Below are positions 1-64,000 of a stretch of 64,000 nt of DNA, one piece after another; position 1 is the stretch's first letter; every line of letters begins with the position of its first letter. The stretch is from Nitrososphaeraceae archaeon (GTDB lineage: Archaea > Thermoproteota > Nitrososphaeria > Nitrososphaerales > Nitrososphaeraceae), in NCBI GenBank assembly GCA_031316115.1, contig JALDRC010000003.1:186001-250000 (forward strand), given 5' to 3'. Both the position numbers and the translations under genes were made by a program. The notes below the pieces were generated by a model. The model saw only the letters and a list, made by a program, of their open reading frames with translations. It made no database searches and had not been told where the DNA came from.

Positions 1-136
1 GCAAGTTGGTCAAGGTGATCAAACAATGACTCAAGAAGAGTGTCAATTTTGCCATGTCCAAGAAGCTCCGCCTATAGTTGACAAAGAGATTCGAGAGAAA
101 GGTTATTATATTCAGAAAATGGAAGGATGTTTATAA
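1..136 (+). CDS. C-terminal end of a small CxxCH protein (partial)
   Basis: An open frame enters from the left edge and stops with TAA at 134-136, giving about 44 residues. It holds the motif EECQFCHVQEAPP and ends with a Cys close to the C terminus (MEGCL). CxxCH can bind haem c, but in a short soluble archaeal protein a CxxC zinc or redox site is at least as likely. The start lies outside the window, so the family cannot be named. The frame is uninterrupted and its composition is protein-like. Confidence 0.55.
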   Translation, partial: QVGQGDQTMTQEECQFCHVQEAPPIVDKEIREKGYYIQKMEGCL

Positions 137-218
137 TTTTTTATTAACTATTTGTTTATGTACTATATTCGCGGAAAACAGACCTACAAATTTATTTAGT
201 ATAAACCTGGTTAAATAA

Positions 219-1033
219 ATGTCTTACAATTTTTCTAATCTAAAGATAGCAGAACATAAATTAGAAGAATTTAAATCAAAATCAGTACATAAAGAACATT
301 CAAGATTTTTTTTCCCCTATTTATGTGGAACATATTTTACCTATAGAAAAATAGATGTTTTACGGATTAATACAATAGCCGGATCTATCAGTAATCAAAA
401 AAAAAAATTAGATATTTAGATATTGGATGTGGAAATGGTGATTTTTTAGAGAAAGTCAGGACAATCATTCCAAATGCAAAAGGGATAGATAACAACATTG
501 ATCTTTTATATTTGATTAACAAAAATACACCAAATTATATAGAATTTTACGATGTCAAATTTGGTTTAAATAAATTTTATGATGTTATCTTTGTAGGATG
601 GATGGACCCTGGTCAGGATTTTAGAGATCAAGTTTCAGAAAGTACCAATGTAATAATTACAACATTAGATCAAGGGCTAAGCTTAGCTGCAGAGTACGAG
701 GGAAATGGATTTAACAAAATTGCAGAATGGATTACTCCGTCGTGGGAGGATGTAAATATTGAGATATCCAATAAATATTATTCAAATTTAACAAAATCTC
801 GGATAGAATTTCTTTCAGGTCTAAGAGGAAGCCACAATTATTGGTATGTTTATTGCAATAATGATACATATTGTAGACAAATTAAAAGTGGTTTGAGCAA
901 ACAGGCGTTATTTGAAGAAACAATAATCAAATCGAACAAATATGATTTTGAAGAAGTTCTTGATGATTTGGGATTTGGATTTTTAGAGACTGTAAAAAAT
1001 AAAAAATTATGGGAGATTATTTTTTCCGATTAA
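219..1033 (+). pseudogene. Class I SAM-dependent methyltransferase, frameshifted at an A11 run
   Basis: The ATG at 219 opens a 66-codon frame that stops at 417-419. Just after a run of eleven A (397-407), the frame one base earlier reads KIRYLDIGCGNGDFLEKV, the glycine-rich SAM-binding motif I, and runs open to 1033. That second frame has a stop at 392-394, so motif I has no start codon of its own and is reached only by changing frame at the A run. An extra A (12) or two fewer (9) would restore one protein of about 270 residues. The C-terminal part (DVIFVGWMDPGQDF onward) suggests a small-molecule or protein methyltransferase of unknown substrate. It may be a pseudogene, a sequencing error in the homopolymer, or a gene using slippage. 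Confidence 0.6.
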
Positions 1034-1067
1034 GTGTTTTCATAAACAATACTTTAAGTAACGATGT

Positions 1068-2345
1068 TTGATATTGGATATCATATTGGAAATTAAAGTT
1101 TTAGGTGCAGCAAAGGAAGTAGGTCGGTCAGCTTTTTTAGTAAGTAGTGAAAATTCTAATATTTTATTAGACTATGGTATTTTACTTAAAAGAGAACCGG
1201 AGTTCCCTATACATGTTAAACCAAAAGATATTCATGCGATCGTTATTTCTCATGCTCATCTTGATCATTCTGGAAATGTGCCTTCTCTATTTTTATCCTC
1301 ATCTAGAAGTCAGGTTATTGCTACTGCTCCCACGATGGATTTATCATATTTATTAATTAATGATATGCTAAAGATTTCAGGGTTTTACCTACCTTTTGAA
1401 AATATAGAAGTAGAAAATATGGTGAAGAATCATACCGATTTAGATTTTAGAACAAAACATGCTATTAATGATTTAAACATAACATTATTTGAATCTGGTC
1501 ATGTAGTAGGAGGATCATCTATAATTGTAGAATGTAAAGGTAAAAAAATTTTTTATACTGGAGATATTAATACGAGAGGGTCAAAATTGTTAAGACCTGC
1601 AGACTTAGACTTTGAAGAAATAGATATGATGATAATAGAAAGCACATATTCACAAACTAATCAAAAGCAGAGAGAGCAATCAGAAAAAGAACTTTTAGAA
1701 TTTGCTTATGATATTGTTGAAAATGATGGTACGCTATTTATCCCTGCTTTTTCAGTAGAAAGATCACAAGAAATTGCTTGTGTATTTAAAGCTGCTAACT
1801 TTCCCTATAAAGTAGTAATGGACGGAATGGCCCTAAAGGTAAATGAGATAATATCCAAATATCCAGAATTCTTAAGGGACTCGGAACTTTTTAAAAATGC
1901 AATAGAAAATGTTGAATGGATTCGAGATTGGAAAAGGAGAAAACAAGTTATAAAACAACCTTGTGTAATAATTTCTCCTGCTGGCATGCTGGTAGGAGGT
2001 TCGGCAATATTCTATATGCAAAATTTAATGAATTCGGATAAGAATGGCATCGCCTTAGTATCATACCAGGGAGAAAATACACCAGGAAGATTATTGTTAG
2101 AAAAAAAAACTTTCAAAATGAATGGAAAAATAAAAAAATGTTTTGCACAAGTCAAACAATTTGAATTTTCTGGTCATAATAGTAGAGAGGAATTATTCGA
2201 GATATTAGATAGAGTAAAAGGTAATCCCACTGTTCTCGCTGTACATGGAGACAATGATGTATGTGTCAAGTTTTCTGAAGAAATCTCTGAAAAATATGGG
2301 TATGAGTCATTTGCTCCTAATGCAGGTGATACCTATAAATTGTAA
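1068..2345 (+). CDS. Beta-CASP metallo-beta-lactamase ribonuclease, aCPSF2-like
   Basis: This 425-residue protein has the metallo-beta-lactamase motif HAHLDH at about residues 62-67, and motif-3-like (ESGHVVGGS) and motif-4-like (YTGDIN) segments. A beta-CASP region follows, with a C-terminal AVHGD segment. The N-terminal GAAKEVGRSAFLV and the lack of KH domains match archaeal aCPSF2, a 5'-3' exo/endoribonuclease, rather than the KH-bearing aCPSF1; aRNase J is the nearest alternative. It probably acts in RNA processing and decay in the cytoplasm. The start is a TTG at 1068, 34 bases after the methyltransferase frame ends, so the two may share a transcript. Confidence 0.85.
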   Translation: MILDIILEIKVLGAAKEVGRSAFLVSSENSNILLDYGILLKREPEFPIHVKPKDIHAIVISHAHLDHSGNVPSLFLSSSRSQVIATAPTMDLSYLLINDMLKISGFYLPFENIEVENMVKNHTDLDFRTKHAINDLNITLFESGHVVGGSSIIVECKGKKIFYTGDINTRGSKLLRPADLDFEEIDMMIIESTYSQTNQKQREQSEKELLEFAYDIVENDGTLFIPAFSVERSQEIACVFKAANFPYKVVMDGMALKVNEIISKYPEFLRDSELFKNAIENVEWIRDWKRRKQVIKQPCVIISPAGMLVGGSAIFYMQNLMNSDKNGIALVSYQGENTPGRLLLEKKTFKMNGKIKKCFAQVKQFEFSGHNSREELFEILDRVKGNPTVLAVHGDNDVCVKFSEEISEKYGYESFAPNAGDTYKL

Positions 2346-2431
2346 TGTTATTGATGAGAAATAGAATTCCGATTATTTGTATCATGTAGAAAAGAATAGA
2401 TTTAAAATAAATAGATGTTATAAAAGAATAT

Positions 2432-2632
2432 TTGATTACAAAAAATACAGATCCATTTAAACTTAAAAAATGCACTAAATGTAAAAAAGACATATTACTT
2501 AATAGTATGTACTTTTTCTATCCTTTGTCTTTGCAATATTTTTGTATCGAATGTGCCGTAAAAGAAATTCCCAAAACAATTGAAATGCTCCAAAATGATT
2601 TAACAAAAATCAACAAAATTGGAATCTATTAA
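2432..2632 (+). CDS. Small two-CxxC zinc-ribbon protein
   Basis: This 66-residue frame begins with TTG. It has CTKCKK at about residues 14-19 and FCIEC near 37-41, a CxxC-x20-CxxC spacing typical of a small zinc ribbon, followed by a short charged helix. It ends 21 bases before the OGG1-like gene on the same strand, so co-transcription is plausible. No specific family was recognised. The frame could be noise given its size, but four Cys in two correctly spaced pairs argue for a real gene. Confidence 0.5.
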   Translation: MITKNTDPFKLKKCTKCKKDILLNSMYFFYPLSLQYFCIECAVKEIPKTIEMLQNDLTKINKIGIY

Positions 2633-2653
2633 GCGATCCCATTGAATTAAAAG

Positions 2654-3583
2654 ATGCAAATATATACTGAAAATAATAAATTTTTTGATCCTTTAAAAAG
2701 TATTAATAGCGGTCAGGTATTTCTTTGGCAAAAATATAATGATTCTTGGTACGGAATAGATGGTCAGAAAGTTTTGAAATTCACCTTAAAAAAACAATCT
2801 TTAGATAGAAATCAGAATAATCAAAGGGGAAAAAAATGGAGGGAAATTGAATTTCAATCTTATCCATGGAAAGAGAATTGGGAAAAGCTCTTCTTTAGGT
2901 TAGATGATGATGATGAAAGTTTAAAAAATACTCTATCTAGGGATAAAATTATTAATGGTATATATAAAAAATACGAGGGATTACGTGTACTAAGACAAAA
3001 TTCTTTTCAATGTACTATAACTTTTCTTTGTGCTAGCAATACAAATATGAAAAGAATTAGGAAAATGTTAAATAATCTCTCAAAAAAATTTGGAAAAAAA
3101 ATATCCTACGATGGAATAGAATTTGATCTCTTTCCTCAAGTAAGGGAATTAAGCAATGCGAGTATTAACGAATTAATATCTTGCGGCTTAGGATACAGAG
3201 CAAAATTTGTAAAATCTGTGGCAAAGGATATTGAAACTAAAACAATAAATTTTGAAGATATTGGAAAAAAGTCATATGAACTAGCCAAGACTGAGCTCCT
3301 TAGATTGAATGGAATTGGAAATAAAACCGCTGATTGTATTCTTTTATTCTCATTTGACAAATTAAATGCATTTCCAATAGATATTTGGATTTATAGATCT
3401 TTACTAGAGAATTATTCTTGGTATTTTGATGGTGATTTAAATTCATTCTCAACAGGTAAAATGACTAAAAATCAATATGATGCCATAAGTAATAGAATTA
3501 GAAATTATTTTGGGGAATATTCTGGATATGCTCAACAATATCTATATTACCATATCAGGGAAACAGCAAGAAAAGCATGGTAG
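2654..3583 (+). CDS. ogg: 8-oxoguanine DNA glycosylase/AP lyase, OGG1 type
   Basis: This 309-residue protein removes oxidised guanine in base-excision repair. The N-terminal SGQVFLW segment is typical of OGG1. The helix-hairpin-helix LNGIGNKTADCILLF carries the catalytic Lys at about 224, and the GPD Asp lies in FPIDIW at about 243. The 19-residue Lys-Asp spacing equals that of human OGG1 (K249/D268). The end QYLYYHIRE also fits the family. The ATG at 2654 closely follows the small zinc-ribbon gene. A second HhH-GPD enzyme, Nth, is encoded at 39876-40544. Confidence 0.92.
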   Translation: MQIYTENNKFFDPLKSINSGQVFLWQKYNDSWYGIDGQKVLKFTLKKQSLDRNQNNQRGKKWREIEFQSYPWKENWEKLFFRLDDDDESLKNTLSRDKIINGIYKKYEGLRVLRQNSFQCTITFLCASNTNMKRIRKMLNNLSKKFGKKISYDGIEFDLFPQVRELSNASINELISCGLGYRAKFVKSVAKDIETKTINFEDIGKKSYELAKTELLRLNGIGNKTADCILLFSFDKLNAFPIDIWIYRSLLENYSWYFDGDLNSFSTGKMTKNQYDAISNRIRNYFGEYSGYAQQYLYYHIRETARKAW

Positions 3584-3639
3584 ATAATAATAAAATCATT
3601 CCTTTGTTCAATTAAGCAAAGCTGAGGTGATTTTTTTTA

Positions 3640-4041
3640 TTAACTTGATTTGGTCAAATTTAAGGTAATCAAATTATCTTCGTTAGTAGGAGACTCTATT
3701 GTACCGAATACATCTATATCATCTAATGTTGAAGCAGCATCTGCTAAAATGTACGTGTTATTAAGATTTTCTGTAAAATTAGATAATGGAATAATAAGTT
3801 GAATTGTCTGATTTGGAGTTACTGTGAAATTTGTTTTGTCTCGTGCTATTTCTGAATCATTAATCTTATCTCTTAATTGAGCATTAATATTCCATGTCTC
3901 ACCTAAATATTGTTCAACATCTAGGATTTTTACTATCACACTGATTTCTGAACTTTCTCCAAAAATATTATTAAATAATAATGATATTGAGAAGATTCCT
4001 ATAATTGAATAACTAAATAATTTAAAAATAGAGGTCATCAT
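3640..4041 (-). CDS. Small secreted protein of unknown function
   Basis: This 133-residue protein has a typical N-terminal signal or anchor segment (about residues 4-27, FKLFSYSIIGIFSISLLF). A polar, Thr/Asn-rich beta-like domain follows, with several N-x-S/T sequons (NFT, NQT, NLT), so it is probably exported and perhaps glycosylated. No catalytic motif is visible and no family was recognised. It faces the OGG1-like gene tail to tail; the 56-base gap contains a T-rich stretch that could end transcription. Confidence 0.6.
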   Translation of the reverse strand: MMTSIFKLFSYSIIGIFSISLLFNNIFGESSEISVIVKILDVEQYLGETWNINAQLRDKINDSEIARDKTNFTVTPNQTIQLIIPLSNFTENLNNTYILADAASTLDDIDVFGTIESPTNEDNLITLNLTKSS

Positions 4042-4543
4042 TACAATAAAAATATAAAAGCTCTATTTATATAATAAACTCAAATTTAGAACCCTTTTTT
4101 GTAAATTTTTATCATATTCTATTATTGTAAAAGTCATCTGTATTGGTTAATAAAAATTTCTAGTCTATTTGAGGAAGGTAAATTAAAATTCAATTATGAA
4201 CATGAGATTCCTGTTAATAATCTGGGAGTTTATTCATAGTATGCAATGATCAATATTTTTATACTCTTTATTGATATATATTCTCATTTAAAATGTATGT
4301 AAAATGTTTAATTCTGTACTACAATAAATAAACATTTGCTATATATATGTCATCAGTTTAAAATTTATTTTGTAATTCCCTAAACCTGGTTAATTCTGGG
4401 GATAATTTTTTAACTATATTCGGATCCTGAATCTGGGTTTCGCAAATTTATAGAACATAGCCAAATTAATTCTCCACTTTTAAATTTGAGTTTTAAATTT
4501 TCAGTCGATAATAAAAAAGAGGATTATTAAGAATATAGACTAA
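4042..4543. other. AT-rich spacer, no convincing gene
   Basis: About 500 bases between two minus-strand genes. It should contain the promoter of the small secreted protein near its left end. One forward stretch ends in a protein-like 25-codon tail (about 4165-4240) but has no start codon and no recognisable family. Confidence 0.5.
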
Positions 4544-5899
4544 TCATCTTTGGAAAAAGAAATCACAAATACCCTTTCCTGCTAAAAATAGACAAGTCTC
4601 ATAAAGTTTATTTGTAGTACTCTGATCATCTTTGTTGACATCTTCACCCTCTAATGGTGATGAGCCAGCAGACTCTGGATTTATCGTTGTAACAAAATTC
4701 TTGTGTGTAGGCCTAGCTGTAAGCTCTAAATCAAAATTTTTTAATTCTCCATTTCTATAAATCGTTAATTCAACATTATCTCCAACTATTTTTTCTCGTT
4801 CAAGGTATGTCAATATATCATCTATTTTTCTAACGGGTTGATCATCGATCTGCAATATTATATCTCCTGTTGACTCGACGATTTCGCCATTTGAATTTAC
4901 CAAAAACGTGCCTTTCTTTAAACCTGCTTTCTCCGCTGGACTCCCTGTAGCAATATCAGTTATTAAAAATCCTTTAGTATCCTTTAATCCAAAAAACTCT
5001 GCTATTTTGGTAGATACATCCAATCCAACTACTCCCAGATAAGGATGCTGATATTCACCTTCGTTTATCAAAACTGGTACTACTTTATTTATCGTATTAG
5101 AGGGAATAGCAAATCCGACACCAGAGTATACTCCTGTGTTAGAAAAAATTGCAGTATTAATTCCTACAACCTCTCCTTTGATGTTTAAGAGCGGTCCACC
5201 AGAATTACCTGGATTAATTGCAGCATCTGTTTGAATGATATCAGGAATAGAAAATGAGGGTACGATTTTGTTGTCTTGGGTGTTTTCCATATTTTCTTCT
5301 GATGAAGGAAGTAATCTCCCTAAGCCACTCACTATACCTACGGTCATAGAACCAGATAGACCAAATGGATTTCCTATAGCAACTACTGTTTCCCCTACTT
5401 TAAGCAGCGAAGAGTCAGCAAGCGATAATGGAATTAAGTTTTTAGATTGAATATCGATCGCTTGAAGAACTGCTAGATCGGTAAAAGGATCGACTCCTAC
5501 TAAATGTGCTTTATATGTATTTCCATCAGAAAAAGTTATATCGAATTCCTTGAGTCTGTCATCTAAAGGTGCAATAACATGATAATTTGTTATTATATGT
5601 CCTTTAGTGTCATATACAAAACCAGAACCTAATCGTATTGCAAAATTATTTTGTAATTCATTTTGTGTAACCTTTACTACTGACTTTTCAACTTTGGTGA
5701 AAATATCAGGGAGAATCGAATCATTTAGTAAAAAGTTGTCTTGAGGATTCGAGATAGGATCATTTGATGCTTGTACATTGATAGATTCAAACCAAAAACC
5801 AGAATTCAAAAAATAGAAAGATAATACCAAAAATAGAAATCCATAAAATAAATAAAATAATCTAGACTTTAATTTATTAGTTAAATCATTTTTTAGCAT
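4544..5899 (-). CDS. HtrA/DegQ-type membrane-anchored serine protease with PDZ domain
   Basis: This 451-residue S1C protease has an N-terminal transmembrane or signal-anchor segment (about residues 14-32), a trypsin-like domain and a PDZ domain (about 285-385). The catalytic triad is visible as His in NYHVIAP (about 107), Asp in TDLAVL (about 141) and Ser in NPGNSGGPLL (about 233). The PDZ part has the expected GSPAEKAGLKKG segment. The family degrades misfolded exported proteins outside the membrane. A Cys-containing tail (ETCLFLAGKGICDFFFQR) after the PDZ is unusual and might form a disulfide or hydrophobic anchor. Confidence 0.93.
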   Translation of the reverse strand: MLKNDLTNKLKSRLFYLFYGFLFLVLSFYFLNSGFWFESINVQASNDPISNPQDNFLLNDSILPDIFTKVEKSVVKVTQNELQNNFAIRLGSGFVYDTKGHIITNYHVIAPLDDRLKEFDITFSDGNTYKAHLVGVDPFTDLAVLQAIDIQSKNLIPLSLADSSLLKVGETVVAIGNPFGLSGSMTVGIVSGLGRLLPSSEENMENTQDNKIVPSFSIPDIIQTDAAINPGNSGGPLLNIKGEVVGINTAIFSNTGVYSGVGFAIPSNTINKVVPVLINEGEYQHPYLGVVGLDVSTKIAEFFGLKDTKGFLITDIATGSPAEKAGLKKGTFLVNSNGEIVESTGDIILQIDDQPVRKIDDILTYLEREKIVGDNVELTIYRNGELKNFDLELTARPTHKNFVTTINPESAGSSPLEGEDVNKDDQSTTNKLYETCLFLAGKGICDFFFQR

Positions 5900-6030
5900 T
5901 CAATCTTTCTTTTTACAAAGTATTATTTGAATTATTGTGTTTTATTATAATTGGAAATTATTGCAAAATTGGATCGCTACATGAATCAATATCAATTGAG
6001 AAAATCAGATCTACAAATAAAAATAATTTA

Positions 6031-6561
6031 ATGTATAACGATATATTTTTTATTTCAAAAGTAGATGAATTATTGATGTTCGATAAGATAAAAACAAAAA
6101 GTTGGAAATGTGAATATGAGGAGACAGTTTATAAGATATATGATTGGGAAAAAAGACTTACAGGATATTATTATCCTAGATACAATATTGATAAAGATCA
6201 AGAAGAAATAGAAGATGACATCATATTTAAAATGAATAAAAATAAAGACCCAGTGGTTGGAGGGCATATAATGCTTCCAATGGTTAGATTAGATCTTTTA
6301 GATTCTGAATACATAGGATTAGAACAAACAATTTCCAATTTAGAAATGAGTCTCAAAAGGGTAAGAGAATGGAGAGATTGGATTGCTATTAATAAAAGTA
6401 GATTTCATATAATAAATAATTTTATTTGTACCTCTAGAGAGGATAGAAATATGTTAGCAATACTCTTAGATATAAACCAGAAAACAACCTTAGATGAAAA
6501 AGAAATACTATCAGTAATTAAACCATTATTAAATCAGCTCAATATTGATGGTTTAGTATAA
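6031..6561 (+). CDS. Conserved-looking hypothetical protein
   Basis: The frame is open from a TTG at 5935, but the ATG at 6031 is preferred: the divergent HtrA gene starts at 5899 and 35 bases would be too few for two promoters. The resulting protein has about 176 residues and is rich in Asp, Glu and Lys. It has no membrane segment, two Cys, and a predicted amphipathic helical middle part (LEQTISNLEMSLKRVREW). No domain was recognised. A cytosolic role is inferred only from composition. Confidence 0.55.
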   Translation: MYNDIFFISKVDELLMFDKIKTKSWKCEYEETVYKIYDWEKRLTGYYYPRYNIDKDQEEIEDDIIFKMNKNKDPVVGGHIMLPMVRLDLLDSEYIGLEQTISNLEMSLKRVREWRDWIAINKSRFHIINNFICTSREDRNMLAILLDINQKTTLDEKEILSVIKPLLNQLNIDGLV

Positions 6562-6767
6562 CAATAATAAAAGTTAAGACAAACTATGAATTATTACGAT
6601 TAAATCTTATAACATTAGAATAATACTGTATTTCAAATAATACTCTTAAAAACTTTATATTAGAAAAACAAAGTTGACCTTATTTAATATCGAGAATTCT
6701 AGCCATTTCTATTTTGTATGTTAATTAAAAAAAAGAATCTTAGAGTTTGTGAGATTAAAAAATAAAA

Positions 6768-6775
6768 CTCGAAAC
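6768..6775 (+). repeat. Left 8-bp target-site duplication of the IS6-like element
   Basis: CTCGAAAC directly precedes the left terminal repeat and is repeated exactly at 7823-7830 after the right one. Eight-base duplications are the hallmark of IS6-family insertion. Confidence 0.88.
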
Positions 6776-7822
6776 GGCTCTGACTATATGAAAATCTTTA
6801 TTGGGTACCATTTCCTTTTGTATACAGGGTAGGTTCAAAATTAACATACTCCGTATGAGAGTGAGGCTCTGACTGAACCAATATCCGAGCGGCTATACTA
6901 CTACCTCTTAAAGAAGGTGAATAGATGTTTGCCGCCTGTTAGCCGAATTAAAAAATAAGAAAATAAAAAGAATGAAAAAGAAAAATGAAAGGAAAGTGAC
7001 ATGTATAGCAAAAGCTATTTTAGATAATTTTTAATATGATGAATTATAATAGAAAATTAAGGTTAACAGGAACATAAGGAGCGCCTGATACAGATAAAGA
7101 TTTTCATAGATGTTAATTTAAGATAATACTCACCTCCTTTTCTAACTCAAAATGATTATTATTTGATATGGTATCATTGTACATAGAAACACATAATTGT
7201 ATCCAGTTATGTACATGAAATAAATTATATTCATCTTGTATACATGGATAGTAATCATCAAAACTTTCTATACGATCTTTCAGGTATTGATTTAATCTTT
7301 CCATCAAACTTTTCTCTATTGAAGAATGCAAATAGTGTTTAATCCAATTGTGTTGCATGCTTGATCATACTATGTACCACCATCAGTATAGATGGTGGGT
7401 TTACCGTATTTGGATACAAGAGATCTGATGAATTTTTCAGCTACAAGCATGTTTCTATCCTGAGAGATAGATTCCAAGCACAGAATTTGAACTGGTTCAA
7501 TACAAGACCATAACCAGAAATGTTTATGTCCTATCTGAATGATGGTTTCGTCTATTATGAAAGCAGTTACTCTTTTTCTTTTGTAGATCTGACAGGAACC
7601 AAACCTTTGTATCCAATTCCAAACAGACACATGACTTCTTTTCTCATCTTTAAATATAATCAATGCTTTAGATGCATTTCGTAAACTTTAACCAAGAAAG
7701 TACAGGTAAAGAGAATATAGTACAATAAAGGAAGAGGTTTTATTCCTTTCAAATTTGATTTTATTCATATCATATTTAGAATATTCTTAGCTATAGATTT
7801 TACTGCTTATATGAACAGAGCC
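6776..7822. mobile_element. IS6-family (IS240-like) insertion sequence, 1047 bp, inactivated
   Basis: The ends are imperfect inverted repeats. The left end reads GGCTCTGACTATATGAA (6776-6792); the right end, read inward on the minus strand, is GGCTCTGTTCATATAAG (7806-7822), with 12 of 17 positions identical. Exact 8-bp duplications CTCGAAAC flank it. The single transposase gene runs on the minus strand and is broken. About 340 bases at the left hold no clear frame, but repeat the terminal GGCTCTGACT at 6865-6874, which suggests an internal duplication of the end or an older end. Confidence 0.88.
7113..7768 (-). pseudogene. IS6-family transposase pseudogene
   Basis: The conceptual protein starts at ATG 7768 (MNKIKFERNKTSSF) and keeps recognisable family segments: KRSHVSVWNWIQRFG, the DDE segments FIIDET and YTDGG, and LHSSIEKSLMER with the catalytic Glu. 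Three lesions disable it: an in-frame TAA at 7688-7690 where Leu is expected, a TAG at 7370-7372 where Trp is expected (DGGT-stop-Y), and a one-base deletion near 7350 in an A run that shifts frame. Two open fragments remain (7370-7663 and 7113-7358). The protein would have been about 217 residues, near full length for the family. Confidence 0.88.
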
Positions 7823-7830
7823 CTCGAAAC
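7823..7830 (+). repeat. Right 8-bp target-site duplication of the IS6-like element
   Basis: CTCGAAAC, identical to 6768-6775, directly follows the right terminal inverted repeat. Confidence 0.88.
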
Positions 7831-7936
7831 TATTTTATTTTAATAAATCTTAATTATGTTTGACATATAATAACAAAACAAATTAAATTGTTTAGTAATA
7901 GTAAATATTAAATTTTATTTTTATAATTGTATATAA

Positions 7937-8326
7937 ATGAAAGATTCGTTACAAATAGATTTTGCAAGAAATGTTGAACTTGCAAAAAAAATATTTAATT
8001 TATTAGTTATGGAATTGAGAAAACGAAAGCTTTTAAATATTTATGATATACAATTAAATGTAGATCAAGCTGATATTACAATTAATCTAAAGTCTGATAA
8101 TTTACCAGGTTTTAAAAAAATAATCAAAAATATCCTCATGGATTTTTTCAAAAATGATACTAATTTATCTAGTTATGAAATATCTGAATTTGAGAATATC
8201 ATCATAGTTGCAAAAAAAATAGAATTAGAAAAGCTCACTAGATTTTTATCTTGCGAAATCTGTGGTTACAAAACAATTTATGAAGAAGAGTTATTTACTC
8301 ATAGATATACACACGCGGGATTATAA
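7937..8326 (+). CDS. Protein with C-terminal C2H2-type zinc finger
   Basis: This 129-residue protein has an alpha/beta-looking N-terminal part without a recognised fold. It ends in CEICGYKTIYEEELFTHRYTH, that is C-x2-C-x12-H-x3-H, the classical C2H2 spacing. Small C2H2 proteins occur in archaea and are usually taken as nucleic-acid or protein binding. The upstream region (7831-7936) is an AT-rich promoter-like stretch beside the IS right end, so the insertion may have altered its upstream control region. Target unknown. Confidence 0.65.
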   Translation: MKDSLQIDFARNVELAKKIFNLLVMELRKRKLLNIYDIQLNVDQADITINLKSDNLPGFKKIIKNILMDFFKNDTNLSSYEISEFENIIIVAKKIELEKLTRFLSCEICGYKTIYEEELFTHRYTHAGL

Positions 8327-8362
8327 AAAGTTTTTATAAAAAGTATATGTGATTTAAAATAT

Positions 8363-8884
8363 TTATTTATTTAATCCAAAAAACTCCCATTTTTTTTGTC
8401 GTATATCATAAATAATTACTGATGCACCATATTTAGAATTATCCTTCTGAAGTTTTTTATGAGCACTTCCTGGATTAAATATTTGGGTATTTTGGATTTT
8501 CCTAGTGTCTTTTTTATGAGTATGTCCATAAATCAAAATATCATATCTATTTCCTAACATCAATGAATTTGTTAAAATACTATTTGTGCCATGATAAATG
8601 CCAATTAAAAGATCTTCAATTTCATACTCACCGAAATCCCATTTGAGATCACCAGAAATAGAATTAAAGCTGTTTGCTATTCCCACTCTTTCTCCGTCAT
8701 TGTTACCAAGTACTCCTACTAATTTTATATCGTTATTTAGATTTCCAAATTCAAGCACAATTCCAGGAAAAACATAATCACCAGCATGAAAGACATAATC
8801 TACATTATTAGAATTAAAAATTTTTATTGCATTCTTTACGTTATCTATGTCATCGTGAGAATCTGAGATTATTCCGATCTTCAT
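8363..8884 (-). CDS. YfcE/MJ0936-type metallophosphoesterase
   Basis: This 173-residue protein has the full calcineurin-like metal-binding set: ISDSHD at about residues 5-10, FHAGDY near 32-37, LGNNDGE near 59-65 and YGHTHKKD near 119-126. Length and motif order match the YfcE/MJ0936 phosphodiesterase family, dimetal enzymes of the cytosol with a poorly known natural substrate. It converges with the zinc-finger gene (36-base gap). Confidence 0.9.
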   Translation of the reverse strand: MKIGIISDSHDDIDNVKNAIKIFNSNNVDYVFHAGDYVFPGIVLEFGNLNNDIKLVGVLGNNDGERVGIANSFNSISGDLKWDFGEYEIEDLLIGIYHGTNSILTNSLMLGNRYDILIYGHTHKKDTRKIQNTQIFNPGSAHKKLQKDNSKYGASVIIYDIRQKKWEFFGLNK

Positions 8885-8995
8885 TAATATTTATCACTCT
8901 CATTATATTTCTATCTCTATTTTATTTTAACTAGCAATATTAGAATAAAGTTTATTTCAGTAGAGAATATTAAAGTTATTGAATTATGAGACTAT

Positions 8996-9697
8996 ATGGA
9001 AAAACTTTTTTTAATTTTTTCTTCAGATCAGACTCTAATAAATGAATGGAATTTTATTGAATACTTTGATAAAAAGATTTTTGAACAAATAAACGGATTT
9101 GGAGCGAGAATTGATTTTAGGAATTACATGGCGTTAAGGAATAATATTATTCAAACAAAAAAAATACCAACAGGACGTTTTGAGGAAATAATTTGTGAAA
9201 TTTGTAAACTAACTTTACCAACAGGATATGACAAAATTATCCTAACTCGAATCCAAACCGAAATACGGGATAAGAGAAAAAAATATAGCTTTGTAAACTG
9301 TGACGTAAGAAAGACAATAGAGAAATTGTCTGAAAATTATTGCCTAGGTCTAATTTCCTATCATGAAGAGTATTCGGAATTGCTGAGGAGATATAATATT
9401 TATGATTTATTTAAGTTTGTTTTAAGTTTTCATGAAGATATAAGAGGTGAAGATGAGAAGGAGAAAATATTATTAGTTTTGATTAAAAAAGCAAATGTTA
9501 TCCCCTCTAATTGCGTTTTAATTGGAAGCAGATTGAACAGTGATATATACTATGGAAATAAATTAGGAATGATGACGATTAGATTAAATGATTCTATCTT
9601 TAGTTTACAGTCGCCTAAAAACCGATATGAAGTTCCTTGTTTTTCAGTTAAAAATTTCAAAGAGATAATAAAAATAATTTATAGTTCTATTGCTTGA
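8996..9697 (+). CDS. HAD-superfamily-like protein with degenerate active site
   Basis: This 233-residue protein shows HAD motif positions without all catalytic residues. Motif I reads LIFSSDQTLI at residues 6-15, where the usual form is LIFDxDGTLI: the nucleophile Asp is Ser9, while the second Asp (11) and Thr13 remain. Motif IV reads IGSRLNSDI (176-184), in which the usual first Asp is Ser178 and Asp183 remains. Loss of the nucleophile should prevent phosphoenzyme formation, so it is probably a binding or regulatory pseudoenzyme, or a diverged enzyme. It is divergent from the phosphodiesterase gene across about 110 bases. Confidence 0.7.
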   Translation: MEKLFLIFSSDQTLINEWNFIEYFDKKIFEQINGFGARIDFRNYMALRNNIIQTKKIPTGRFEEIICEICKLTLPTGYDKIILTRIQTEIRDKRKKYSFVNCDVRKTIEKLSENYCLGLISYHEEYSELLRRYNIYDLFKFVLSFHEDIRGEDEKEKILLVLIKKANVIPSNCVLIGSRLNSDIYYGNKLGMMTIRLNDSIFSLQSPKNRYEVPCFSVKNFKEIIKIIYSSIA

Positions 9698-9733
9698 TTT
9701 ATAAAAATTATTAATGTATAAATGAAAAGTCAT

Positions 9734-10834
9734 TTATGTTACTATTTCGTTTATTCTATTTTCTTTAATCGCTTGTTTTACTTCTATTGCTATCCTTCGT
9801 CCCACTCCCATAGGATATCCATAATAGTATTTTGTATATGGACTAGTAGTAGATAAAATAGGATTACCAGGAACTCTAAAAGAAACATCATAAACATAAA
9901 TGTCTAAATCTTTTGTTACTATACTCTGTAAAGAAAATGGTCCGATTAACCCTGGTTTATATTCTTCTTTTACTCCGTTTACAAATGCATCACCAATTTC
10001 AAAAACCTTTTCTAACATAGATTCACGTATGCTAGCTGGTGTATGTCCTATCTCTATATTTTGTAATTCTATATCCAATTCTAATTGTTGTTTTGCAGTT
10101 AGTGAGGAAGTGAAATCATGTAAATTTGTTTGTAATCTTCTTTCTATACCTAAGAATTCGGTTTCATTTTTCATAGGAGAATAGAAAAAGTTAAAATTGA
10201 AATATGTGCCTATAATGTACTCCTCTATTAATGCAGATTCGACGTCGTGTCTACTTATTAGACCGCTTCTGATTCTATTTTCTGTTTTTTCCAAAAAATC
10301 ATCGTAAGATGATACGAAATAAAATGCTCGTTCTAATTTCCTAGTGGCCTCTTGGATTTTTACAATAGAAGGACCTGAGATTTTAGAAGGATCTTTGTAT
10401 ATTTTAGGGTGTTTAATATTAGATCGATTTAACAAATAATATTGATTTTTTGGATATGTTCTTTCTTCGGCCTTCAAAAGCTTTCGATTACCAAAAATAG
10501 GTATAAAAAAATGATTTTCTATGTTATTATAGCCTAAATACACAGAGAATGCCCTATGAGCAACCATAATGACATTGAGATCTCTGAGTTTTTGCTGGAA
10601 CGATGGATCTAAAATATCTTTAAATTTATCTAAAATTATGATATTATTAGAAATCCTTTTAAATCTTAGATAAGGTGTCTCCCTACCCTTTTGACATATA
10701 CAAACTGTTTTTATCGATTCATCAGTAGCACCATCCATTATTTCTAATGCAGAATGGCTTCCTAAAACACCCAAGTTAATATTTTTGTGATCATAGCATC
10801 TAACAATATCAGAGATATCCTTTTCAGATGTCAT
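9734..10834 (-). CDS. purP: Formate-dependent FAICAR synthetase PurP
   Basis: This 366-residue ATP-grasp-like enzyme makes FAICAR from AICAR, formate and ATP, the archaeal replacement for the PurH transformylase step of purine synthesis. Family segments are the N-terminal LGVLGSHSALEIMDGA, the ATP-grasp GPSIVKIQEA, the substrate region YFNFNFFYSPM with LGIERR, and the C-terminal YDVSFRVPGNP and YGYPMGVGRRIA. Length and both DUF1246/DUF1297-type halves match. It is transcribed alone and converges with the HAD-like gene. Confidence 0.92.
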   Translation of the reverse strand: MTSEKDISDIVRCYDHKNINLGVLGSHSALEIMDGATDESIKTVCICQKGRETPYLRFKRISNNIIILDKFKDILDPSFQQKLRDLNVIMVAHRAFSVYLGYNNIENHFFIPIFGNRKLLKAEERTYPKNQYYLLNRSNIKHPKIYKDPSKISGPSIVKIQEATRKLERAFYFVSSYDDFLEKTENRIRSGLISRHDVESALIEEYIIGTYFNFNFFYSPMKNETEFLGIERRLQTNLHDFTSSLTAKQQLELDIELQNIEIGHTPASIRESMLEKVFEIGDAFVNGVKEEYKPGLIGPFSLQSIVTKDLDIYVYDVSFRVPGNPILSTTSPYTKYYYGYPMGVGRRIAIEVKQAIKENRINEIVT

Positions 10835-10900
10835 AGAGTAAAAAAGTTTTATTAATACGCCAATAAAATGTTTATCGAAAAATTGGAATGAAATATTCGA

Positions 10901-11224
10901 TCATTTATTTTGATTTTTGTTAATTTCGTTTTCTATAGCTTGTTTCAATTCATCATCGTTTTTATTTGTATAGTCAATTCCTAAGGTATCCGCAATAGAT
11001 TCTAGTTTCTCTCTTCCTACGTTTGGATTTTCATTTCTATACTTTTCAAGCTCTCTCTTAGCCTCTAATTTAGCTTTCTCAAATTCTGCTGAAGCTTTTC
11101 CAAAGGATTTAGCTAATTCGGGAATTTTTTTAACTCCAAAAAACAAAACTACAATTATTACAATAATGAATATCCATTCAAATCCCCCTGGAATTTGCAA
11201 CAGGTAGTGTTCCATATTGAGCAT
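10901..11224 (-). CDS. tatA: Sec-independent translocase subunit TatA
   Basis: This 107-residue protein has one N-terminal membrane helix (about 16-30), the FFGVKKIPELAKSFGKA hinge and amphipathic helix, then a charged tail. That is the TatA/TatB/MttA layout, forming the Tat pore for folded proteins. The tail beyond residue 65 (NPNVGREKLESIADTLGI) is longer than minimal TatA and looks like a small helical domain. No tatC lies beside it. Confidence 0.88.
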   Translation of the reverse strand: MLNMEHYLLQIPGGFEWIFIIVIIVVLFFGVKKIPELAKSFGKASAEFEKAKLEAKRELEKYRNENPNVGREKLESIADTLGIDYTNKNDDELKQAIENEINKNQNK

Positions 11225-11359
11225 CGTTTTTCCTGATTAATGTAATACTTACTAACAATTTAAGTGTTAAACAATGGTAATATTCTTTTAGATTATCTTT
11301 ACAAAATGGAACAATTAGATCAAAAAAAAATATTAAGTCAGAAATAAGGCATTACTGTT

Positions 11360-11677
11360 ATGCAATATCATAAAGCTGCGTATATAGGAAAAGAAAGATC
11401 AAAAAAAGCACAAATGAAATTATTTGAATATACAGGTTACGCTATGCTCACCTATACAATCAAGACAGGGAATTCTGGTTTTGAACCAGTAGGTGAGGAA
11501 ATGTTAGTAGGAGGATTAACTAATGGTAATGAGATGATCATCATGATATGTGATGCAGAAGGGTTTGCTAAAGCACAATCCAAACCTATGAATATTAATG
11601 AAGGAAACAAAATTATTCAAAAAATGACAAATGATGGAATGCCTAGATATGAAGGGGAGATTAAGACCGTATCCTAA
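11360..11677 (+). CDS. Hypothetical protein, 105 residues
   Basis: This soluble 105-residue protein starts at ATG 11360 with a basic N terminus (GKERSKKAQMKLFEYTGYAML), then a beta-rich centre. It has no known motif, and no cofactor or metal site is visible. It converges with the UMP kinase gene, with only 4 bases between stops. Compact size and ordinary composition suggest a real cytosolic protein; function unknown. Confidence 0.6.
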   Translation: MQYHKAAYIGKERSKKAQMKLFEYTGYAMLTYTIKTGNSGFEPVGEEMLVGGLTNGNEMIIMICDAEGFAKAQSKPMNINEGNKIIQKMTNDGMPRYEGEIKTVS

Positions 11678-11681
11678 TAAT

Positions 11682-12386
11682 CTATTTTAAAATTAACTCC
11701 GTTCCTTTGTATTCTTTCCCCTCTAGAGTATTTATGATATTTTCGGGTGATGACAGTATTACTCGAGTATTAATTGCAGATCTTTCAATCACTTTTAAAG
11801 CTACTATGTCCATCAGATCGTACTCTCCTGCCATTGAGCTTCCATTTAATAACATGTCTACACACTCCTTTAATGTAATTTTTTCATATAATTTCGCTGA
11901 TTTATTCTTTCTTGGATCCATATCGTAGATTCCGTTCACGTCTGTAGCATTGATAAATTCTTTTGCTCTTATTTTTTCAGCTATAAGTGCTGCTGTAGCA
12001 TTTGTACTTTGACCAGGATGCAATCCGCCACTTACTATAATTTTATTACTAACCACAAAATTACTTATTTCATCCAATGATTTTGGAACATTTGGATAAG
12101 CATATTCCCCTAATGATGAAATCAGTAGTTTAGCATTCAATCTAGATACATCTATCCCTATCAGATCTAAACTAGATTCGTCTAAACCTAAATTTCTTGC
12201 AATTTGAATATAATACCTTGCAATGCTTCCTCCACCAGCAATTACAACAGGTTGAATAGTCTGATTGACTTGAACCAACATAGAGCTATATCTTTTTAAA
12301 ACTTCAGCTTGTGTTTGATTATCATTCATGTTAAAAACACTTCCACTTAATTTTATCACTACACGATTTCTAGCTAAATTATTCAT
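11682..12386 (-). CDS. pyrH: Archaeal UMP kinase
   Basis: This 234-residue amino-acid-kinase-fold protein phosphorylates UMP to UDP. It shows the N-terminal VVIKLSGSVF, the glycine loop VIAGGGSIARYY, the SGGLHPGQST segment and the nucleotide-binding ATDVNGIYDMDPRKN. Length and the short N terminus match archaeal PyrH. It lies 3 bases downstream of the HD phosphohydrolase on the same strand, so the two are almost certainly co-transcribed, joining UMP phosphorylation with nucleotide turnover. Confidence 0.92.
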   Translation of the reverse strand: MNNLARNRVVIKLSGSVFNMNDNQTQAEVLKRYSSMLVQVNQTIQPVVIAGGGSIARYYIQIARNLGLDESSLDLIGIDVSRLNAKLLISSLGEYAYPNVPKSLDEISNFVVSNKIIVSGGLHPGQSTNATAALIAEKIRAKEFINATDVNGIYDMDPRKNKSAKLYEKITLKECVDMLLNGSSMAGEYDLMDIVALKVIERSAINTRVILSSPENIINTLEGKEYKGTELILK

Positions 12387-12389
12387 TGT

Positions 12390-13631
12390 TTAATCATCAG
12401 ATAATAGATCAATATTTTTTAAAGCCTTTTCTAGTTTATCCCTATTAATATCAGTGGTATATACCCTTATCATATCTAAAAATCCAGATATTGAATCAAT
12501 TAATGGGATTTCAGAGATTGGAGTTTCAAATTCCGAGTCTTTATCTACCAACAATATTGAATTCAATTCCTGTTTTGTTGGTGTTAAAGGCATAGAAGGA
12601 GTTCGAGAAACATCTATGAATATTAGATCATTTTGAATGTCAAGGGATTTTATTTTATTTTTGAGTATATTCTGTTTTTTTGTTAAGTCTATATCATCTG
12701 TTTTATTCTTATTTTGAAGAAATTTCTCATAAACACATTTCAACAATTGTCTATATTTATAATCTTTAGCTAATTTTACTGCACGACCAGATTTAAGAGA
12801 ACATATGGCATCTATTATACTTTCATCGGTATATTCTATATAATCATCAATTGAAAGAGATGAAAAATGCATTTGTGAGTCTGCTTCTAGAAGAGAATGC
12901 AGTAACATTACTTCCGCGGATCGTACAGTTTTATGGAAATATACTGCCTTGAACATTTGATATCTAGAAATCAGCATTGATTCAAGTGAATTGATTGCTG
13001 ATTTGTTTATCCCTAAATGACCATTGGAAAGTACCTCAAGTGAACTTATTAAACGATAATAATCTATTTTCCCATATTCTACACCAGTAAAAAAACTATC
13101 TCTTGGCAGGTAATCCATTATATCTGAAGAGAGAGCTCCTGAAATTAACTCATTGTAAAAAATAACAGCAGATTCTCCAAAAGATATTGTAGCTATATAA
13201 TTAGAATCATAACCATATTTTGCCAAGATATCATGTATTATAGTTTCTCTAATGATTTTTTTTCCTATATTTTCATGACTAGTAGCATGTGTATTTTTCA
13301 CCAAAAGAACCTCTTCAAAAAGATGAGAGAAAGGACCATGGCCAATATCGTGTAGTAGTGCAGCTAATCTTAAAATCTCAATCTGATCATTTTTGACGAT
13401 GTATCCCTTATCAAGAAGGCTTTGCGCGGCTAAACCAGTTAAATGCATAGTTCCTAAGGAGTGTTCAAATCTTGTATGGTGAGCACCTGGATAAACCAAA
13501 TGGGCACCGGCTAATTGTCTAATTTTTCTCAGTCTTTGGAAAACATGCGAGTCAATTAACTCCTTCTCAACTTCTGTAATTCTTATATATTTATGAATGG
13601 GATCGGTTATTTCGCCTACAAAATTCAACAT
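12390..13631 (-). CDS. HD-domain phosphohydrolase, dNTPase/SAMHD1-like
   Basis: This 413-residue protein has the start typical of archaeal HD phosphohydrolases (GEITDPIHKYIRIT). The metal ligands are His57 in RFEHSLG, the HD pair His94-Asp95 in LLHDIGHGPFSH, and a later Asp in SSDIMDYLPRDS. The HTRFEHS and DYLPRD signatures place it with dGTPase/SAMHD1-like enzymes that cleave dNTPs to nucleosides and triphosphate. The true substrate is not shown by sequence. The C-terminal third is variable. It is the first gene of an operon with pyrH. Confidence 0.85.
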   Translation of the reverse strand: MLNFVGEITDPIHKYIRITEVEKELIDSHVFQRLRKIRQLAGAHLVYPGAHHTRFEHSLGTMHLTGLAAQSLLDKGYIVKNDQIEILRLAALLHDIGHGPFSHLFEEVLLVKNTHATSHENIGKKIIRETIIHDILAKYGYDSNYIATISFGESAVIFYNELISGALSSDIMDYLPRDSFFTGVEYGKIDYYRLISSLEVLSNGHLGINKSAINSLESMLISRYQMFKAVYFHKTVRSAEVMLLHSLLEADSQMHFSSLSIDDYIEYTDESIIDAICSLKSGRAVKLAKDYKYRQLLKCVYEKFLQNKNKTDDIDLTKKQNILKNKIKSLDIQNDLIFIDVSRTPSMPLTPTKQELNSILLVDKDSEFETPISEIPLIDSISGFLDMIRVYTTDINRDKLEKALKNIDLLSDD

Positions 13632-13745
13632 ATATAATCCTAGAAAAAATTATCAATTGTTGTTAATATATATAAAGAATGTACTAGTCTACATGATCGT
13701 CAAGAATAGAATATACAAAATATATAGTATGTAGAAAATCAAATG

Positions 13746-14171
13746 CTATTGTTGTATAGTTTCTTCGAAAAGATTTTTTCTAACTTTAATTGGAACTTCA
13801 TAATATGATGCAAGGGCGATTGCGTCTGATGCTCGATAGTTCCTCAAGATTAATGTATCTTTTCTTCCTCTAAAATACAGGTTTGCGCGTAATAAAGAGC
13901 CGCTCAGATATATCCTTGTTTCCATTAGCAACAGGTCTTGGAGTACAGCTATCTCTTCCACTAAATTATAGATTGTAGGTATAGTGGTCTTATCACCTTG
14001 TTTAAATCGAAGAATATGTTTAGCCACTTCTCCAGAAAAAGCATTAATGGGAAATTCTTTTCCATCCATTGATTTCAGCACAAGAAAGCCCTCTAGTCCT
14101 AGATTATCTACGTAACCAATGTTTGAGATTTCGACATCAATATAATCATCATCAGAAGAGTGATTACTCAT
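13746..14171 (-). CDS. DUF151 bifunctional-nuclease family protein
   Basis: This 141-residue protein matches the DUF151 (bifunctional nuclease) fold. The visible pattern includes LKSMDGKEFPINAFSGEVAKHI, then LLMETRIYLSGSLLRANLYF and RNYRASDAIALASYYEVPI, the conserved A-S-D-A-I-A-L-A segment. The family has been linked to DNase/RNase activity, but the physiological role in archaea is open. It lies 114 bases upstream of the HD gene on the same strand and may have its own promoter. Confidence 0.85.
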   Translation of the reverse strand: MSNHSSDDDYIDVEISNIGYVDNLGLEGFLVLKSMDGKEFPINAFSGEVAKHILRFKQGDKTTIPTIYNLVEEIAVLQDLLLMETRIYLSGSLLRANLYFRGRKDTLILRNYRASDAIALASYYEVPIKVRKNLFEETIQQ

Positions 14172-14253
14172 GATCTTTTATACACAATCTAAAACATAAG
14201 TGTTGTTTTAATTTTTTAGATTTCTAATGATTATAACATCATAAAAAATAATT

Positions 14254-15099
14254 GTGGTTGATATTATCACTATAAACAGACTGTTGAAAATTCAAACAAT
14301 TTTTCGTATTCAAGGTTTCAGGATTATTCTACTAGCTATTATGTCAATAGTTATCTCGTTTTTCATCTATGCAGGTCTTACAAATCCATATCTAAATGAT
14401 TCTATCTTTTTTACCGACTCTTTGTTTAACCTATCTATAGCAGTGTTGTTAATCACATTTATTTCATCAGTTGCTATATGTTTAGGTATCTGGAAGCTAT
14501 ATACTTTTAATTATCTAAATAAAGATCTAATTACATTTATTTCTGAACCCTTTAAAAAAAGCAAGAAATATTCCTTGTTAATCATACCTACTGCGGTTGG
14601 GTATGGAATTGTATTTAGCTTCTTATCTCAAATATTTGTATATGATCCAGAGATGTTGATTTCAGAATCGAACAATCATTATCCTTCGGTCAAAATTATT
14701 CCTTGTTGTGGTGCAGTAGGTTATGTTCCTATGATGTATGTTTATTTAACTCCATATTTTTTTATGTTTATTATTCCATTAAATCTTCTTTTGGTTTTAA
14801 TTGTCTCTATGTTAGTAGGATTTAATATTTCACTATATGTTTATGCTCTTAAAAAAATAAAAGAAAAAAGAGAAGGTATAATAGGAGGAATTGGTGCTAC
14901 CTGTGGTCTTTTTATTGGTTGCCCTACGTGTGCTGGGACAATCATCGCTGCCATATTTAGTGTGGCTGTCGGTACAACATCAATTTCAGCGTTAGCATCT
15001 TTTCAGATCTTATTTATATCAGCAAGTATTCCGATTTTGGTAATTACACCATTCTTAATAGCGAAAAGAATGAGCAGGAACATAAATTATACAAATTAA
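14254..15099 (+). CDS. Polytopic membrane protein with conserved-looking Cys pairs
   Basis: This 281-residue protein begins with GTG and has about six membrane segments (near residues 20-40, 55-80, 105-130, 160-190, 210-235 and 240-265). Cys are placed near membrane interfaces: a CC pair in IIPCCGAVGYVP (about 150) and ATCGLFIGCPTCAGTI (about 221-237) with three Cys. This suggests metal or thiol chemistry in the membrane, for example copper handling or redox transfer, but no family was recognised. It is divergent from the DUF151 gene, with about 80 bases between starts. Confidence 0.6.
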   Translation: MVDIITINRLLKIQTIFRIQGFRIILLAIMSIVISFFIYAGLTNPYLNDSIFFTDSLFNLSIAVLLITFISSVAICLGIWKLYTFNYLNKDLITFISEPFKKSKKYSLLIIPTAVGYGIVFSFLSQIFVYDPEMLISESNNHYPSVKIIPCCGAVGYVPMMYVYLTPYFFMFIIPLNLLLVLIVSMLVGFNISLYVYALKKIKEKREGIIGGIGATCGLFIGCPTCAGTIIAAIFSVAVGTTSISALASFQILFISASIPILVITPFLIAKRMSRNINYTN

Positions 15100-15257
15100 T
15101 TATATTTATTTTAAGATATTCATTACTAATTTTTTAACTGCACTGAAATTAGAAATATATAACTTTCTTTTGAAAATTTATATGGAAAAGAATATTGAAG
15201 AATGTTGTAATATTTCATGCAATATTCGTTAAATAACATATTCTTTGTAAGATTATA

Positions 15258-15431
15258 TTGGATGACAGGACGATCGAAAGAATCTTAAAAGAAATAATAG
15301 ATGAAAAAAATTTGATAAAATTACTTAGAGATTTAGAGAAGGAAGAATCAATTTCAAAAGAAAAACCAATAAAAGTTGATAAAAGCAGACAAGTTTGGAA
15401 GACACCGAATTTAAACGAGTTTTACAATTAA
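15258..15431 (+). CDS. Small charged protein, 57 residues
   Basis: A TTG at 15258 opens a 57-codon frame to the TAA at 15429-15431, which is short enough to be missed by size filters. The product is highly charged and helical in its first two thirds (TIERILKEIIDEKNLIKLLR), then ends in a basic, aromatic tail (SRQVWKTPNLNEFYN). It shows no membrane segment and no Cys. It lies 96 bases upstream of mpgS on the same strand. Coding potential is suggested by the coherent helix pattern; function unknown. Confidence 0.45.
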   Translation: MDDRTIERILKEIIDEKNLIKLLRDLEKEESISKEKPIKVDKSRQVWKTPNLNEFYN

Positions 15432-15527
15432 CAAAATTTTTTGATTTGTCATATATTAAATTGATATTTATATCATACTATTACTTACAATTAGACTTAT
15501 GAGATACCAGATAGAGGTGATAATTAC

Positions 15528-16712
15528 ATGAAATTGGATTTGCCTAGATACACTGAAAGATTCGGTTCTATCAGCCTGCACGGTGTTCAAAGAGTATTTG
15601 AATTAGATTCTGGGTTAGAAAAAGGTAAAAAATTGTCTGAGCATATAGTAGGGATAGGAAATGAACAGATTTCAGAAATCGAAAGTAAAATGGCAATTGT
15701 AATTCCTATAAGAAATGAACGATTAAAGTTATTAGAAGGAGTCTTGAGCGGGATTCCTCATGATTGTATGACCATAATTTTGTCTAATAGTCCTCGGCAG
15801 CCAGTTGACAGATATAAATTAGAAAGGGAGTCATTGCAGCAATTTAATAGATTTGCTAATAAGAATGCATTAATTCTCCATCAGCGAGACGAAGGAGTTG
15901 CGGAGACATTAAAAGATGTGGGATTTACAGACTTGCTAGATCAGGATAAGCTAGTCAGAAACGGCAAGGCAGAAGGTATGATATTGGGAATGTTACTTGC
16001 AAAAATGGCCAAAAAAGATTATGTTGGATTTATAGATGGAGATAATTATGTTCCAGGAGCGGTAAATGAATATGTAAAGATATTTTCTGCTGGAATAGCC
16101 ATGGCTAATACACCTTATAAAATGATTAGAGTATCCTGGATTTATAAACCGAAAATCTCGGAAAGCGGAATATATTTTTCAAAATGGGGCAGGGTTTCCG
16201 AAATTACTAATCATTATTTAAATTCCCTAATTTCATATTATACTGGTTTTGAAACTGAAGTAGTACGGACAGGAAACTCAGGTGAACATTGTATCTCTCT
16301 AAAATTGGCTGAATTAATGAATTTTTCTTCTGGGTTCTCTGTTGAAACATATGAAATAGTTAATTTATTAGAGCAGTTTGGAGGAATTTTACCCACAGAT
16401 AATCAAGATGCAATGGATAAAGGGGTTGAAGTGATGCAGGTAGAAACAAGAAATCCACATTTCCATGAGGAAAAAGGAGATGCACATCTAAAAGAGATGA
16501 TTAATGGTTCTCTAGGATGTATTTACCATAGTAAGATTTGCCATCCAAAGTTACAAGAAAAGATACTTGAAGAATTAAGAAATAAATCTACAATAGATCA
16601 AGGTGAAGAACCTCACAGTCTAGGAAAGATTAAACCTTTTAAAGACATAGATATAAAACTATTTAATAAAAAATTGCATGAAAAAGCTACTAGTTTGGTT
16701 CACTGGAATTAG
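15528..16712 (+). CDS. mpgS: Mannosyl-3-phosphoglycerate synthase
   Basis: This 394-residue GT55 glycosyltransferase transfers mannose from GDP-mannose to 3-phosphoglycerate, the first step to the compatible solute mannosylglycerate. Family segments are RFGSISLHGVQRVFELDSG at the N terminus, IPIRNERLKLLEGVLSGIPH, the NSPRQPVDRY loop, FIDGDNYVPGAV with the metal-binding acidic motif, and RTGNSGEHCISLKLA. GAGGTGATAATTAC before the ATG gives a Shine-Dalgarno-like site. The phosphatase for the second step is not adjacent; the HAD-like protein at 8996-9697 lacks the nucleophile. Confidence 0.92.
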   Translation: MKLDLPRYTERFGSISLHGVQRVFELDSGLEKGKKLSEHIVGIGNEQISEIESKMAIVIPIRNERLKLLEGVLSGIPHDCMTIILSNSPRQPVDRYKLERESLQQFNRFANKNALILHQRDEGVAETLKDVGFTDLLDQDKLVRNGKAEGMILGMLLAKMAKKDYVGFIDGDNYVPGAVNEYVKIFSAGIAMANTPYKMIRVSWIYKPKISESGIYFSKWGRVSEITNHYLNSLISYYTGFETEVVRTGNSGEHCISLKLAELMNFSSGFSVETYEIVNLLEQFGGILPTDNQDAMDKGVEVMQVETRNPHFHEEKGDAHLKEMINGSLGCIYHSKICHPKLQEKILEELRNKSTIDQGEEPHSLGKIKPFKDIDIKLFNKKLHEKATSLVHWN

Positions 16713-16774
16713 AAGATGGTTGTATATTATTTAATAATATAATAATAAAAAAGAAAACGATATCAAAAAAAAAA

Positions 16775-18976
16775 TTATTCTTTGTCGATAAATTCATCTG
16801 GATTTGGTGGTTCTGGATTGAGCCCTTTTCGTTTTCTAATATCAGCAATTAAATTTTTAAAAACAGATTGAGGAACAGGTTGCCAGCTTTTAAAATATGT
16901 GCTCCACATAGCTTTTCCTGCGGTACCCCCTCTCATTGCTTCTGAAAGATCAAATGTTTCTGATGCTGGGACTTCTCCTTGCATAATAGCTATTACACCT
17001 TTCTGATCGACATTCAATAATTTTCCTCTTTTACCTGATAAGATACCAGCAACTGTACCTATTTGTTCCTGAGGACATTTCACTTCTATTCCTAATATTG
17101 GTTCTAGTAAAACAGGATCAGCTGTTAACATAGAACCCAACATGGCTCTTCTAGTTGCTGGCATTAATTGGGCCAAACCTCTATGTGCTGGGTCTTCATG
17201 AGGAACAAAGTGATTCAAAACGAATTTTACTCCTCTGAGTGTTTCACGTGCTAGCCCTCCGGAGTGAATAACATCATCAAAGCCTGACTTTATTGAATCC
17301 ATAGATTCTTGTATAAATTGAACACCTTTTGTTTCGTCTATTAACATGTTACCAGATGGATCTATAGCACTAACATTTCGAGCTTCTTCCGCGTTCCATC
17401 CTTTTTCTCTAAGGATCCTGGCGAGTTCTTTTTTATCCATATCTTCGCGTATTTGTCCTGTTTTTATCATCTCTATTATTTCGTCTTTGAGAGGTTCGAC
17501 TCGCATGAAAATTTTGTTATGTCTATTTGGAGACTTACTCATTATAGGTCCAGCGCGTGAGCGAATAGTTTCTCGATAATTGATCAAAGGTTGAGAAGTT
17601 GTAATTTGTAAACCTGCCTCTTGGATAAGGGATGTGGCTATTTCTAAATGCAGTACACCCATTCCGGCTAAAAGGGTTTCACCTGTTTCTTCATTTATTT
17701 TCACTATAAGATTTGGATCCTCAACAGTAATTCTTCTGAGCGCTTCTACAAGTTTAGGCAAATCTTTTGGATGTTTTGGTTCTACCGCTATGGTCACAAC
17801 TGGTTCTGAAACATATTTGATGGATTCGAAAGCTACAATATTCTTAACAGTAGACAAGGTTTCTCCCGCAACAGCATAATCCAAACCCAACAACGCCGGA
17901 ATATTTCCTGCAGGTAATACACTAACGATTTCCCTAGTATTACCCATGTAAATATTTACAGATTGTACTTTGCCAGATCTTTTTGCGTCAATAAGATATA
18001 TTTCATCTCCATCTTTAATTGTTCCAGAGAATAACCTACCTGTTGCTATTCTACCAGCCTGTGGATCAACGTTTATTGTAGTTACCATCATAACAGCAGG
18101 ACCCTTTTCATCACAGTTAACTAACGCTTTTCCAATATCAGAATTAAGATCCCCTGGCCATATTTTTGGAATTCTATATTTCTGGGCAACATGAGGAGGT
18201 GGATGATGTTGAACTACCATTCCAAGAACTGCATCATGAAGAGGTGCTCTTTCAGAAAGTTTTTTAATGTTATTAGGATCATCAGAAGTATAGGCGTCAT
18301 AAACATCTTTAAAGCTAAATCCTTTTTTTTGGGCTACTTTGAAATTAAAACCCCATCTATCTTTTGCAGATCCAAAAGCTACTGTGTTTCCTTGGATACT
18401 GACTTTCCATTTATCCTTAAGTTCAGGTTCAGCGTATAAATCTACAAGTTTGTTAAATTCTGCGATAATATTTGATAACCATTTTTGCATTGCGGGTGGA
18501 TCAAGACGGAGTTCTTTAACTAATCTATCAATTTTATTGATATACAAAACTGGTCTGACTCTTTCTTCAAGAGCTTGTCTTGTTACAGTTTCAGTTTGAG
18601 TCATGATACCCTCTACGGAATCTGATACTACAACTACCCCATCTATTGCACGTAGAGCACGGGTGACTCTACCAGTGAAATCTATGTGTCCAGGGGTATC
18701 TATCATATTTATGACATATTCTTTCCCCTCATGTTCATAAAAAAGAGTTACATTAGCCCCTCTAATGGTCATCTGTCTATTCTGTTCAAGCTTCATGGAA
18801 TCCAAAGCCAATGCTTGTCCTGCTACGGATGGAGAAATTATTCCTGATGCAGCCAAGAGACTATCGCTCATAGTTGTTTTACCATGATCAACATGGGCAA
18901 TAACACCAAAATTACGAATTTGGTCTTTATTATCAATTATCCTTACAATATCCTGTGTGGATTTAAATTTAGGCAT
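16775..18976 (-). CDS. fusA: Archaeal translation elongation factor 2
   Basis: This 733-residue GTPase drives ribosome translocation. The G motifs are clear: IAHVDHGKTT near residue 27, DTPGHIDF near 98 and NKIDR near 148. In domain IV, DPAHRGLAQLMPATRR carries His598 at the diphthamide position. The length equals the archaeal norm. A TATA-like TTTAATAAT lies about 35 bases upstream of the start, around 19007-19015. It is a housekeeping, probably single-gene transcript. Confidence 0.96.
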   Translation of the reverse strand: MPKFKSTQDIVRIIDNKDQIRNFGVIAHVDHGKTTMSDSLLAASGIISPSVAGQALALDSMKLEQNRQMTIRGANVTLFYEHEGKEYVINMIDTPGHIDFTGRVTRALRAIDGVVVVSDSVEGIMTQTETVTRQALEERVRPVLYINKIDRLVKELRLDPPAMQKWLSNIIAEFNKLVDLYAEPELKDKWKVSIQGNTVAFGSAKDRWGFNFKVAQKKGFSFKDVYDAYTSDDPNNIKKLSERAPLHDAVLGMVVQHHPPPHVAQKYRIPKIWPGDLNSDIGKALVNCDEKGPAVMMVTTINVDPQAGRIATGRLFSGTIKDGDEIYLIDAKRSGKVQSVNIYMGNTREIVSVLPAGNIPALLGLDYAVAGETLSTVKNIVAFESIKYVSEPVVTIAVEPKHPKDLPKLVEALRRITVEDPNLIVKINEETGETLLAGMGVLHLEIATSLIQEAGLQITTSQPLINYRETIRSRAGPIMSKSPNRHNKIFMRVEPLKDEIIEMIKTGQIREDMDKKELARILREKGWNAEEARNVSAIDPSGNMLIDETKGVQFIQESMDSIKSGFDDVIHSGGLARETLRGVKFVLNHFVPHEDPAHRGLAQLMPATRRAMLGSMLTADPVLLEPILGIEVKCPQEQIGTVAGILSGKRGKLLNVDQKGVIAIMQGEVPASETFDLSEAMRGGTAGKAMWSTYFKSWQPVPQSVFKNLIADIRKRKGLNPEPPNPDEFIDKE

Positions 18977-19601
18977 GATTAGACATAACCAAAAAAAATG
19001 AGCACGATTATTAAACCTTCCTTACTATATTGTTTTAGATTGGAAAAAAAGTCCAAAGTATGGAATACATCCTAGTAATATTAGATTAAATTATGGAATT
19101 TTATTAACAAAGAGTTAAGGGAAGTTTAAAATAAGGAGATATAATTTGAATGGTGAAATATATAATGTCCACTATCTCATTATTACAAAATTATTCTCTC
19201 ATATCTAATATTTGTATGAAATCTATAAATGCTGGATGCTCAATATGGCAAAATAAAATATCTTCAAAAACTAGGAAACTATCGTAATTGAATTTTTAAT
19301 TTCGCTAGTTTTTGTAGAATTTTAATATTTGATTATTTAACTATGGTAACTATGCTCTAAACTTTTTCGAACATGGAAAAGAGTAAATATTATTTGTAAC
19401 AAATATCATTGCTCAATAACATAAAAATTGATTAGATTTTTAACTGATTATTTTGATCAGAAGATGGTATTAAATTTATGTTGTGTGTCGATTGGTATAT
19501 TAGAGACAATTCTCCATTTTTTAGAAATAATTTATCTACCAGAGAAAAATTTTGAGTGTGAACAGACTTATATTACACCACATAAATAAGAATTTGATCC
19601 C
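18977..19601. other. 625-base divergent spacer between EF-2 and TrmB-like gene
   Basis: It holds the EF-2 promoter on the left and the TrmB-like promoter on the right. No coding frame is convincing. The only clear structure is the stem-loop at 19265-19314. Confidence 0.5.
19265..19314. other. Stem-loop, 10-bp perfect arms
   Basis: CAAAAACTAG (19265-19274) is mirrored by CTAGTTTTTG (19305-19314). Allowing one bulged G, the stem extends by GAAA/TTTC to about 14 pairs, with a loop of about 21 bases. It may be a structured RNA, a terminator-like element or a protein-binding palindrome; nothing adjacent identifies it. Confidence 0.5.
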
Positions 19602-20375
19602 ATGGATATAAGTGACAAGTCAAGAAAAGCAATGGAAACTCTTGGCTTGACTAGTTACGAAATTAAGGTATATTTAGCATTGTTAGAACACGGACCGTTA
19701 ACTGCTTCTGATATATCCAAAAAATCTGGAGTTCCGTATTCAAAAATATATGAGGTATTAAATCTATTAGAAGACAAAGTATGGTTGGAGTCAAATAGTT
19801 CAAGACCTCAAAAATTTTTTCCCAAGTCTCCTTCAACTGCACTTGAAGCCATAAGAATACAAAAAGAGAGTGATATAAAGTACAATGAAGACATAATTAG
19901 AAACGAATTGATGCCAATATATCAAAAAAGCGGAGTAAGAGAAAAACCGGAAATATGGGTTGTAAGAGGATTCTATAATATAGCTACCAAAGTTAATGAG
20001 ATTATTCAGACGAGTCAGAAGGAACTTCTAATCGCTTTGCCACAAATAGCTCAAGAAATTGCAAAACCATTACAACCTCTCCTTAGAACATTATATGATA
20101 AGGGAATCAAAATAATAGTATTAGTATCTGAAGGTACCAATATCGAAATAATAAAATCCATATCTAGAATAGCTGAGGTACGGATTAAAGAAAATATGTT
20201 TGGAGGAGGGGTTATCGGTGATGAAAAACAAGTCTTGATATTATTAGGTGAAGAAAGGAGTGAAAAAGGTGGATTCGAACCAATAGCTATTTGGGCAGAA
20301 CACCCAGGATTAGCTGGATATGCAAAAGATTATTTTCAATACTTGTGGAATGATGCTCAAACCAAAGAAATCTAA
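19602..20375 (+). CDS. TrmB-family transcriptional regulator
   Basis: This 257-residue protein has a winged helix-turn-helix at about residues 8-75 (LGLTSYEIKVYLALLEHGPL, ASDISKKSGVPYSKIYEVLNLLE). It is followed by the TrmB-type effector part beginning EIWVVRGFYNIATKVNEIIQ. The family regulates sugar or central metabolism genes in archaea, often as effector-dependent repressors or activators. The target is not evident from neighbours. The ATG at 19602 is preceded by a 625-base spacer, so the gene is monocistronic. Confidence 0.88.
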   Translation: MDISDKSRKAMETLGLTSYEIKVYLALLEHGPLTASDISKKSGVPYSKIYEVLNLLEDKVWLESNSSRPQKFFPKSPSTALEAIRIQKESDIKYNEDIIRNELMPIYQKSGVREKPEIWVVRGFYNIATKVNEIIQTSQKELLIALPQIAQEIAKPLQPLLRTLYDKGIKIIVLVSEGTNIEIIKSISRIAEVRIKENMFGGGVIGDEKQVLILLGEERSEKGGFEPIAIWAEHPGLAGYAKDYFQYLWNDAQTKEI

Positions 20376-20471
20376 TTGTGAAAAATGCAAAATTCATTTT
20401 TTAAGCTATCATAACAATCAATATATCTATACAGTAAGTTAAATTTTTATTTTATTGTATAGTGTGGATGT

Positions 20472-20542
20472 TGGCAAACGATGACGAAACTAGCCCTTCT
20501 GATGAATAACAATGATGTAGATCTTGAGTTTGGAGTTTGCCA
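20472..20542 (+). ncRNA. Candidate stem-closed small RNA after the TrmB-like gene
   Basis: TGGCAAAC (20472-20479) pairs with GTTTGCCA (20535-20542). Alternatively, CAAAC (20475-20479) pairs with GTTTG at 20528-20532, enclosing box-like elements: a C-like ATGACGA (20481-20487), a D'-like CTGA (20499-20502), a C'-like ATGATGT (20512-20518) and a D-like TTGA (20524-20527). The order is that of archaeal C/D sRNAs, but one box is off-consensus and one guide interval is very short, so this is tentative. Confidence 0.22.
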
Positions 20543-20606
20543 TATTCGATAATGGTTATATTAGGTAAATATCCATCTAAATCTTGTTGTGAATATATAA
20601 ATAGAT

Positions 20607-21677
20607 TTAAAGATTTCTTTGACCGTTAACAAACTCGACAAAGTTTTCCTTCGCTTTTGTGTACGGCATTTGAATAGGTGGATGTTTGAAACAATATGCT
20701 GAAACACTTTCTAGTGATCCAGATATTCCTCTATCGAGTGCAATTTTAGTTGCACGTATTGCATCAATCATTATACCTGCACTATTATAAGCGTCGGCAA
20801 CTCTCAACTTTAGATCTAATTCTATCGGAATATTTCCAAATTTCTTTCCACGTATGCTGATATAACACACTTTATCGTTCCTAAGAGAATCTACATAGTC
20901 TGAAGGTCCTATTCGCATAGGGATATTGTAAGGAGACATAGCTTCTACCGCGCTTGTTTTGCTGATTCTTTTATCTTCTAGACGATCCGTATCAAGCATG
21001 TTATAAAAATCCATATCACCTCCTATATTCAATTGATAGGTCGAATCAACTTTAACACCTCTATCAATAAATAACTTTACTAAAGTTTTGTGGACAACCG
21101 TGGCACCTACTTGACTCATGATATCATCACCTGCACAAACAATATTTTTATTTCTAAATGCTGTATCCCATTTAGATTCTGAAGCGATAAAAACAGGTAT
21201 GGCATTTATAAAAGAAACCCCGGCATCAAGACATTGTTCTGTATAATATTTTGTTGCCTCTCTGCTTCCTACTGGCAAGTAATTTAGGAGAACATGGGTA
21301 TTAGTATTCTTTAAAATATTTGCCACGTCTGCTACAGGTTCTTGTGAAATACGAATTTTCTCGGATAAATGTTTACCGACTCCATCTAAAACCTTCCCTT
21401 TGGCTACTTTAACATTCAAATTATCTATTTGGATTATATTCATTGCGTTATTAGGTTCAGAAAAAATCGCTTTCGATATATCTAATCCTACTTTTGAAGC
21501 AGATACATCGAAGGCTGCAACAAATTCGATATCCTCAGGAGTATAACCGGCCAAATTATATGCGGTTAATCCTGTTGAATCTTTTTCCTTCATCGATTTA
21601 TAGTATTGTATACCCTGTATAATGGCTGAAGCACAATTTCCTACTCCAGCAATTGCGACTCTAATTTTTTCTGACAT
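20607..21677 (-). CDS. Myo-inositol-1-phosphate synthase
   Basis: This 356-residue NAD-dependent enzyme converts glucose-6-phosphate to inositol-1-phosphate, the source of the archaeal phospholipid head group and of inositol solutes. Seen are the Rossmann motif VAIAGVGNCASAIIQGI at the N terminus, NYLPVGS, and the catalytic-region segments CAGDDIMSQVGATVVHKTL and NIGGDMDFYNML. Length fits the short archaeal form. AAGGGATG around the start gives a Shine-Dalgarno-like site, and a TATA-like ATATATAAA lies about 35 bases upstream. Confidence 0.92.
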   Translation of the reverse strand: MSEKIRVAIAGVGNCASAIIQGIQYYKSMKEKDSTGLTAYNLAGYTPEDIEFVAAFDVSASKVGLDISKAIFSEPNNAMNIIQIDNLNVKVAKGKVLDGVGKHLSEKIRISQEPVADVANILKNTNTHVLLNYLPVGSREATKYYTEQCLDAGVSFINAIPVFIASESKWDTAFRNKNIVCAGDDIMSQVGATVVHKTLVKLFIDRGVKVDSTYQLNIGGDMDFYNMLDTDRLEDKRISKTSAVEAMSPYNIPMRIGPSDYVDSLRNDKVCYISIRGKKFGNIPIELDLKLRVADAYNSAGIMIDAIRATKIALDRGISGSLESVSAYCFKHPPIQMPYTKAKENFVEFVNGQRNL

Positions 21678-23159
21678 CCCTTTTAAATAACGTGATCAAT
21701 GGTTCATTTATATATTTTTAAATATCCTCAAATATCCTATCCATTAAATTTTTTTTGATATGCCACTATTTGAGGGAAATAAGTAAAAAAGGCAATATCA
21801 AAGGGAGAATTATCGTGAAGTGAATTATTAAAATATATTCCTTATATTAGGTATGAAGAGAGTTAATTATTCCATGGTAGAAAATACCTCATTAAATCTT
21901 TGGAGATAAAATATTTATTATAAAGACAAATTATCATATGGGTTTTAATCCCGAAGGATAATTAGAGTAATTTTAATTTGTTTTGATATTTTTTTGCAAC
22001 TAGAAGAACTTTAAACTAAAACACGATTTACATTATTAGTAGATTTATGCGAGAAAATTGTTCAAATGCTCAAAAAAATCGTTATTTTATGTTACTCCAA
22101 TATCGGTGACATCAAATTCATATCTATTTATAAATTCTATTTCTACTTTCAACAAAATGTTAATAATGATGAATTATTCCAAAATTTAACAAGCTATGAA
22201 GCGAAGCACTAGAGCAACCTCTTTTTTCATATCAAAAAATTTTACAAGATTATATGAATTTTATATGATTGAAATAGTTTTGTTAAATGAGATTTGAAAT
22301 TTTACTTGTATGTTAAAATTGATATATCAAAGTTTAGCTTTGACGAGATATTGGGAAAATTTCAATTATTTAGTAATTTATCAAAATTGATATCACTATA
22401 TTTAAGTTCATTAAAAGTATTTGTAAATATATGTTCTATTGCTAATCTTTGACTATGAGATTATTTCCTCTAAATAACAAGTATTTATAGAAATGCATTC
22501 TTGTTTTGTATTAGGGCTTTAATTTGAGATGAACAATAATATATCTGTTTCACAGACATTATTTAAAGATCAGGATAGAAATCTTGTAGTAATTAAGAAC
22601 TAAATTAATTTATCATTAGATTAATTGTAATATTACAAGGACATAAAAGCACCGTAATTAATGGATAGATGAAATTCTATATTTCATATTACTAATCGGC
22701 CTTGCTGATTGTGGATTTGTTTTGAAATTATTGATCCAATTATGTATTTAATACATATTATAGAAAAGTTACATGTTTGTGATATTGGATTTTCTCACAT
22801 TTGTTATCTAGGTATAAAAAAACATTAAATGTTAACTGCCAGAACAATCCGATATCCTTTAGCTATTTAACTTTATAAAGTTCAAAAAAGCAGTTTCTTT
22901 CAACATTAGATAAGATCCTTATCTAATGGATATTTGAGTATTTTAATGGCATAATTGAACATTTTGATTATTTCGATCAATGTCAAGAATAATAATTGTA
23001 AGCCACAAAATAACCATGTACACAAATAATATGAAACTATTTTTGGAGCATTATGATAACATTAATAACAAGCATTTTCTAATGAAAATTATTATTTTTT
23101 ATATAACTTTAACTCTATACGACCTAAAATTATATTTTGATCTACAAAGAATTCTTATA
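21678..23159. other. 1.48-kb AT-rich spacer without a convincing gene
   Basis: This is the longest gap in the window. Only its left end is explained, by the inositol-phosphate synthase promoter. One 71-codon forward frame near the right end runs into the winged-helix gene and looks like chance. Structures seen are a TCAAAG-TTTAG-CTTTGA hairpin (22327-22343) and a perfect 9-bp palindrome (22906-22926). It could hold an unannotated non-coding RNA or an eroded locus. Confidence 0.5.
22906..22926. repeat. Perfect inverted repeat TTAGATAAG-ATC-CTTATCTAA
   Basis: Nine-base arms separated by three bases, with no mismatch. It lies in the long spacer about 230 bases beyond the end of the winged-helix gene. 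It could be a regulator site or a short hairpin. Confidence 0.6.
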
Positions 23160-23489
23160 CTATCTCACACTAAGATCAACATCATTTTCATCTAGAGTAA
23201 ATGTTACGGTTTTTAACCTGCTTTTGTAAAAAATATTTTTTTTACCTTTAGAATTGATATTGATTTTATCAATTAAAACAACATCCATAAGTTCCAATTT
23301 TTTAATCCTTTTATAGATAGTACTCAAAGGAACATTTGTTTCATGATGTATTTGATAAATTGTTTTGGATGACTTCATTATTGATAAAATAATTTTATAT
23401 GTTTGATTCTGAATGAGGTTTTTTAAAAAAGTTATTTGTAGATTTTTTTCAATTTCCCAATTTTTTGTTACCTCGTATCTTGTTAACAT
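23160..23489 (-). CDS. Small winged-helix DNA-binding protein
   Basis: This 109-residue protein contains one HTH (about residues 30-75): LIQNQTYKIILSIMKSSKTI, then QIHHETNVPLSTIYKRIKKLE with a typical recognition helix, then a basic wing (INSKGKKNIFYKS). It resembles ArsR/MarR-like archaeal regulators and is not a DtxR protein, because no metal-binding domain is present. It lies 60 bases downstream of the FTR1-type permease but has its own promoter with two DtxR-like boxes just before the start codon, so it appears to share the iron control of its neighbour. Confidence 0.7.
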   Translation of the reverse strand: MLTRYEVTKNWEIEKNLQITFLKNLIQNQTYKIILSIMKSSKTIYQIHHETNVPLSTIYKRIKKLELMDVVLIDKININSKGKKNIFYKSRLKTVTFTLDENDVDLSVR

Positions 23490-23491
23490 AA

Positions 23492-23519
23492 TTAGGCTGA
23501 ACTAATTAGGGTAGACTAA
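23492..23519 (-). promoter_or_regulatory. Two tandem DtxR-like boxes in the winged-helix promoter
   Basis: Two adjacent 14-base sites, TTAGGCTGAACTAA (23492-23505) and TTAGGGTAGACTAA (23506-23519), share TTAGG-N5-CTAA. They lie between a TATA-like TAATATATAAAT (23517-23528) and the start codon (23487-23489), across the expected transcription start, which is a repressor position. They resemble half-sites of DtxR/IdeR iron operators and the box before the permease gene. Confidence 0.6.
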
Positions 23520-23549
23520 TATATAAATGTTGGTCAAGATATAAACTAG

Positions 23550-25973
23550 TTATTTCTTTTGAAAATCAGACATTGATTTTCTGGAAGATTCAATCATTTT
23601 CTTCTTTCTAGGTTGAATAACAAGAATATACAGAGAACCAACAAGATATACTGATAATAAAATAAGTTGTGCTACAACGCTCTCCAAAGTTGGATGTATT
23701 CCAGTCATGGTTGCAAGATTTACATCTAACCTCGGAATGACTCCGAATAAATGAGTAGTAGGAATATATCCTACTTCTTGAAATTCACGTATTGCATTTC
23801 CTAAGAATGTAATAGACATGTAAGCACCTATTCCCATTGTAACGCCAAAAAGTACCCGTAATGGTAGTCTTTTACCTAATCTGTTTACGATAAATGCTAT
23901 TGAAATTATAACTACTAATCCAGCTATCAGACCTGCTATAATAAATAATTCCATATGTTTTGCAAAAGAAAACATCGCTTGATAAAAGAGAACTGTTTCA
24001 AAACCTTCTCGATAAACGGTGAAGAATGCAAGCAATACAAAAACCATTGCACTACCAGTTGCAGTAGCCTTCCAAACCTTGGATTTGACAAATTCAATCC
24101 ATTTTTTCGTTTCAATTTTGTTAAGTACCCAGAAACTCACCCAAAATAAAACAGCTACTGCGGAGATTCCAGCAATTGCTTCTATAAGTTCTTTACTTAC
24201 TCCAGAGATTTCTATAAGAAACTGAGCTATGAACCATGTTATTGCAGTGGCACCTGCAGCAATTATAATCCCAAAATACACATGTCGTTTAAACCGATCG
24301 TTTCTTGAAGCTTCTAAATAAGTAGTTATAGCTCCTATGATTAATGCAGATTCTAATCCTTCCCTGAATATAAGGGAAAATGACGCGGTAAAAGCGATAC
24401 CTGGTGCAATAGATCCTACTCCTGACACGAGAATCTCTGATTCATCAAGCCCTTTTCGAATTTCGTAAATTGTATTTGAAATTTTTTCAGGGGATTCTCT
24501 TTGTTCAATTAGGTTTCTAAGCTCGGCAAACTTTATTTCCATTTCTAAAGTGAAATCCGGATCTATTGGTCTAAGAGGTAACTCAATTTTCTCATAACTA
24601 TCAAGATAAGCAGATCGAGAGATCGCCAAAGCATCATCGTATTGCTCATTTTTATATAAATTTAGTACTTTTTCTAAGTTTATTCTGATTTGATCTATAT
24701 CACTTCTTACTCCTTGTTGGGTACTTGCATCTGAGTCGCCAATAACTTTTCGTTCTCCTTGGAACGTACCAAATCCCTTCTTTAATAAATCAATATCTGC
24801 CAAGTTTTTCGCCTCATTATTTTTGGAATTCAACATCCTATTATTTGAAGAAATTGATTTATCATTTTGTAATAATAATTCGGCTTTATCTATTTTGTCC
24901 ATTACATTGGTTACAAACAATTCTATGTTCTGTGGAGATTCATTCCCTTTTATTAATTCACGAAGATTTTCTCTGAGACTTAATTCTATGTCGACCATTA
25001 ATTTTGGATTTTTTTCTTCTAGCGGTGCCTCCAGAAATTCATAATTATCAAGGTATGCGGATATTACTAGTTTATCTGCTTGTTTGTAATCACTGTTATG
25101 AATGTTAACTAAAGCTTGTTGTATTAGTGAACGGATGTTTGAAAAATATTTTTCATATACATTGGCTTTATTCGAATTTATTTTATTATTTGATAAATTA
25201 ATTAATTTATCTTCCAATGAATCAAGTGTTGATGATAGTGATGGTAAGTCTTTATTTTTTAAATGTTTTTCAGCATTGGAAAACAATGACAAAATTGAGT
25301 TTTTGTCTTCATTGGATATATCTGAGATCCTAATAAATAGTTCTTTTGATTTGTTTAACAGTCCTGCAATATTTTCATACTGCATATTGATTTCAGACGA
25401 ATGGAGTTTTGGAAGATCATTTGATATATTTATTACATCTCGCAATAGTACTAGAGAACCCTGAAGAAGAAAATAACTAGAATCTAGATTTTCGGCAGTA
25501 ATTAATTTATCAATAAATGCTCTTATATCATTACGAATTTCAACAATAATTTTATCAACTATATCCTTTTGATTGTTATTAAAATTGGTCAAATACATTG
25601 GTAAATCAGTTATCTGGCTTTCTAGCTTGAGAGATAGAGATGGATCAACTGAATTCAATTGTTCTTTTATTGTTGGAAAAATGTTTTTATGAGGTACATA
25701 AGAATGAATGAATGCATTATTTATTTTTCCGGAATCCAGATTTTTACTAGCTAGTTCTATGTATGTATCTATTCGTTGGAGATTAACAAATACCATAAAT
25801 TTCTCCTGTAAATTTGTTTCCTGGGTATTCTGGTCTGAGAGACTACTTGTATTTTTATCAACTTGAGAATAAACAGAAGAATATGAAAAAGAGAGAATTA
25901 CAGATACCATAATAAGGCATATCGATAAATTCGACATATTTTTTAACCCTAGATTATGTTTATGACTTTCCAT
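23550..25973 (-). CDS. FTR1-family iron permease with large triplicated ectodomain
   Basis: This 807-residue protein begins with a signal or anchor segment (about residues 14-36), followed by some 480 residues of extracellular helical sequence. The C-terminal third is a seven-helix-like permease with both REGxE iron-binding motifs: FREGLESALIIGA (Arg near 536) and YREGFETVLFYQA (near 654). FTR1/EfeU proteins import oxidised iron across the membrane. The ectodomain has three related blocks, each with a Y-x-(4-8)-P-N/D-P pattern (AYLDNYEFLEAPL, AYLDSYEKIELPL, AFIHSYVPHK). No multicopper oxidase is adjacent. A DtxR-like box sits at its promoter. Confidence 0.9.
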   Translation of the reverse strand: MESHKHNLGLKNMSNLSICLIMVSVILSFSYSSVYSQVDKNTSSLSDQNTQETNLQEKFMVFVNLQRIDTYIELASKNLDSGKINNAFIHSYVPHKNIFPTIKEQLNSVDPSLSLKLESQITDLPMYLTNFNNNQKDIVDKIIVEIRNDIRAFIDKLITAENLDSSYFLLQGSLVLLRDVINISNDLPKLHSSEINMQYENIAGLLNKSKELFIRISDISNEDKNSILSLFSNAEKHLKNKDLPSLSSTLDSLEDKLINLSNNKINSNKANVYEKYFSNIRSLIQQALVNIHNSDYKQADKLVISAYLDNYEFLEAPLEEKNPKLMVDIELSLRENLRELIKGNESPQNIELFVTNVMDKIDKAELLLQNDKSISSNNRMLNSKNNEAKNLADIDLLKKGFGTFQGERKVIGDSDASTQQGVRSDIDQIRINLEKVLNLYKNEQYDDALAISRSAYLDSYEKIELPLRPIDPDFTLEMEIKFAELRNLIEQRESPEKISNTIYEIRKGLDESEILVSGVGSIAPGIAFTASFSLIFREGLESALIIGAITTYLEASRNDRFKRHVYFGIIIAAGATAITWFIAQFLIEISGVSKELIEAIAGISAVAVLFWVSFWVLNKIETKKWIEFVKSKVWKATATGSAMVFVLLAFFTVYREGFETVLFYQAMFSFAKHMELFIIAGLIAGLVVIISIAFIVNRLGKRLPLRVLFGVTMGIGAYMSITFLGNAIREFQEVGYIPTTHLFGVIPRLDVNLATMTGIHPTLESVVAQLILLSVYLVGSLYILVIQPRKKKMIESSRKSMSDFQKK

Positions 25974-26005
25974 ATTTCTTTATCAGTCTCTGTTTTGTAA
26001 AGATA

Positions 26006-26019
26006 TTAGGTTATCCTAA
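26006..26019 (-). promoter_or_regulatory. DtxR-like operator box upstream of the FTR1-type permease
   Basis: TTAGGTTATCCTAA is an inverted repeat (TTAGG-TTAT-CCTAA) that differs by one base from the first 14 bases of the DtxR consensus TTAGGTTAGCCTAACCTAA. It sits about 25 bases downstream of a TATA-like TATTTAAATATA (26031-26042), over the expected transcription start and 33 bases before the ATG. Iron-dependent repression is inferred. Confidence 0.65.
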
Positions 26020-26042
26020 CTATTTAGCTCTATTTAAATATA

Positions 26043-26611
26043 TGGAAATTTCTATTATTGTAAATAGCAATTTTAATAGCAATTAAAGAGTTATTGAGAT
26101 AAATGACTTTCTCACTAACTATAAAAAAATAAAGTTAAAATTTTAAAGATTGAGAATTAATATGAATACTATTTAATAATTAAACATATAGTCATAAAGG
26201 TAATACACAGAGAAAAACTCTGTTAAAGATCATCAACCATACAGATAGATTTCAGATACTAAAATTACAAATCTCAAAAACAGAGGTAAAAATCTTGAAT
26301 GATTGTTGCTTAAGAAATAATGATAAATATTCGCTATCAAAATTTTGACTGATTTGTATATCATATATCACCAAAAGCAAAACTAATCTTATAATTCGAT
26401 TGTAGTGACCTAGGATAGAATCTTATTAATTAACTCTATTATCTAAAGATGTTCCTAAAAGCTATGTGTCTTCATGATTAACTCATTATAATATTATTAC
26501 CAAAACACAATAATAGAGAATAATGGTATTATTGACATCAAAAGAATGTTATTTTATTTACCTATAAAGATAGTAAATTTTATAAGTTACGGTTATTTAC
26601 GGAATTGTTAT
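26043..26611. other. AT-rich divergent spacer upstream of the PKPG protein gene
   Basis: About 570 bases between the permease promoter and the next start. No gene is seen. A TATA-like TTTTATAAGT at about 26577-26586 lies roughly 27 bases before ATG 26612, fitting a leaderless transcript from that start. Confidence 0.5.
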
Positions 26612-27007
26612 ATGCCTAAACCCGGTTTTAAATCTATAACTGTAAGTGAAAATGTTTATAATAAATTTTTCAGAATATATGAAAAAAGAAAGAATCATTT
26701 AGAATTAAAGGGAATAACAAGTTTCTCTGGGTATCTAACAAGTATGATGGAAGAAATGATGATAAAACATGAAGCTTTCGCCAAACAAGCTCCATTCATG
26801 GAAAAAATTTCAATAGATAGTGATCGTGTATTACTTAAAGACAATAAAAAAAATCGAATTGTTGAAGTGATTTTGAAAAATGGGGAACTAATATGTGTAT
26901 TGGATGAAAAAACAGACTGTGTTCATATTGGCTTTGTTTATTCTTTACCGCAAGTGTATATGATTTTAAATAACAAAGGAATAAAGGCTCCCAAGACCTT
27001 GCGTTGA
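26612..27007 (+). CDS. Hypothetical protein with MPKPGFKSITVSE start
   Basis: The frame is open from 26546, but the ATG at 26612 is chosen because a TATA-like element lies about 27 bases upstream and the sequence becomes protein-like at MPKPGFKSITVSENVY. The 131-residue product begins like a ribbon-helix-helix or antitoxin-type DNA binder (KSITVSENVYNKFFRIYEKR), then a helical MMEEMMIK segment and a beta-rich end. A DNA-binding role is only suggested by the N-terminal pattern. Confidence 0.6.
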   Translation: MPKPGFKSITVSENVYNKFFRIYEKRKNHLELKGITSFSGYLTSMMEEMMIKHEAFAKQAPFMEKISIDSDRVLLKDNKKNRIVEVILKNGELICVLDEKTDCVHIGFVYSLPQVYMILNNKGIKAPKTLR

Positions 27008-27082
27008 AGAATTATAGATTATTATAAATCCGTTTGAATGGATTTAAATAATATCAATTTATTTTATTTTATATGATCCTAA

Positions 27083-27724
27083 TTGAGTGACTTTACATTT
27101 TCTGTACCAGTATTATTGCAAATTCTAGATCTATTTGGTACTATGGCCTTTGCAGTTACTGGAGCATTAAAGGCGATAGAACATAAAATGGATATCGTTG
27201 GCGTGGTAATTTTAGCTTGTAGTACAGGATTAGCTGGGGGAATTATTCGAGATATCATTTTGGATAGAATTCCGCCTAAGATTTTGATAGACCCTTTTTA
27301 TCTAATTGTTGCAGTTTCTACAGGTTTACTAGTATTTTTCTTATACAGATTCTTTAAAGAAAATGTTAATTTATTCTTAAAATTTGATGCCATCGGTTTA
27401 GGAGTATTTAGTATCCTAGGTGCTAGTATTGCTTATGAAACATTGGGTCTAAGTTTTATTGCCATGACTTTGGCTGGAGTGAGCACTGCCATCGGAGGGG
27501 GGATACTTAGGGATGTATTTGTTAGAGAAATACCCCTTGTATTTGTCAAAGAATTATATGCATCTGCAAGTTTTTTGGGTATTATTATTTTTTATTCAAT
27601 GTTGTATTATAATGTAAATTATTATTTATCAATGCTAATATGCATAATTATAATTACTAGTTTTAGACTCCTTGCTATGAAATACAACTGGAATCTACCT
27701 CGAACCAGGACAAATAAGAATTAA
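27083..27724 (+). CDS. UPF0126/TRIC-like membrane protein
   Basis: This 213-residue membrane protein starts at TTG 27083. It has about seven helices in two inverted repeats, each holding a glycine-rich signature: LAGGIIRDIILDRIPP (about 50-65) and IGGGILRDVFVREIPL (about 137-152). This is the UPF0126 (YicG) family, related to TRIC cation channels. Its substrate is not established. It converges with the PAP2 gene. Confidence 0.88.
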   Translation: MSDFTFSVPVLLQILDLFGTMAFAVTGALKAIEHKMDIVGVVILACSTGLAGGIIRDIILDRIPPKILIDPFYLIVAVSTGLLVFFLYRFFKENVNLFLKFDAIGLGVFSILGASIAYETLGLSFIAMTLAGVSTAIGGGILRDVFVREIPLVFVKELYASASFLGIIIFYSMLYYNVNYYLSMLICIIIITSFRLLAMKYNWNLPRTRTNKN

Positions 27725-27805
27725 GTTTGTTTGATTTATTATTAACATTGTAGTAGAAAAAAATTGTAGAAAGTAATCTTTAAATCAAAAAAAAGATTAA
27801 GGTAC

Positions 27806-28471
27806 CTAACCTAATTTTTTATTCAAAAAATACATTTTTGGATATAGCAAATTGAATAACCTTATCATAAAAAATGAAAATCCTGCTCCTAGCAATATTC
27901 CTCCTACTATGTCTAATGGATAGTGCACTCCTAGATATATTCTGGATATACAAACTAAAGCTGCCTCAGATGCAAGGAATATAGATAGCATAGTCCTCTT
28001 GGTTGTTCCTCTGAACATTACAGAAACACCTGCAACACCGGCTGAAACAAGCGCTGCGTGTCCTGATGGAAAAGAAAAGGTATCTGTCTGTATAGTGAAC
28101 TCGGTTATTTCAAGATCTGGGCGATCCCGTTCTACTAGATCCTTTGTTATAGAGATAACCGGAATAAGTAACAACATAGATAATCCGGTAATTAATGCTG
28201 TCTTTTTGCCTTCTTTTCCCCCTAAAACTACTAACAAAATCAACACTATGGGCCAAAAAATTTCTCTGCCATAAAAAGTAATTATCAACATAAAATTGTT
28301 CATTATGGAAGGTAAAAAAATGGCAATTTGATTTATCTGAACAAGAAGAAGCTCATCAAAATTCAAAGTTACATAAGAGTTATTAAATTGAGTAAATGCA
28401 ACATATAGAGAAAGAAAAAAGAAAGATAGCAAACACAATACAGATAGCAAGGTCAGTCTATTCATAATCAA
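27806..28471 (-). CDS. PAP2-family phosphatase, membrane-bound
   Basis: This 221-residue protein has about six membrane helices and the three phosphatase signatures: KDLVERDRPD (about 115), PSGHAALVS (about 138) and SRIYLGVHYPLDIVGG (about 185). It probably hydrolyses lipid pyrophosphates or phosphates such as polyprenyl diphosphate, the carrier for glycosylation; the substrate is inferred. Catalytic sites should face outward. Start ATG at 28471. Confidence 0.9.
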   Translation of the reverse strand: MIMNRLTLLSVLCLLSFFFLSLYVAFTQFNNSYVTLNFDELLLVQINQIAIFLPSIMNNFMLIITFYGREIFWPIVLILLVVLGGKEGKKTALITGLSMLLLIPVISITKDLVERDRPDLEITEFTIQTDTFSFPSGHAALVSAGVAGVSVMFRGTTKRTMLSIFLASEAALVCISRIYLGVHYPLDIVGGILLGAGFSFFMIRLFNLLYPKMYFLNKKLG

Positions 28472-28509
28472 CCAATACGATTTCCAAGGTAGATATATTA
28501 ATTAATTTA

Positions 28510-28746
28510 TTACGGAAAAATTTTGCTATCAATTTGAGTTTCCTGAGATTTATTTAGTGTAAGCAAATGTAAAAACTGATCAGACTTATTCTTATAATTT
28601 AATAGTATTTTATAATAGTAAGCAGAAGTGATTCCTGAAATATCTGTAGATGAATTTTTACTTAAATCAGAATCCAAAACAAATAATGGGTAAAAATAAT
28701 TGTACTTTTCAAGAGTACCATTCAAGCTATAATATGATAAAATCAC
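28510..28746 (-). CDS. Doubtful small protein, 78 residues
   Basis: A frame from ATG 28746 to 28510 ends 38 bases before the start of the PAP2 gene on the same strand. The product is Ser/Tyr/Lys-rich, without membrane segment, Cys or known motif. It lies between PAP2 and the 42-bp repeats, at the edge of a scarred accessory region, so it may be a chance or decayed frame. Confidence 0.3.
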   Translation of the reverse strand: MILSYYSLNGTLEKYNYFYPLFVLDSDLSKNSSTDISGITSAYYYKILLNYKNKSDQFLHLLTLNKSQETQIDSKIFP

Positions 28747-28831
28747 TACTTTAACACCAAATTAAAATGTTTGGTATTTTTTACCAATAAGTTTAAATAG
28801 TTTTGTAAAAATCCGCTGAAATTTTGTTAAT

Positions 28832-28946
28832 ACGGCTGTTATGTAGGGAAAATCATGGTTTTTATGCAAGATAACGGCTGTTATGTAGGGAAAATCATGG
28901 TTTTTATGCAAGATAACGGCTGTTATGTAGGGAAAATCATGGTGTA
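28832..28946. repeat. 42-bp tandem repeat, about 2.7 copies
   Basis: Copies begin with ACGGCTGTTATGTAGGG at 28832, 28874 and 28916, exactly 42 bases apart. The first two are identical over the whole unit; the third diverges after CATGGT near 28946. Copies two and three contain the small palindrome ATAAC-GGCT-GTTAT. Read on the minus strand the region is open and would encode HDFPYITAVILHKN two to three times, because 42 is a multiple of three. Coding is possible but not favoured. Confidence 0.85.
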
Positions 28947-28968
28947 AATAGACCTTAACTAACAACAT

Positions 28969-29458
28969 GCATCCCCCAACACATGGTTAGCGATTATGTA
29001 AAAATACTTATTTTACTCATTTGTAAAACCAGTTATCCTTATACCATGTTTCATATGTAAATTCAAGGTCAATCAGTACTGCTTTTCTAATATTAAATTC
29101 TGAAGTATTTTTCATCAATGATTTTAGATTATTTTTCTGTGCTGTAGTGAAGTTGAGTTTAGAAACATAGTACATACAACAATGATATTCTGGATACCTT
29201 AAGCTTTACCTATTCAAAAATTTATACCTATGAGTTAAAAAGATATGACACCATATGAGACATTTGACTTATGTAATTCATCACAAGCATAAGCAGGAAT
29301 GGTATTATCATATTTTACTTTATTACAAAAAGTAATCTTTCCTTTATATTTGGATTAGTTTCATTCTTGTATAATGATCAATTCATTTTTGAATACACAG
29401 TTATGATATTGTAGTTTGTAGCATAATCTTTATCATCTTCTTCCAACTATTCTAACAT
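28969..29458 (-). other. Scarred region with decayed minus-strand coding fragments
   Basis: Several short protein-like stretches occur in different minus-strand frames with stops between them. One is a 52-residue frame, 29017-29175 (MYYVSKLNFTTAQKNNLKSL), with faint likeness to the N-terminal helix-turn-helix region of IS630-type transposases. Another is KYDNTIPAYACDELHKSN near 29260-29320, interrupted on both sides. It borders an IS5-like pseudogene and the 42-bp repeats, so it is probably old mobile-element debris. The source family is not certain. Confidence 0.35.
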
Positions 29459-30346
29459 ATGCCAACAAACAAATCATGGCATGACTATAATGAATCTTTA
29501 ATAGAACGTGGACGTGTCCTAATAGATTTAGATTTCATCAAATCATCCAATGAGGAAATTAACAATATGAATAAAGTTAAGTTGGAGCGCCATTCCAGTA
29601 TTTTGATAATTATATACAGTTTTTAGCATTCCTAAAGATTGGTTTCAAGATCCCATACCGTACTGTACAAGGAATAGTACGTGGATTATCATAATATGTA
29701 AGAATTGAAGAGATACACTTTACTCATATCAGGCGAGGAATTCTAAGAATAAAACCAACTGTTGAAAATCTAGATTTTGATGATAATGATCCTATAACAC
29801 TTATTGTTGATACATCAGGCTTGACAATTTCAAAGAAAGGAGATTACATAGAAGATAAATGGAAACGTGAAAAGAAAGAGTTTGTAAAACTGCATATATC
29901 TGTAGATGAAAAGTCAAAGAAAGTAGTATCATTTAGGATAACGAAAGGAAATGTACATGATACAAAAAAGTTTGGTCCTCTGGTAAAAAAAGCAGCAAGT
30001 AAATATGATATAGACAAAGTGTACTGAGATAAAGCAGATGATAACAGACATAACTTTAACATACTTGACAAGATAAATGCAGAACCAGCAATAAAGATTA
30101 GAAAAAATGCATCAGTCAGAGTTAAAGGTTGTCCATTAAGACGAGATGAAGTACTACTTATCAAGAAATTAGAATATGATGGATGGAAGGATTTAAAAGA
30201 TACAGGTAGAAGATGGATTGCTGAAATAGTAGTTTCTGCAATCAAAAGAGTATTTGGAGAAGACCTGTTATCAAAAAAAGTTTAGTGTACAGAAAATTGA
30301 AGCCGGGCTAAAGGTTATGCTTTATAATAGATACATGCCATTGTAA
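29459..30346 (+). pseudogene. IS5-like DDE transposase pseudogene
   Basis: The conceptual product starts at ATG 29459 (MPTNKSWHDYNESLIERGR) and ends at TAA 30344-30346. It includes a helix-turn-helix part (KIGFKIPYRTVQGIVRG), the first catalytic region LIVDTSGLTISKKG, the second near YDIDKVY-D-KADDNRHN, and a C-terminal RRWIAEIVVSAIKRVFGE. Lesions are a frameshift near 29580, a TAA at 29692-29694, a TGA at 30025-30027 where Trp is expected, and a frameshift near 30280 beside an A7 run. About 295 codons were present originally. Terminal repeats could not be located. Confidence 0.82.
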
Positions 30347-30623
30347 ACACAAATAAAAAAATAGAGCAAAATAATGGATAAAAGTAAACAAGGATGAATT
30401 AAGCTATAAACTAATGATATTGCTAAATAAACAAGATAGTAGATAGATAGCTTCTACTCTATAGCAGCTCGGATTTTAATAAAATAAGAATAGAAGATAA
30501 ATCTTAATTGACATATGTTGTATAATTTATTATCTTATGTAATATAGTACTTGTAAATTAAAAAATAAAATAATTCCAAAAAAGATATAGTTTAGAAACT
30601 ATATAATAATAATAGGTAATAGT

Positions 30624-30863
30624 ATGAATACTCCTAAGATATTAAAAAAAGGACAAAATAGCTTGTTTTATAGACATGAATATCTTAGAGATACCCTTTC
30701 ACAAAGGTATAAAGAGTGCGAATCATGTAAAATTAGAACCCAATTTACCTGCGTTGTATGCGGATTTTGTTGGAGTTGTCATTGGAAACTTGACCAACTT
30801 TCGAAGATACCAGAACATTTTTTAAAAGATTCAATCAATTTTAATAAACTAAGAAAAGAGTAA
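30624..30863 (+). CDS. Small Cys-rich zinc-binding protein
   Basis: This 79-residue protein has CESCKIRTQFTCVVCGFCW and then SCHWK in its middle (about residues 31-53). At least two CxxC pairs plus extra Cys and His could hold one or two zinc ions. N- and C-terminal parts are basic. It stands alone between the transposase scar and the TIM-barrel gene. Function is unknown; the closely spaced Cys pairs argue that it is a real protein. Confidence 0.6.
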   Translation: MNTPKILKKGQNSLFYRHEYLRDTLSQRYKECESCKIRTQFTCVVCGFCWSCHWKLDQLSKIPEHFLKDSINFNKLRKE

Positions 30864-31210
30864 TTTCACAGATTATAATCAATAAGAATTGTTTATTTGC
30901 TCTTTTTGAGTGATAAAAAGTATTTGGATTTATAAACATATAATATTAATTTTAGATAATGTCAATTCTGGAGAATAAAACTTGTAACTAAACCATTTTT
31001 AGATACGTTTGAGAATCTTAATATTACCATTTCCAATTTATATTACAGGTATAAAACAGTATGAGTGATAATTTTCCAGATAAATCAAAACTGTATTAAA
31101 AGAAAAGGAAATAGGTATATTTGGCTAGGATTCTAAGACTGTCGAATAATTGCGATATCATTTCTTTTACGTGTATTACTATACAAACTAAAACAATTGA
31201 CCACACCTTA
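30864..31210. other. 347-base convergent spacer
   Basis: It lies between the zinc protein and the end of the TIM-barrel gene. No open frame or notable repeat was seen. Confidence 0.45.
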
Positions 31211-32050
31211 TTACATCAGTTTTTTCAAATATTCGTAAGAATACTCTGCAACTTCAGACGGCCTATCTTGATATGGATATAATTCAACTGTTACAAAACC
31301 TTTATATCCTATTTTTTTTATAGCATCAAAAATTTCGGGAAAATTAATAGAACCCTTACCTGGCATTAAATGATAATGAATTCTATCATTTGAAATATCT
31401 GCTAAATGGAAATGTTCTATATAATTAGACAGTTTGTCAATAAGAGTAGATGGGTCCTCCTTTACACAATAAAAATGACCAATATCAAAATTTAATTTTA
31501 CAAATTCAGAATCTATCATTTTTAAAACTTTAAGTATTTCACTTGAAGTTTCAATCAATAGCCCTGGTTCAGGTTCTACTAAAATTTTTATCCCTTTCTC
31601 TTCTGCAAATTTTGATGTTTGTTTTAAGCCTTTAATGAAAAGTCGGATAAGTGTCTCTTTATCGATTATATTTTTTTTTTGGGAATTTAATGGCCCTCCA
31701 GGTTCAGTAGACAGATTTTTTGCGTTTAATTTAGATGCTAAATTTATACAATTTATGGTATGGTTTACCCTTAAAACTCGCAAATCTTGGCTAGATTCTA
31801 TCCAAGAAGGATGATAAACATCACCTATTGCATATAACGTAAAAGCGTTAAGATTAGAAATCTCTAATCTCATATTTCTAATTAATTTAATAGTTTCTTG
31901 AATATTATTATCCGTAAAATCTGGAGGATAGGCGTGAGGAATATCACACATTATTTCAATCCCTTTATATCCTATCCGGGAAATTTCTCTGATGGCATAT
32001 TCTAGTGAATAACTTTTGAAAGCATTGGTACTAAAAGCTAATTCCATCAA
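31211..32050 (-). CDS. Xylose-isomerase-like TIM-barrel sugar phosphate isomerase/epimerase
   Basis: This 279-residue protein fits the AP endonuclease 2 / xylose isomerase-like barrel. It starts ELAFSTNAFKSYSLEYAIREI, with metal-site segments ILVEPEPG (about residues 157-164), NFDIGHFYC, HFHLADISNDRIHYHLMPG and FVTVELYPY near the C terminus. These give the Glu, Asp, His and Glu ligands of the family. It begins 30 bases after the TatD-like gene on the same strand, so they form a pair. The substrate is unknown. Confidence 0.8.
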   Translation of the reverse strand: MMELAFSTNAFKSYSLEYAIREISRIGYKGIEIMCDIPHAYPPDFTDNNIQETIKLIRNMRLEISNLNAFTLYAIGDVYHPSWIESSQDLRVLRVNHTINCINLASKLNAKNLSTEPGGPLNSQKKNIIDKETLIRLFIKGLKQTSKFAEEKGIKILVEPEPGLLIETSSEILKVLKMIDSEFVKLNFDIGHFYCVKEDPSTLIDKLSNYIEHFHLADISNDRIHYHLMPGKGSINFPEIFDAIKKIGYKGFVTVELYPYQDRPSEVAEYSYEYLKKLM

Positions 32051-32080
32051 GCAAGTATAACATAGTATATTATTATTAAA

Positions 32081-32893
32081 TTAGAGTTTCCATTTAAAAT
32101 TATTTGATTGTTTAAAGAAATTGAACGCGTTATAAAGAGTAACATTTTCTATATCGGTAAGACTAAATCCTTCTTTTCTCATTTCCCTAGCCATCAAAGG
32201 TACACTTAATGGGTCAGATATCCCCCAATCAGCAGCACTATTTATCATTAGACGTTCTGACCCATGTTTCTTTATTATATCCATAGCTCTTCTAGGATTT
32301 AATTTGGTAATTGGGTAGACTGTTAGACCAGCCCAAAATCCAAGCTCCAATGTTTTTTCTATGGTTTCCTCTGTATTATGGTCTATCAATATCTTAGATT
32401 TATCGTAGTTTCCTTTTCGTTGTATTTTCAATAATTTTTCCATCTTTTGCATTCCTTTTTTTTTATTCTCATGAGGTAAATGGATCATACAAAGCATATT
32501 TTGAGATCTTGCAATCTCTAGTTGTTTAATAAAAATCTCTTCTTCCGATTGGTTTATCAAATTATACCCAATTTCTCCGATTGCGACCACTCGTTCCCGA
32601 TTTAAAAAACCTTGCATTTCATTTAATGCCTCCAATGCTAGAGGTCTATGTGCAGCCTCCTTAGGATTAACAGAGATACAAACATAATGATCAATTCCAA
32701 ACAATTTAGCTCGTTCAGTCTCGAACGATATCATATGTTCCCAATAATCTCTAAAAGTACCTACTGATGTTCTAGGACTTCCCAACCAGAAGGATGGTTG
32801 AACGATAACTTCAATTCCTGCTTTTGACATGGATTCATAATCATCAGTAGTTCTAGAATACATGTGAATATGAGGATCGAATAATCTTGACAT
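32081..32893 (-). CDS. TatD-related metal-dependent hydrolase
   Basis: This 270-residue amidohydrolase-fold protein has the N-terminal metal pair in FDPHIHMYSR, the Glu in VAIGEIGYN (about 95-103), a His in CMIHLPHE and another in LIDHNTEET. An Asp in INSAADWGISDP replaces the usual TatD SD-site context. It belongs with archaeal TatD-related hydrolases rather than DNase TatD itself. It is followed 30 bases later by the TIM-barrel isomerase. A TatD-like hydrolase with this isomerase type also occurs as EboB and EboE in the bacterial Ebo cluster. Confidence 0.8.
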   Translation of the reverse strand: MSRLFDPHIHMYSRTTDDYESMSKAGIEVIVQPSFWLGSPRTSVGTFRDYWEHMISFETERAKLFGIDHYVCISVNPKEAAHRPLALEALNEMQGFLNRERVVAIGEIGYNLINQSEEEIFIKQLEIARSQNMLCMIHLPHENKKKGMQKMEKLLKIQRKGNYDKSKILIDHNTEETIEKTLELGFWAGLTVYPITKLNPRRAMDIIKKHGSERLMINSAADWGISDPLSVPLMAREMRKEGFSLTDIENVTLYNAFNFFKQSNNFKWKL

Positions 32894-33208
32894 TCATATG
32901 AAATGAGGTATTTAAATAATAATAAATGTTCCCTACTAATTAGAAGGTGTATAAAATAAGCAAGAAATATATATAAATAGATGTTTTAGCCTTTTTATTA
33001 GATTCGATTTTGATAATATTATAATATATTGGTTACATATAATATATGCACATTAATCCAAAAATGAAAAGTATTATTTAAAAAATAATAAATATATTTA
33101 ATCTATTCTTTTATTTTTAATTATACTAAAGTTATGTTATAAAAATCATAGAATCTAAAAAACCGAACAACTAAATAAGATCAAAAGATACACAATTGAT
33201 CGGAATAG
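32894..33208. other. 315-base divergent promoter spacer
   Basis: It lies between the TatD-like gene and pyrD. It is AT-rich with several TATA-like stretches (for example ATATATATAAATAG near 32970), and no gene. Confidence 0.45.
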
Positions 33209-34162
33209 TTGAGAGATACATCAACCTTTTACTATCAACAAAAAAATAGTACAGGTTCAGATATTTTATCTATAGACTTTGCTGGAATAAACTTGAGGAA
33301 TCCTTTATTACTAGCTTCTGGTTTTTTGGGTATTTCGCAGGAAATTTTCAACAGGTTATATAGGTCTGGCATAGGAGGCATAGTAAGTAAATCCATAAGC
33401 ATCGATCCAATGGAAGGATATAAAGGTCCTACGATTATTTCGACTAATGAAAAGAGTTACTTAAATGCAATTGGATTATCAAATCCTGGAGCAGAGGCAT
33501 TTTCAGAAGAGATTTCAAATAACTTGACTCCTTTAATTGTTAGTTTGGTAGGTTCTAGCGAAAAGGATTTTCCCACATTAATAAAAAAATTCGATAGTCT
33601 CAATATTTTAGGATATGAAATAAATTTATCCTGCCCACATGTTGCAAAAATGGGGATGGAGGTAGGAGATGACCCTAATCTAGTAACTAAAATTATAAGA
33701 ACTGTTAAAAATATAACTAAAAAACCTGTGATTATAAAAGTGGGAGTAGGCTCTACTGATGTAGTACAGCTTGCAAAAACGATACAGGATTCTGGTGCAG
33801 ATGCAATTACTGCGATAAACAGTATTAGAGCAATGGCGATAAATATCGAAACCGGAATGCCTATACTGAGTAATAAAATTGGCGGTCTTTCTGGTGCATC
33901 TATAAAACCTGTAGGTATTAGATGTGTTTATGAAATTACAAAAAAAGTAGATATTCCTGTTATAGGTTGTGGTGGAATATTTAGTTGGGAAGATGTAATA
34001 GAGTATATACAGGCAGGAGCTTGTGCTGTTGAAATAGGTTCTGTTATAGGTAACAAAGGTATAAACATATTTCAACAAATCACAAGAGGACTTTTAAAAT
34101 ATTTGAATAAAAAAGGTTACAAAAATATCATGGAGGTTCATAAACTTGCCCATAAATATTAA
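33209..34162 (+). CDS. pyrD: Dihydroorotate dehydrogenase, class 1B catalytic subunit
   Basis: This 317-residue FMN barrel oxidises dihydroorotate to orotate in pyrimidine synthesis. Seen are LLLASGFLGISQEIFNRL at the N terminus, the substrate and catalytic-loop segment EINLSCPHVAKMG with Cys as in class 1B enzymes, KPVIIKVGVG, SGADAITAINSI, and the phosphate-binding IGCGGIFSWEDVIEYIQAGA. The TTG at 33209 is the likely start. It overlaps pyrK by 17 bases, as expected for a two-subunit enzyme. Confidence 0.92.
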   Translation: MRDTSTFYYQQKNSTGSDILSIDFAGINLRNPLLLASGFLGISQEIFNRLYRSGIGGIVSKSISIDPMEGYKGPTIISTNEKSYLNAIGLSNPGAEAFSEEISNNLTPLIVSLVGSSEKDFPTLIKKFDSLNILGYEINLSCPHVAKMGMEVGDDPNLVTKIIRTVKNITKKPVIIKVGVGSTDVVQLAKTIQDSGADAITAINSIRAMAINIETGMPILSNKIGGLSGASIKPVGIRCVYEITKKVDIPVIGCGGIFSWEDVIEYIQAGACAVEIGSVIGNKGINIFQQITRGLLKYLNKKGYKNIMEVHKLAHKY

Positions 34163-34970
34163 TCATATTAGAACTGTAAAAATCGAACAAGAAATCAAAG
34201 AATCTCCAACTGTTAAAACTTTTATGTTCAAAGATCCAATTGCATTCAGATCAAAACCAGGACAATTTCTAATGGTGTGGATTCCCAGAGTAGAAGAGCT
34301 ACCTATGAGTATTATGTTCTCCTCTAAACAAGAGTATTCTGCTATCAGTATTAGAAAACATGGCATAGGTTCGACTAAATTATTTGATAAAAAAATAGGT
34401 GATATTCTTGGAATTAGGGGGCCATATGGAAATTCATTTACTGTATCAAAAAAGTTACAAAAAAATGTATTGTTAGTAGGTGGTGGAACTGGCCTCGTTC
34501 CCCTTATAAGATTGGCGGATTTCTTAAAACGAAATAATATAAAATATACTTTGATAATAGGAGCAAAAACAAAAGAAGAAATTCTCTTTTACAATTTGGC
34601 TAAACAATTAGTAACAAACACTCAATGTAAAGTTATTGTAACAACAGAAGACGGGAGTTTTGGAATCCAAGGAAGAGTTACTGATGGGATACTGGATATA
34701 ATAAAAAAAGAAAATTTTGATATGATTTATACATGTGGTCCAGAACTGATGATGAAAAATATTTTTATGATCTCTTTAGAAAATTCAATTCCTATCCAAG
34801 CTAGTCTTGAAAGATATATGAAATGTGGGATCGGGATATGTGCAAGCTGCTGTATAAATGATAAAATTGTATGTAAGGATGGAACGATATTTGATCAAAA
34901 ACAATTATCAAAAATGTCTGAATTTGGTAAAGTTTTTAGGGACAAATCAGGACGAAAATCGCGGTATTGA
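34146..34970 (+). CDS. pyrK: Dihydroorotate dehydrogenase electron-transfer subunit
   Basis: This 274-residue protein has an FAD-binding ferredoxin-reductase fold (KPGQFLMVWIPRVEELPMS), a NAD-binding part (LLVGGGTGLVPLIRLADFLK) and the C-terminal [2Fe-2S] cluster ligands in MKCGIGICASCCINDKIVCKDG. It passes electrons from PyrD to NAD(+) in class 1B enzymes. The TTG start overlaps the end of pyrD by 17 bases, indicating translational coupling. Confidence 0.92.
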   Translation: MPININHIRTVKIEQEIKESPTVKTFMFKDPIAFRSKPGQFLMVWIPRVEELPMSIMFSSKQEYSAISIRKHGIGSTKLFDKKIGDILGIRGPYGNSFTVSKKLQKNVLLVGGGTGLVPLIRLADFLKRNNIKYTLIIGAKTKEEILFYNLAKQLVTNTQCKVIVTTEDGSFGIQGRVTDGILDIIKKENFDMIYTCGPELMMKNIFMISLENSIPIQASLERYMKCGIGICASCCINDKIVCKDGTIFDQKQLSKMSEFGKVFRDKSGRKSRY

Positions 34971-35114
34971 ATATCTACAATTAATAGATATCAAATATAA
35001 GATAAATAGTCTTATAATAAAAAATATTCAAATCTGATTAAAATGTCCATTGGTAAATGTATTTCCAATGAATCAAAAAAAAATATATCTTCCAATATTA
35101 TTCAAAATTAAAAT

Positions 35115-36539
35115 TTAAAGTTTTTTATAATTTTCCTTTTTTTTGAATCCCCTGATTTTTTTTTGTATCTTCGAACGTGGTGGAAAATATTTATCAAAAT
35201 TTGGATCTGTAAAGATTAATGATTTCTTCCCCTTCTTACCTATCTTTCCTATGATCTCTGGTTCTAAATGTATCTTTCTAAGATCTTGAATTAAAGAGTC
35301 AGTAATTTCTTTACTCGCTATTATGGTATGACATCCATTAACAGAGGATGTAGAATTTTGTACAAAATACTCTTTAATAGCATAGCAAGAAATATCTTGA
35401 TATTTTATGGGAATATTATCTATAACCAGCTCATTATTGATATACTCAGATAAATGTTTTAAAGCCAAAATTCCTTTAGATAGTACTGGAAACACACATG
35501 TAATATTTTGGGTTTTCTCGTATTTGCTACCAAATTCTGGACAATATTTGCTTATAAGTTTACCTAGCTCGAATCTAGGATGAATTAAGTTATTGAAGAT
35601 CTCTACTTTTATCTTTTTTAATAAATCATAAGATATATCGTTTTTTTCAAATAATGAAATATTTTTTTCATTAATCTGTGTTAGTAGATACAAATTGAGC
35701 GGCACCATTGAACCAAATGTATCAGTAAGTATCACGTTCATCCCTTCTTCTATGTCCTCGTATCTTAATGGTAATTCGTTAGATGTAGTAGCAGTTGATG
35801 TTGCCCCAAACAAAAGATCCCCTTTTTTTACAGAACTGTAATCTTCCATGTAAATATTGTTTGAAAGGGTAATTGAATCAAAATTTTTTCTAGTTGTGTC
35901 TAAAATACTCTCTGTAGGTCCGTCATAGATAGGATAAATTCTAAATTCCGACGTACATCCTAGAAGATTAAGATTTTCAATGGCACCTGAAACTGTGATT
36001 TGTGTATGAATCTCAGATTCTGGAGGAGCTGTAATATCAGTAACTTGGGTAATGTAGTTATCAGCGACTACATATCCTATTTTATTCCCCCTCCTTATCT
36101 GAATAAAATCCAATATTCCGAATTGTTTTTTAGAAAATGAACTAATTGCTATTATTTTTTTTGTATTCAATTTTGATTTAAAACTGCTAAGAAAATTGTT
36201 TAATAGATTAAATCTTTTCTCAGGATTTTCACTCACATTGTTAGTGATAAATAGAACTGCTAAGGCATTTTTAATCCCGGTCTCACTTTGAGAGAGAGTA
36301 TCATTAAAATCATAGAATCTTCTTGTTAATTCCGGGACCTTCCCTTGACATTTATGAAAATAATCTATCCAATTTGGAGTAATTTTATAATTTGTTCCCT
36401 TAATCTTATTCAACGAAGGCTCTATTACATCTTTGTCAATCTCATTGGAAAAATTTGAAATCCAATTGAGAGGTTCAAATCCGCATTCTCTATATTTATA
36501 AATGGTATTCCAAAAATCCTGATTATTCAAGTAGTACAA
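35115..36539 (-). CDS. PurM/SelD-superfamily-like protein, function unknown
   Basis: This 474-residue protein looks like a diverged AIR-synthase or selenophosphate-synthetase relative. Supporting segments are KKGDLLFGATSTATTSNELP with an acidic stretch, YEDIEEGMNVILTDTFG (nucleotide-binding-like), and a C-terminal domain resembling the AIRS C fold ending in IHLEPEIIGKIGKKGKKS. The N-terminal 160 residues match nothing known. No Cys or Sec in a SelD-like N-terminal site is visible, and purM and selD functions are not supported. It converges with pyrK over a 144-base gap. Confidence 0.55.
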   Translation of the reverse strand: MYYLNNQDFWNTIYKYRECGFEPLNWISNFSNEIDKDVIEPSLNKIKGTNYKITPNWIDYFHKCQGKVPELTRRFYDFNDTLSQSETGIKNALAVLFITNNVSENPEKRFNLLNNFLSSFKSKLNTKKIIAISSFSKKQFGILDFIQIRRGNKIGYVVADNYITQVTDITAPPESEIHTQITVSGAIENLNLLGCTSEFRIYPIYDGPTESILDTTRKNFDSITLSNNIYMEDYSSVKKGDLLFGATSTATTSNELPLRYEDIEEGMNVILTDTFGSMVPLNLYLLTQINEKNISLFEKNDISYDLLKKIKVEIFNNLIHPRFELGKLISKYCPEFGSKYEKTQNITCVFPVLSKGILALKHLSEYINNELVIDNIPIKYQDISCYAIKEYFVQNSTSSVNGCHTIIASKEITDSLIQDLRKIHLEPEIIGKIGKKGKKSLIFTDPNFDKYFPPRSKIQKKIRGFKKKENYKKL

Positions 36540-37018
36540 TATATGGTTGATTTTAATGATATTAAAATATAGATATTTTTATTGAGTACACACGATTTGA
36601 TTTAAGGAACTCAATTTTATAGATGTTAGTAGGCATTAAGTAGTTTAGTTATATATTGGGGTTTAAACTCATTTTTAATTCAGAAATCGTCGAATAACTA
36701 ATTTTAATATTAAAATAACAATAACAATATCATTAATTAAATTACTATGCATTTCTATCGTCATAGGCCGTAATGGATATCTGAAATAAAGACTAGGATA
36801 CAAAATAGATTTTTTCAAAGTTTATTACTAAAGTAGAATTTAATTTTAGTCGACCATACTCAAAAAAAAGTCAGAAGATAAATTATAATTCGTTTTTGGC
36901 CTTTTATTTCAAACTGTAGATTTAAAACATGAAATATAGAGATTCAATTAGCATAGATTTAAATAAATAAAATAGATACTCGAATAATACGAGTTTAATT
37001 AAAAGAGGTAATTGTGAT
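36540..37018. other. 479-base divergent spacer upstream of cysH
   Basis: AT-rich, no gene. Close to the cysH start there is a small palindrome ACTCG-AATAATA-CGAGT (36978-36994) and then AAAAGAGGTAA, a Shine-Dalgarno-like site just before the TTG start. The palindrome may be an operator for the sulfate assimilation pair, but this is weak. Confidence 0.45.
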
Positions 37019-37753
37019 TTGAATATTAAAGATCTTGTTTCTGATTTTGAGACTAGATCTGCAGAAGAAATCTTAAAATGGTCTCTTGATAAATATGGTG
37101 AAAAAATTGCTCTCGCCTCTAGTTTTGGTTTAGAGGATGTGATACTCATTGATATGATGGTTAAAATTAACAAGAATAAAACAAGGATTTTTACACTAGA
37201 TACAGGGAGACTTAATCAGGAAACATATGATTTAATGGATACAATATCTAAAAAATATGAAATCAAAATCTACACATATTTTCCAATTTCAAATCAAGTA
37301 GAAGAAATGGTGATTAGTAAAGGTTTCAATTTAATGTATGATAGTCTAGAAAATAGAAAGCTGTGTTGTGGTATAAGAAAAGTCAACCCCTTAAACAGGG
37401 CTTTGAGTTCATTAGATGGATGGATAACAGGACTAAGGAGAGAGCAATCGATAACTAGATCTCATATTGAAAAGATTGAACTTGATACTTCTCATGATAA
37501 TAAATTGAAGTTATGTCCATTAGCGGACTGGACTGAAGAAATGGTTTGGGATTACATAAAAAAGAATAACATACCATATAACAAACTACACGATCAAGGA
37601 TATCCCAGCATAGGATGTGAACCGTGCACTAGGGCCATATCACCAGGAGAAGATATTAGATCTGGACGCTGGTGGTGGGAACATCCATCTGAGAAAGAAT
37701 GTGGATTACATCTTTCGAATGCGAACAAGAAATTACAGGGGAAAAGTCCTTAA
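37019..37753 (+). CDS. cysH: Adenylyl-sulfate reductase, CysH-type
   Basis: This 244-residue protein reduces APS (or PAPS) to sulfite. It has SFGLEDVILIDMM, the PP-loop-like LDTGRLNQETY, the LCCGIRKVNPLNRAL pair and the C-terminal GCEPCTRAI pair. The CC-Xn-CxxC set indicates a [4Fe-4S] cluster, as in APS reductases. WITGLRREQS and RWWWEHPSEKECGLH also match. The TTG start has an upstream GAGGT. It precedes the sulfurylase gene by 57 bases, forming an assimilatory sulfate reduction operon. Confidence 0.92.
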   Translation: MNIKDLVSDFETRSAEEILKWSLDKYGEKIALASSFGLEDVILIDMMVKINKNKTRIFTLDTGRLNQETYDLMDTISKKYEIKIYTYFPISNQVEEMVISKGFNLMYDSLENRKLCCGIRKVNPLNRALSSLDGWITGLRREQSITRSHIEKIELDTSHDNKLKLCPLADWTEEMVWDYIKKNNIPYNKLHDQGYPSIGCEPCTRAISPGEDIRSGRWWWEHPSEKECGLHLSNANKKLQGKSP

Positions 37754-37810
37754 TTTAATTATTAGAATAAAATTATGTAATTTTATATTTAATGGGGAAA
37801 AAAATGAAAT

Positions 37811-38983
37811 ATGCAAAGAGAATCAAGAAACGACTGTATTAATACTAACAGGATACCAGATCCTCACGGAGGATCGCTTGTTGATCTGGTCATAGAGACC
37901 AAAAAATTGCCTGATGATATGTTTTTTGTTGATATAAATGATAACTTAAGAAATGACGTTGAGAATATTGGTTATGGTATCTTTAGTCCTTTAAATGGCT
38001 TTGTGGGAAAAGAGGATTTTGAAAGTATTTTAAATGTTGGGAGATTAAAAAATGGTTTGCCATGGACTATACCTATCGTTTTAGACGTAGATAAAAGTAC
38101 TGCCATAAAATGTAAAGAATATGGGGAGATTTCTTTAAGGAATAACAATGAACATTTTGCATTTTTATTTTTTGATGATCATTATCAATATGATAAAGTA
38201 CATTTAGCTAGATCTCAATATTTAACAACAGATGAGAAACATCCTGGTGTGTCTAAGACTTTTAAATTAAAAGATACTTTGGTTTCTGGAAAAATACAAG
38301 TATGTAAGAAGCGATTGCAATCTAAACTTGAAGGTTATCGATTACATCCGTCTATAACCAGAAAAGAAATTCAAAATCGAAAATGGAATACAGTTGTTGG
38401 TTTTCAGACTAGAAATATACCACATATAGCTCATGAAATGTTACAAAAGGCTGCATTAAATATTTACGATGGATTATTTATAAATCCATTAATTGGTAAA
38501 AAGAAAAAGGGTGATTTTAAAGATCAAGTGATTTTAGAATCTTATATGAAGTTAATTGAAAATTATTTTCCAATGGATAAAGTTATGTTTGTGACCTTGC
38601 ATACTGAAATGCGTTATGCTGGACCAAAAGAGGCAATTCATCATGCAATAATGAGAAAAAATTTTGGTTGTTCTCATTTTATAGTAGGGAGAGACCATGC
38701 AGGAGTCGGAGATTATTATCACCCATTTGCGGCTCATAAAATCTTTAATGAATTCCCAGATCTAGGTATACAACCTATTTTCTTCCCCACTTTTTATTAT
38801 TGCAAAAAATGTTTAGGATATGCAAATGAAAGAACATGTCCACATGGAGCAGATTATAGAGAAGAGCTTAGTGGTACTAGAATGAGAAAAATGGTAACAG
38901 AGGGAGAACTCCCTGGAAAACATTTACTTCGCCCAGAAGTAGCAGAAGTCATTACTAAATTTCAGGATCCGTTTGTAATATAA
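37811..38983 (+). CDS. sat: Sulfate adenylyltransferase (ATP sulfurylase)
   Basis: This 390-residue enzyme activates sulfate with ATP to APS, the substrate of the CysH-type reductase just upstream. Seen are the N-terminal IPDPHGGSLVDLVI, the nucleotide-binding VVGFQTRNIPHIAHE with the QTRN-PxHxxHE pattern, and IVGRDHAGVGDYYHPFAAH, plus a CxxC-like zinc-type segment YYCKKCLGYANERTCPHG. Size fits the monofunctional archaeal and bacterial Sat type without a kinase domain. Confidence 0.94.
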   Translation: MQRESRNDCINTNRIPDPHGGSLVDLVIETKKLPDDMFFVDINDNLRNDVENIGYGIFSPLNGFVGKEDFESILNVGRLKNGLPWTIPIVLDVDKSTAIKCKEYGEISLRNNNEHFAFLFFDDHYQYDKVHLARSQYLTTDEKHPGVSKTFKLKDTLVSGKIQVCKKRLQSKLEGYRLHPSITRKEIQNRKWNTVVGFQTRNIPHIAHEMLQKAALNIYDGLFINPLIGKKKKGDFKDQVILESYMKLIENYFPMDKVMFVTLHTEMRYAGPKEAIHHAIMRKNFGCSHFIVGRDHAGVGDYYHPFAAHKIFNEFPDLGIQPIFFPTFYYCKKCLGYANERTCPHGADYREELSGTRMRKMVTEGELPGKHLLRPEVAEVITKFQDPFVI

Positions 38984-39065
38984 TCAGAATATCTTTATTT
39001 GCGATGTGAAAAGTGCGTATTAGTTTAAACTTAAATTCATATTACTGTGTAGTATAGTGGAATAA

Positions 39066-39845
39066 ATGAATTTTATTTCTCTTAAATTTCGATCTAGCTA
39101 TTATAGATATATGCTGTTGCTTTCATGTCTTACTATATCGTTTTTACTGTTTAATTATAGTATTATTATATACGCCCAAAATGAAAGTCATTTGGACAAT
39201 TCTTCAACTCTAAAAGATTTTCAGGTAATAAATACAGAAAATAATGAACAATTCATATTTCCATATACTGCCTCAAATACGGACAGGAAGAATCCAGCTA
39301 TTTATACATATGATACTCCTAAAGGTATCAATTGGATACTAACAATCCAAAATAACATGACATACTCGGATTCACCTGATGCAAAAACTATAATAAAATT
39401 GATGGAACCAAAGCCAAGTGATAAATTTATAGAATTAGCTTTGTTTGAAAAAGATCATAAATTCTGGGTAGCAGTAAATACAAATGAATCAGGATACATT
39501 CGAGTACATGAAATGGATAAAAACGGATGGTCACTTGAGCAACCAATGACTGTAAGTCATGCAAATAATCAAGGATTGTCGGTAACGAATGGACAGCGGA
39601 TAGTAATAGATAGGCTTTCACTAGATGGATTTAATCTTGGTTCTATTACAGTTTATGGGAAAGACAATATTGATTCTCCAACAAATACGGTTGGAGGATT
39701 TATTACATTTGACCTTTTGTTCGGGAATCCTAGGGATTCTCCAATTTATTTTTTACCCATAATCATGCTGATTGTAGTTGGTGCTGTGATTTTTTCCCTA
39801 TTAAAATTGAAAAAACGGGATACAGATAATGATAATGATAATTAA
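39066..39845 (+). CDS. Exported membrane-anchored protein, unknown function
   Basis: This 259-residue protein has an N-terminal signal or anchor segment (about 17-38), a large external beta-rich domain with N-glycosylation-type sequons (NES, NSS, NMT), and a C-terminal membrane helix (about 230-250, PIIMLIVVGAVIFSLLKL) followed by a short charged cytosolic tail. No catalytic motif is seen. The type I topology with external domain is inferred. Confidence 0.65.
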   Translation: MNFISLKFRSSYYRYMLLLSCLTISFLLFNYSIIIYAQNESHLDNSSTLKDFQVINTENNEQFIFPYTASNTDRKNPAIYTYDTPKGINWILTIQNNMTYSDSPDAKTIIKLMEPKPSDKFIELALFEKDHKFWVAVNTNESGYIRVHEMDKNGWSLEQPMTVSHANNQGLSVTNGQRIVIDRLSLDGFNLGSITVYGKDNIDSPTNTVGGFITFDLLFGNPRDSPIYFLPIIMLIVVGAVIFSLLKLKKRDTDNDNDN

Positions 39846-39875
39846 TAATTTGATCTTGATGCTTTAAACTTCAAG

Positions 39876-40544
39876 CTAGATTTCTTTTTTGGATAGAAAA
39901 TATTTACAGATATTAGATAAATCACAATATCCACATTTGGGGTTTGAAGGTCTACAAATATTTTGCCCATACATTACAAAAATATTGTTTAAATCCAACC
40001 AATATTTTTTTGGAACTATCTTTGATAATTCTTCTTCAGTTTTTTCAGGTGTTTTAGTTTCTACCAATCCTATCCTATTTGAGATTCTATGTACATGTAT
40101 GTCGACAGGCATAGCAGGTGCATTAAATGCATATACTAGAACACAGTTTGCAGTTTTCCTTCCAACACCAGGTAATTCTAGTAAATCTTCAAATTTACTA
40201 GGAACAGTTCCACCATGTCTTTCTAGCAATATTTTACAGACCTGTTTAATTCTATTTGCCTTAATGTTGTAAAAGCCTATACTATGAATTAGCAATTTTA
40301 ATTCTTCTATATTTGAGTTTGCCAAGTCTTTTGCATCATGATACCTTAAAAAAAGCTGATGTACCACCTTAGTCGTGTTTTCATCTCTAGAACGTGCAGA
40401 TAAAATAGTACCTATAAGAATTTTTAATGGATCTTTCCCCTCTTCCCTTTGTAATTCTTTCAAAGCTGTAGGCCTTGGTATTGTGTTTAAGGTTCGCAAC
40501 TTTCCCTCCATTTTTTTCAAAATAGTTCCTATAGACTTGACCAT
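39876..40544 (-). CDS. nth: Endonuclease III, DNA glycosylase/AP lyase
   Basis: This 222-residue enzyme removes oxidised pyrimidines. The helix-hairpin-helix reads LPGVGRKTANCVLVYAF with catalytic Lys130, and the conserved Asp148 sits in MPVDIHVHR, the 18-residue spacing seen in E. coli Nth. Four Cys at the end (CRPSNPKCGYCDLSNIC, C-x6-C-x2-C-x5-C) bind the [4Fe-4S] cluster. It converges with the anchored protein gene. Confidence 0.95.
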   Translation of the reverse strand: MVKSIGTILKKMEGKLRTLNTIPRPTALKELQREEGKDPLKILIGTILSARSRDENTTKVVHQLFLRYHDAKDLANSNIEELKLLIHSIGFYNIKANRIKQVCKILLERHGGTVPSKFEDLLELPGVGRKTANCVLVYAFNAPAMPVDIHVHRISNRIGLVETKTPEKTEEELSKIVPKKYWLDLNNIFVMYGQNICRPSNPKCGYCDLSNICKYFLSKKEI

Positions 40545-40740
40545 TTACTTTTAATAGAACTTTATAACTTTCATGTTAGTTATAAATACTACATAAAGTG
40601 AATTGCTTCGACCGTTAGATCCTGATTTTTAAATGGTTTGAGTAAAAAAAGTTTACAAGCTTACATTAACATATGAACATTATCATTTAATAAAATATTG
40701 AATATTTTTGATTGTGTTAATACTCAAAAGAATTTTATCG

Positions 40741-41229
40741 ATGAGATATTTATTTGTGTCTCGCACTACTATAGTTTTATTAAGCTCAATATTTTTATTC
40801 AACACTGTATATGCACAGTCATCTTCATCCATTTCTGACGATATTGAAAAACAAATCCAGAATTTAATAGGAAATACTATGAATAAAATGATCGATGATA
40901 CAGTAAATCAAGTTCAACAAGACATAAATGGTACAGCAAGTCAAGATAATGAGAATATTAAAAATTCACCAGATTCCAAACTCCTTTCTAGTCTTGAAAG
41001 TATTGGATCTAATAATTTCGAGAAGCCTTATTCCCCAAGTCAGGGAAATCAACCTAGCATCGCACTATTTGCCAATTCTTCTGAATTTACACCCAATGCT
41101 GATTTAGCACAAAAATTTAAGAGCGACGAGAATAAAACCAGAGTAAAAGATCCTTCTGTTATTGGAATGGATAGTATCTCCTCAAAATCCTTTAATCTTA
41201 ACGATGTTTTTCCATCACTTTTTAATTAA
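40741..41229 (+). CDS. Small exported protein of unknown function
   Basis: ATG 40741 is chosen over a TTG at 40708 because it opens directly with a signal peptide (MRYLFVSRTTIVLLSSIFLF, cleavage near VYAQS). The mature part, about 135 residues, is polar and has a helical stretch (EKQIQNLIGNTMNKMIDDTV) followed by disordered Ser/Asn-rich sequence. No domain was recognised. It is probably released or bound at the cell surface. Confidence 0.6.
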   Translation: MRYLFVSRTTIVLLSSIFLFNTVYAQSSSSISDDIEKQIQNLIGNTMNKMIDDTVNQVQQDINGTASQDNENIKNSPDSKLLSSLESIGSNNFEKPYSPSQGNQPSIALFANSSEFTPNADLAQKFKSDENKTRVKDPSVIGMDSISSKSFNLNDVFPSLFN

Positions 41230-41397
41230 ATTTAAATTTTATATGAATTAATTTATTCTATTTCAACCCAAATGCTGGATACTCTCTTACATTATTGGAT
41301 TTAAAATAAAATAAAAGATAAATTGAGCCACTGTACTATTCTTTTAGTTATTTAGAATATTAAGAGACATCACTCTGAAATAACAAAAATCTAAAAA

Positions 41398-42057
41398 TTA
41401 TGAAGAACGTTCTTTAAATGGATTTACCTTAGTTTTGATTCTATCTCCTGGAACATCCGGGATGTCTATTCCCGTTCTTTGTTCTGCAATAAAATTGGCC
41501 TCTTCTAAAATCTTATTGACTTCCTCATTACTACTATTAAAATCAAATGTACTGTTCCCCATCTCGCTTGCATTATTTATTATATCATTAAAGGCATTGT
41601 TTATATCAGTTAGTTCATTATCGGCATCTGGTAATACTGTATTGATTTTGGATTTTATCTGTGAGAGTGCACCCATAGCTGGACCTAACGCTGCCATAGA
41701 ATCTCCCATGTCTATAGTGGATTCCAATCTCATATGAACCTGTTCTAGAGCAAGTTTTAACTGAGACATTGTTTTTTCGGTTTTTCGTACTTGAGCTAAT
41801 TCTGTTGAAATCATTTTACCATGGTGTGAATCATGTTTTTGTAAGGATGTTACAATTTGATCAAAATACCTTTTTTCTCTAGATTTTAATTTATCTAACA
41901 TAGCATCTAGTTTTTTATTTTGAATTTGGATTCTATTCTTAGCCATTTCCATCTTTGGTTTCAGTGGTTGTTGAGATTTGAGTGACTCCCTCAAACCCAG
42001 AAATGTATTATTTTTTTTCTCTTTTTTATCCCAATTCTTACCAAATTGATTATCCAT
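41398..42057 (-). CDS. cdvB: ESCRT-III-like cell division protein (CdvB/SNF7)
   Basis: This 219-residue protein is helical and charged, with a basic first half (KPKMEMAKNRIQIQNKKLDAM) and acidic second half (ISEL-type helices, DADNELTDINNAFNDIINNA), the SNF7/ESCRT-III layout. It also matches CdvB-type spacing such as TMSQLKLALEQVHMRLESTID. ESCRT-III proteins form membrane-constricting polymers in division of thaumarchaeal and crenarchaeal cells. CdvA and CdvC are not in the window; which paralogue this is cannot be decided here. Confidence 0.85.
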   Translation of the reverse strand: MDNQFGKNWDKKEKKNNTFLGLRESLKSQQPLKPKMEMAKNRIQIQNKKLDAMLDKLKSREKRYFDQIVTSLQKHDSHHGKMISTELAQVRKTEKTMSQLKLALEQVHMRLESTIDMGDSMAALGPAMGALSQIKSKINTVLPDADNELTDINNAFNDIINNASEMGNSTFDFNSSNEEVNKILEEANFIAEQRTGIDIPDVPGDRIKTKVNPFKERSS

Positions 42058-42273
42058 GACTCTTATTAATTGGTTTAATTATTTTAGATGTTAAGGAGCA
42101 ATGTCATCTTTGAATAACTAACAAGTAATTTTTTATATACATTAAATAGAAAAATTTTGCTGATAGATTTTTATATAATTAAAATTAATCGATCGAGTAC
42201 AAAAAAATCATATTTTTTAGTTTAATTCCTTTTCCTTGTCCTAATATTCTAATACTAATTTGATAAATAACAA

Positions 42274-43755
42274 ATGGTAGTTTTTGATATGAATATTGAT
42301 CATTGGTGCAAATTAGATGAATGTTTGTTAATTGCAGAAACTGACGAAATTTATAAAAAATATGCTGGATTTGAGTATTCTGATAAAATCATATCAAATA
42401 TGGTGGAACTAAGATTGAAAAACGCTAATCTTTTTCTAGAATTATTCCATGATCCATTAGATCTATATGTTTCAGTGGCAACTAATGTAGTAGAATCTTC
42501 AACTAGAAAACTTGAATTAAAACTCCATGATTTAAGATCAATGAAAATAAAATCAAAAAAACATAGATTTGCTGACTCGAATGAAATATGCTGGAATAAT
42601 TGGAGACAATATAATAGTCATGAAAGAGAGGATAAGAAAAGAAAAGAAGTTTATGATGAATTTATCTTTGCTACAAGATACATTAGTCCAATAATCATTA
42701 AAAGATTCAATGAGATCAAAAATACATATTCCAAAATAAATTTGAAGGATCACAAAGGAATTGATCTGGATCCATTGAATTGCTATTTATACAAAGAACG
42801 TATTTCATATAAAACATTAAATGAATTTGTCACCAACATGGGAGATAAGGCAAGTAAATCTTTTAAAAAATTTTTAAAAGATATTTCAATGGAAATTTTA
42901 GGTAGAGATTGCCAATATTACGATGATTTTTACTTTTTTAGAAATAAGGTTTATAATGAATTTGAAAATGTGTTCCATAATATAAATCCAATCAATGAAG
43001 TAAAAAGAGTGTTAAAGACTATGTCCTTTCAGTTAGAGCGTATTAGCTTTGATTCAGAAGATAGAAAAAATAAATATCCTTCGCCTATTTGTTTTTTTGT
43101 ACAAATCCCCAACGATATACGAGTTTTGTATAAAAGCGAATCTCCTTATTTTGACATTCAGGGATGTTTTCATGAATTTGGACATGCAATGCACGCTAGT
43201 TCCATAGATCCCAATTTGGAATACTGGAAAAAATATTTTATTGCTATGGGCATATCTGAAATCTTCTCAATATTATTAGAAAGACTGACTAAAAATGAAA
43301 ATTTTTTAAAAAGTTGCCTTGGAGTTAAGAATCCAAAAATATTAGAAAGTATAATCAACAGGAATAATTTCATGGAGTTATTTTTTGTAACTTTTTATTC
43401 TGCAAATTCCCTTATGAAAATGGCTTTTTGGAAGAAAGATCTAAATGTGGATGAGTCCAATAAAATTTATTCAGATCTAGTTTATAGATTCACAGGAATA
43501 AGAATTCCAGGTGAATATTGGATGTTGCATCATATCCTTCCTGATTCAATCATGTATGTACCAAGTTATCTTTTGGCCGCGGTGAGAGCGAAGGAATTAG
43601 AAGCATCACTACAAAATAAATTTGGAGAAAAGTGGTGGCTAGAAAAAGAAGCAGGGAGATATCTAAAAAATCTAATGTTTATGGGTTCAGATTTGGATTT
43701 GAGTTCGTTTTCTAATTTGGATAAAAATTTGTATTTAAAAGAAATTGTTAGGTAA
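42274..43755 (+). CDS. M3-like zinc metallopeptidase
   Basis: This 493-residue protein carries the zinc motif HEFGHAMH at about residues 300-307, followed by an Glu in MGISEIFSILLERL, the third ligand, as in thimet/oligoendopeptidase F relatives of family M3. The surrounding GCFHEFGHAMH and a C-terminal PDSIMYVPSYLLAAVRAKELEA segment support a gluzincin-like oligopeptidase in the cytosol. The N-terminal half is helical and less conserved. An alternative ATG lies at 42289. Confidence 0.8.
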   Translation: MVVFDMNIDHWCKLDECLLIAETDEIYKKYAGFEYSDKIISNMVELRLKNANLFLELFHDPLDLYVSVATNVVESSTRKLELKLHDLRSMKIKSKKHRFADSNEICWNNWRQYNSHEREDKKRKEVYDEFIFATRYISPIIIKRFNEIKNTYSKINLKDHKGIDLDPLNCYLYKERISYKTLNEFVTNMGDKASKSFKKFLKDISMEILGRDCQYYDDFYFFRNKVYNEFENVFHNINPINEVKRVLKTMSFQLERISFDSEDRKNKYPSPICFFVQIPNDIRVLYKSESPYFDIQGCFHEFGHAMHASSIDPNLEYWKKYFIAMGISEIFSILLERLTKNENFLKSCLGVKNPKILESIINRNNFMELFFVTFYSANSLMKMAFWKKDLNVDESNKIYSDLVYRFTGIRIPGEYWMLHHILPDSIMYVPSYLLAAVRAKELEASLQNKFGEKWWLEKEAGRYLKNLMFMGSDLDLSSFSNLDKNLYLKEIVR

Positions 43756-43974
43756 ATATCAATAATTAGATATAGGATTTCAAATTTTCATGTGATAAAG
43801 TAACATTTTAAACAAAAAAGGTATTGCAAATATTCTCATATTAAGAGCAGATAACAGAAGGTTGTAAAATTAGTCTAATTTTACTTACTACCTTTTAATA
43901 TGGATACATTGAATAATCCGATTGTAAACCCAACCTAAAAAATTATAAGTTGAATTTTATTTATCATTAATGGA

Positions 43975-44322
43975 ATGAAAAGAGAATTTATTGCCTCTAG
44001 GATAGAGGCTACGCAAGATGGAAGTCCTTATGTTTATGTAACATTCTCAGATCCTAATGAATACAAACCAGGAAGCGACAAGAGGCAGAATCCTTTTGGT
44101 GCTAATGTTATGGCATTTACTTCTCCAGAAGATCTGATGAAAAATTTACCAAAAGCAATGGGCGATATTTCCAAACTAATGTCTGGAAATTTAGGTGGAA
44201 TTTCAGGAGATAATCCAACTTTTAAGCTAAGTATGAAAGATTATGAGGACATGAATATTAGAGTAGGCGATAAAGTAACCATCGAAATAAAAAAGTCTGA
44301 TTATTCAGGGGTATACACATAA
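43975..44322 (+). CDS. Hypothetical protein, 115 residues
   Basis: This soluble protein is compact, starting MKREFIASRIEATQDGSPYV, with a Gly-rich middle (MSGNLGGISGDNPT) and a final beta segment (VGDKVTIEIKKSDYSG). The end resembles a small beta-barrel edge, but no family was recognised. It sits upstream of another unknown protein and pelota on the same strand, with gaps of 159 and 65 bases. Confidence 0.6.
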   Translation: MKREFIASRIEATQDGSPYVYVTFSDPNEYKPGSDKRQNPFGANVMAFTSPEDLMKNLPKAMGDISKLMSGNLGGISGDNPTFKLSMKDYEDMNIRVGDKVTIEIKKSDYSGVYT

Positions 44323-44481
44323 AAAGAAATTTATACTTTATTTTTTGAGAAATTAGAAAAATAGAGTAATATGTTAATATATTTTCATTTTAGTACGATT
44401 CTAGTATTAAAATATAATTAATAAAGAAATTGATATTCTTTCATAAACTTGATAAGTGGCAACAAGGATGTTTATGTTTAA

Positions 44482-44979
44482 ATGGTTAATATAGACACTA
44501 CTTCATCACTTGAAAGTTTTAGAAAGTTTATTATTGTAAGTACCTGTAGATCCTTTATTCCTGATAGTTACCTACGTGATTTTGAAGTATTTCCGGAGAG
44601 AGAGGAGGGACCCGGAGCAATCTACATTGAAGCGGTAGATAAAGTTACATTAAAAAGGATCCGAGAGATGACATTTGTCAATGCAAAGGAAGTTTTAGGA
44701 ATAATTTATTCCTCAAAAAGTGGAAATACCCAGTTAAAATGGAGACAGATAAGGAAAAAAAATGGTAAAGTCTACGGAACAGCCTCTGCTAATGCACTGG
44801 TTAACCTTGTTGAATCTGGTGTTCTAACGCAAGAGTGGGTTAATAACTATTTAAAATCTTCTCAGGAGTTAAGTCATAAAAATAAAAAAAATAAAGCCAA
44901 TAACAACAACGAGAAACCAGTAACAAATATTTCGAATAATGATGACATCAAGTCATCTTCTATACCTTCAAGCCAATAA
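44482..44979 (+). CDS. Hypothetical protein with disordered basic tail, 165 residues
   Basis: The first 125 residues form a folded alpha/beta-like part (FPEREEGPGAIYIEAVDKVT, then LKWRQIRKKNGKVYGTASANAL). The rest is a Lys/Asn/Ser-rich disordered tail (HKNKKNKANNNNEKPV). Such a tail often binds RNA or the ribosome; the gene lies 65 bases before pelota on the same strand. No domain was recognised, so an RNA-linked role is only a guess from context. Confidence 0.55.
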   Translation: MVNIDTTSSLESFRKFIIVSTCRSFIPDSYLRDFEVFPEREEGPGAIYIEAVDKVTLKRIREMTFVNAKEVLGIIYSSKSGNTQLKWRQIRKKNGKVYGTASANALVNLVESGVLTQEWVNNYLKSSQELSHKNKKNKANNNNEKPVTNISNNDDIKSSSIPSSQ

Positions 44980-45044
44980 GTATTATATGCACACAATAGA
45001 AATTACAAAAATAGTTAGAACTTACTATCAGACCAAGAAATTGT

Positions 45045-46115
45045 ATGATCAGTAAAGAAGTTAGCGGTTCATCTGGAAAAGCAATATTGATTATTCCAGA
45101 AGATCCTGATGACCTCTTTATTCTTAGACGGGTTATAAAAATAGGAGATATTGTGATCTCTGATACTACCAGAGTAATAAAATTTGATAAGGAGTTTTCT
45201 AGACCAGATCGAGAAAGGGTTAAAATTCGTGTTTCTGTTAGAGTGGAAAAAATAAATCTTGATGAAACTATAGATAGACTTAGGATATCCGGTACTATTA
45301 CAGAATCGAACAATGAAATGGTCGCAAAAGGAAATTATCATTCAGTTTTAGTTCAAATAGGAAACAAAGTTGTAATTGAAAAACCAAAAAAATGGGATGA
45401 ACTAGATGTACATCTAATCAAATCAGATGTTTCGGGAACATTTATCATAATAGCGATAGATACCAATGAAGCAGGGATAGGAAAATTGACAGGCACGCAT
45501 TTACAAATAATACCAAATATATATTCAGGGCAAACTGGAAAATACTTTAAAACTAATGTTAAGAAGGATTCTAATCCAGAAATCTTTTATGACCAGATAA
45601 TAAATACACTCGAAAATATGAATAGTGATGAAAAATTCAAAATAATAATTTTTGGTCCTGGTGAAACAAAAAGGAAATTTTTCAATTTTCTAACGAGCAA
45701 AAAATCTTACTATAAAGACTTCTGTTCAGTAATTGATGGTATTGATGTAGCTGGTGAAGACGGGATTATGGTATTTACTAGATCTCCGATCATAAAAGAA
45801 GTAATGAGTCTCAGTAAAATATCGATTGTTTCTAACATTCTAGATCAAGTAATGATTCAAGTAAATAAAGGAGTAGAGAAATATGCTCTTGGGTTTAAGG
45901 ACGTTTCTGAAGCTGTTAAATTAAAATCAGTAGAATCTCTTGTTTTTTCTAATACTATTTTTAAAAATTTCAAAGAACAAGAAGTAATAGAACTTTTAAA
46001 TTATGCCGAAGCAATTGGTTCAAAAGTTTATGCAGTTGACTCTTCAACAGATATAGGCTTGAGGGTATCATCCCTTGGAGGAATAGTAGCGTTACTTCGT
46101 TACCAGATTAAGTGA
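45045..46115 (+). CDS. pelA: mRNA surveillance protein pelota (Dom34)
   Basis: This 356-residue protein has the three Pelota domains: an Sm-like N-terminal domain (PEDPDDLFILRRVIKIGD), a middle eRF1-like domain with IIFGPGETKRKFFNFL, and the C-terminal domain ending GLRVSSLGGIVALLRYQIK. It rescues stalled ribosomes together with an EF1A/aEF1A GTPase. No eRF1 GGQ motif is present, which separates it from aRF1. The ATG at 45045 is 65 bases downstream of the tailed unknown protein gene. Confidence 0.95.
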   Translation: MISKEVSGSSGKAILIIPEDPDDLFILRRVIKIGDIVISDTTRVIKFDKEFSRPDRERVKIRVSVRVEKINLDETIDRLRISGTITESNNEMVAKGNYHSVLVQIGNKVVIEKPKKWDELDVHLIKSDVSGTFIIIAIDTNEAGIGKLTGTHLQIIPNIYSGQTGKYFKTNVKKDSNPEIFYDQIINTLENMNSDEKFKIIIFGPGETKRKFFNFLTSKKSYYKDFCSVIDGIDVAGEDGIMVFTRSPIIKEVMSLSKISIVSNILDQVMIQVNKGVEKYALGFKDVSEAVKLKSVESLVFSNTIFKNFKEQEVIELLNYAEAIGSKVYAVDSSTDIGLRVSSLGGIVALLRYQIK

Positions 46116-46898
46116 AAAGGAAAGATTTGTTTTTGAAAATAAATATTTTAAACTTATATCGTTTTTCTCCGTATTAATAGTATCACTAACATATTCAGGG
46201 CAACTTAACAGCCATTTTGAAAAAAATCCTATTGCCGATTTGGTATAGTCATATACAAATAGGAATAATTTTATGTTATTATCGATATGTGATAAATCAA
46301 TAATCCGGGTCTTTTCTATACCTATCAATCATAAAAGTAACTTTCTTATTCTTCCGTAAAAGACTCTTTTAGGTCTTTTCCAAAAAAAACTAGTAGACAT
46401 TTTGAATGTAAAGGTTACATTCTTGTCAAGTTCTTTTATCTAAATGAGGATAAATTTTACTGCTATAATGACTCTCGAATAATGAGGAGATAAAATTACC
46501 GTCTACAAACACGTTTCTCGAAAAATATATAGTTTCCGAGGAACATAGTTTGGAGGTTCAATACAGAACTACCATAACAAAGAAATAGCCTAGTATCGTA
46601 ATAATTTTTTCATCAACATCAAAGGCAGAAACAATTCTGCGTTTGAAATATGTGTATAGGATGAGAAAAGTATTGAATTGACTATTAAACATATCAACCA
46701 CTATAACTTTTTGGATTTTAATTATCTTTGGATGTATTATGATGGATGGGTTCTCCAAGAAAGATCATCAAAAAAAATCCATAGCAAGAACACAGTATAC
46801 TCTATTTCTGATCAATCGATATAAGTCAGATTAAATATGACATTTATAACAATAGATTTTTAGTCAAACTGGATGAATTAAAATATGATAACTATTAT
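46116..46898. other. 783-base spacer between pelota and PP2C genes
   Basis: Two minus-strand frames of 66 to 78 codons occur here (46092-46328 and 46558-46758), both with TTG starts and no recognisable family. Neither is accepted as a gene. No clear repeat was seen. Confidence 0.4.
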
Positions 46899-47666
46899 TT
46901 AGTTATATCCAATATTTTTCAAGAGGATTACTGATATGTTATCTACACCTCCTTTGATGTTTGCGGTTTCTACTAACCTATTGCACTTCGCTTCTACACT
47001 CACGTAATTAACGTCATTCAAAATCATAAGAATCTCCTCATCTGTGAGCATTTCGGTTAAACCGTCTGAGCACAATAAGAGATATTCATCAACAGAAAAT
47101 TTTAGCTCATTAATGAAAGGTCTAATATTTGACATCAATCCAAGTGCTTGTGTGATTATATGACGCAGTGGATGTTTTTTTTTCTCACTTGTAGATATTA
47201 CTCCTTGATCGTATAATTCTTCTACCAATGTATGATCTTTTGTTAATCTAGAAATTTTTTCGATCTTATTATCAATTAAATATGCTCTACTGTCTCCAAT
47301 ATTTGCAATGTACAAATTTCCTTTTTTTGAGACCAAAACTATTACAGCAGTTGTACCCATGCCTTTCAAACTATGATTATTTATACACTCCTCTAAAATC
47401 TTGGAATTTGCTATGGAAAGAGATTCAAGGAGAAAGTCATTCATGTGAAACTCCTCAGGATCTATTTTTTCTAGTTTTTGTCCCAAAAAGTTAGAAATTG
47501 TGTTTATTGCAATTTTACTTGCAATTTCTCCAGCACTATGACCTCCCATTCCATCTGCAATAATAAATAATTTCAGAGTGTCATTGCAGTATAAAGAGTC
47601 TTCATTATTGCTTCTAATTCTCCCTTTATCTGTTTTAGAACATGACTGGATGTTAATAGATTTCAA
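46899..47666 (-). CDS. PP2C-type protein phosphatase
   Basis: This 255-residue metal-dependent Ser/Thr phosphatase has the PPM motifs in order: RIRSNNEDSLY near the N terminus, IADGMGGHSAGEIAS (about 34-48), GTTAVIVLV, IGDSRAYLI, LCSDGLTEML and GGVDNISVILL near the C terminus. The conserved Asp residues form the two-metal site. It probably reverses Hanks-type kinase phosphorylation in the cytosol; no kinase gene is adjacent. It lies downstream of cutA on the same strand with a 70-base gap. Confidence 0.93.
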   Translation of the reverse strand: MKSINIQSCSKTDKGRIRSNNEDSLYCNDTLKLFIIADGMGGHSAGEIASKIAINTISNFLGQKLEKIDPEEFHMNDFLLESLSIANSKILEECINNHSLKGMGTTAVIVLVSKKGNLYIANIGDSRAYLIDNKIEKISRLTKDHTLVEELYDQGVISTSEKKKHPLRHIITQALGLMSNIRPFINELKFSVDEYLLLCSDGLTEMLTDEEILMILNDVNYVSVEAKCNRLVETANIKGGVDNISVILLKNIGYN

Positions 47667-47736
47667 ATTTGAAAAAAATTATCCTTTTAAAAATTGCATA
47701 GTCAAGGTAAAAAATATCACTAATTATTCAAAATTA

Positions 47737-48072
47737 TTATCCTTTTATTGATTCAATCATCCATTTCAGATACGATTTGGCTACATCGTTCATCTTCACT
47801 TCAATAATTTCTGGAACATCGTATGGATGAATTCTAGCTATTTCTAATTTCAATTTAGTTGCTAGTGATTTAGTAGTTTTGAACAAAACCATTATTTCCT
47901 CATGGTCTTCCAATTTATTATTCCAAGAATAAAATGATCTAACAGGAACTAGGCTGATGCATGCACATAGTTTTTTCTCGATTACGAGATCATTTACATT
48001 CTGTATTATCGATTCCTTATTAGGAAAGGTCGATAGGATTATTACTGCTGATTGGTTTCTCCCCCGTCTCAT
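47737..48072 (-). CDS. cutA: CutA1 divalent-cation-tolerance protein
   Basis: This 111-residue protein follows the CutA1 trimer fold: an N-terminal strand VIILSTFPNKESI, then KLCACISLVPVRSFYSWNNKLEDHEEI and IHPYDVPEIIEVKM. The signature CACIS-L-x-P and YPYDVPE-like segment (HPYDVPE) are present. The family is linked to copper tolerance and signalling-type trimers. A short distance to the PP2C gene suggests a shared transcript. Confidence 0.93.
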   Translation of the reverse strand: MRRGRNQSAVIILSTFPNKESIIQNVNDLVIEKKLCACISLVPVRSFYSWNNKLEDHEEIMVLFKTTKSLATKLKLEIARIHPYDVPEIIEVKMNDVAKSYLKWMIESIKG

Positions 48073-48696
48073 TCAATGCTATAGAGATTATAGCTGTATT
48101 ATAAGATTTTAGATCTTTTTAAGGAGAGGGTAACCAATTTCACAATTTTTCTTGCTTGATTTTATGATTTTCTTGTTCTATTAGCATATTAAATTTTATT
48201 GTAATAGCGAATAAAGATTTTTGAATGGTTTAATACCTACAATAATGGCTGTTAAGGACACTGGAAATAAATTTAGGATCTGAAAACTATCCTAGTTTTT
48301 ATTTCTAACCAATTGAGATTTCACTATTTAAAAATGAAACAATTCATTGAGAAAGCTGATAAAAAATCCAGCTTATAGTTGTATTGTAATCTATGATTAG
48401 TGAAACCTTGAATTGATTCTGTATCTATTATTAAAGGTAAAAATTACTATCAAAATATAAAAATCCTCAAATGAAGGTTTTCTATTAAGTAATCTATTAA
48501 AACAGGTAAAGCAGCTCTACAATATGATGTATTCTTGTGGCAAATCTTCTGAAATATACACGAAATTGTTAAAGATTTTCTAAAATGTAATTGCAAAACC
48601 AATAAGACTTTTTTTAAACTAATATTGTAAGAGTTCTATCTTTGTTTTTCTCGAAAAATGTATAATCTGAAATTTGATAATGAACCTCCAAAGGTT
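48073..48696. other. 624-base spacer, no gene seen
   Basis: AT-rich and without a convincing frame. It lies upstream of cutA and downstream of the GSDH-type gene, both on the minus strand, so it should contain the cutA promoter near its left end. Confidence 0.45.
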
Positions 48697-49986
48697 CTAT
48701 TTTAATGAAATTTTGAAAATCTTTCCATTTTTTGAATGAGAAGCTATGACAAATAAGTCACCATCAGTAGGATCTATCTTTATGTCAGTTATAATACCAA
48801 ATCCAGTTCCGAATATTGAATCATTTATTTCTTCAGGATTATTTACTACCTTATCATTCAGAGATCCATTCAATGACAATCCAGTACGAGTAGAATTAAG
48901 ATCAAAATGAAGAATTGTCCCATTTTTTACTCCTCCAACTAACATATCATCTTTATACTCCTTCCCAAGAGTATCAGAATGAATAAACCCAATTGTTGTG
49001 GGTGCAATTGTTTGATTCCATGTTAATGCTGGATCATAATATTTACCGTTACCATTAAAATTGATTAGATTACTACGATTAAACTCTTCTCCGGTCATAT
49101 TCTGATATAGAGATGGAGTTCCCAGTACCTGCCTCCATCCGCTATTAAAACCTGGTTTGATGATGTTTATTTCATCACCATAGTGAGAACCATTTTCAGT
49201 GTCCCATAGATATCCCGTGACATTGTCAAATCCAATCCCGAAGCTATTTCTTATTCCATATCCATAATATTTGTCCAATAGACCAGAATCTCCTAATGTA
49301 AAACCATCCATAACGGTATCACCATTGGGTGTAATTCGCAAAACACCGCCTCTACCATCCGGTAGAGCAGTACCTTCTAGATTTTGAGCTATATTATCTC
49401 CTTCAGGATCCTTGTTTCTATTAAGGTCACCCATTACTATATACAAATTACCATCTGGTCCGATCCTTAAAACACCGCCATTATGAGATGGTCCGGGTAA
49501 ATAAGGAAGATCTAAGAGTAAAACGGGATTAACAAGGTTTCCATCAATAAGCTCATATCTGTATAACTTATTTCCTAATATCTTTCCATCATCTTGTCCC
49601 TCGGTTTCAGTCACAAAAAGAAACACATAATTAAATTTAGATGTATTCAAAAAGGCTATCCCCAACAATCCTCTTTCACTCTTTGAAGCTACATTTAGAT
49701 CTAAAAGTTCCTTAACTACTTGTCCATTAGTTACTCTCTTTACTTTTCCTGTATTCTTTTCTATAACTAAGAAATCATCATTACCGATAAATTCCATTCC
49801 TATCGGAAATTTTAGTTTATCAATTACCAACTCTGCTTTTAAATTTGGATCAGTTAACACTGGATCTATGTCTTTTTTGTTCGATTGAGCATTAATTTCA
49901 TCAATATATGTTAATAAAAACAAAATACCTGTGAAAATTAAAAAGGTAATAGAAATATTTAGTATATAGATTTTAGTTTGTTGCAT
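48697..49986 (-). CDS. Exported glucose/sorbosone dehydrogenase-like (PQQ type) protein
   Basis: This 429-residue protein begins with a membrane/signal segment (about 8-28). It then has a six-bladed beta-propeller typical of soluble PQQ glucose dehydrogenases, with PIGMEFIGNDDFLVIEKNTG, RGLLGIAFLN, SHNGGVLRIGPDGNLYIVMGD, NSFGIGFDNVTGYLWDTENG and FVIASHSKNGKIF. The catalytic-type His is in SHNGG. It probably oxidises sugars outside the cell; PQQ binding is a family inference. Confidence 0.9.
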   Translation of the reverse strand: MQQTKIYILNISITFLIFTGILFLLTYIDEINAQSNKKDIDPVLTDPNLKAELVIDKLKFPIGMEFIGNDDFLVIEKNTGKVKRVTNGQVVKELLDLNVASKSERGLLGIAFLNTSKFNYVFLFVTETEGQDDGKILGNKLYRYELIDGNLVNPVLLLDLPYLPGPSHNGGVLRIGPDGNLYIVMGDLNRNKDPEGDNIAQNLEGTALPDGRGGVLRITPNGDTVMDGFTLGDSGLLDKYYGYGIRNSFGIGFDNVTGYLWDTENGSHYGDEINIIKPGFNSGWRQVLGTPSLYQNMTGEEFNRSNLINFNGNGKYYDPALTWNQTIAPTTIGFIHSDTLGKEYKDDMLVGGVKNGTILHFDLNSTRTGLSLNGSLNDKVVNNPEEINDSIFGTGFGIITDIKIDPTDGDLFVIASHSKNGKIFKISLK

Positions 49987-50118
49987 GTTTTCAAAATATT
50001 ATATAGTATATTTTAACCTATTCAAGATTACAAATTTGGAAAATAGATATCAATATATGATTGACATTTCTGTTAGATGTAGACTTTAAGCCTTTATAGA
50101 TGCTATAAAATCTTGAAA

Positions 50119-51651
50119 CTAGTAATTGGCTCTTATAGTTATTTCTTTTGATACGGGGGAAGTTTTTAAATTTGTATACGGATAGGTTTTGATATCATAC
50201 TTTTGATTTTCGTTATCTGGTTTTATAGTATCGATTAAATGGGAATCTGCATATAATACTTTTTGAAAGTTACCTCTTTTACTATTTTCCTTTAAAATTT
50301 TTTTATAACCAGAGTCCTCTATAATTATGTAATTGGTAGTTTTAAGAGGTTTTGTTGAAAAGAAACTCCTTTGATCCATATCGATATGAAATATTTGTTC
50401 TGGGATCCAAGCAAACATTGGATTACTTACCAGTGTAACTGTACCATTACTTTTTTCCATATAATGTACTGCTGCAGCTTGAGTTTTTATATTGGATGAA
50501 TTTGAATCGACAGACAAAAGCATGAATATAGAGACGAGTCCAATTATTGCTATTGCAGAAATTAAGCCATAGGGCAGAGCATTTCTTATTTTAATATATG
50601 GAATAAGGTTACATAATCCTACTATCAATTTAGATCCGGCTATACAGAATACAGGTAAGAGAATAATCAGATGGAATGAAGACACAAAATCAAGCCAGTA
50701 TAAAAATACGAGAAATGGAATACTGAATAACAATATGAAAAAATCCTTCTTTATCGCTGCGTATATAAAACCAGAAATTCCCAATATGAATATAATTGGA
50801 TCTACCTCAAAAAGAGATGTCAAGGAATTAATAAGGGGTTTACTTTCTCGCTGGGTTTGATGCAATACATCTTCTACCCAGATACCAAATTCGCCAATTG
50901 AATAAGCATGTGCAGGCCACAACATAGGTATAATTAGTACTGGAATAAACCATAGTCCAATACTTTTTAGTTTTTTAGATGGTGTATTTATATAAATTAG
51001 ATACACTACAAGAGGAATCATTGTAAACACTGGAATTTTAGTGAATATAGCTAGTCCCAAAAATCCACCTGAGAGAAGGAGCAAAGATATATTCCTCTTT
51101 CCTATTGTATTTTGAGATTTATTAGGATCCTGTTTTAAATAAAGCATCAGTAATACAGAAGTAAGTAGTAAAGGTAATTGTATCGATTCAAGAAATATTC
51201 TCCTGAGGAGCCAACCATATGGGACAATCGCAAACAGAACGGAGGCAATAAAGGCTATTTTGTTACCATATCTCCTTTCGGTTATTTTGTACACTAGAAA
51301 AGTATCGATAATTGCAAAAATACTCATAATTAATCTTGGCACTGTATAAATAGATTCAATCGATTCTTCTGTAGAGGAAGGATTTAAAGAATCTGGATAT
51401 CCTATCAATCCAAGTATACCAGCCATAAATATTTGACCAAAATAAGGGGCAAAATAACGATCCTGAGGTTGTAGACCCTCTCCCTGCATAGTAGACAAAG
51501 TTTTCCGCATATAATGTCCTTCATCTATATGTAAATTTGGGAAATCAAGTAAATTCCAGGTATGAGTAAAAGCACTTAAGATTAAAGGAATTAATAGTAA
51601 CGCAATGTTGTTATACCTGTTAAAATTTTTATTTTTTGTCATTTGAACCAA
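50119..51651 (-). CDS. GT39-like membrane glycosyltransferase
   Basis: This 510-residue protein has about ten membrane helices and the acidic motif LHIDEGHYMRK in the first external loop (about 37-47), as in dolichyl-phosphate-mannose-dependent transferases of the PMT/ArnT type. It probably attaches sugars to proteins or lipids on the outer face of the membrane, using a polyprenyl-linked donor. A dolichyl-phosphate-mannose synthase-like gene sits just upstream on the same strand. The C-terminal 120 residues are soluble. Confidence 0.85.
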   Translation of the reverse strand: MVQMTKNKNFNRYNNIALLLIPLILSAFTHTWNLLDFPNLHIDEGHYMRKTLSTMQGEGLQPQDRYFAPYFGQIFMAGILGLIGYPDSLNPSSTEESIESIYTVPRLIMSIFAIIDTFLVYKITERRYGNKIAFIASVLFAIVPYGWLLRRIFLESIQLPLLLTSVLLMLYLKQDPNKSQNTIGKRNISLLLLSGGFLGLAIFTKIPVFTMIPLVVYLIYINTPSKKLKSIGLWFIPVLIIPMLWPAHAYSIGEFGIWVEDVLHQTQRESKPLINSLTSLFEVDPIIFILGISGFIYAAIKKDFFILLFSIPFLVFLYWLDFVSSFHLIILLPVFCIAGSKLIVGLCNLIPYIKIRNALPYGLISAIAIIGLVSIFMLLSVDSNSSNIKTQAAAVHYMEKSNGTVTLVSNPMFAWIPEQIFHIDMDQRSFFSTKPLKTTNYIIIEDSGYKKILKENSKRGNFQKVLYADSHLIDTIKPDNENQKYDIKTYPYTNLKTSPVSKEITIRANY

Positions 51652-51736
51652 TTTGCATCATCCATTGAAAATAATTTTATTTATTAATAAATAACAAAAG
51701 AAATCAATCACAGAATTGAAGTAGCGGGAATAAGAT

Positions 51737-52501
51737 TTATTTCTTTTGTCGTTTGCGTCCCCTACCGTAATTGTATAATTGCCATACAGAACCAATATAA
51801 TCAAACATGACATTAAAACCCATCTTACTTTTACCCGATTTTCTATCTGTAAATGTATATGGTATCTCGTGAATAGGTAGGTTCTTTGTTTTTACTAGAA
51901 TTTCTAAGAGGAGCTTGTAACCCTTTGTGTCTATTTGTAAATGTTCCAATAATGTTCTTGGTACAATAAAGAATCCAGACATAGGATCAGTAACATTATT
52001 AACACGTAATCCTATTTTGGCAATAATGGCTGCACATTTACTGATAATTCTTCGTCTAAATGGCCATCCAATTATTGCACCGGTTTCTATATAGCGTGAT
52101 GCAATAACAATAGAATTTGAATCTGCTAATATTTCTTCTACCATATTTGGAATAATTTCTGGAGGATGGGAGAAATCAGCATCCATAATTAAGACATAAT
52201 CCCCTTTGGAGAACCGTACACCCTCCAGAATTGCGGGAATTAAACCATTTTTCCCCTTTCTTATAAGAACTTTTAAACTATAGTTATTTCTTGCTTCAGA
52301 TGAAGTTTTTTGTTCTTGATATCCAGAGTCATTCTTTATGTATGATTTTACAATTTCTCCTGTTCCATCAGGGGAGTTATCATCAACTACGATAATTTCA
52401 GTGAATACGTTAGGATTAAGATTTTCCTTTATTCTATCTATTAGTTTGACTATATTATCAGATTCATTATAAGTAGGAATAATTATAGATAAGGTATACA
52501 T
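51737..52501 (-). CDS. Dolichyl-phosphate mannosyltransferase-like GT2 enzyme
   Basis: ATG 52501 is preferred over a GTG at 52537 because it directly opens the GT2 fold (MYTLSIIIPTYNESDNI). The protein, about 254 residues, shows VVDDNSPDGTGEIV with the first acidic site and DYVLIMDADFSHPP with the second (DxD), then a C-terminal basic amphipathic end. DPM1-type enzymes make dolichyl-phosphate mannose on the cytosolic side; the GT39-like gene downstream is a plausible user. Confidence 0.9.
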   Translation of the reverse strand: MYTLSIIIPTYNESDNIVKLIDRIKENLNPNVFTEIIVVDDNSPDGTGEIVKSYIKNDSGYQEQKTSSEARNNYSLKVLIRKGKNGLIPAILEGVRFSKGDYVLIMDADFSHPPEIIPNMVEEILADSNSIVIASRYIETGAIIGWPFRRRIISKCAAIIAKIGLRVNNVTDPMSGFFIVPRTLLEHLQIDTKGYKLLLEILVKTKNLPIHEIPYTFTDRKSGKSKMGFNVMFDYIGSVWQLYNYGRGRKRQKK

Positions 52502-52726
52502 GGTCTTGGTTTTAATTTCCTGATGATTAGCTTGCACTTTATTTCAATAGCTCCAATCGATGTATTAAAATTATCGTGAGTATACTTGATAACATTTTTT
52601 CATATTTTTCTTAGTAAAGAGTTTTTTATGCATTTCTTCACTTATAAGATATGAAGTAAATATATCTTTCACTAAAAATCAGATGTAAATATTAGAAAAA
52701 AATAAATAAAAAATATAATTATCATT

Positions 52727-52801
52727 ATGATAGAAGATAAATCTAGTGAAAGAATTACATCATATGAAGATTGTTATATAAGATACAGTAATACTGTTTA
52801 A
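52727..52801 (+). other. 24-codon micro-ORF upstream of the HPr-kinase-like gene
   Basis: A frame from ATG 52727 to TAA 52799-52801 encodes 24 residues beginning MIEDKSSERITSYED and containing one Cys. It ends 30 bases before the next start. It may be a leader peptide, a tiny gene or a chance frame; nothing in the sequence decides this. Confidence 0.25.
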
Positions 52802-52831
52802 ATTCAGATTATAAATATTATTCTTGCGTAT

Positions 52832-53953
52832 TTGTATTACTATAATATTCATGATATAATTAAAGTTAAATCGCAAATAGATTTACAAGAATTAGAATAT
52901 TTCGAGACAAAGGAGTTTATTGATCCTGATATTACACTAACTGTAACTTCCTTTTCTACTGATCCAGATATGACGAAATTACGAACAAAAAGAAAATTAA
53001 TAACGGGTGCTTTAAAAGATGGAAAAATATCTTATGACATAAAATATACCGAACATTTTGGAACTTCAGGAGCCCAATTCCAAATAAAAATTGCCTTTAA
53101 TAAACTGGATATTTTTATCAATGAGCTAATTTCAAAGTCCAAGCATGTTACTTATGTTAATCTGGTCGAACCGTTGTTGAGATTTCTCTTTGTAGTAAAG
53201 GGATATGTGCTTTTACATTCTGCATGTATGTCAACACCAAACGGAATTGGATTCTTTCTCTCAGCGCCACCGGATACTGGAAAAACTACCACTGTAATCA
53301 AGTGTGTTAAAAAAGGGTTTTACTTCTTGTCAGATGATATGACAATAATTAGGTTACCTAATCAAGGGATATGTTTTCCAAAATCAATGACGATTAGTGC
53401 ACATACATACAAAACTGCTGTCGAGGCCCAGACTACAGAATTGAATGGAGCAGAATATAATGAGAGTCAGGATAAAAGAGGAATGAAAATTAGAAGCTTA
53501 GTCCATTCAAAGACAGGGAGAAGTTTGATGCACAAACTAGCAGACAAAAATGTGCCAATTTTTACCATTAATACCATAGGACAAACGAAGATTAGACCCC
53601 CAAAATATCATATCAGGAATATTATAAAAGAAGCTAAAATTCAAGAACAAACGGTAATTAGTTCATTATTTTTCTTAGAAAAGGCAGAAGAAGGTGTTGA
53701 GGAAGTTCAAAGAATTAGTTCTGACGATGCTCTAAAAAGAGCGATAGCGAATAGTGACGATGCTTTTCTTTTTCCTCCATATAGTGATTTAATTAAATAT
53801 ATAATGATTGAAGGTAAAAGTGCATATGACTTGTTAGAAGATGAAAAAAATATGGTGAAAGAATTATTATCAAAAATTGAGTGTTATGTTCTTAGAAGTG
53901 GAGGAAGAAGATGGACAGATATGATTCTCCAGAAATTTAGTTATCAGAATTAG
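52832..53953 (+). CDS. HPr-kinase-like P-loop protein
   Basis: This 373-residue protein has a Walker A site APPDTGKTTTVIK (about 149-161) in the HPr kinase/PEP carboxykinase-like context GFFLSAPPDTGKTTTVIKC. SDDMTII, an acidic site like the Walker B/DD of that fold, follows about 20 residues later. The C-terminal half has a helix-rich part ending in RSGGRRW. The fold is that of HprK-like kinases; with no HPr seen, the substrate is unknown. It starts at TTG 52832, divergent from the dolichyl-phosphate mannosyltransferase-like gene. Confidence 0.6.
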   Translation: MYYYNIHDIIKVKSQIDLQELEYFETKEFIDPDITLTVTSFSTDPDMTKLRTKRKLITGALKDGKISYDIKYTEHFGTSGAQFQIKIAFNKLDIFINELISKSKHVTYVNLVEPLLRFLFVVKGYVLLHSACMSTPNGIGFFLSAPPDTGKTTTVIKCVKKGFYFLSDDMTIIRLPNQGICFPKSMTISAHTYKTAVEAQTTELNGAEYNESQDKRGMKIRSLVHSKTGRSLMHKLADKNVPIFTINTIGQTKIRPPKYHIRNIIKEAKIQEQTVISSLFFLEKAEEGVEEVQRISSDDALKRAIANSDDAFLFPPYSDLIKYIMIEGKSAYDLLEDEKNMVKELLSKIECYVLRSGGRRWTDMILQKFSYQN

Positions 53954-54181
53954 TTGAACATAAAACTGACCTTATTATGTTACTTTAAATAGCTTTAGTT
54001 TGGCATAAATGACTCGATTTACTAAGCACTTGAATTGTATTCAAAACTTGTGGTTGTTGTATTAAATTAGTATAATCCTTTTTTAATCTTTTATTTCGAT
54101 ATCAAGATTATTGACAATTATGATTATAACAAATTTGTTATAAACTTTATTAAAAAATGTAATTCAAAAATAAAAAAGGAT

Positions 54182-55891
54182 TTAATCCATGTCCATGCCG
54201 CCCATGCCAGGCATACCGCCCATGCCGCCCATGCCAGGCATACCGCCCATGCCGCCAGCACCGCCCATTCCTCCTGGAGGTGCTTTGGATTTGGTTGCCG
54301 CTATAACGTCGTCTATTCTTAATATCATACAAGCTGCTTCTGAAGCTGATTTTATGATTTGTTCTTTTATTACGGCTGGTTCTATGACATTTTGTTTATA
54401 CATGTCTGCTACGGTAGTACTTCTAACATTAATACCGGTCCATTTGCTGCCTTTGCCTTGTTTGGCCCTTAATTCAGCCATTGTATCAATAGGATCCATA
54501 CCTGCATTTTCTGCAAGACATATAGGAAGAGTTTCTAGGGCTTCAGCGTATTTTAAGACTGCTAGTTGTTCTCTCCCTTCTAGATTGCTTGACCAGGATC
54601 TTAGGTGGTTAGCAATATAAGCTTCTGGAGCTCCTCCACCTGCAACTATTGCTGGTTTTTCTAGAACATCTTTCATTACCATCAGAGCATCATGTAATGA
54701 TCTATCAGCTTCATCAACGACTCTCTGAGATCCTCCTCTTATTAATATCGTTACGGCTTTTGGATTCCTACATCCTTCAATAAATACCCATTTATCGGTC
54801 TCTACTTTTCGTTCTTGAACTAAGTCAGCAGAACCCAAATCCTTTGATGAAAGGTCATCGATATTATTGACTATTCTTCCTCCTGTTGCTTTAGACAATT
54901 TATACATGTCGCTTTCTTTGACTCTTCTTACTGCCAAAATACTTTCTTTTGCAAGATAATGTTGTGCTATATCATCTATTCCTTTTTGACATAACAAAAC
55001 ATTTGCACCAGAACTTTTTATTTTTTCTACCATAGCCTTCAACATTTTATTTTCTTCCTCGAGGAACATATGCATTTGTTGTGGATCATTAATTCTTATC
55101 TCAGCACTGATCTCTGTTTTTTCAATTTCTAATGCTGAATTAATTAAAGCGATTTTTGCCTTGGATATTTGTTTAGGCATGCCTCCATGAACTACTTCTT
55201 TATCAAGGACAATGCCTTTGATAAGCTCAGTGTCATAGATAGATCCTCCAGCTTTCTTTTCGACTTTGATATTGTCTAGATCCACTTTCAAGCATTTTGT
55301 CTTTTCATTAGTTTCTGCAATTTGACGTGTAGCATCAACAACGATCTTACTTAAGACTGGACTGTCTTCTGAAACTAGTTTAGAAGCCATACTTGTATTA
55401 GCTATTTTGATTAACAAATCTTTATCATCTGTTTTTATTTTGATAGCAAGCTTTTGCAAGACTTTTAATGCCTCTTCTGAAGCAGCGCTATAACCATCAA
55501 TAATAACAGAGGGATGCACATTTTTATCAAGTAATTCCTCTGCCTTCTCAAGTAATGCACCAGCAAATATTACAGAAGAAGTAGTTCCATCACCTACTTC
55601 ATTATCGACAGATTTTGCAACTTCTACAATCATTTTGGCAGCAGGATGTTGAACGTCGATTTCTTTTAAAACAGTCGCACCATCATTTGTAATGGTTACA
55701 TCTCCTAACGTATCTACTAACATTTTATCCATTCCTCTTGGTCCTAAGCTAGATTTAACAACTTCAGCTACAATTTTAGCTGCAGTAAGATTATTCCTTT
55801 GAGCTTCTTTACCTCTATTTTCTTTTGTTCCTTCTTTTAATATAACGACTGGCACTCCACCAGCAGTTGTTTGAATTGACCCCATACTCAT
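54182..55891 (-). CDS. Thermosome subunit (group II chaperonin)
   Basis: This 569-residue group II chaperonin folds proteins in an ATP-driven ring. It has [15 protein letters not shown] with the N-terminal ATP site, [15 protein letters not shown], the apical domain, [13 protein letters not shown] and the final [16 protein letters not shown] tail. The tail DNA contains two near-identical 27-base repeats. GGTGA precedes the ATG by 8 bases as a Shine-Dalgarno site, and CTATAAAAATAG further up is TATA-like. Other subunits are not in the window. Confidence 0.96.
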
Positions 55892-55971
55892 TTTCTATTC
55901 ACCTAATAATAATAATAAAAAAGAAAATTATCCTATTTTTATAGTTTTACCTAGATTATTTAAAAGAATGA

Positions 55972-56382
55972 TTAGTTTAACAATCTTCTTCTCTTTTCTT
56001 CGAATTTTTCTCTAAATTTCGGAACATTAATAATAAACCTTTCATGTTTTCCCTCACCTATTTTTTCAATTTCATCGTAAGCATTAATAATGAACATTAC
56101 CTTTCTACCCTCGGTCGATTCGATAATAGCTTCCAATTTGATTTTTGAACCAACAGGAGTTGCAGCGAGATGTTTTATGTTCACTATTGTACCCACAGAA
56201 TCCCAATCACTCTGTTTCAAACAGAATTCTTTTAGAAGAAGTCTACAAGTTTCTTCCATTTCAGAAATCATTGAAGGAGTAGATAAAACATTTTCTCCTT
56301 CCCATAAAAAAGTGGTGGTTTGATTAGAATCTGTTTTAACAGTTCTTTCCTTTTTTAAACCTATTTTTATATCAAAATCCAA
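55972..56382 (-). CDS. FlK-like acyl-CoA thioesterase
   Basis: This 136-residue hot-dog fold protein resembles fluoroacetyl-CoA thioesterase FlK: VLSTPSMISEMEETC holds the Thr/Glu pair, and NIKHLAATPVGSKI the family His with TPVG. Physiological substrates of the archaeal members are unknown. It lies between the thermosome and UbiD-like genes on the same strand, with a short gap to each. Confidence 0.85.
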   Translation of the reverse strand: MDFDIKIGLKKERTVKTDSNQTTTFLWEGENVLSTPSMISEMEETCRLLLKEFCLKQSDWDSVGTIVNIKHLAATPVGSKIKLEAIIESTEGRKVMFIINAYDEIEKIGEGKHERFIINVPKFREKFEEKRRRLLN

Positions 56383-56451
56383 ATTCAGTCTTATTAATAA
56401 ATTTGGAATGTAATTTAAAAGTTGATTGCTATATTGTAATAAATTATGAAT

Positions 56452-57927
56452 CTAGTTATGGTTAGAATTGTCGTAAAAACTAAATCCATATTCTTTCCAC
56501 TTTTTATCTACCAATGATTTTGTTTTTTCATCAACAACTGCCAATTTTTGCAGTTCACGTAAATAACCCTCTTCGCGAGTTTTTGTTGTTGCATCAATTC
56601 CTAATTTTGAACCTAAGTTCAACAGTGGCGAAGAAGGATCTAGTGTGTCCGTCGGGGTATTGTCTATTATTAAAGTATCTCTTTTTGGGTCTGCTTTAGT
56701 TGTAATTGCCCATATTACTTCATTTAAATTATGTACATTGATATCGTGATCGACCACGATAAAAATTTTTGTTAACGAGAGCTGACCCATTCCCCATAAG
56801 CCCATCATTACTTTTTTTGCTTGCCCAGGATATCTTTTTTTAATTGAAATAATAGCTAATCCTTGAAACCAACCAGATGGAGGCATTGAGAAATCTACAA
56901 CTTCTGGCTGAAACATCTGTATCAGTGGTAAAAATGACTGTTCTATAACTTTGCCTAAATAGGAATCTTCCAAAATTGGTTTACCAACTACTGTTGTAAG
57001 ATATATAGGATTACTTTTTCGCATAATTGCGGTCAAATTAAATGTAGGAAATGGTTCTGGAGGTGTATAAAATCCGGTATGATCACCAAAAGGTCCCTCT
57101 TTTCTAATCTCATTAGGATCGACATATCCCTCCAAAACGATCTCAGAATTTGCAGGAACTTCAATATCTACGGTTTTACATTTTATCAATTTAACGCCCT
57201 TTCTTCTTACTATTCCAGAAAAAAGAAATTTGTCCATTCCCTCAGGAACTGGGGCTACTCCGCTAAAAATAGTAGCTGGATCTGCTCCTATAACAATTGC
57301 TGTTTCTATACGTTTTTTCTGTTCTTTCATCATTTCATAATGTTGTGCACCACGTTTGTGCGTCTGCCAATGCATTATCCCCTTTTTTTCATTAACTAGT
57401 TGTATTCTATAAACTCCGATATTTCTGATCCCTGTTTCTGGATGCTTGGTTATAGTCAATCCAAATGTGATAAATTTTCCAGCATCTTCAGGAAAAGATT
57501 TTAAAATAGGAAGAGATCTGAGATCAGCGTTTTCGGTTTCGATTATTTCAGTGACGGGACCAGAATCGACTTTTTTTGGAGCATAATCTGCAATTTCAGA
57601 AATTTTAGGTAGAACTTTGAGTTTATTGATAATACCTGATGGAATTTTCATTTTTGTGAGGTCGGTAATTCGTCTACCAATTTCTGTAAAATCAGATAAA
57701 TCTAGTGCTGTTTTAACTAATTCTAATGTGCCAAAAGCGTTACCAAACACTGGAAAATCATAACCTTTAACGTTCTCGAAGAGTACGGCTGGACGGTTGC
57801 CTGAATACATTAATCTTCTCATAATTTCGGCAATCTCAAGATTAGTATCTACCTCCGTTTTTATTCTGTTCAGTTCACCTTTATTTTCAAGGAATTGTAA
57901 GTATTCACCTAGACTGTCGAAAACCAT
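56452..57927 (-). CDS. UbiD-family decarboxylase
   Basis: This 491-residue enzyme belongs to the UbiD family, which uses prenylated FMN to decarboxylate aromatic or unsaturated acids. Seen are the N-terminal RPAVLFENVKGYDFPVFGN, KGIMHWQTHKRGAQHY, EGPFGDHTGFYTPPEPFP with the catalytic Glu-Arg region, and GKPILEDSYLGKVIEQSFLP. Quinone (menaquinone-type) biosynthesis is a likely role in this lineage but is not proved. It starts at ATG 57927. Confidence 0.92.
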   Translation of the reverse strand: MVFDSLGEYLQFLENKGELNRIKTEVDTNLEIAEIMRRLMYSGNRPAVLFENVKGYDFPVFGNAFGTLELVKTALDLSDFTEIGRRITDLTKMKIPSGIINKLKVLPKISEIADYAPKKVDSGPVTEIIETENADLRSLPILKSFPEDAGKFITFGLTITKHPETGIRNIGVYRIQLVNEKKGIMHWQTHKRGAQHYEMMKEQKKRIETAIVIGADPATIFSGVAPVPEGMDKFLFSGIVRRKGVKLIKCKTVDIEVPANSEIVLEGYVDPNEIRKEGPFGDHTGFYTPPEPFPTFNLTAIMRKSNPIYLTTVVGKPILEDSYLGKVIEQSFLPLIQMFQPEVVDFSMPPSGWFQGLAIISIKKRYPGQAKKVMMGLWGMGQLSLTKIFIVVDHDINVHNLNEVIWAITTKADPKRDTLIIDNTPTDTLDPSSPLLNLGSKLGIDATTKTREEGYLRELQKLAVVDEKTKSLVDKKWKEYGFSFYDNSNHN

Positions 57928-58325
57928 ATGACTTGTTACTGCTAAAATAAAAGACTTATAAAAAACAAACTATATTTATTTGCACAAAAAGATCATATAT
58001 AAAATTAAATAAATAATAATAATTTATCTTGAAATTCCTATATATAATATATTGTTAGAGTTTATTGTAACATTTAACGATTTTTTATAATCCCCCAGAT
58101 TATAATTGAACCTACAAATCCGAAAATTGCTAAAAGTACAGGTAGATCTATTCTGTTTATAAAATCTATAATCTCAGTAATGGTCAAGTTGTATAATAAA
58201 TGATTTGATGCATTAATATGTAATTACAATTAAAATTTTCAATAATTGAGAAAACAATTGTTTACAAGATGTGATGCAATGAATATCTATAAAGTATTTT
58301 ATTATATTATTGGTTAAATTCTATA
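57928..58325. other. 398-base spacer with one tiny membrane ORF
   Basis: It lies upstream of the UbiD-like gene and downstream of the NUDIX gene. Only the 37-residue frame at 58074-58187 stands out; the rest is AT-rich with no clear feature. Confidence 0.45.
58074..58187 (-). CDS. Tiny single-span membrane protein, 37 residues
   Basis: A TTG start at 58187 gives 37 residues: a short polar helix (MTITEIIDFINRIDLPV), a hydrophobic span with Gly spacing (VLLAIFGFVGSIIIWGII) and a basic end (KNR), consistent with a small membrane protein whose C terminus faces the cytosol. It is too short to name, but the amphipathic-plus-span layout is not typical of random AT-rich DNA. Confidence 0.35.
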   Translation of the reverse strand: MTITEIIDFINRIDLPVLLAIFGFVGSIIIWGIIKNR

Positions 58326-58889
58326 TTAGTATAGACAATCCCTAATTTGTTTTATTATTCGCGCTGTAGCTCCCCAGATAATCTCTTCGCCATATTTAAA
58401 AAGAAAAGAATTTGAAAAATTCTTGTAAGCGAAATTTTCTGACAGGCTATCTAATAACTCGAAGATAGGAATATTGAGTATACTTGAAACTTCATCCGAT
58501 AATATCTTAGGTTCATAAATATGAGTCTGAAAAGTGATATAAGGAATGATGACATAATTAGAAGTCAAGGTTCTAACTGCTTGCAAAGAGCCTGCAATTT
58601 CTTCAACATTGAAATCAAGACCGATTTCTTCTTTCGTTTCTCTTAATGCAGTATTTAATAATGAGAGATCGTTATGTTGAAAAGATCCTCCTGGAAAAGA
58701 TATTTCGTTACTATGGTGTTTTAATTTAGGACTTCTCTTGGTCAAAATAGTTCTTGGTATAGAATCGGTGAAATGAATTATTACTAATACAGAGGAGAGT
58801 TTAAAACTTGTAGACATCAAGCTATTCAAATCAATCCCCACTAGATTGAGTCTAATTTTTTCGATCATTTCATCCTTATTAATAAACAA
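58326..58889 (-). CDS. NUDIX hydrolase, CoA pyrophosphatase-like
   Basis: This 187-residue protein has the Nudix box PGGSFQHNDLSLLNTALRETKEEIGL, whose RETKEEIGL end gives the metal-binding Glu residues, while the usual early Glu is replaced by Asp, as in the CoA-pyrophosphatase subgroup (PGG-x5-D). PRTILTKRSPKLKHHSNEI just before the box also fits that subgroup. It probably cleaves CoA or related pyrophosphates in the cytosol. Confidence 0.87.
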   Translation of the reverse strand: MFINKDEMIEKIRLNLVGIDLNSLMSTSFKLSSVLVIIHFTDSIPRTILTKRSPKLKHHSNEISFPGGSFQHNDLSLLNTALRETKEEIGLDFNVEEIAGSLQAVRTLTSNYVIIPYITFQTHIYEPKILSDEVSSILNIPIFELLDSLSENFAYKNFSNSFLFKYGEEIIWGATARIIKQIRDCLY

Positions 58890-59022
58890 TATAAATAATT
58901 ATATGTAATTATTTTTAAGATTTATTTCTCCAATTGTTAAAAATGATTTATTGGCTATAAAAAAACTACAATTAGATCAGTTGTATTTTATATTACTTTA
59001 TATGAAAAATAAATGATGTTGT

Positions 59023-59793
59023 TTGATCGTTAATTACGAATTAAACCCGCCTAAGATTCTCCCAAACAAGTATTTTGATCATTCTAGATTATATTACGAT
59101 ATAGAAACCGTAAAGAAAAAAATTCGTTTAATAGAAAAATACGTTAATGGTATCCATTTCACTGATTCCGTTTTGGGAGTTCCAAGGTTATCTAGCATAA
59201 CAATGACATCCATTATAAAAAAATTTGTAAATACAGTAAAAATATCATGTAGTGTTAGAACTAGAGATAGAAATTTCACTTCAATGTATCAATTGGTTAC
59301 AGATTCTATATTATTAGAAATTGACAGCCTTTTAATATTGTTGGGAGATGAATCAATTGATGGTCCTAAAAATAATAATCCTCTTAAGCCAAGTCAATTC
59401 GTCTCGGAATCGAACAAGAATGGATTTACAAAACACATAAAAATGAATTTATCTTTTCCTAATAAAATTAAAAATTATAATCTGATAAATCAAAAGATTG
59501 CTGCAAAACCTTATGCATTTGTTACTCAGTCCATACAATCGTTAAATGAACTAGGCAACATAGTAGATTTTGTTAAACCTTTCAATATCAAAGTAATTGC
59601 TTGTATTATGTTACCTTCCGAAAAGAATAAAAGATCTGCGAATGCCATAGGATTAGATTGGAAGGAATATGAAAAAGAACCAATTGATTTTATCAATCAT
59701 GCAGGAAAATTGGCAGATGAAGTATTACTGACTTCCCCAAATCACTTCTCATTGGCAGAAAATCTACTTAAAACCTTGAGATCCTATGGTTGA
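59023..59793 (+). CDS. MetF-like (methylenetetrahydrofolate reductase-like) protein
   Basis: This 256-residue protein resembles a diverged MetF barrel: PPKILPNKYF near the N terminus, GIHFTDSVLGVPRLSS, and LLILLGDESIDGP with the conserved GD. Short length, no clear FAD-site set and only one visible block leave the function open; it might use folate or an archaeal pterin. It starts at TTG 59023 and overlaps the ABC ATPase gene tail to tail by 10 bases. Confidence 0.7.
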   Translation: MIVNYELNPPKILPNKYFDHSRLYYDIETVKKKIRLIEKYVNGIHFTDSVLGVPRLSSITMTSIIKKFVNTVKISCSVRTRDRNFTSMYQLVTDSILLEIDSLLILLGDESIDGPKNNNPLKPSQFVSESNKNGFTKHIKMNLSFPNKIKNYNLINQKIAAKPYAFVTQSIQSLNELGNIVDFVKPFNIKVIACIMLPSEKNKRSANAIGLDWKEYEKEPIDFINHAGKLADEVLLTSPNHFSLAENLLKTLRSYG

Positions 59794-60569
59794 TATTTTT
59801 TAGAATGAACGATCTCTGACTTCAATTCATAAAGTACTTTTCTTTGAAAATCCTTTAATCCATCATCTTCAGTAAGACGTGGTCGTCTATATTCTATCGT
59901 GATTTCTTTCTTTATTTTTCCAGGTCTGCTTGTAAATACTATTACCCGATCTCCTAAACAAATAGATTCAGTAATATTATGTGTTACAAAAATAATTGTT
60001 TTATTTGTTTTAGCCCAAATTAATTGTAATTCTACTAATAATAAATCTCTTGTTTGGGAATCTAACGCTGCAAATGGTTCATCCATTAGTAATACTTCAG
60101 GGTCTAACACTAAGGATCTAGCAATTGCAACACGCTGTTTCATTCCTCCTGATAATTGATATACATAAGCATCAGCATATTTGGATAGTTGCATCATATC
60201 GAGATATTGAAGAGCTATTTCACGTCTTTTCAATTTATCGACTTTGGCCATTTTAAGACCGAATTCGACATTATCTATAACTTTTAACCAAGGAAATAAG
60301 GCATTTTCTTGAAAAACCATAATTCTATCTGGTCCTGTTTCAGTTATCTCTCTGCCGTTCAGTATTACTTGTCCATAAGACGGTTTATCTAAACCAGCTA
60401 AAATATTTAAAAGAGTTGATTTTCCACAACCAGATGGACCTACAAAGCATACAAATTCACCATCATTGACTGAAAGATTGATATTTTCTATTGCATTGGT
60501 AATGGTTGAACCCTTTGCTTCCTTTCTTACAAAAGATTTGGTAACATTTTTTATTTCTAACTTAACCAT
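59784..60569 (-). CDS. ABC transporter ATPase, SsuB/TauB/NrtD-type
   Basis: This 261-residue ATPase has Walker A GPSGCGKSTLLNILAGLD (about 43-60), Q-loop VFQENALFPWL, signature LSGGMKQRVAIARSL, Walker B VLLMDEPFAALD and the H-loop VTHNITESICLGDRV. These mark the nitrate/sulfonate/taurine importer group. No permease or binding protein is adjacent, so its partners must be encoded elsewhere. It overlaps the MetF-like gene at the 3' end. Confidence 0.92.
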   Translation of the reverse strand: MVKLEIKNVTKSFVRKEAKGSTITNAIENINLSVNDGEFVCFVGPSGCGKSTLLNILAGLDKPSYGQVILNGREITETGPDRIMVFQENALFPWLKVIDNVEFGLKMAKVDKLKRREIALQYLDMMQLSKYADAYVYQLSGGMKQRVAIARSLVLDPEVLLMDEPFAALDSQTRDLLLVELQLIWAKTNKTIIFVTHNITESICLGDRVIVFTSRPGKIKKEITIEYRRPRLTEDDGLKDFQRKVLYELKSEIVHSKKYQP

Positions 60570-60878
60570 AAAACATTACACCAGATTTTATTGTATAATT
60601 CAAATTTTCACCATTATCAATCGGTAGAAAAAGTAGAGACATGTAGAAGATTATTCTGGAATCTACAGGAAAAAGAATCACTATAATTTATAATGTTATA
60701 TTTTTTGAATCTTTTTTCTAAATTACAAAAATAAAGGAAATTCTCTTTGATATTATCATGATGTAATAACATTTGGCTCTGAAAGTATTTTTTAATCTTA
60801 ATCATGATTCAAATATATAAAAAGCTAGCAAATATAAAGAAATGTATTTTAGCAAATTATTTTTAATTTATCTAGTTT
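60570..60878. other. 309-base spacer, no gene accepted
   Basis: It holds the ATPase promoter near its left end. A 62-codon minus-strand frame (60617-60805) lacks any recognisable feature and is not accepted. Confidence 0.4.
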
Positions 60879-62072
60879 CTAGTTATTTATAATTGATAAT
60901 ATATCAACTATTGAAGCATTGGTCTTAAACCCCGCTGGATTTAGACTTGTCTTTGAAGCTCGAAACCCAGATAAGGACAGCTTTTCTATTATATGTGATA
61001 GCTTCATAGGGGTAGTTTTTAGGATCGAACTTATTTCATCAATCGAAAAATAATAAGGAATGTCATCTAATTCATCTAAACATGTAGTAAAAATTTTATG
61101 TATTTGTTTTAATTGTCCTTTTTCTGATCTGTCTTCTACAAAGTGTTGAGTTATTAGTGAAATTAGTTTTTTATCATAGAAATTTCCTATCCACAGCTGA
61201 CCTGCGATGTTTGTTTTCGAGTCACAAATTTTGCATAAATTAGAAGATGTCAAAGATGTTATTGTTTGCCTATTTCTGCATTTAAAACAATGTTCAATTA
61301 AACCTATATTTGAGAAAATTTTGTTGGAAAGGGTTTTACTAAAAAATACTTTGATATAAACTCTTAAATAATGTCTATTGGAATGAACAAAAATTGGACT
61401 AATGGATATTCCTAATCTTGCAGCAGTTAGAGCTATGGAAGAAAGTAGGAGTCTTATTGCGGTCTCATTCGAATAAACAGTATTAAGGGAAACACCGTAA
61501 TATTTTCTAAGGCAGGTCTTTTGATATTTTCCACTCAATACAGCAGTATCAGTTGCGGTAATAGAAATCAAACCTTCATTTTGGATAGAACGCAAAATAC
61601 AATCAATAAATGGCGCTGGACTTCCAAACGGGTCTAGGTCAATTATCGAGAATCGCTTATTTGTGGGATTAGAATTATGTGAAATGAGAAACTCGCAAAC
61701 ATCCATTGTAGAAAAAATACATTTTTCTGTTATTGAATTTAAGGCTGCAGTTTCTCTGGAAATACTTATTGCAGATTCATTTATATCATTTATAAAAATT
61801 TGAGATACTCTTGGAATTTCAACCGCAACCCTTAACCCTCTTGAACCTATTCCAGCTAAGGCGTCTGCAAAGGTTATTTCTTCCGAATACTCCTTCTCGA
61901 GCAAAAATGCTTTATATAAATATATAGAAATATCTCTGTTTAATTTTGCTAAAGGATTGAAGAAAGCTGGATAATGAGGCGGTACTTTTTCTTCCAATGA
62001 GGCTTTTGGAACTAACAATTCTGTACAACCTTCTCGTATTCTTTGTAAATAATTAGCAAAAATTGTATTCAT
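60879..62072 (-). CDS. trm1: tRNA (guanine26-N2)-dimethyltransferase Trm1
   Basis: This 397-residue enzyme methylates G26 of tRNA using SAM. It has the N-terminal IREGCTELLVP, the SAM-binding ADALAGIGSRGLRVAVE, the catalytic DLDPFGSPAPFIDCIL and TATDTAVLSGK. A four-Cys zinc site follows (CFKCRNR and CKICDSK) near residues 262-286. This is the archaeal Trm1 size and order. It is divergent from rnhB. Confidence 0.93.
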   Translation of the reverse strand: MNTIFANYLQRIREGCTELLVPKASLEEKVPPHYPAFFNPLAKLNRDISIYLYKAFLLEKEYSEEITFADALAGIGSRGLRVAVEIPRVSQIFINDINESAISISRETAALNSITEKCIFSTMDVCEFLISHNSNPTNKRFSIIDLDPFGSPAPFIDCILRSIQNEGLISITATDTAVLSGKYQKTCLRKYYGVSLNTVYSNETAIRLLLSSIALTAARLGISISPIFVHSNRHYLRVYIKVFFSKTLSNKIFSNIGLIEHCFKCRNRQTITSLTSSNLCKICDSKTNIAGQLWIGNFYDKKLISLITQHFVEDRSEKGQLKQIHKIFTTCLDELDDIPYYFSIDEISSILKTTPMKLSHIIEKLSLSGFRASKTSLNPAGFKTNASIVDILSIINN

Positions 62073-62185
62073 TTTGTCTTTGTAATTAGATTTGTTTAAT
62101 AATTGTTATACATAATGAATTGTATTGATTTCATTAAATTTTCAATAATTTTAAATTGACATAAAATGAAGAAAAAATTGTTAGT

Positions 62186-62845
62186 ATGCTGATCTGTGGA
62201 GTCGATGAAGCTGGAAGAGGTTCTGTTATTGGTCCATTAATCGTAGCTGGTATTATTATAAAAAAATCAAATATTAAGAAATTAACAGAGATAGGTGTAA
62301 GGGATTCCAAACTACTTTCTCGAAAAAAGAGAAATATATTATTTTATGAGATTGTAGATATCGTAGAATTTACCTGTATTTACAAAATTGAACCTGGAAT
62401 TATCGATAATAACGTATATCTTAAAAATCTAAATAAATTAGAAGGAAAGGTCATGGCTACTATAATCAACCATTTAAGTGCTGATGTTACTTATGTAGAT
62501 TCTTGTGATGTAAATATTAATAGATATACTGAATTAATTAGATCGCATCTTAAATCTTCTAATAACAATAGGAGGATCATTGTTATGCATAAAGCAGATA
62601 TATTAAATATAGTAGTATCTGCTGCCTCCATAATTGCAAAGGTAATAAGAGACAAAGAAATTGAATTAATTCAAAGAGAATTTGAAAAAATCGGTAGTGG
62701 ATATCCTTCAGATAAAAAAACAATGGAATTTATCAAGACGTGTATAATCGATCAAAACAATTGTCCTAGTTTTATAAGAAAGTCTTGGAAACCTGTGAAA
62801 AATATATTCAATATAAAACAACAAAAAATCTATGATTTTATTTGA
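62186..62845 (+). CDS. rnhB: Ribonuclease HII
   Basis: This 219-residue enzyme cleaves RNA of RNA-DNA hybrids. Its N terminus reads GVDEAGRGSVIGPLIVAG with the catalytic Asp and Glu, then RDSKLLSRKKR, YVDSCDV and HKADILNIVVSAASIIAKVIRD. The archaeal length is normal. Its last 16 bases overlap the end of the convergent fibrillarin gene. Confidence 0.95.
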   Translation: MLICGVDEAGRGSVIGPLIVAGIIIKKSNIKKLTEIGVRDSKLLSRKKRNILFYEIVDIVEFTCIYKIEPGIIDNNVYLKNLNKLEGKVMATIINHLSADVTYVDSCDVNINRYTELIRSHLKSSNNNRRIIVMHKADILNIVVSAASIIAKVIRDKEIELIQREFEKIGSGYPSDKKTMEFIKTCIIDQNNCPSFIRKSWKPVKNIFNIKQQKIYDFI

Positions 62846-63561
62846 TTGTATGTGGCTTGGATTAGACCGTGATCTTTATCATAGGGTTCAAGAGTTAATA
62901 TTTGTTCGATAGTGAAGCTATTATTTTGAAGTTTCTCCGATTCCTGAATAATTACATTTTTAGGATCTTGTGTTACATCTATACTTCTAGTCTTTATTAC
63001 AAGTAAAATTTTTCCCTGGTCTTTTAAAAATCTATAACAGTTGCTTATTGCAATATCAGTTTGATCAGGTTGCGCGATATCACAATAAACAATATCAACC
63101 TCCCCATAAGTAGAAAAATATAGATTTGGTTTTCGAGCATCTTCTATAATAGGTATAATATTTTCTCTCTTATCTGCTACGTTCTCGAGAAGTTCTCTGG
63201 CTACACGCATGGAAGATTCAACTGCGAAAATCACTCCAGTATTCCCTATAATATCAGAGATATGACTTATAGTTGTACCAGTAGAAGCACCTAGATAAAG
63301 AATTTTTAATCCTTTTTTAATCGGAAAATCTTGTAAACCTTTTAACAATGATGCCGCGAGTTTACTCCTAAACGGATCCCATAATCTATACTCTTCTTTT
63401 TTATATAAGATTAATTTCTCTCCATAAACATTATTTCCTTTAACAAGATTTAATGTAGCTAATTGTTTCTCTCCATTCATATTTATCCAGATATAACCAT
63501 CAAAATCTCTGGCATTATGTTCTTTGTATGTAAGATTATCGTAATTATTATTATCTATCAT
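62830..63561 (-). CDS. flpA: Fibrillarin-like rRNA/tRNA 2'-O-methyltransferase
   Basis: This 243-residue protein is the methyltransferase of C/D-box RNPs. It has LWDPFRSKLAASLLKGL, the SAM-binding motif ILYLGASTGTTISHISDIIG, VIFAVESSMRVARELLE, IIEDARKP and DIVYCDIAQPDQTDI, with VIKTRSIDVT near the C terminus. It lies 61 bases downstream of the Nop5 gene on the same strand, the usual archaeal pair that works with L7Ae and guide sRNAs. Confidence 0.96.
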   Translation of the reverse strand: MIDNNNYDNLTYKEHNARDFDGYIWINMNGEKQLATLNLVKGNNVYGEKLILYKKEEYRLWDPFRSKLAASLLKGLQDFPIKKGLKILYLGASTGTTISHISDIIGNTGVIFAVESSMRVARELLENVADKRENIIPIIEDARKPNLYFSTYGEVDIVYCDIAQPDQTDIAISNCYRFLKDQGKILLVIKTRSIDVTQDPKNVIIQESEKLQNNSFTIEQILTLEPYDKDHGLIQATYNQIKS

Positions 63562-63622
63562 TTATGAGAAAGGAAAAAGGTGTTAATCAATATATAGATA
63601 TTGTATTCTCTCCAATGCAAGA

Positions 63623-64000
63623 TTAGTAAGACCTATTTCTTCTAGAAAATCTTTTTTTATGTTTTTTTTCAGCTTTATTCCCAAATTTTCTAGTTTTTCT
63701 TCTTCCGAACCTTCGATCTCCGTCCATAATTTTATTACGAGGATAATCTTTTTGTTTTACGATTTTCTGTTCCATCCTAGGTTCTTTGTATTTCTCTTGG
63801 ATATTGATGATTCTCTTATTTAATTGATCAAACAGATCAGGATCTTTTTCCCCATTTCTAAAAAAATCAATTCTTGCTGCTATTGCAACCTTGGATGCGA
63901 TAGTTCTTGCCATCTTTCCTCTTTGCCACCTTGGTGCAGAATGCAGGATTGGATGTTGAAACAATATACCATGTTTTGGAGGTGCAGCACCTGTCTTTAG
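63623..64000 (-). CDS. Nop5/Nop56-58-like C/D RNP core protein (partial, C-terminal part)
   Basis: The gene runs off the right edge; 125 residues of the C-terminal end are seen. The motif GAAPPKHGILFQHPILHSAP, followed by RGKMARTIASKVAIAARIDFF, is the Nop domain signature that binds L7Ae and guide RNA. A strongly basic tail (RRFGRRKTRKFGNKAEKKHK) follows. It precedes flpA on the same strand, as in other archaea. Confidence 0.94.
   Translation of the reverse strand, partial: LKTGAAPPKHGILFQHPILHSAPRWQRGKMARTIASKVAIAARIDFFRNGEKDPDLFDQLNKRIINIQEKYKEPRMEQKIVKQKDYPRNKIMDGDRRFGRRKTRKFGNKAEKKHKKRFSRRNRSY

Follow-up and report, generated by a model that had tools for sequence, protein, structure and literature searches.

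The predicted methyltransferase gene at positions 219-1033 of the window (the whole 64,000-nucleotide stretch of DNA analysed here, C14:186001-250000, from a genome of 3.16 Mb in 20 contigs, 98.8% complete) is split by a run of eleven A into two frames that are the consecutive halves of one protein. We put roughly two chances in three on the split being an assembly error, in which the A run was under-counted and the gene is intact in the cell. The assembly would then have recorded the run one base short, the cell would carry one ordinary class I SAM-dependent methyltransferase gene of ~272 residues, and reads over the run would show another run length. The features of the locus are as follows.

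2..136, + strand: 3′ end of the conserved upstream neighbour (a small protein), whose position is kept in genus-mates
219..419, + strand: upstream frame; ATG start, 66 aa, TAG at 417-419; N-terminal ~60 residues of the predicted methyltransferase
392..394, + strand: TAA closing the downstream frame directly 5′ of the run
395..1033, + strand: downstream frame (-1), with the GCGNGDF SAM-binding motif and the remaining ~208 residues of the predicted methyltransferase
397..407, + strand: A11 run, the point of frame loss, with A AAA AAA heptamers in the upstream frame
1068..2345, + strand: metallo-beta-lactamase / Beta-Casp / RMMBL protein, the conserved downstream neighbour, intact

One gene in two frames

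Sequence and translations agree that frame 219-419 ends just past the A11 run, and that the second frame carries GCGNGDF after the run, is closed by TAA at 392-394 and has no start before the motif, all as the first-pass annotation had described. Its frame arithmetic was also right, since the second frame lies at -1 to the first and either one added A or two fewer would join them. The two frames overlap by 25 bases around the run, and the downstream one runs unbroken over 395-1030 (212 codons; stop at 1031-1033). An internal start for the second frame was rejected because no ATG, GTG or TTG lies 5′ of the SAM motif in that frame, the first TTG being at 512. When both were aligned to the family profile (276 positions), the upstream frame matched positions 1-70 (1.8e-20) and the downstream frame positions 30-275 (3.3e-102), and the ATG at 219 fell in the alignment where the genus orthologues begin (MSYNF.. 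/ MDYNF..). Because the frames correspond to consecutive halves of a conserved protein that is a single ORF in genus-mates, they are two parts of one class I methyltransferase gene and not a chance pairing.

The gene is present in all five genus-mates, as a full-length single ORF in four and open up to the contig end in the fifth. Synteny is also kept: the upstream neighbour and the Beta-Casp metallo-hydrolase flank the gene there too, and an OGG-like glycosylase is also in place in the two genus-mate loci long enough to include it. Both the A11 run and the break are missing from all five orthologues, and the -1 arrangement is not conserved. In place of the run, the orthologues carry a variable linker, 4-5 residues long, and the window is 4 bases shorter there. 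Judging from this linker, which holds no A run in any of the five, the A11 run is special to the window's lineage and not a conserved device. The run in itself is ordinary. At the window's GC content of 30%, dinucleotide-shuffled windows held a mean of 2.75 A11 matches, with at least one in 81 of 100 shuffles, so that about three per 64 kb are expected by chance; counted over both strands, the whole genome holds 22 separate A≥11 runs and 68 A10 runs.

Strong family matches were found in 62 of 70 Nitrososphaeraceae genomes, usually as two paralogues, whereas among 200 genomes of the class only weak matches around the SAM motif appeared outside Nitrososphaeraceae. The paralogues are direct neighbours in the finished genomes G012, G013, G014, G031, G032 and G048, for example as an adjacent pair of predicted class I methyltransferases at G012:C1:1267920-1269559; in the window's genome they are on different contigs and the pair is split up. 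GCGNG is present in all aligned rows that cover the site, save single substitutions. The family resembles class I SAM-dependent methyltransferases in its GCGNGDF motif and in the Rossmann-like fold predicted for an orthologue (mean pLDDT 79.9), and a fold search with that model returned class I methyltransferases, with RlmA(I) (1p91) on top. It differs from them in its Pfam matches, which stay below threshold (Methyltransf_23/31 at 22.4 and 22.3 bits, cut-off 27), in modest TM-scores of about 0.3-0.5, and in having no match in a sequence search of the PDB. Searches of Pfam, NCBIfam, PDB sequences and folds for a substrate gave nothing finer than "class I methyltransferase". By motif and predicted fold the product is a putative class I SAM-dependent methyltransferase, whose substrate may be RNA or a small molecule.

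Selection on the split gene

To judge from substitution rates, which are rough because dS is near saturation, dN/dS against four relatives was 0.10-0.18 downstream of the run and 0.17-0.33 upstream of it, the latter on 58 codons only. The intact paralogue of the same genome gave 0.12-0.16 against the same genus-mates, where both copies exist. In the window's lineage the ratio of dN between the broken copy and the paralogue was about 1.25 (about 0.31/0.25), and between the same two copies in relatives, both intact, it was 1.3-1.7. No further stop or second frame change was found in the 266 codons of the broken copy. About 8% of random substitutions in this sequence create a stop, and three stops would be expected by 0.046 substitutions per site. 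The break, if real, is thus recent or compensated, given the lack of a second lesion and the low dN/dS.

The first-pass argument against long decay was borne out by these values. The reading as a long-dead pseudogene, in which the two halves only keep a likeness, is very improbable and was rejected: the frame is broken in the assembly, and a paralogous copy in another genus does bear many lesions, but here purifying selection is kept at the level of the intact paralogue, other lesions are absent, and dN relative to the paralogue is no higher than between the intact copies of relatives. The lesioned copy is the first of the methyltransferase pair at G022:C184:15100-17100 (L272), which has many frame changes and stops and no long homopolymer, next to an intact neighbour copy; this paralogue has either decayed or been mis-assembled, and it differs from the window's gene with its single break.

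Long A runs in this and related genomes

We surveyed all runs of A≥10 in the genome together with 30 of the 292 A9 runs. Breaks were flagged where frames of at least 45 codons lay on each side, and runs were classed as in frame within an ORF of at least 100 codons, a filter that can miss breaks in short genes or close to gene ends.

A≥11 runs (22): in frame, 10 (A strand) and 1 (T strand); breaks, 2; neither, 9
A10 runs (68): in frame, 39 (A strand) and 3 (T strand only); flagged, 3 (1 homologue-backed); neither, 23
A9 runs (30 of 292): in frame, 17; breaks, 0; neither, 13

Two of the pairs flagged at A10 were not counted, one reading antisense across the start of the AAA_18 kinase gene described next (L134) and the other consisting of two short frames of 65 and 51 codons (L146). 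The third, at C15:311304-311315 (L135), breaks an AAA_18 kinase gene that lies roughly 1 kb away from the unbroken paralogue of the methyltransferase. Of the 128 positions in the AAA_18 model, the two kinase frames match 1-57 and 76-127. The orthologue scored best against PRK03839 ("putative kinase"), below cut-off; we take AK6/Fap7 to be the name for proteins of this kind. For the downstream half of the kinase nothing further matched in this genome; three of the five genus-mates each gave a single open match, and the remaining two (87% and 69% complete) gave none. It is unlikely that the kinase gene is dead, because this is the only detected copy of a conserved gene that is open in all three genus-mates with a match. 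The other break at A≥11, besides the methyltransferase, lies at C1:222536-222546 (L015), where the downstream frame is again -1. The A11 run there probably interrupts a small SnoaL-like gene, a case graded no higher because a homologue was found in none of the five genus-mates and the SnoaL_2 match of the first half is weak (E 0.079).

All three counted breaks share one sign, with the downstream frame at -1, although three equal signs arise by chance with p=0.25. Breaks were found at 2 of 12 genic A-strand runs of A≥11 against 1 of 57 such runs of A9-A10 in the same genome (Fisher p=0.076). Of the 56 separate A≥11 runs in the five genus-mates, 31 sit in frame on the A strand and one on the T strand, 24 fall in neither class, and none was flagged as a break; compared with this assembly, that is 0 of 31 against 2 of 12 (Fisher p=0.073). 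The excess of breaks over genus-mates and over A9-A10 runs is thus not significant and only suggestive.

In-frame A11-A13 tracts occur in conserved genes across the genus, apparently the same tracts in different species, with similar flanking residues (L208, L221, L218, L231, L227, L220, L211, L256, L210, L216, L243 and L254). Own-genome examples of in-frame long tracts are L029, L035 and L036, and the Beta-Casp / RMMBL neighbour at 1068..2345 carries an in-frame A9 run at 2101-2109. Such tracts are few in three finished, single-contig genomes of another genus, which hold 12 distinct runs, three of them in frame (two on the A strand and one on the T strand) and none at a break. Poly-A tracts of this length are normal in the genus, and under an assembly error only the count would be off here.

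Assembly error, recent loss or recoding

The first-pass annotation had offered slippage, sequencing error and recent pseudogenisation unranked. From the sequence comparisons we favour assembly error, because same-sign breaks occur elsewhere in the assembly, one of them in the sole detected kinase copy, against 0 of 31 in genus-mates. Under-counting of the run would explain the common sign, the position exactly at the run, the intact selection, the broken sole kinase copy and the unbroken relatives. Other genes broken at long homopolymers, as expected under an artefact, were indeed found, namely the AAA_18 kinase (A10) and the probable A11 case. The assembly is presumably a long-read one, with 20 contigs compared to 220-440 in genus-mates; k141-type contig names in three of the five genus-mates suggest what we take to be short-read assembly. 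Against an artefact, the frame is kept at ten genic runs of A≥11, which means that most lengths are correct, and true indels are also commoner at long runs.

As far as excerpts of the two sources go, most homopolymers in a nanopore consensus are resolved only while shorter than 11 bp (PMC9262707), and the indel errors of a tested long-read assembly are mostly false deletions tied to homopolymers (PMC12007338). The window resembles the errors described in those excerpts in that the frame is lost exactly at a long A run with the sign of a missing base, and in that several genes of one assembly are hit while the gene is otherwise intact; it differs in that most long runs here are in frame and that a long-read origin is, for this assembly, an inferred one. 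Should the break be such an error, one intact methyltransferase should be annotated, and other genes of this genome that are split at runs of A≥10 should be distrusted.

An unlikely alternative is that the A11 run is real and reflects a very recent loss of one base by replication slippage, with the methyltransferase off and the paralogue on, a state that is perhaps polymorphic or switching in the population, like phase variation. Long A runs are hot spots of slippage, the intact paralogue at C15:309395-310225 means that the loss may be tolerable, and unrelaxed selection fits a break that arose less than about 0.05 substitutions per site ago. Such a loss, however, leaves the same-sign break in the only detected AK6-like kinase copy unaccounted for, and the copy is not plainly redundant, as most of the family keeps both paralogues (with at least one in 62 of 70 genomes).

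It is also improbable that the run is real and the gene still read, through slippage of the RNA polymerase or through ribosomes shifting to -1 on A AAA AAA. The anatomy would allow it: CAA AAA AAA AAA in the upstream frame gives an in-phase A AAA AAA, a -1 slippery heptamer (X XXY YYZ) that any A run this long contains trivially, and the second ORF lies at -1 with the 25-base overlap. Purifying selection is unchanged, and laboratory work has documented that indels at long A repeats can be bypassed, according to an excerpt of PMC3812077. On the other hand, neither run nor break is conserved, and downstream RNA structure of the kind that stimulates programmed frameshifting was rejected, with pseudoknot-free folding no stronger than in shuffled sequence (z -0.75, 0.11 and -0.07, and -1.12 for one 75-base stretch). 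A true break that is rescued fits the same facts as under-counting except for the relatives, because these hold the same type of tract in frame in many genes. In-frame A11-A13 tracts number 31 in five genomes and 10 here, which suggests that the tracts are mostly read faithfully, and a tract that slipped often would be costly in those genes; harmless breaks would be expected in genus-mates too, and none was flagged. A wider form, in which A10-A11 tracts are really one base short in several genes, including the sole detected AK6-like kinase, and are routinely bridged by slippage or -1 shifting, is distinctly improbable.

The closest known case is fucA1, the alpha-L-fucosidase gene of Saccharolobus solfataricus, which excerpts of a 2021 review (PMC8211752) describe as the only reported archaeal -1 frameshift gene. 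There too a short N-terminal ORF is followed by a second one at -1, with the overlap at a poly-A heptamer (A-AAA-AAT, 40 bases). The same excerpts state that its full-length relatives have A stretches different by one base; the methyltransferase gene differs in that its relatives are without the run altogether and no stem-loop signal is seen. In a literature search on frameshifting, slippage and homopolymers in archaea and Thaumarchaeota, this gene was absent among the matches listed. If rescue were real, the gene would join fucA1, and a member of Nitrososphaeraceae would be shown to use -1 frameshifting in at least two genes.

Transcriptional slippage of bacteria at A≥9 offers a second comparison, as far as excerpts of PMC1088944 describe it. 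The A11 run exceeds the nine nucleotides at which avoidance of such runs sets in in many genomes, and slippage on it would restore the full frame. The differences are that this is an archaeon with another polymerase, and that its many genic A11+ tracts amount to little avoidance; for AT-rich genomes without avoidance, Baranov and colleagues drew, in the excerpted text, a conclusion similar to ours on faithful reading (PMC1088944).
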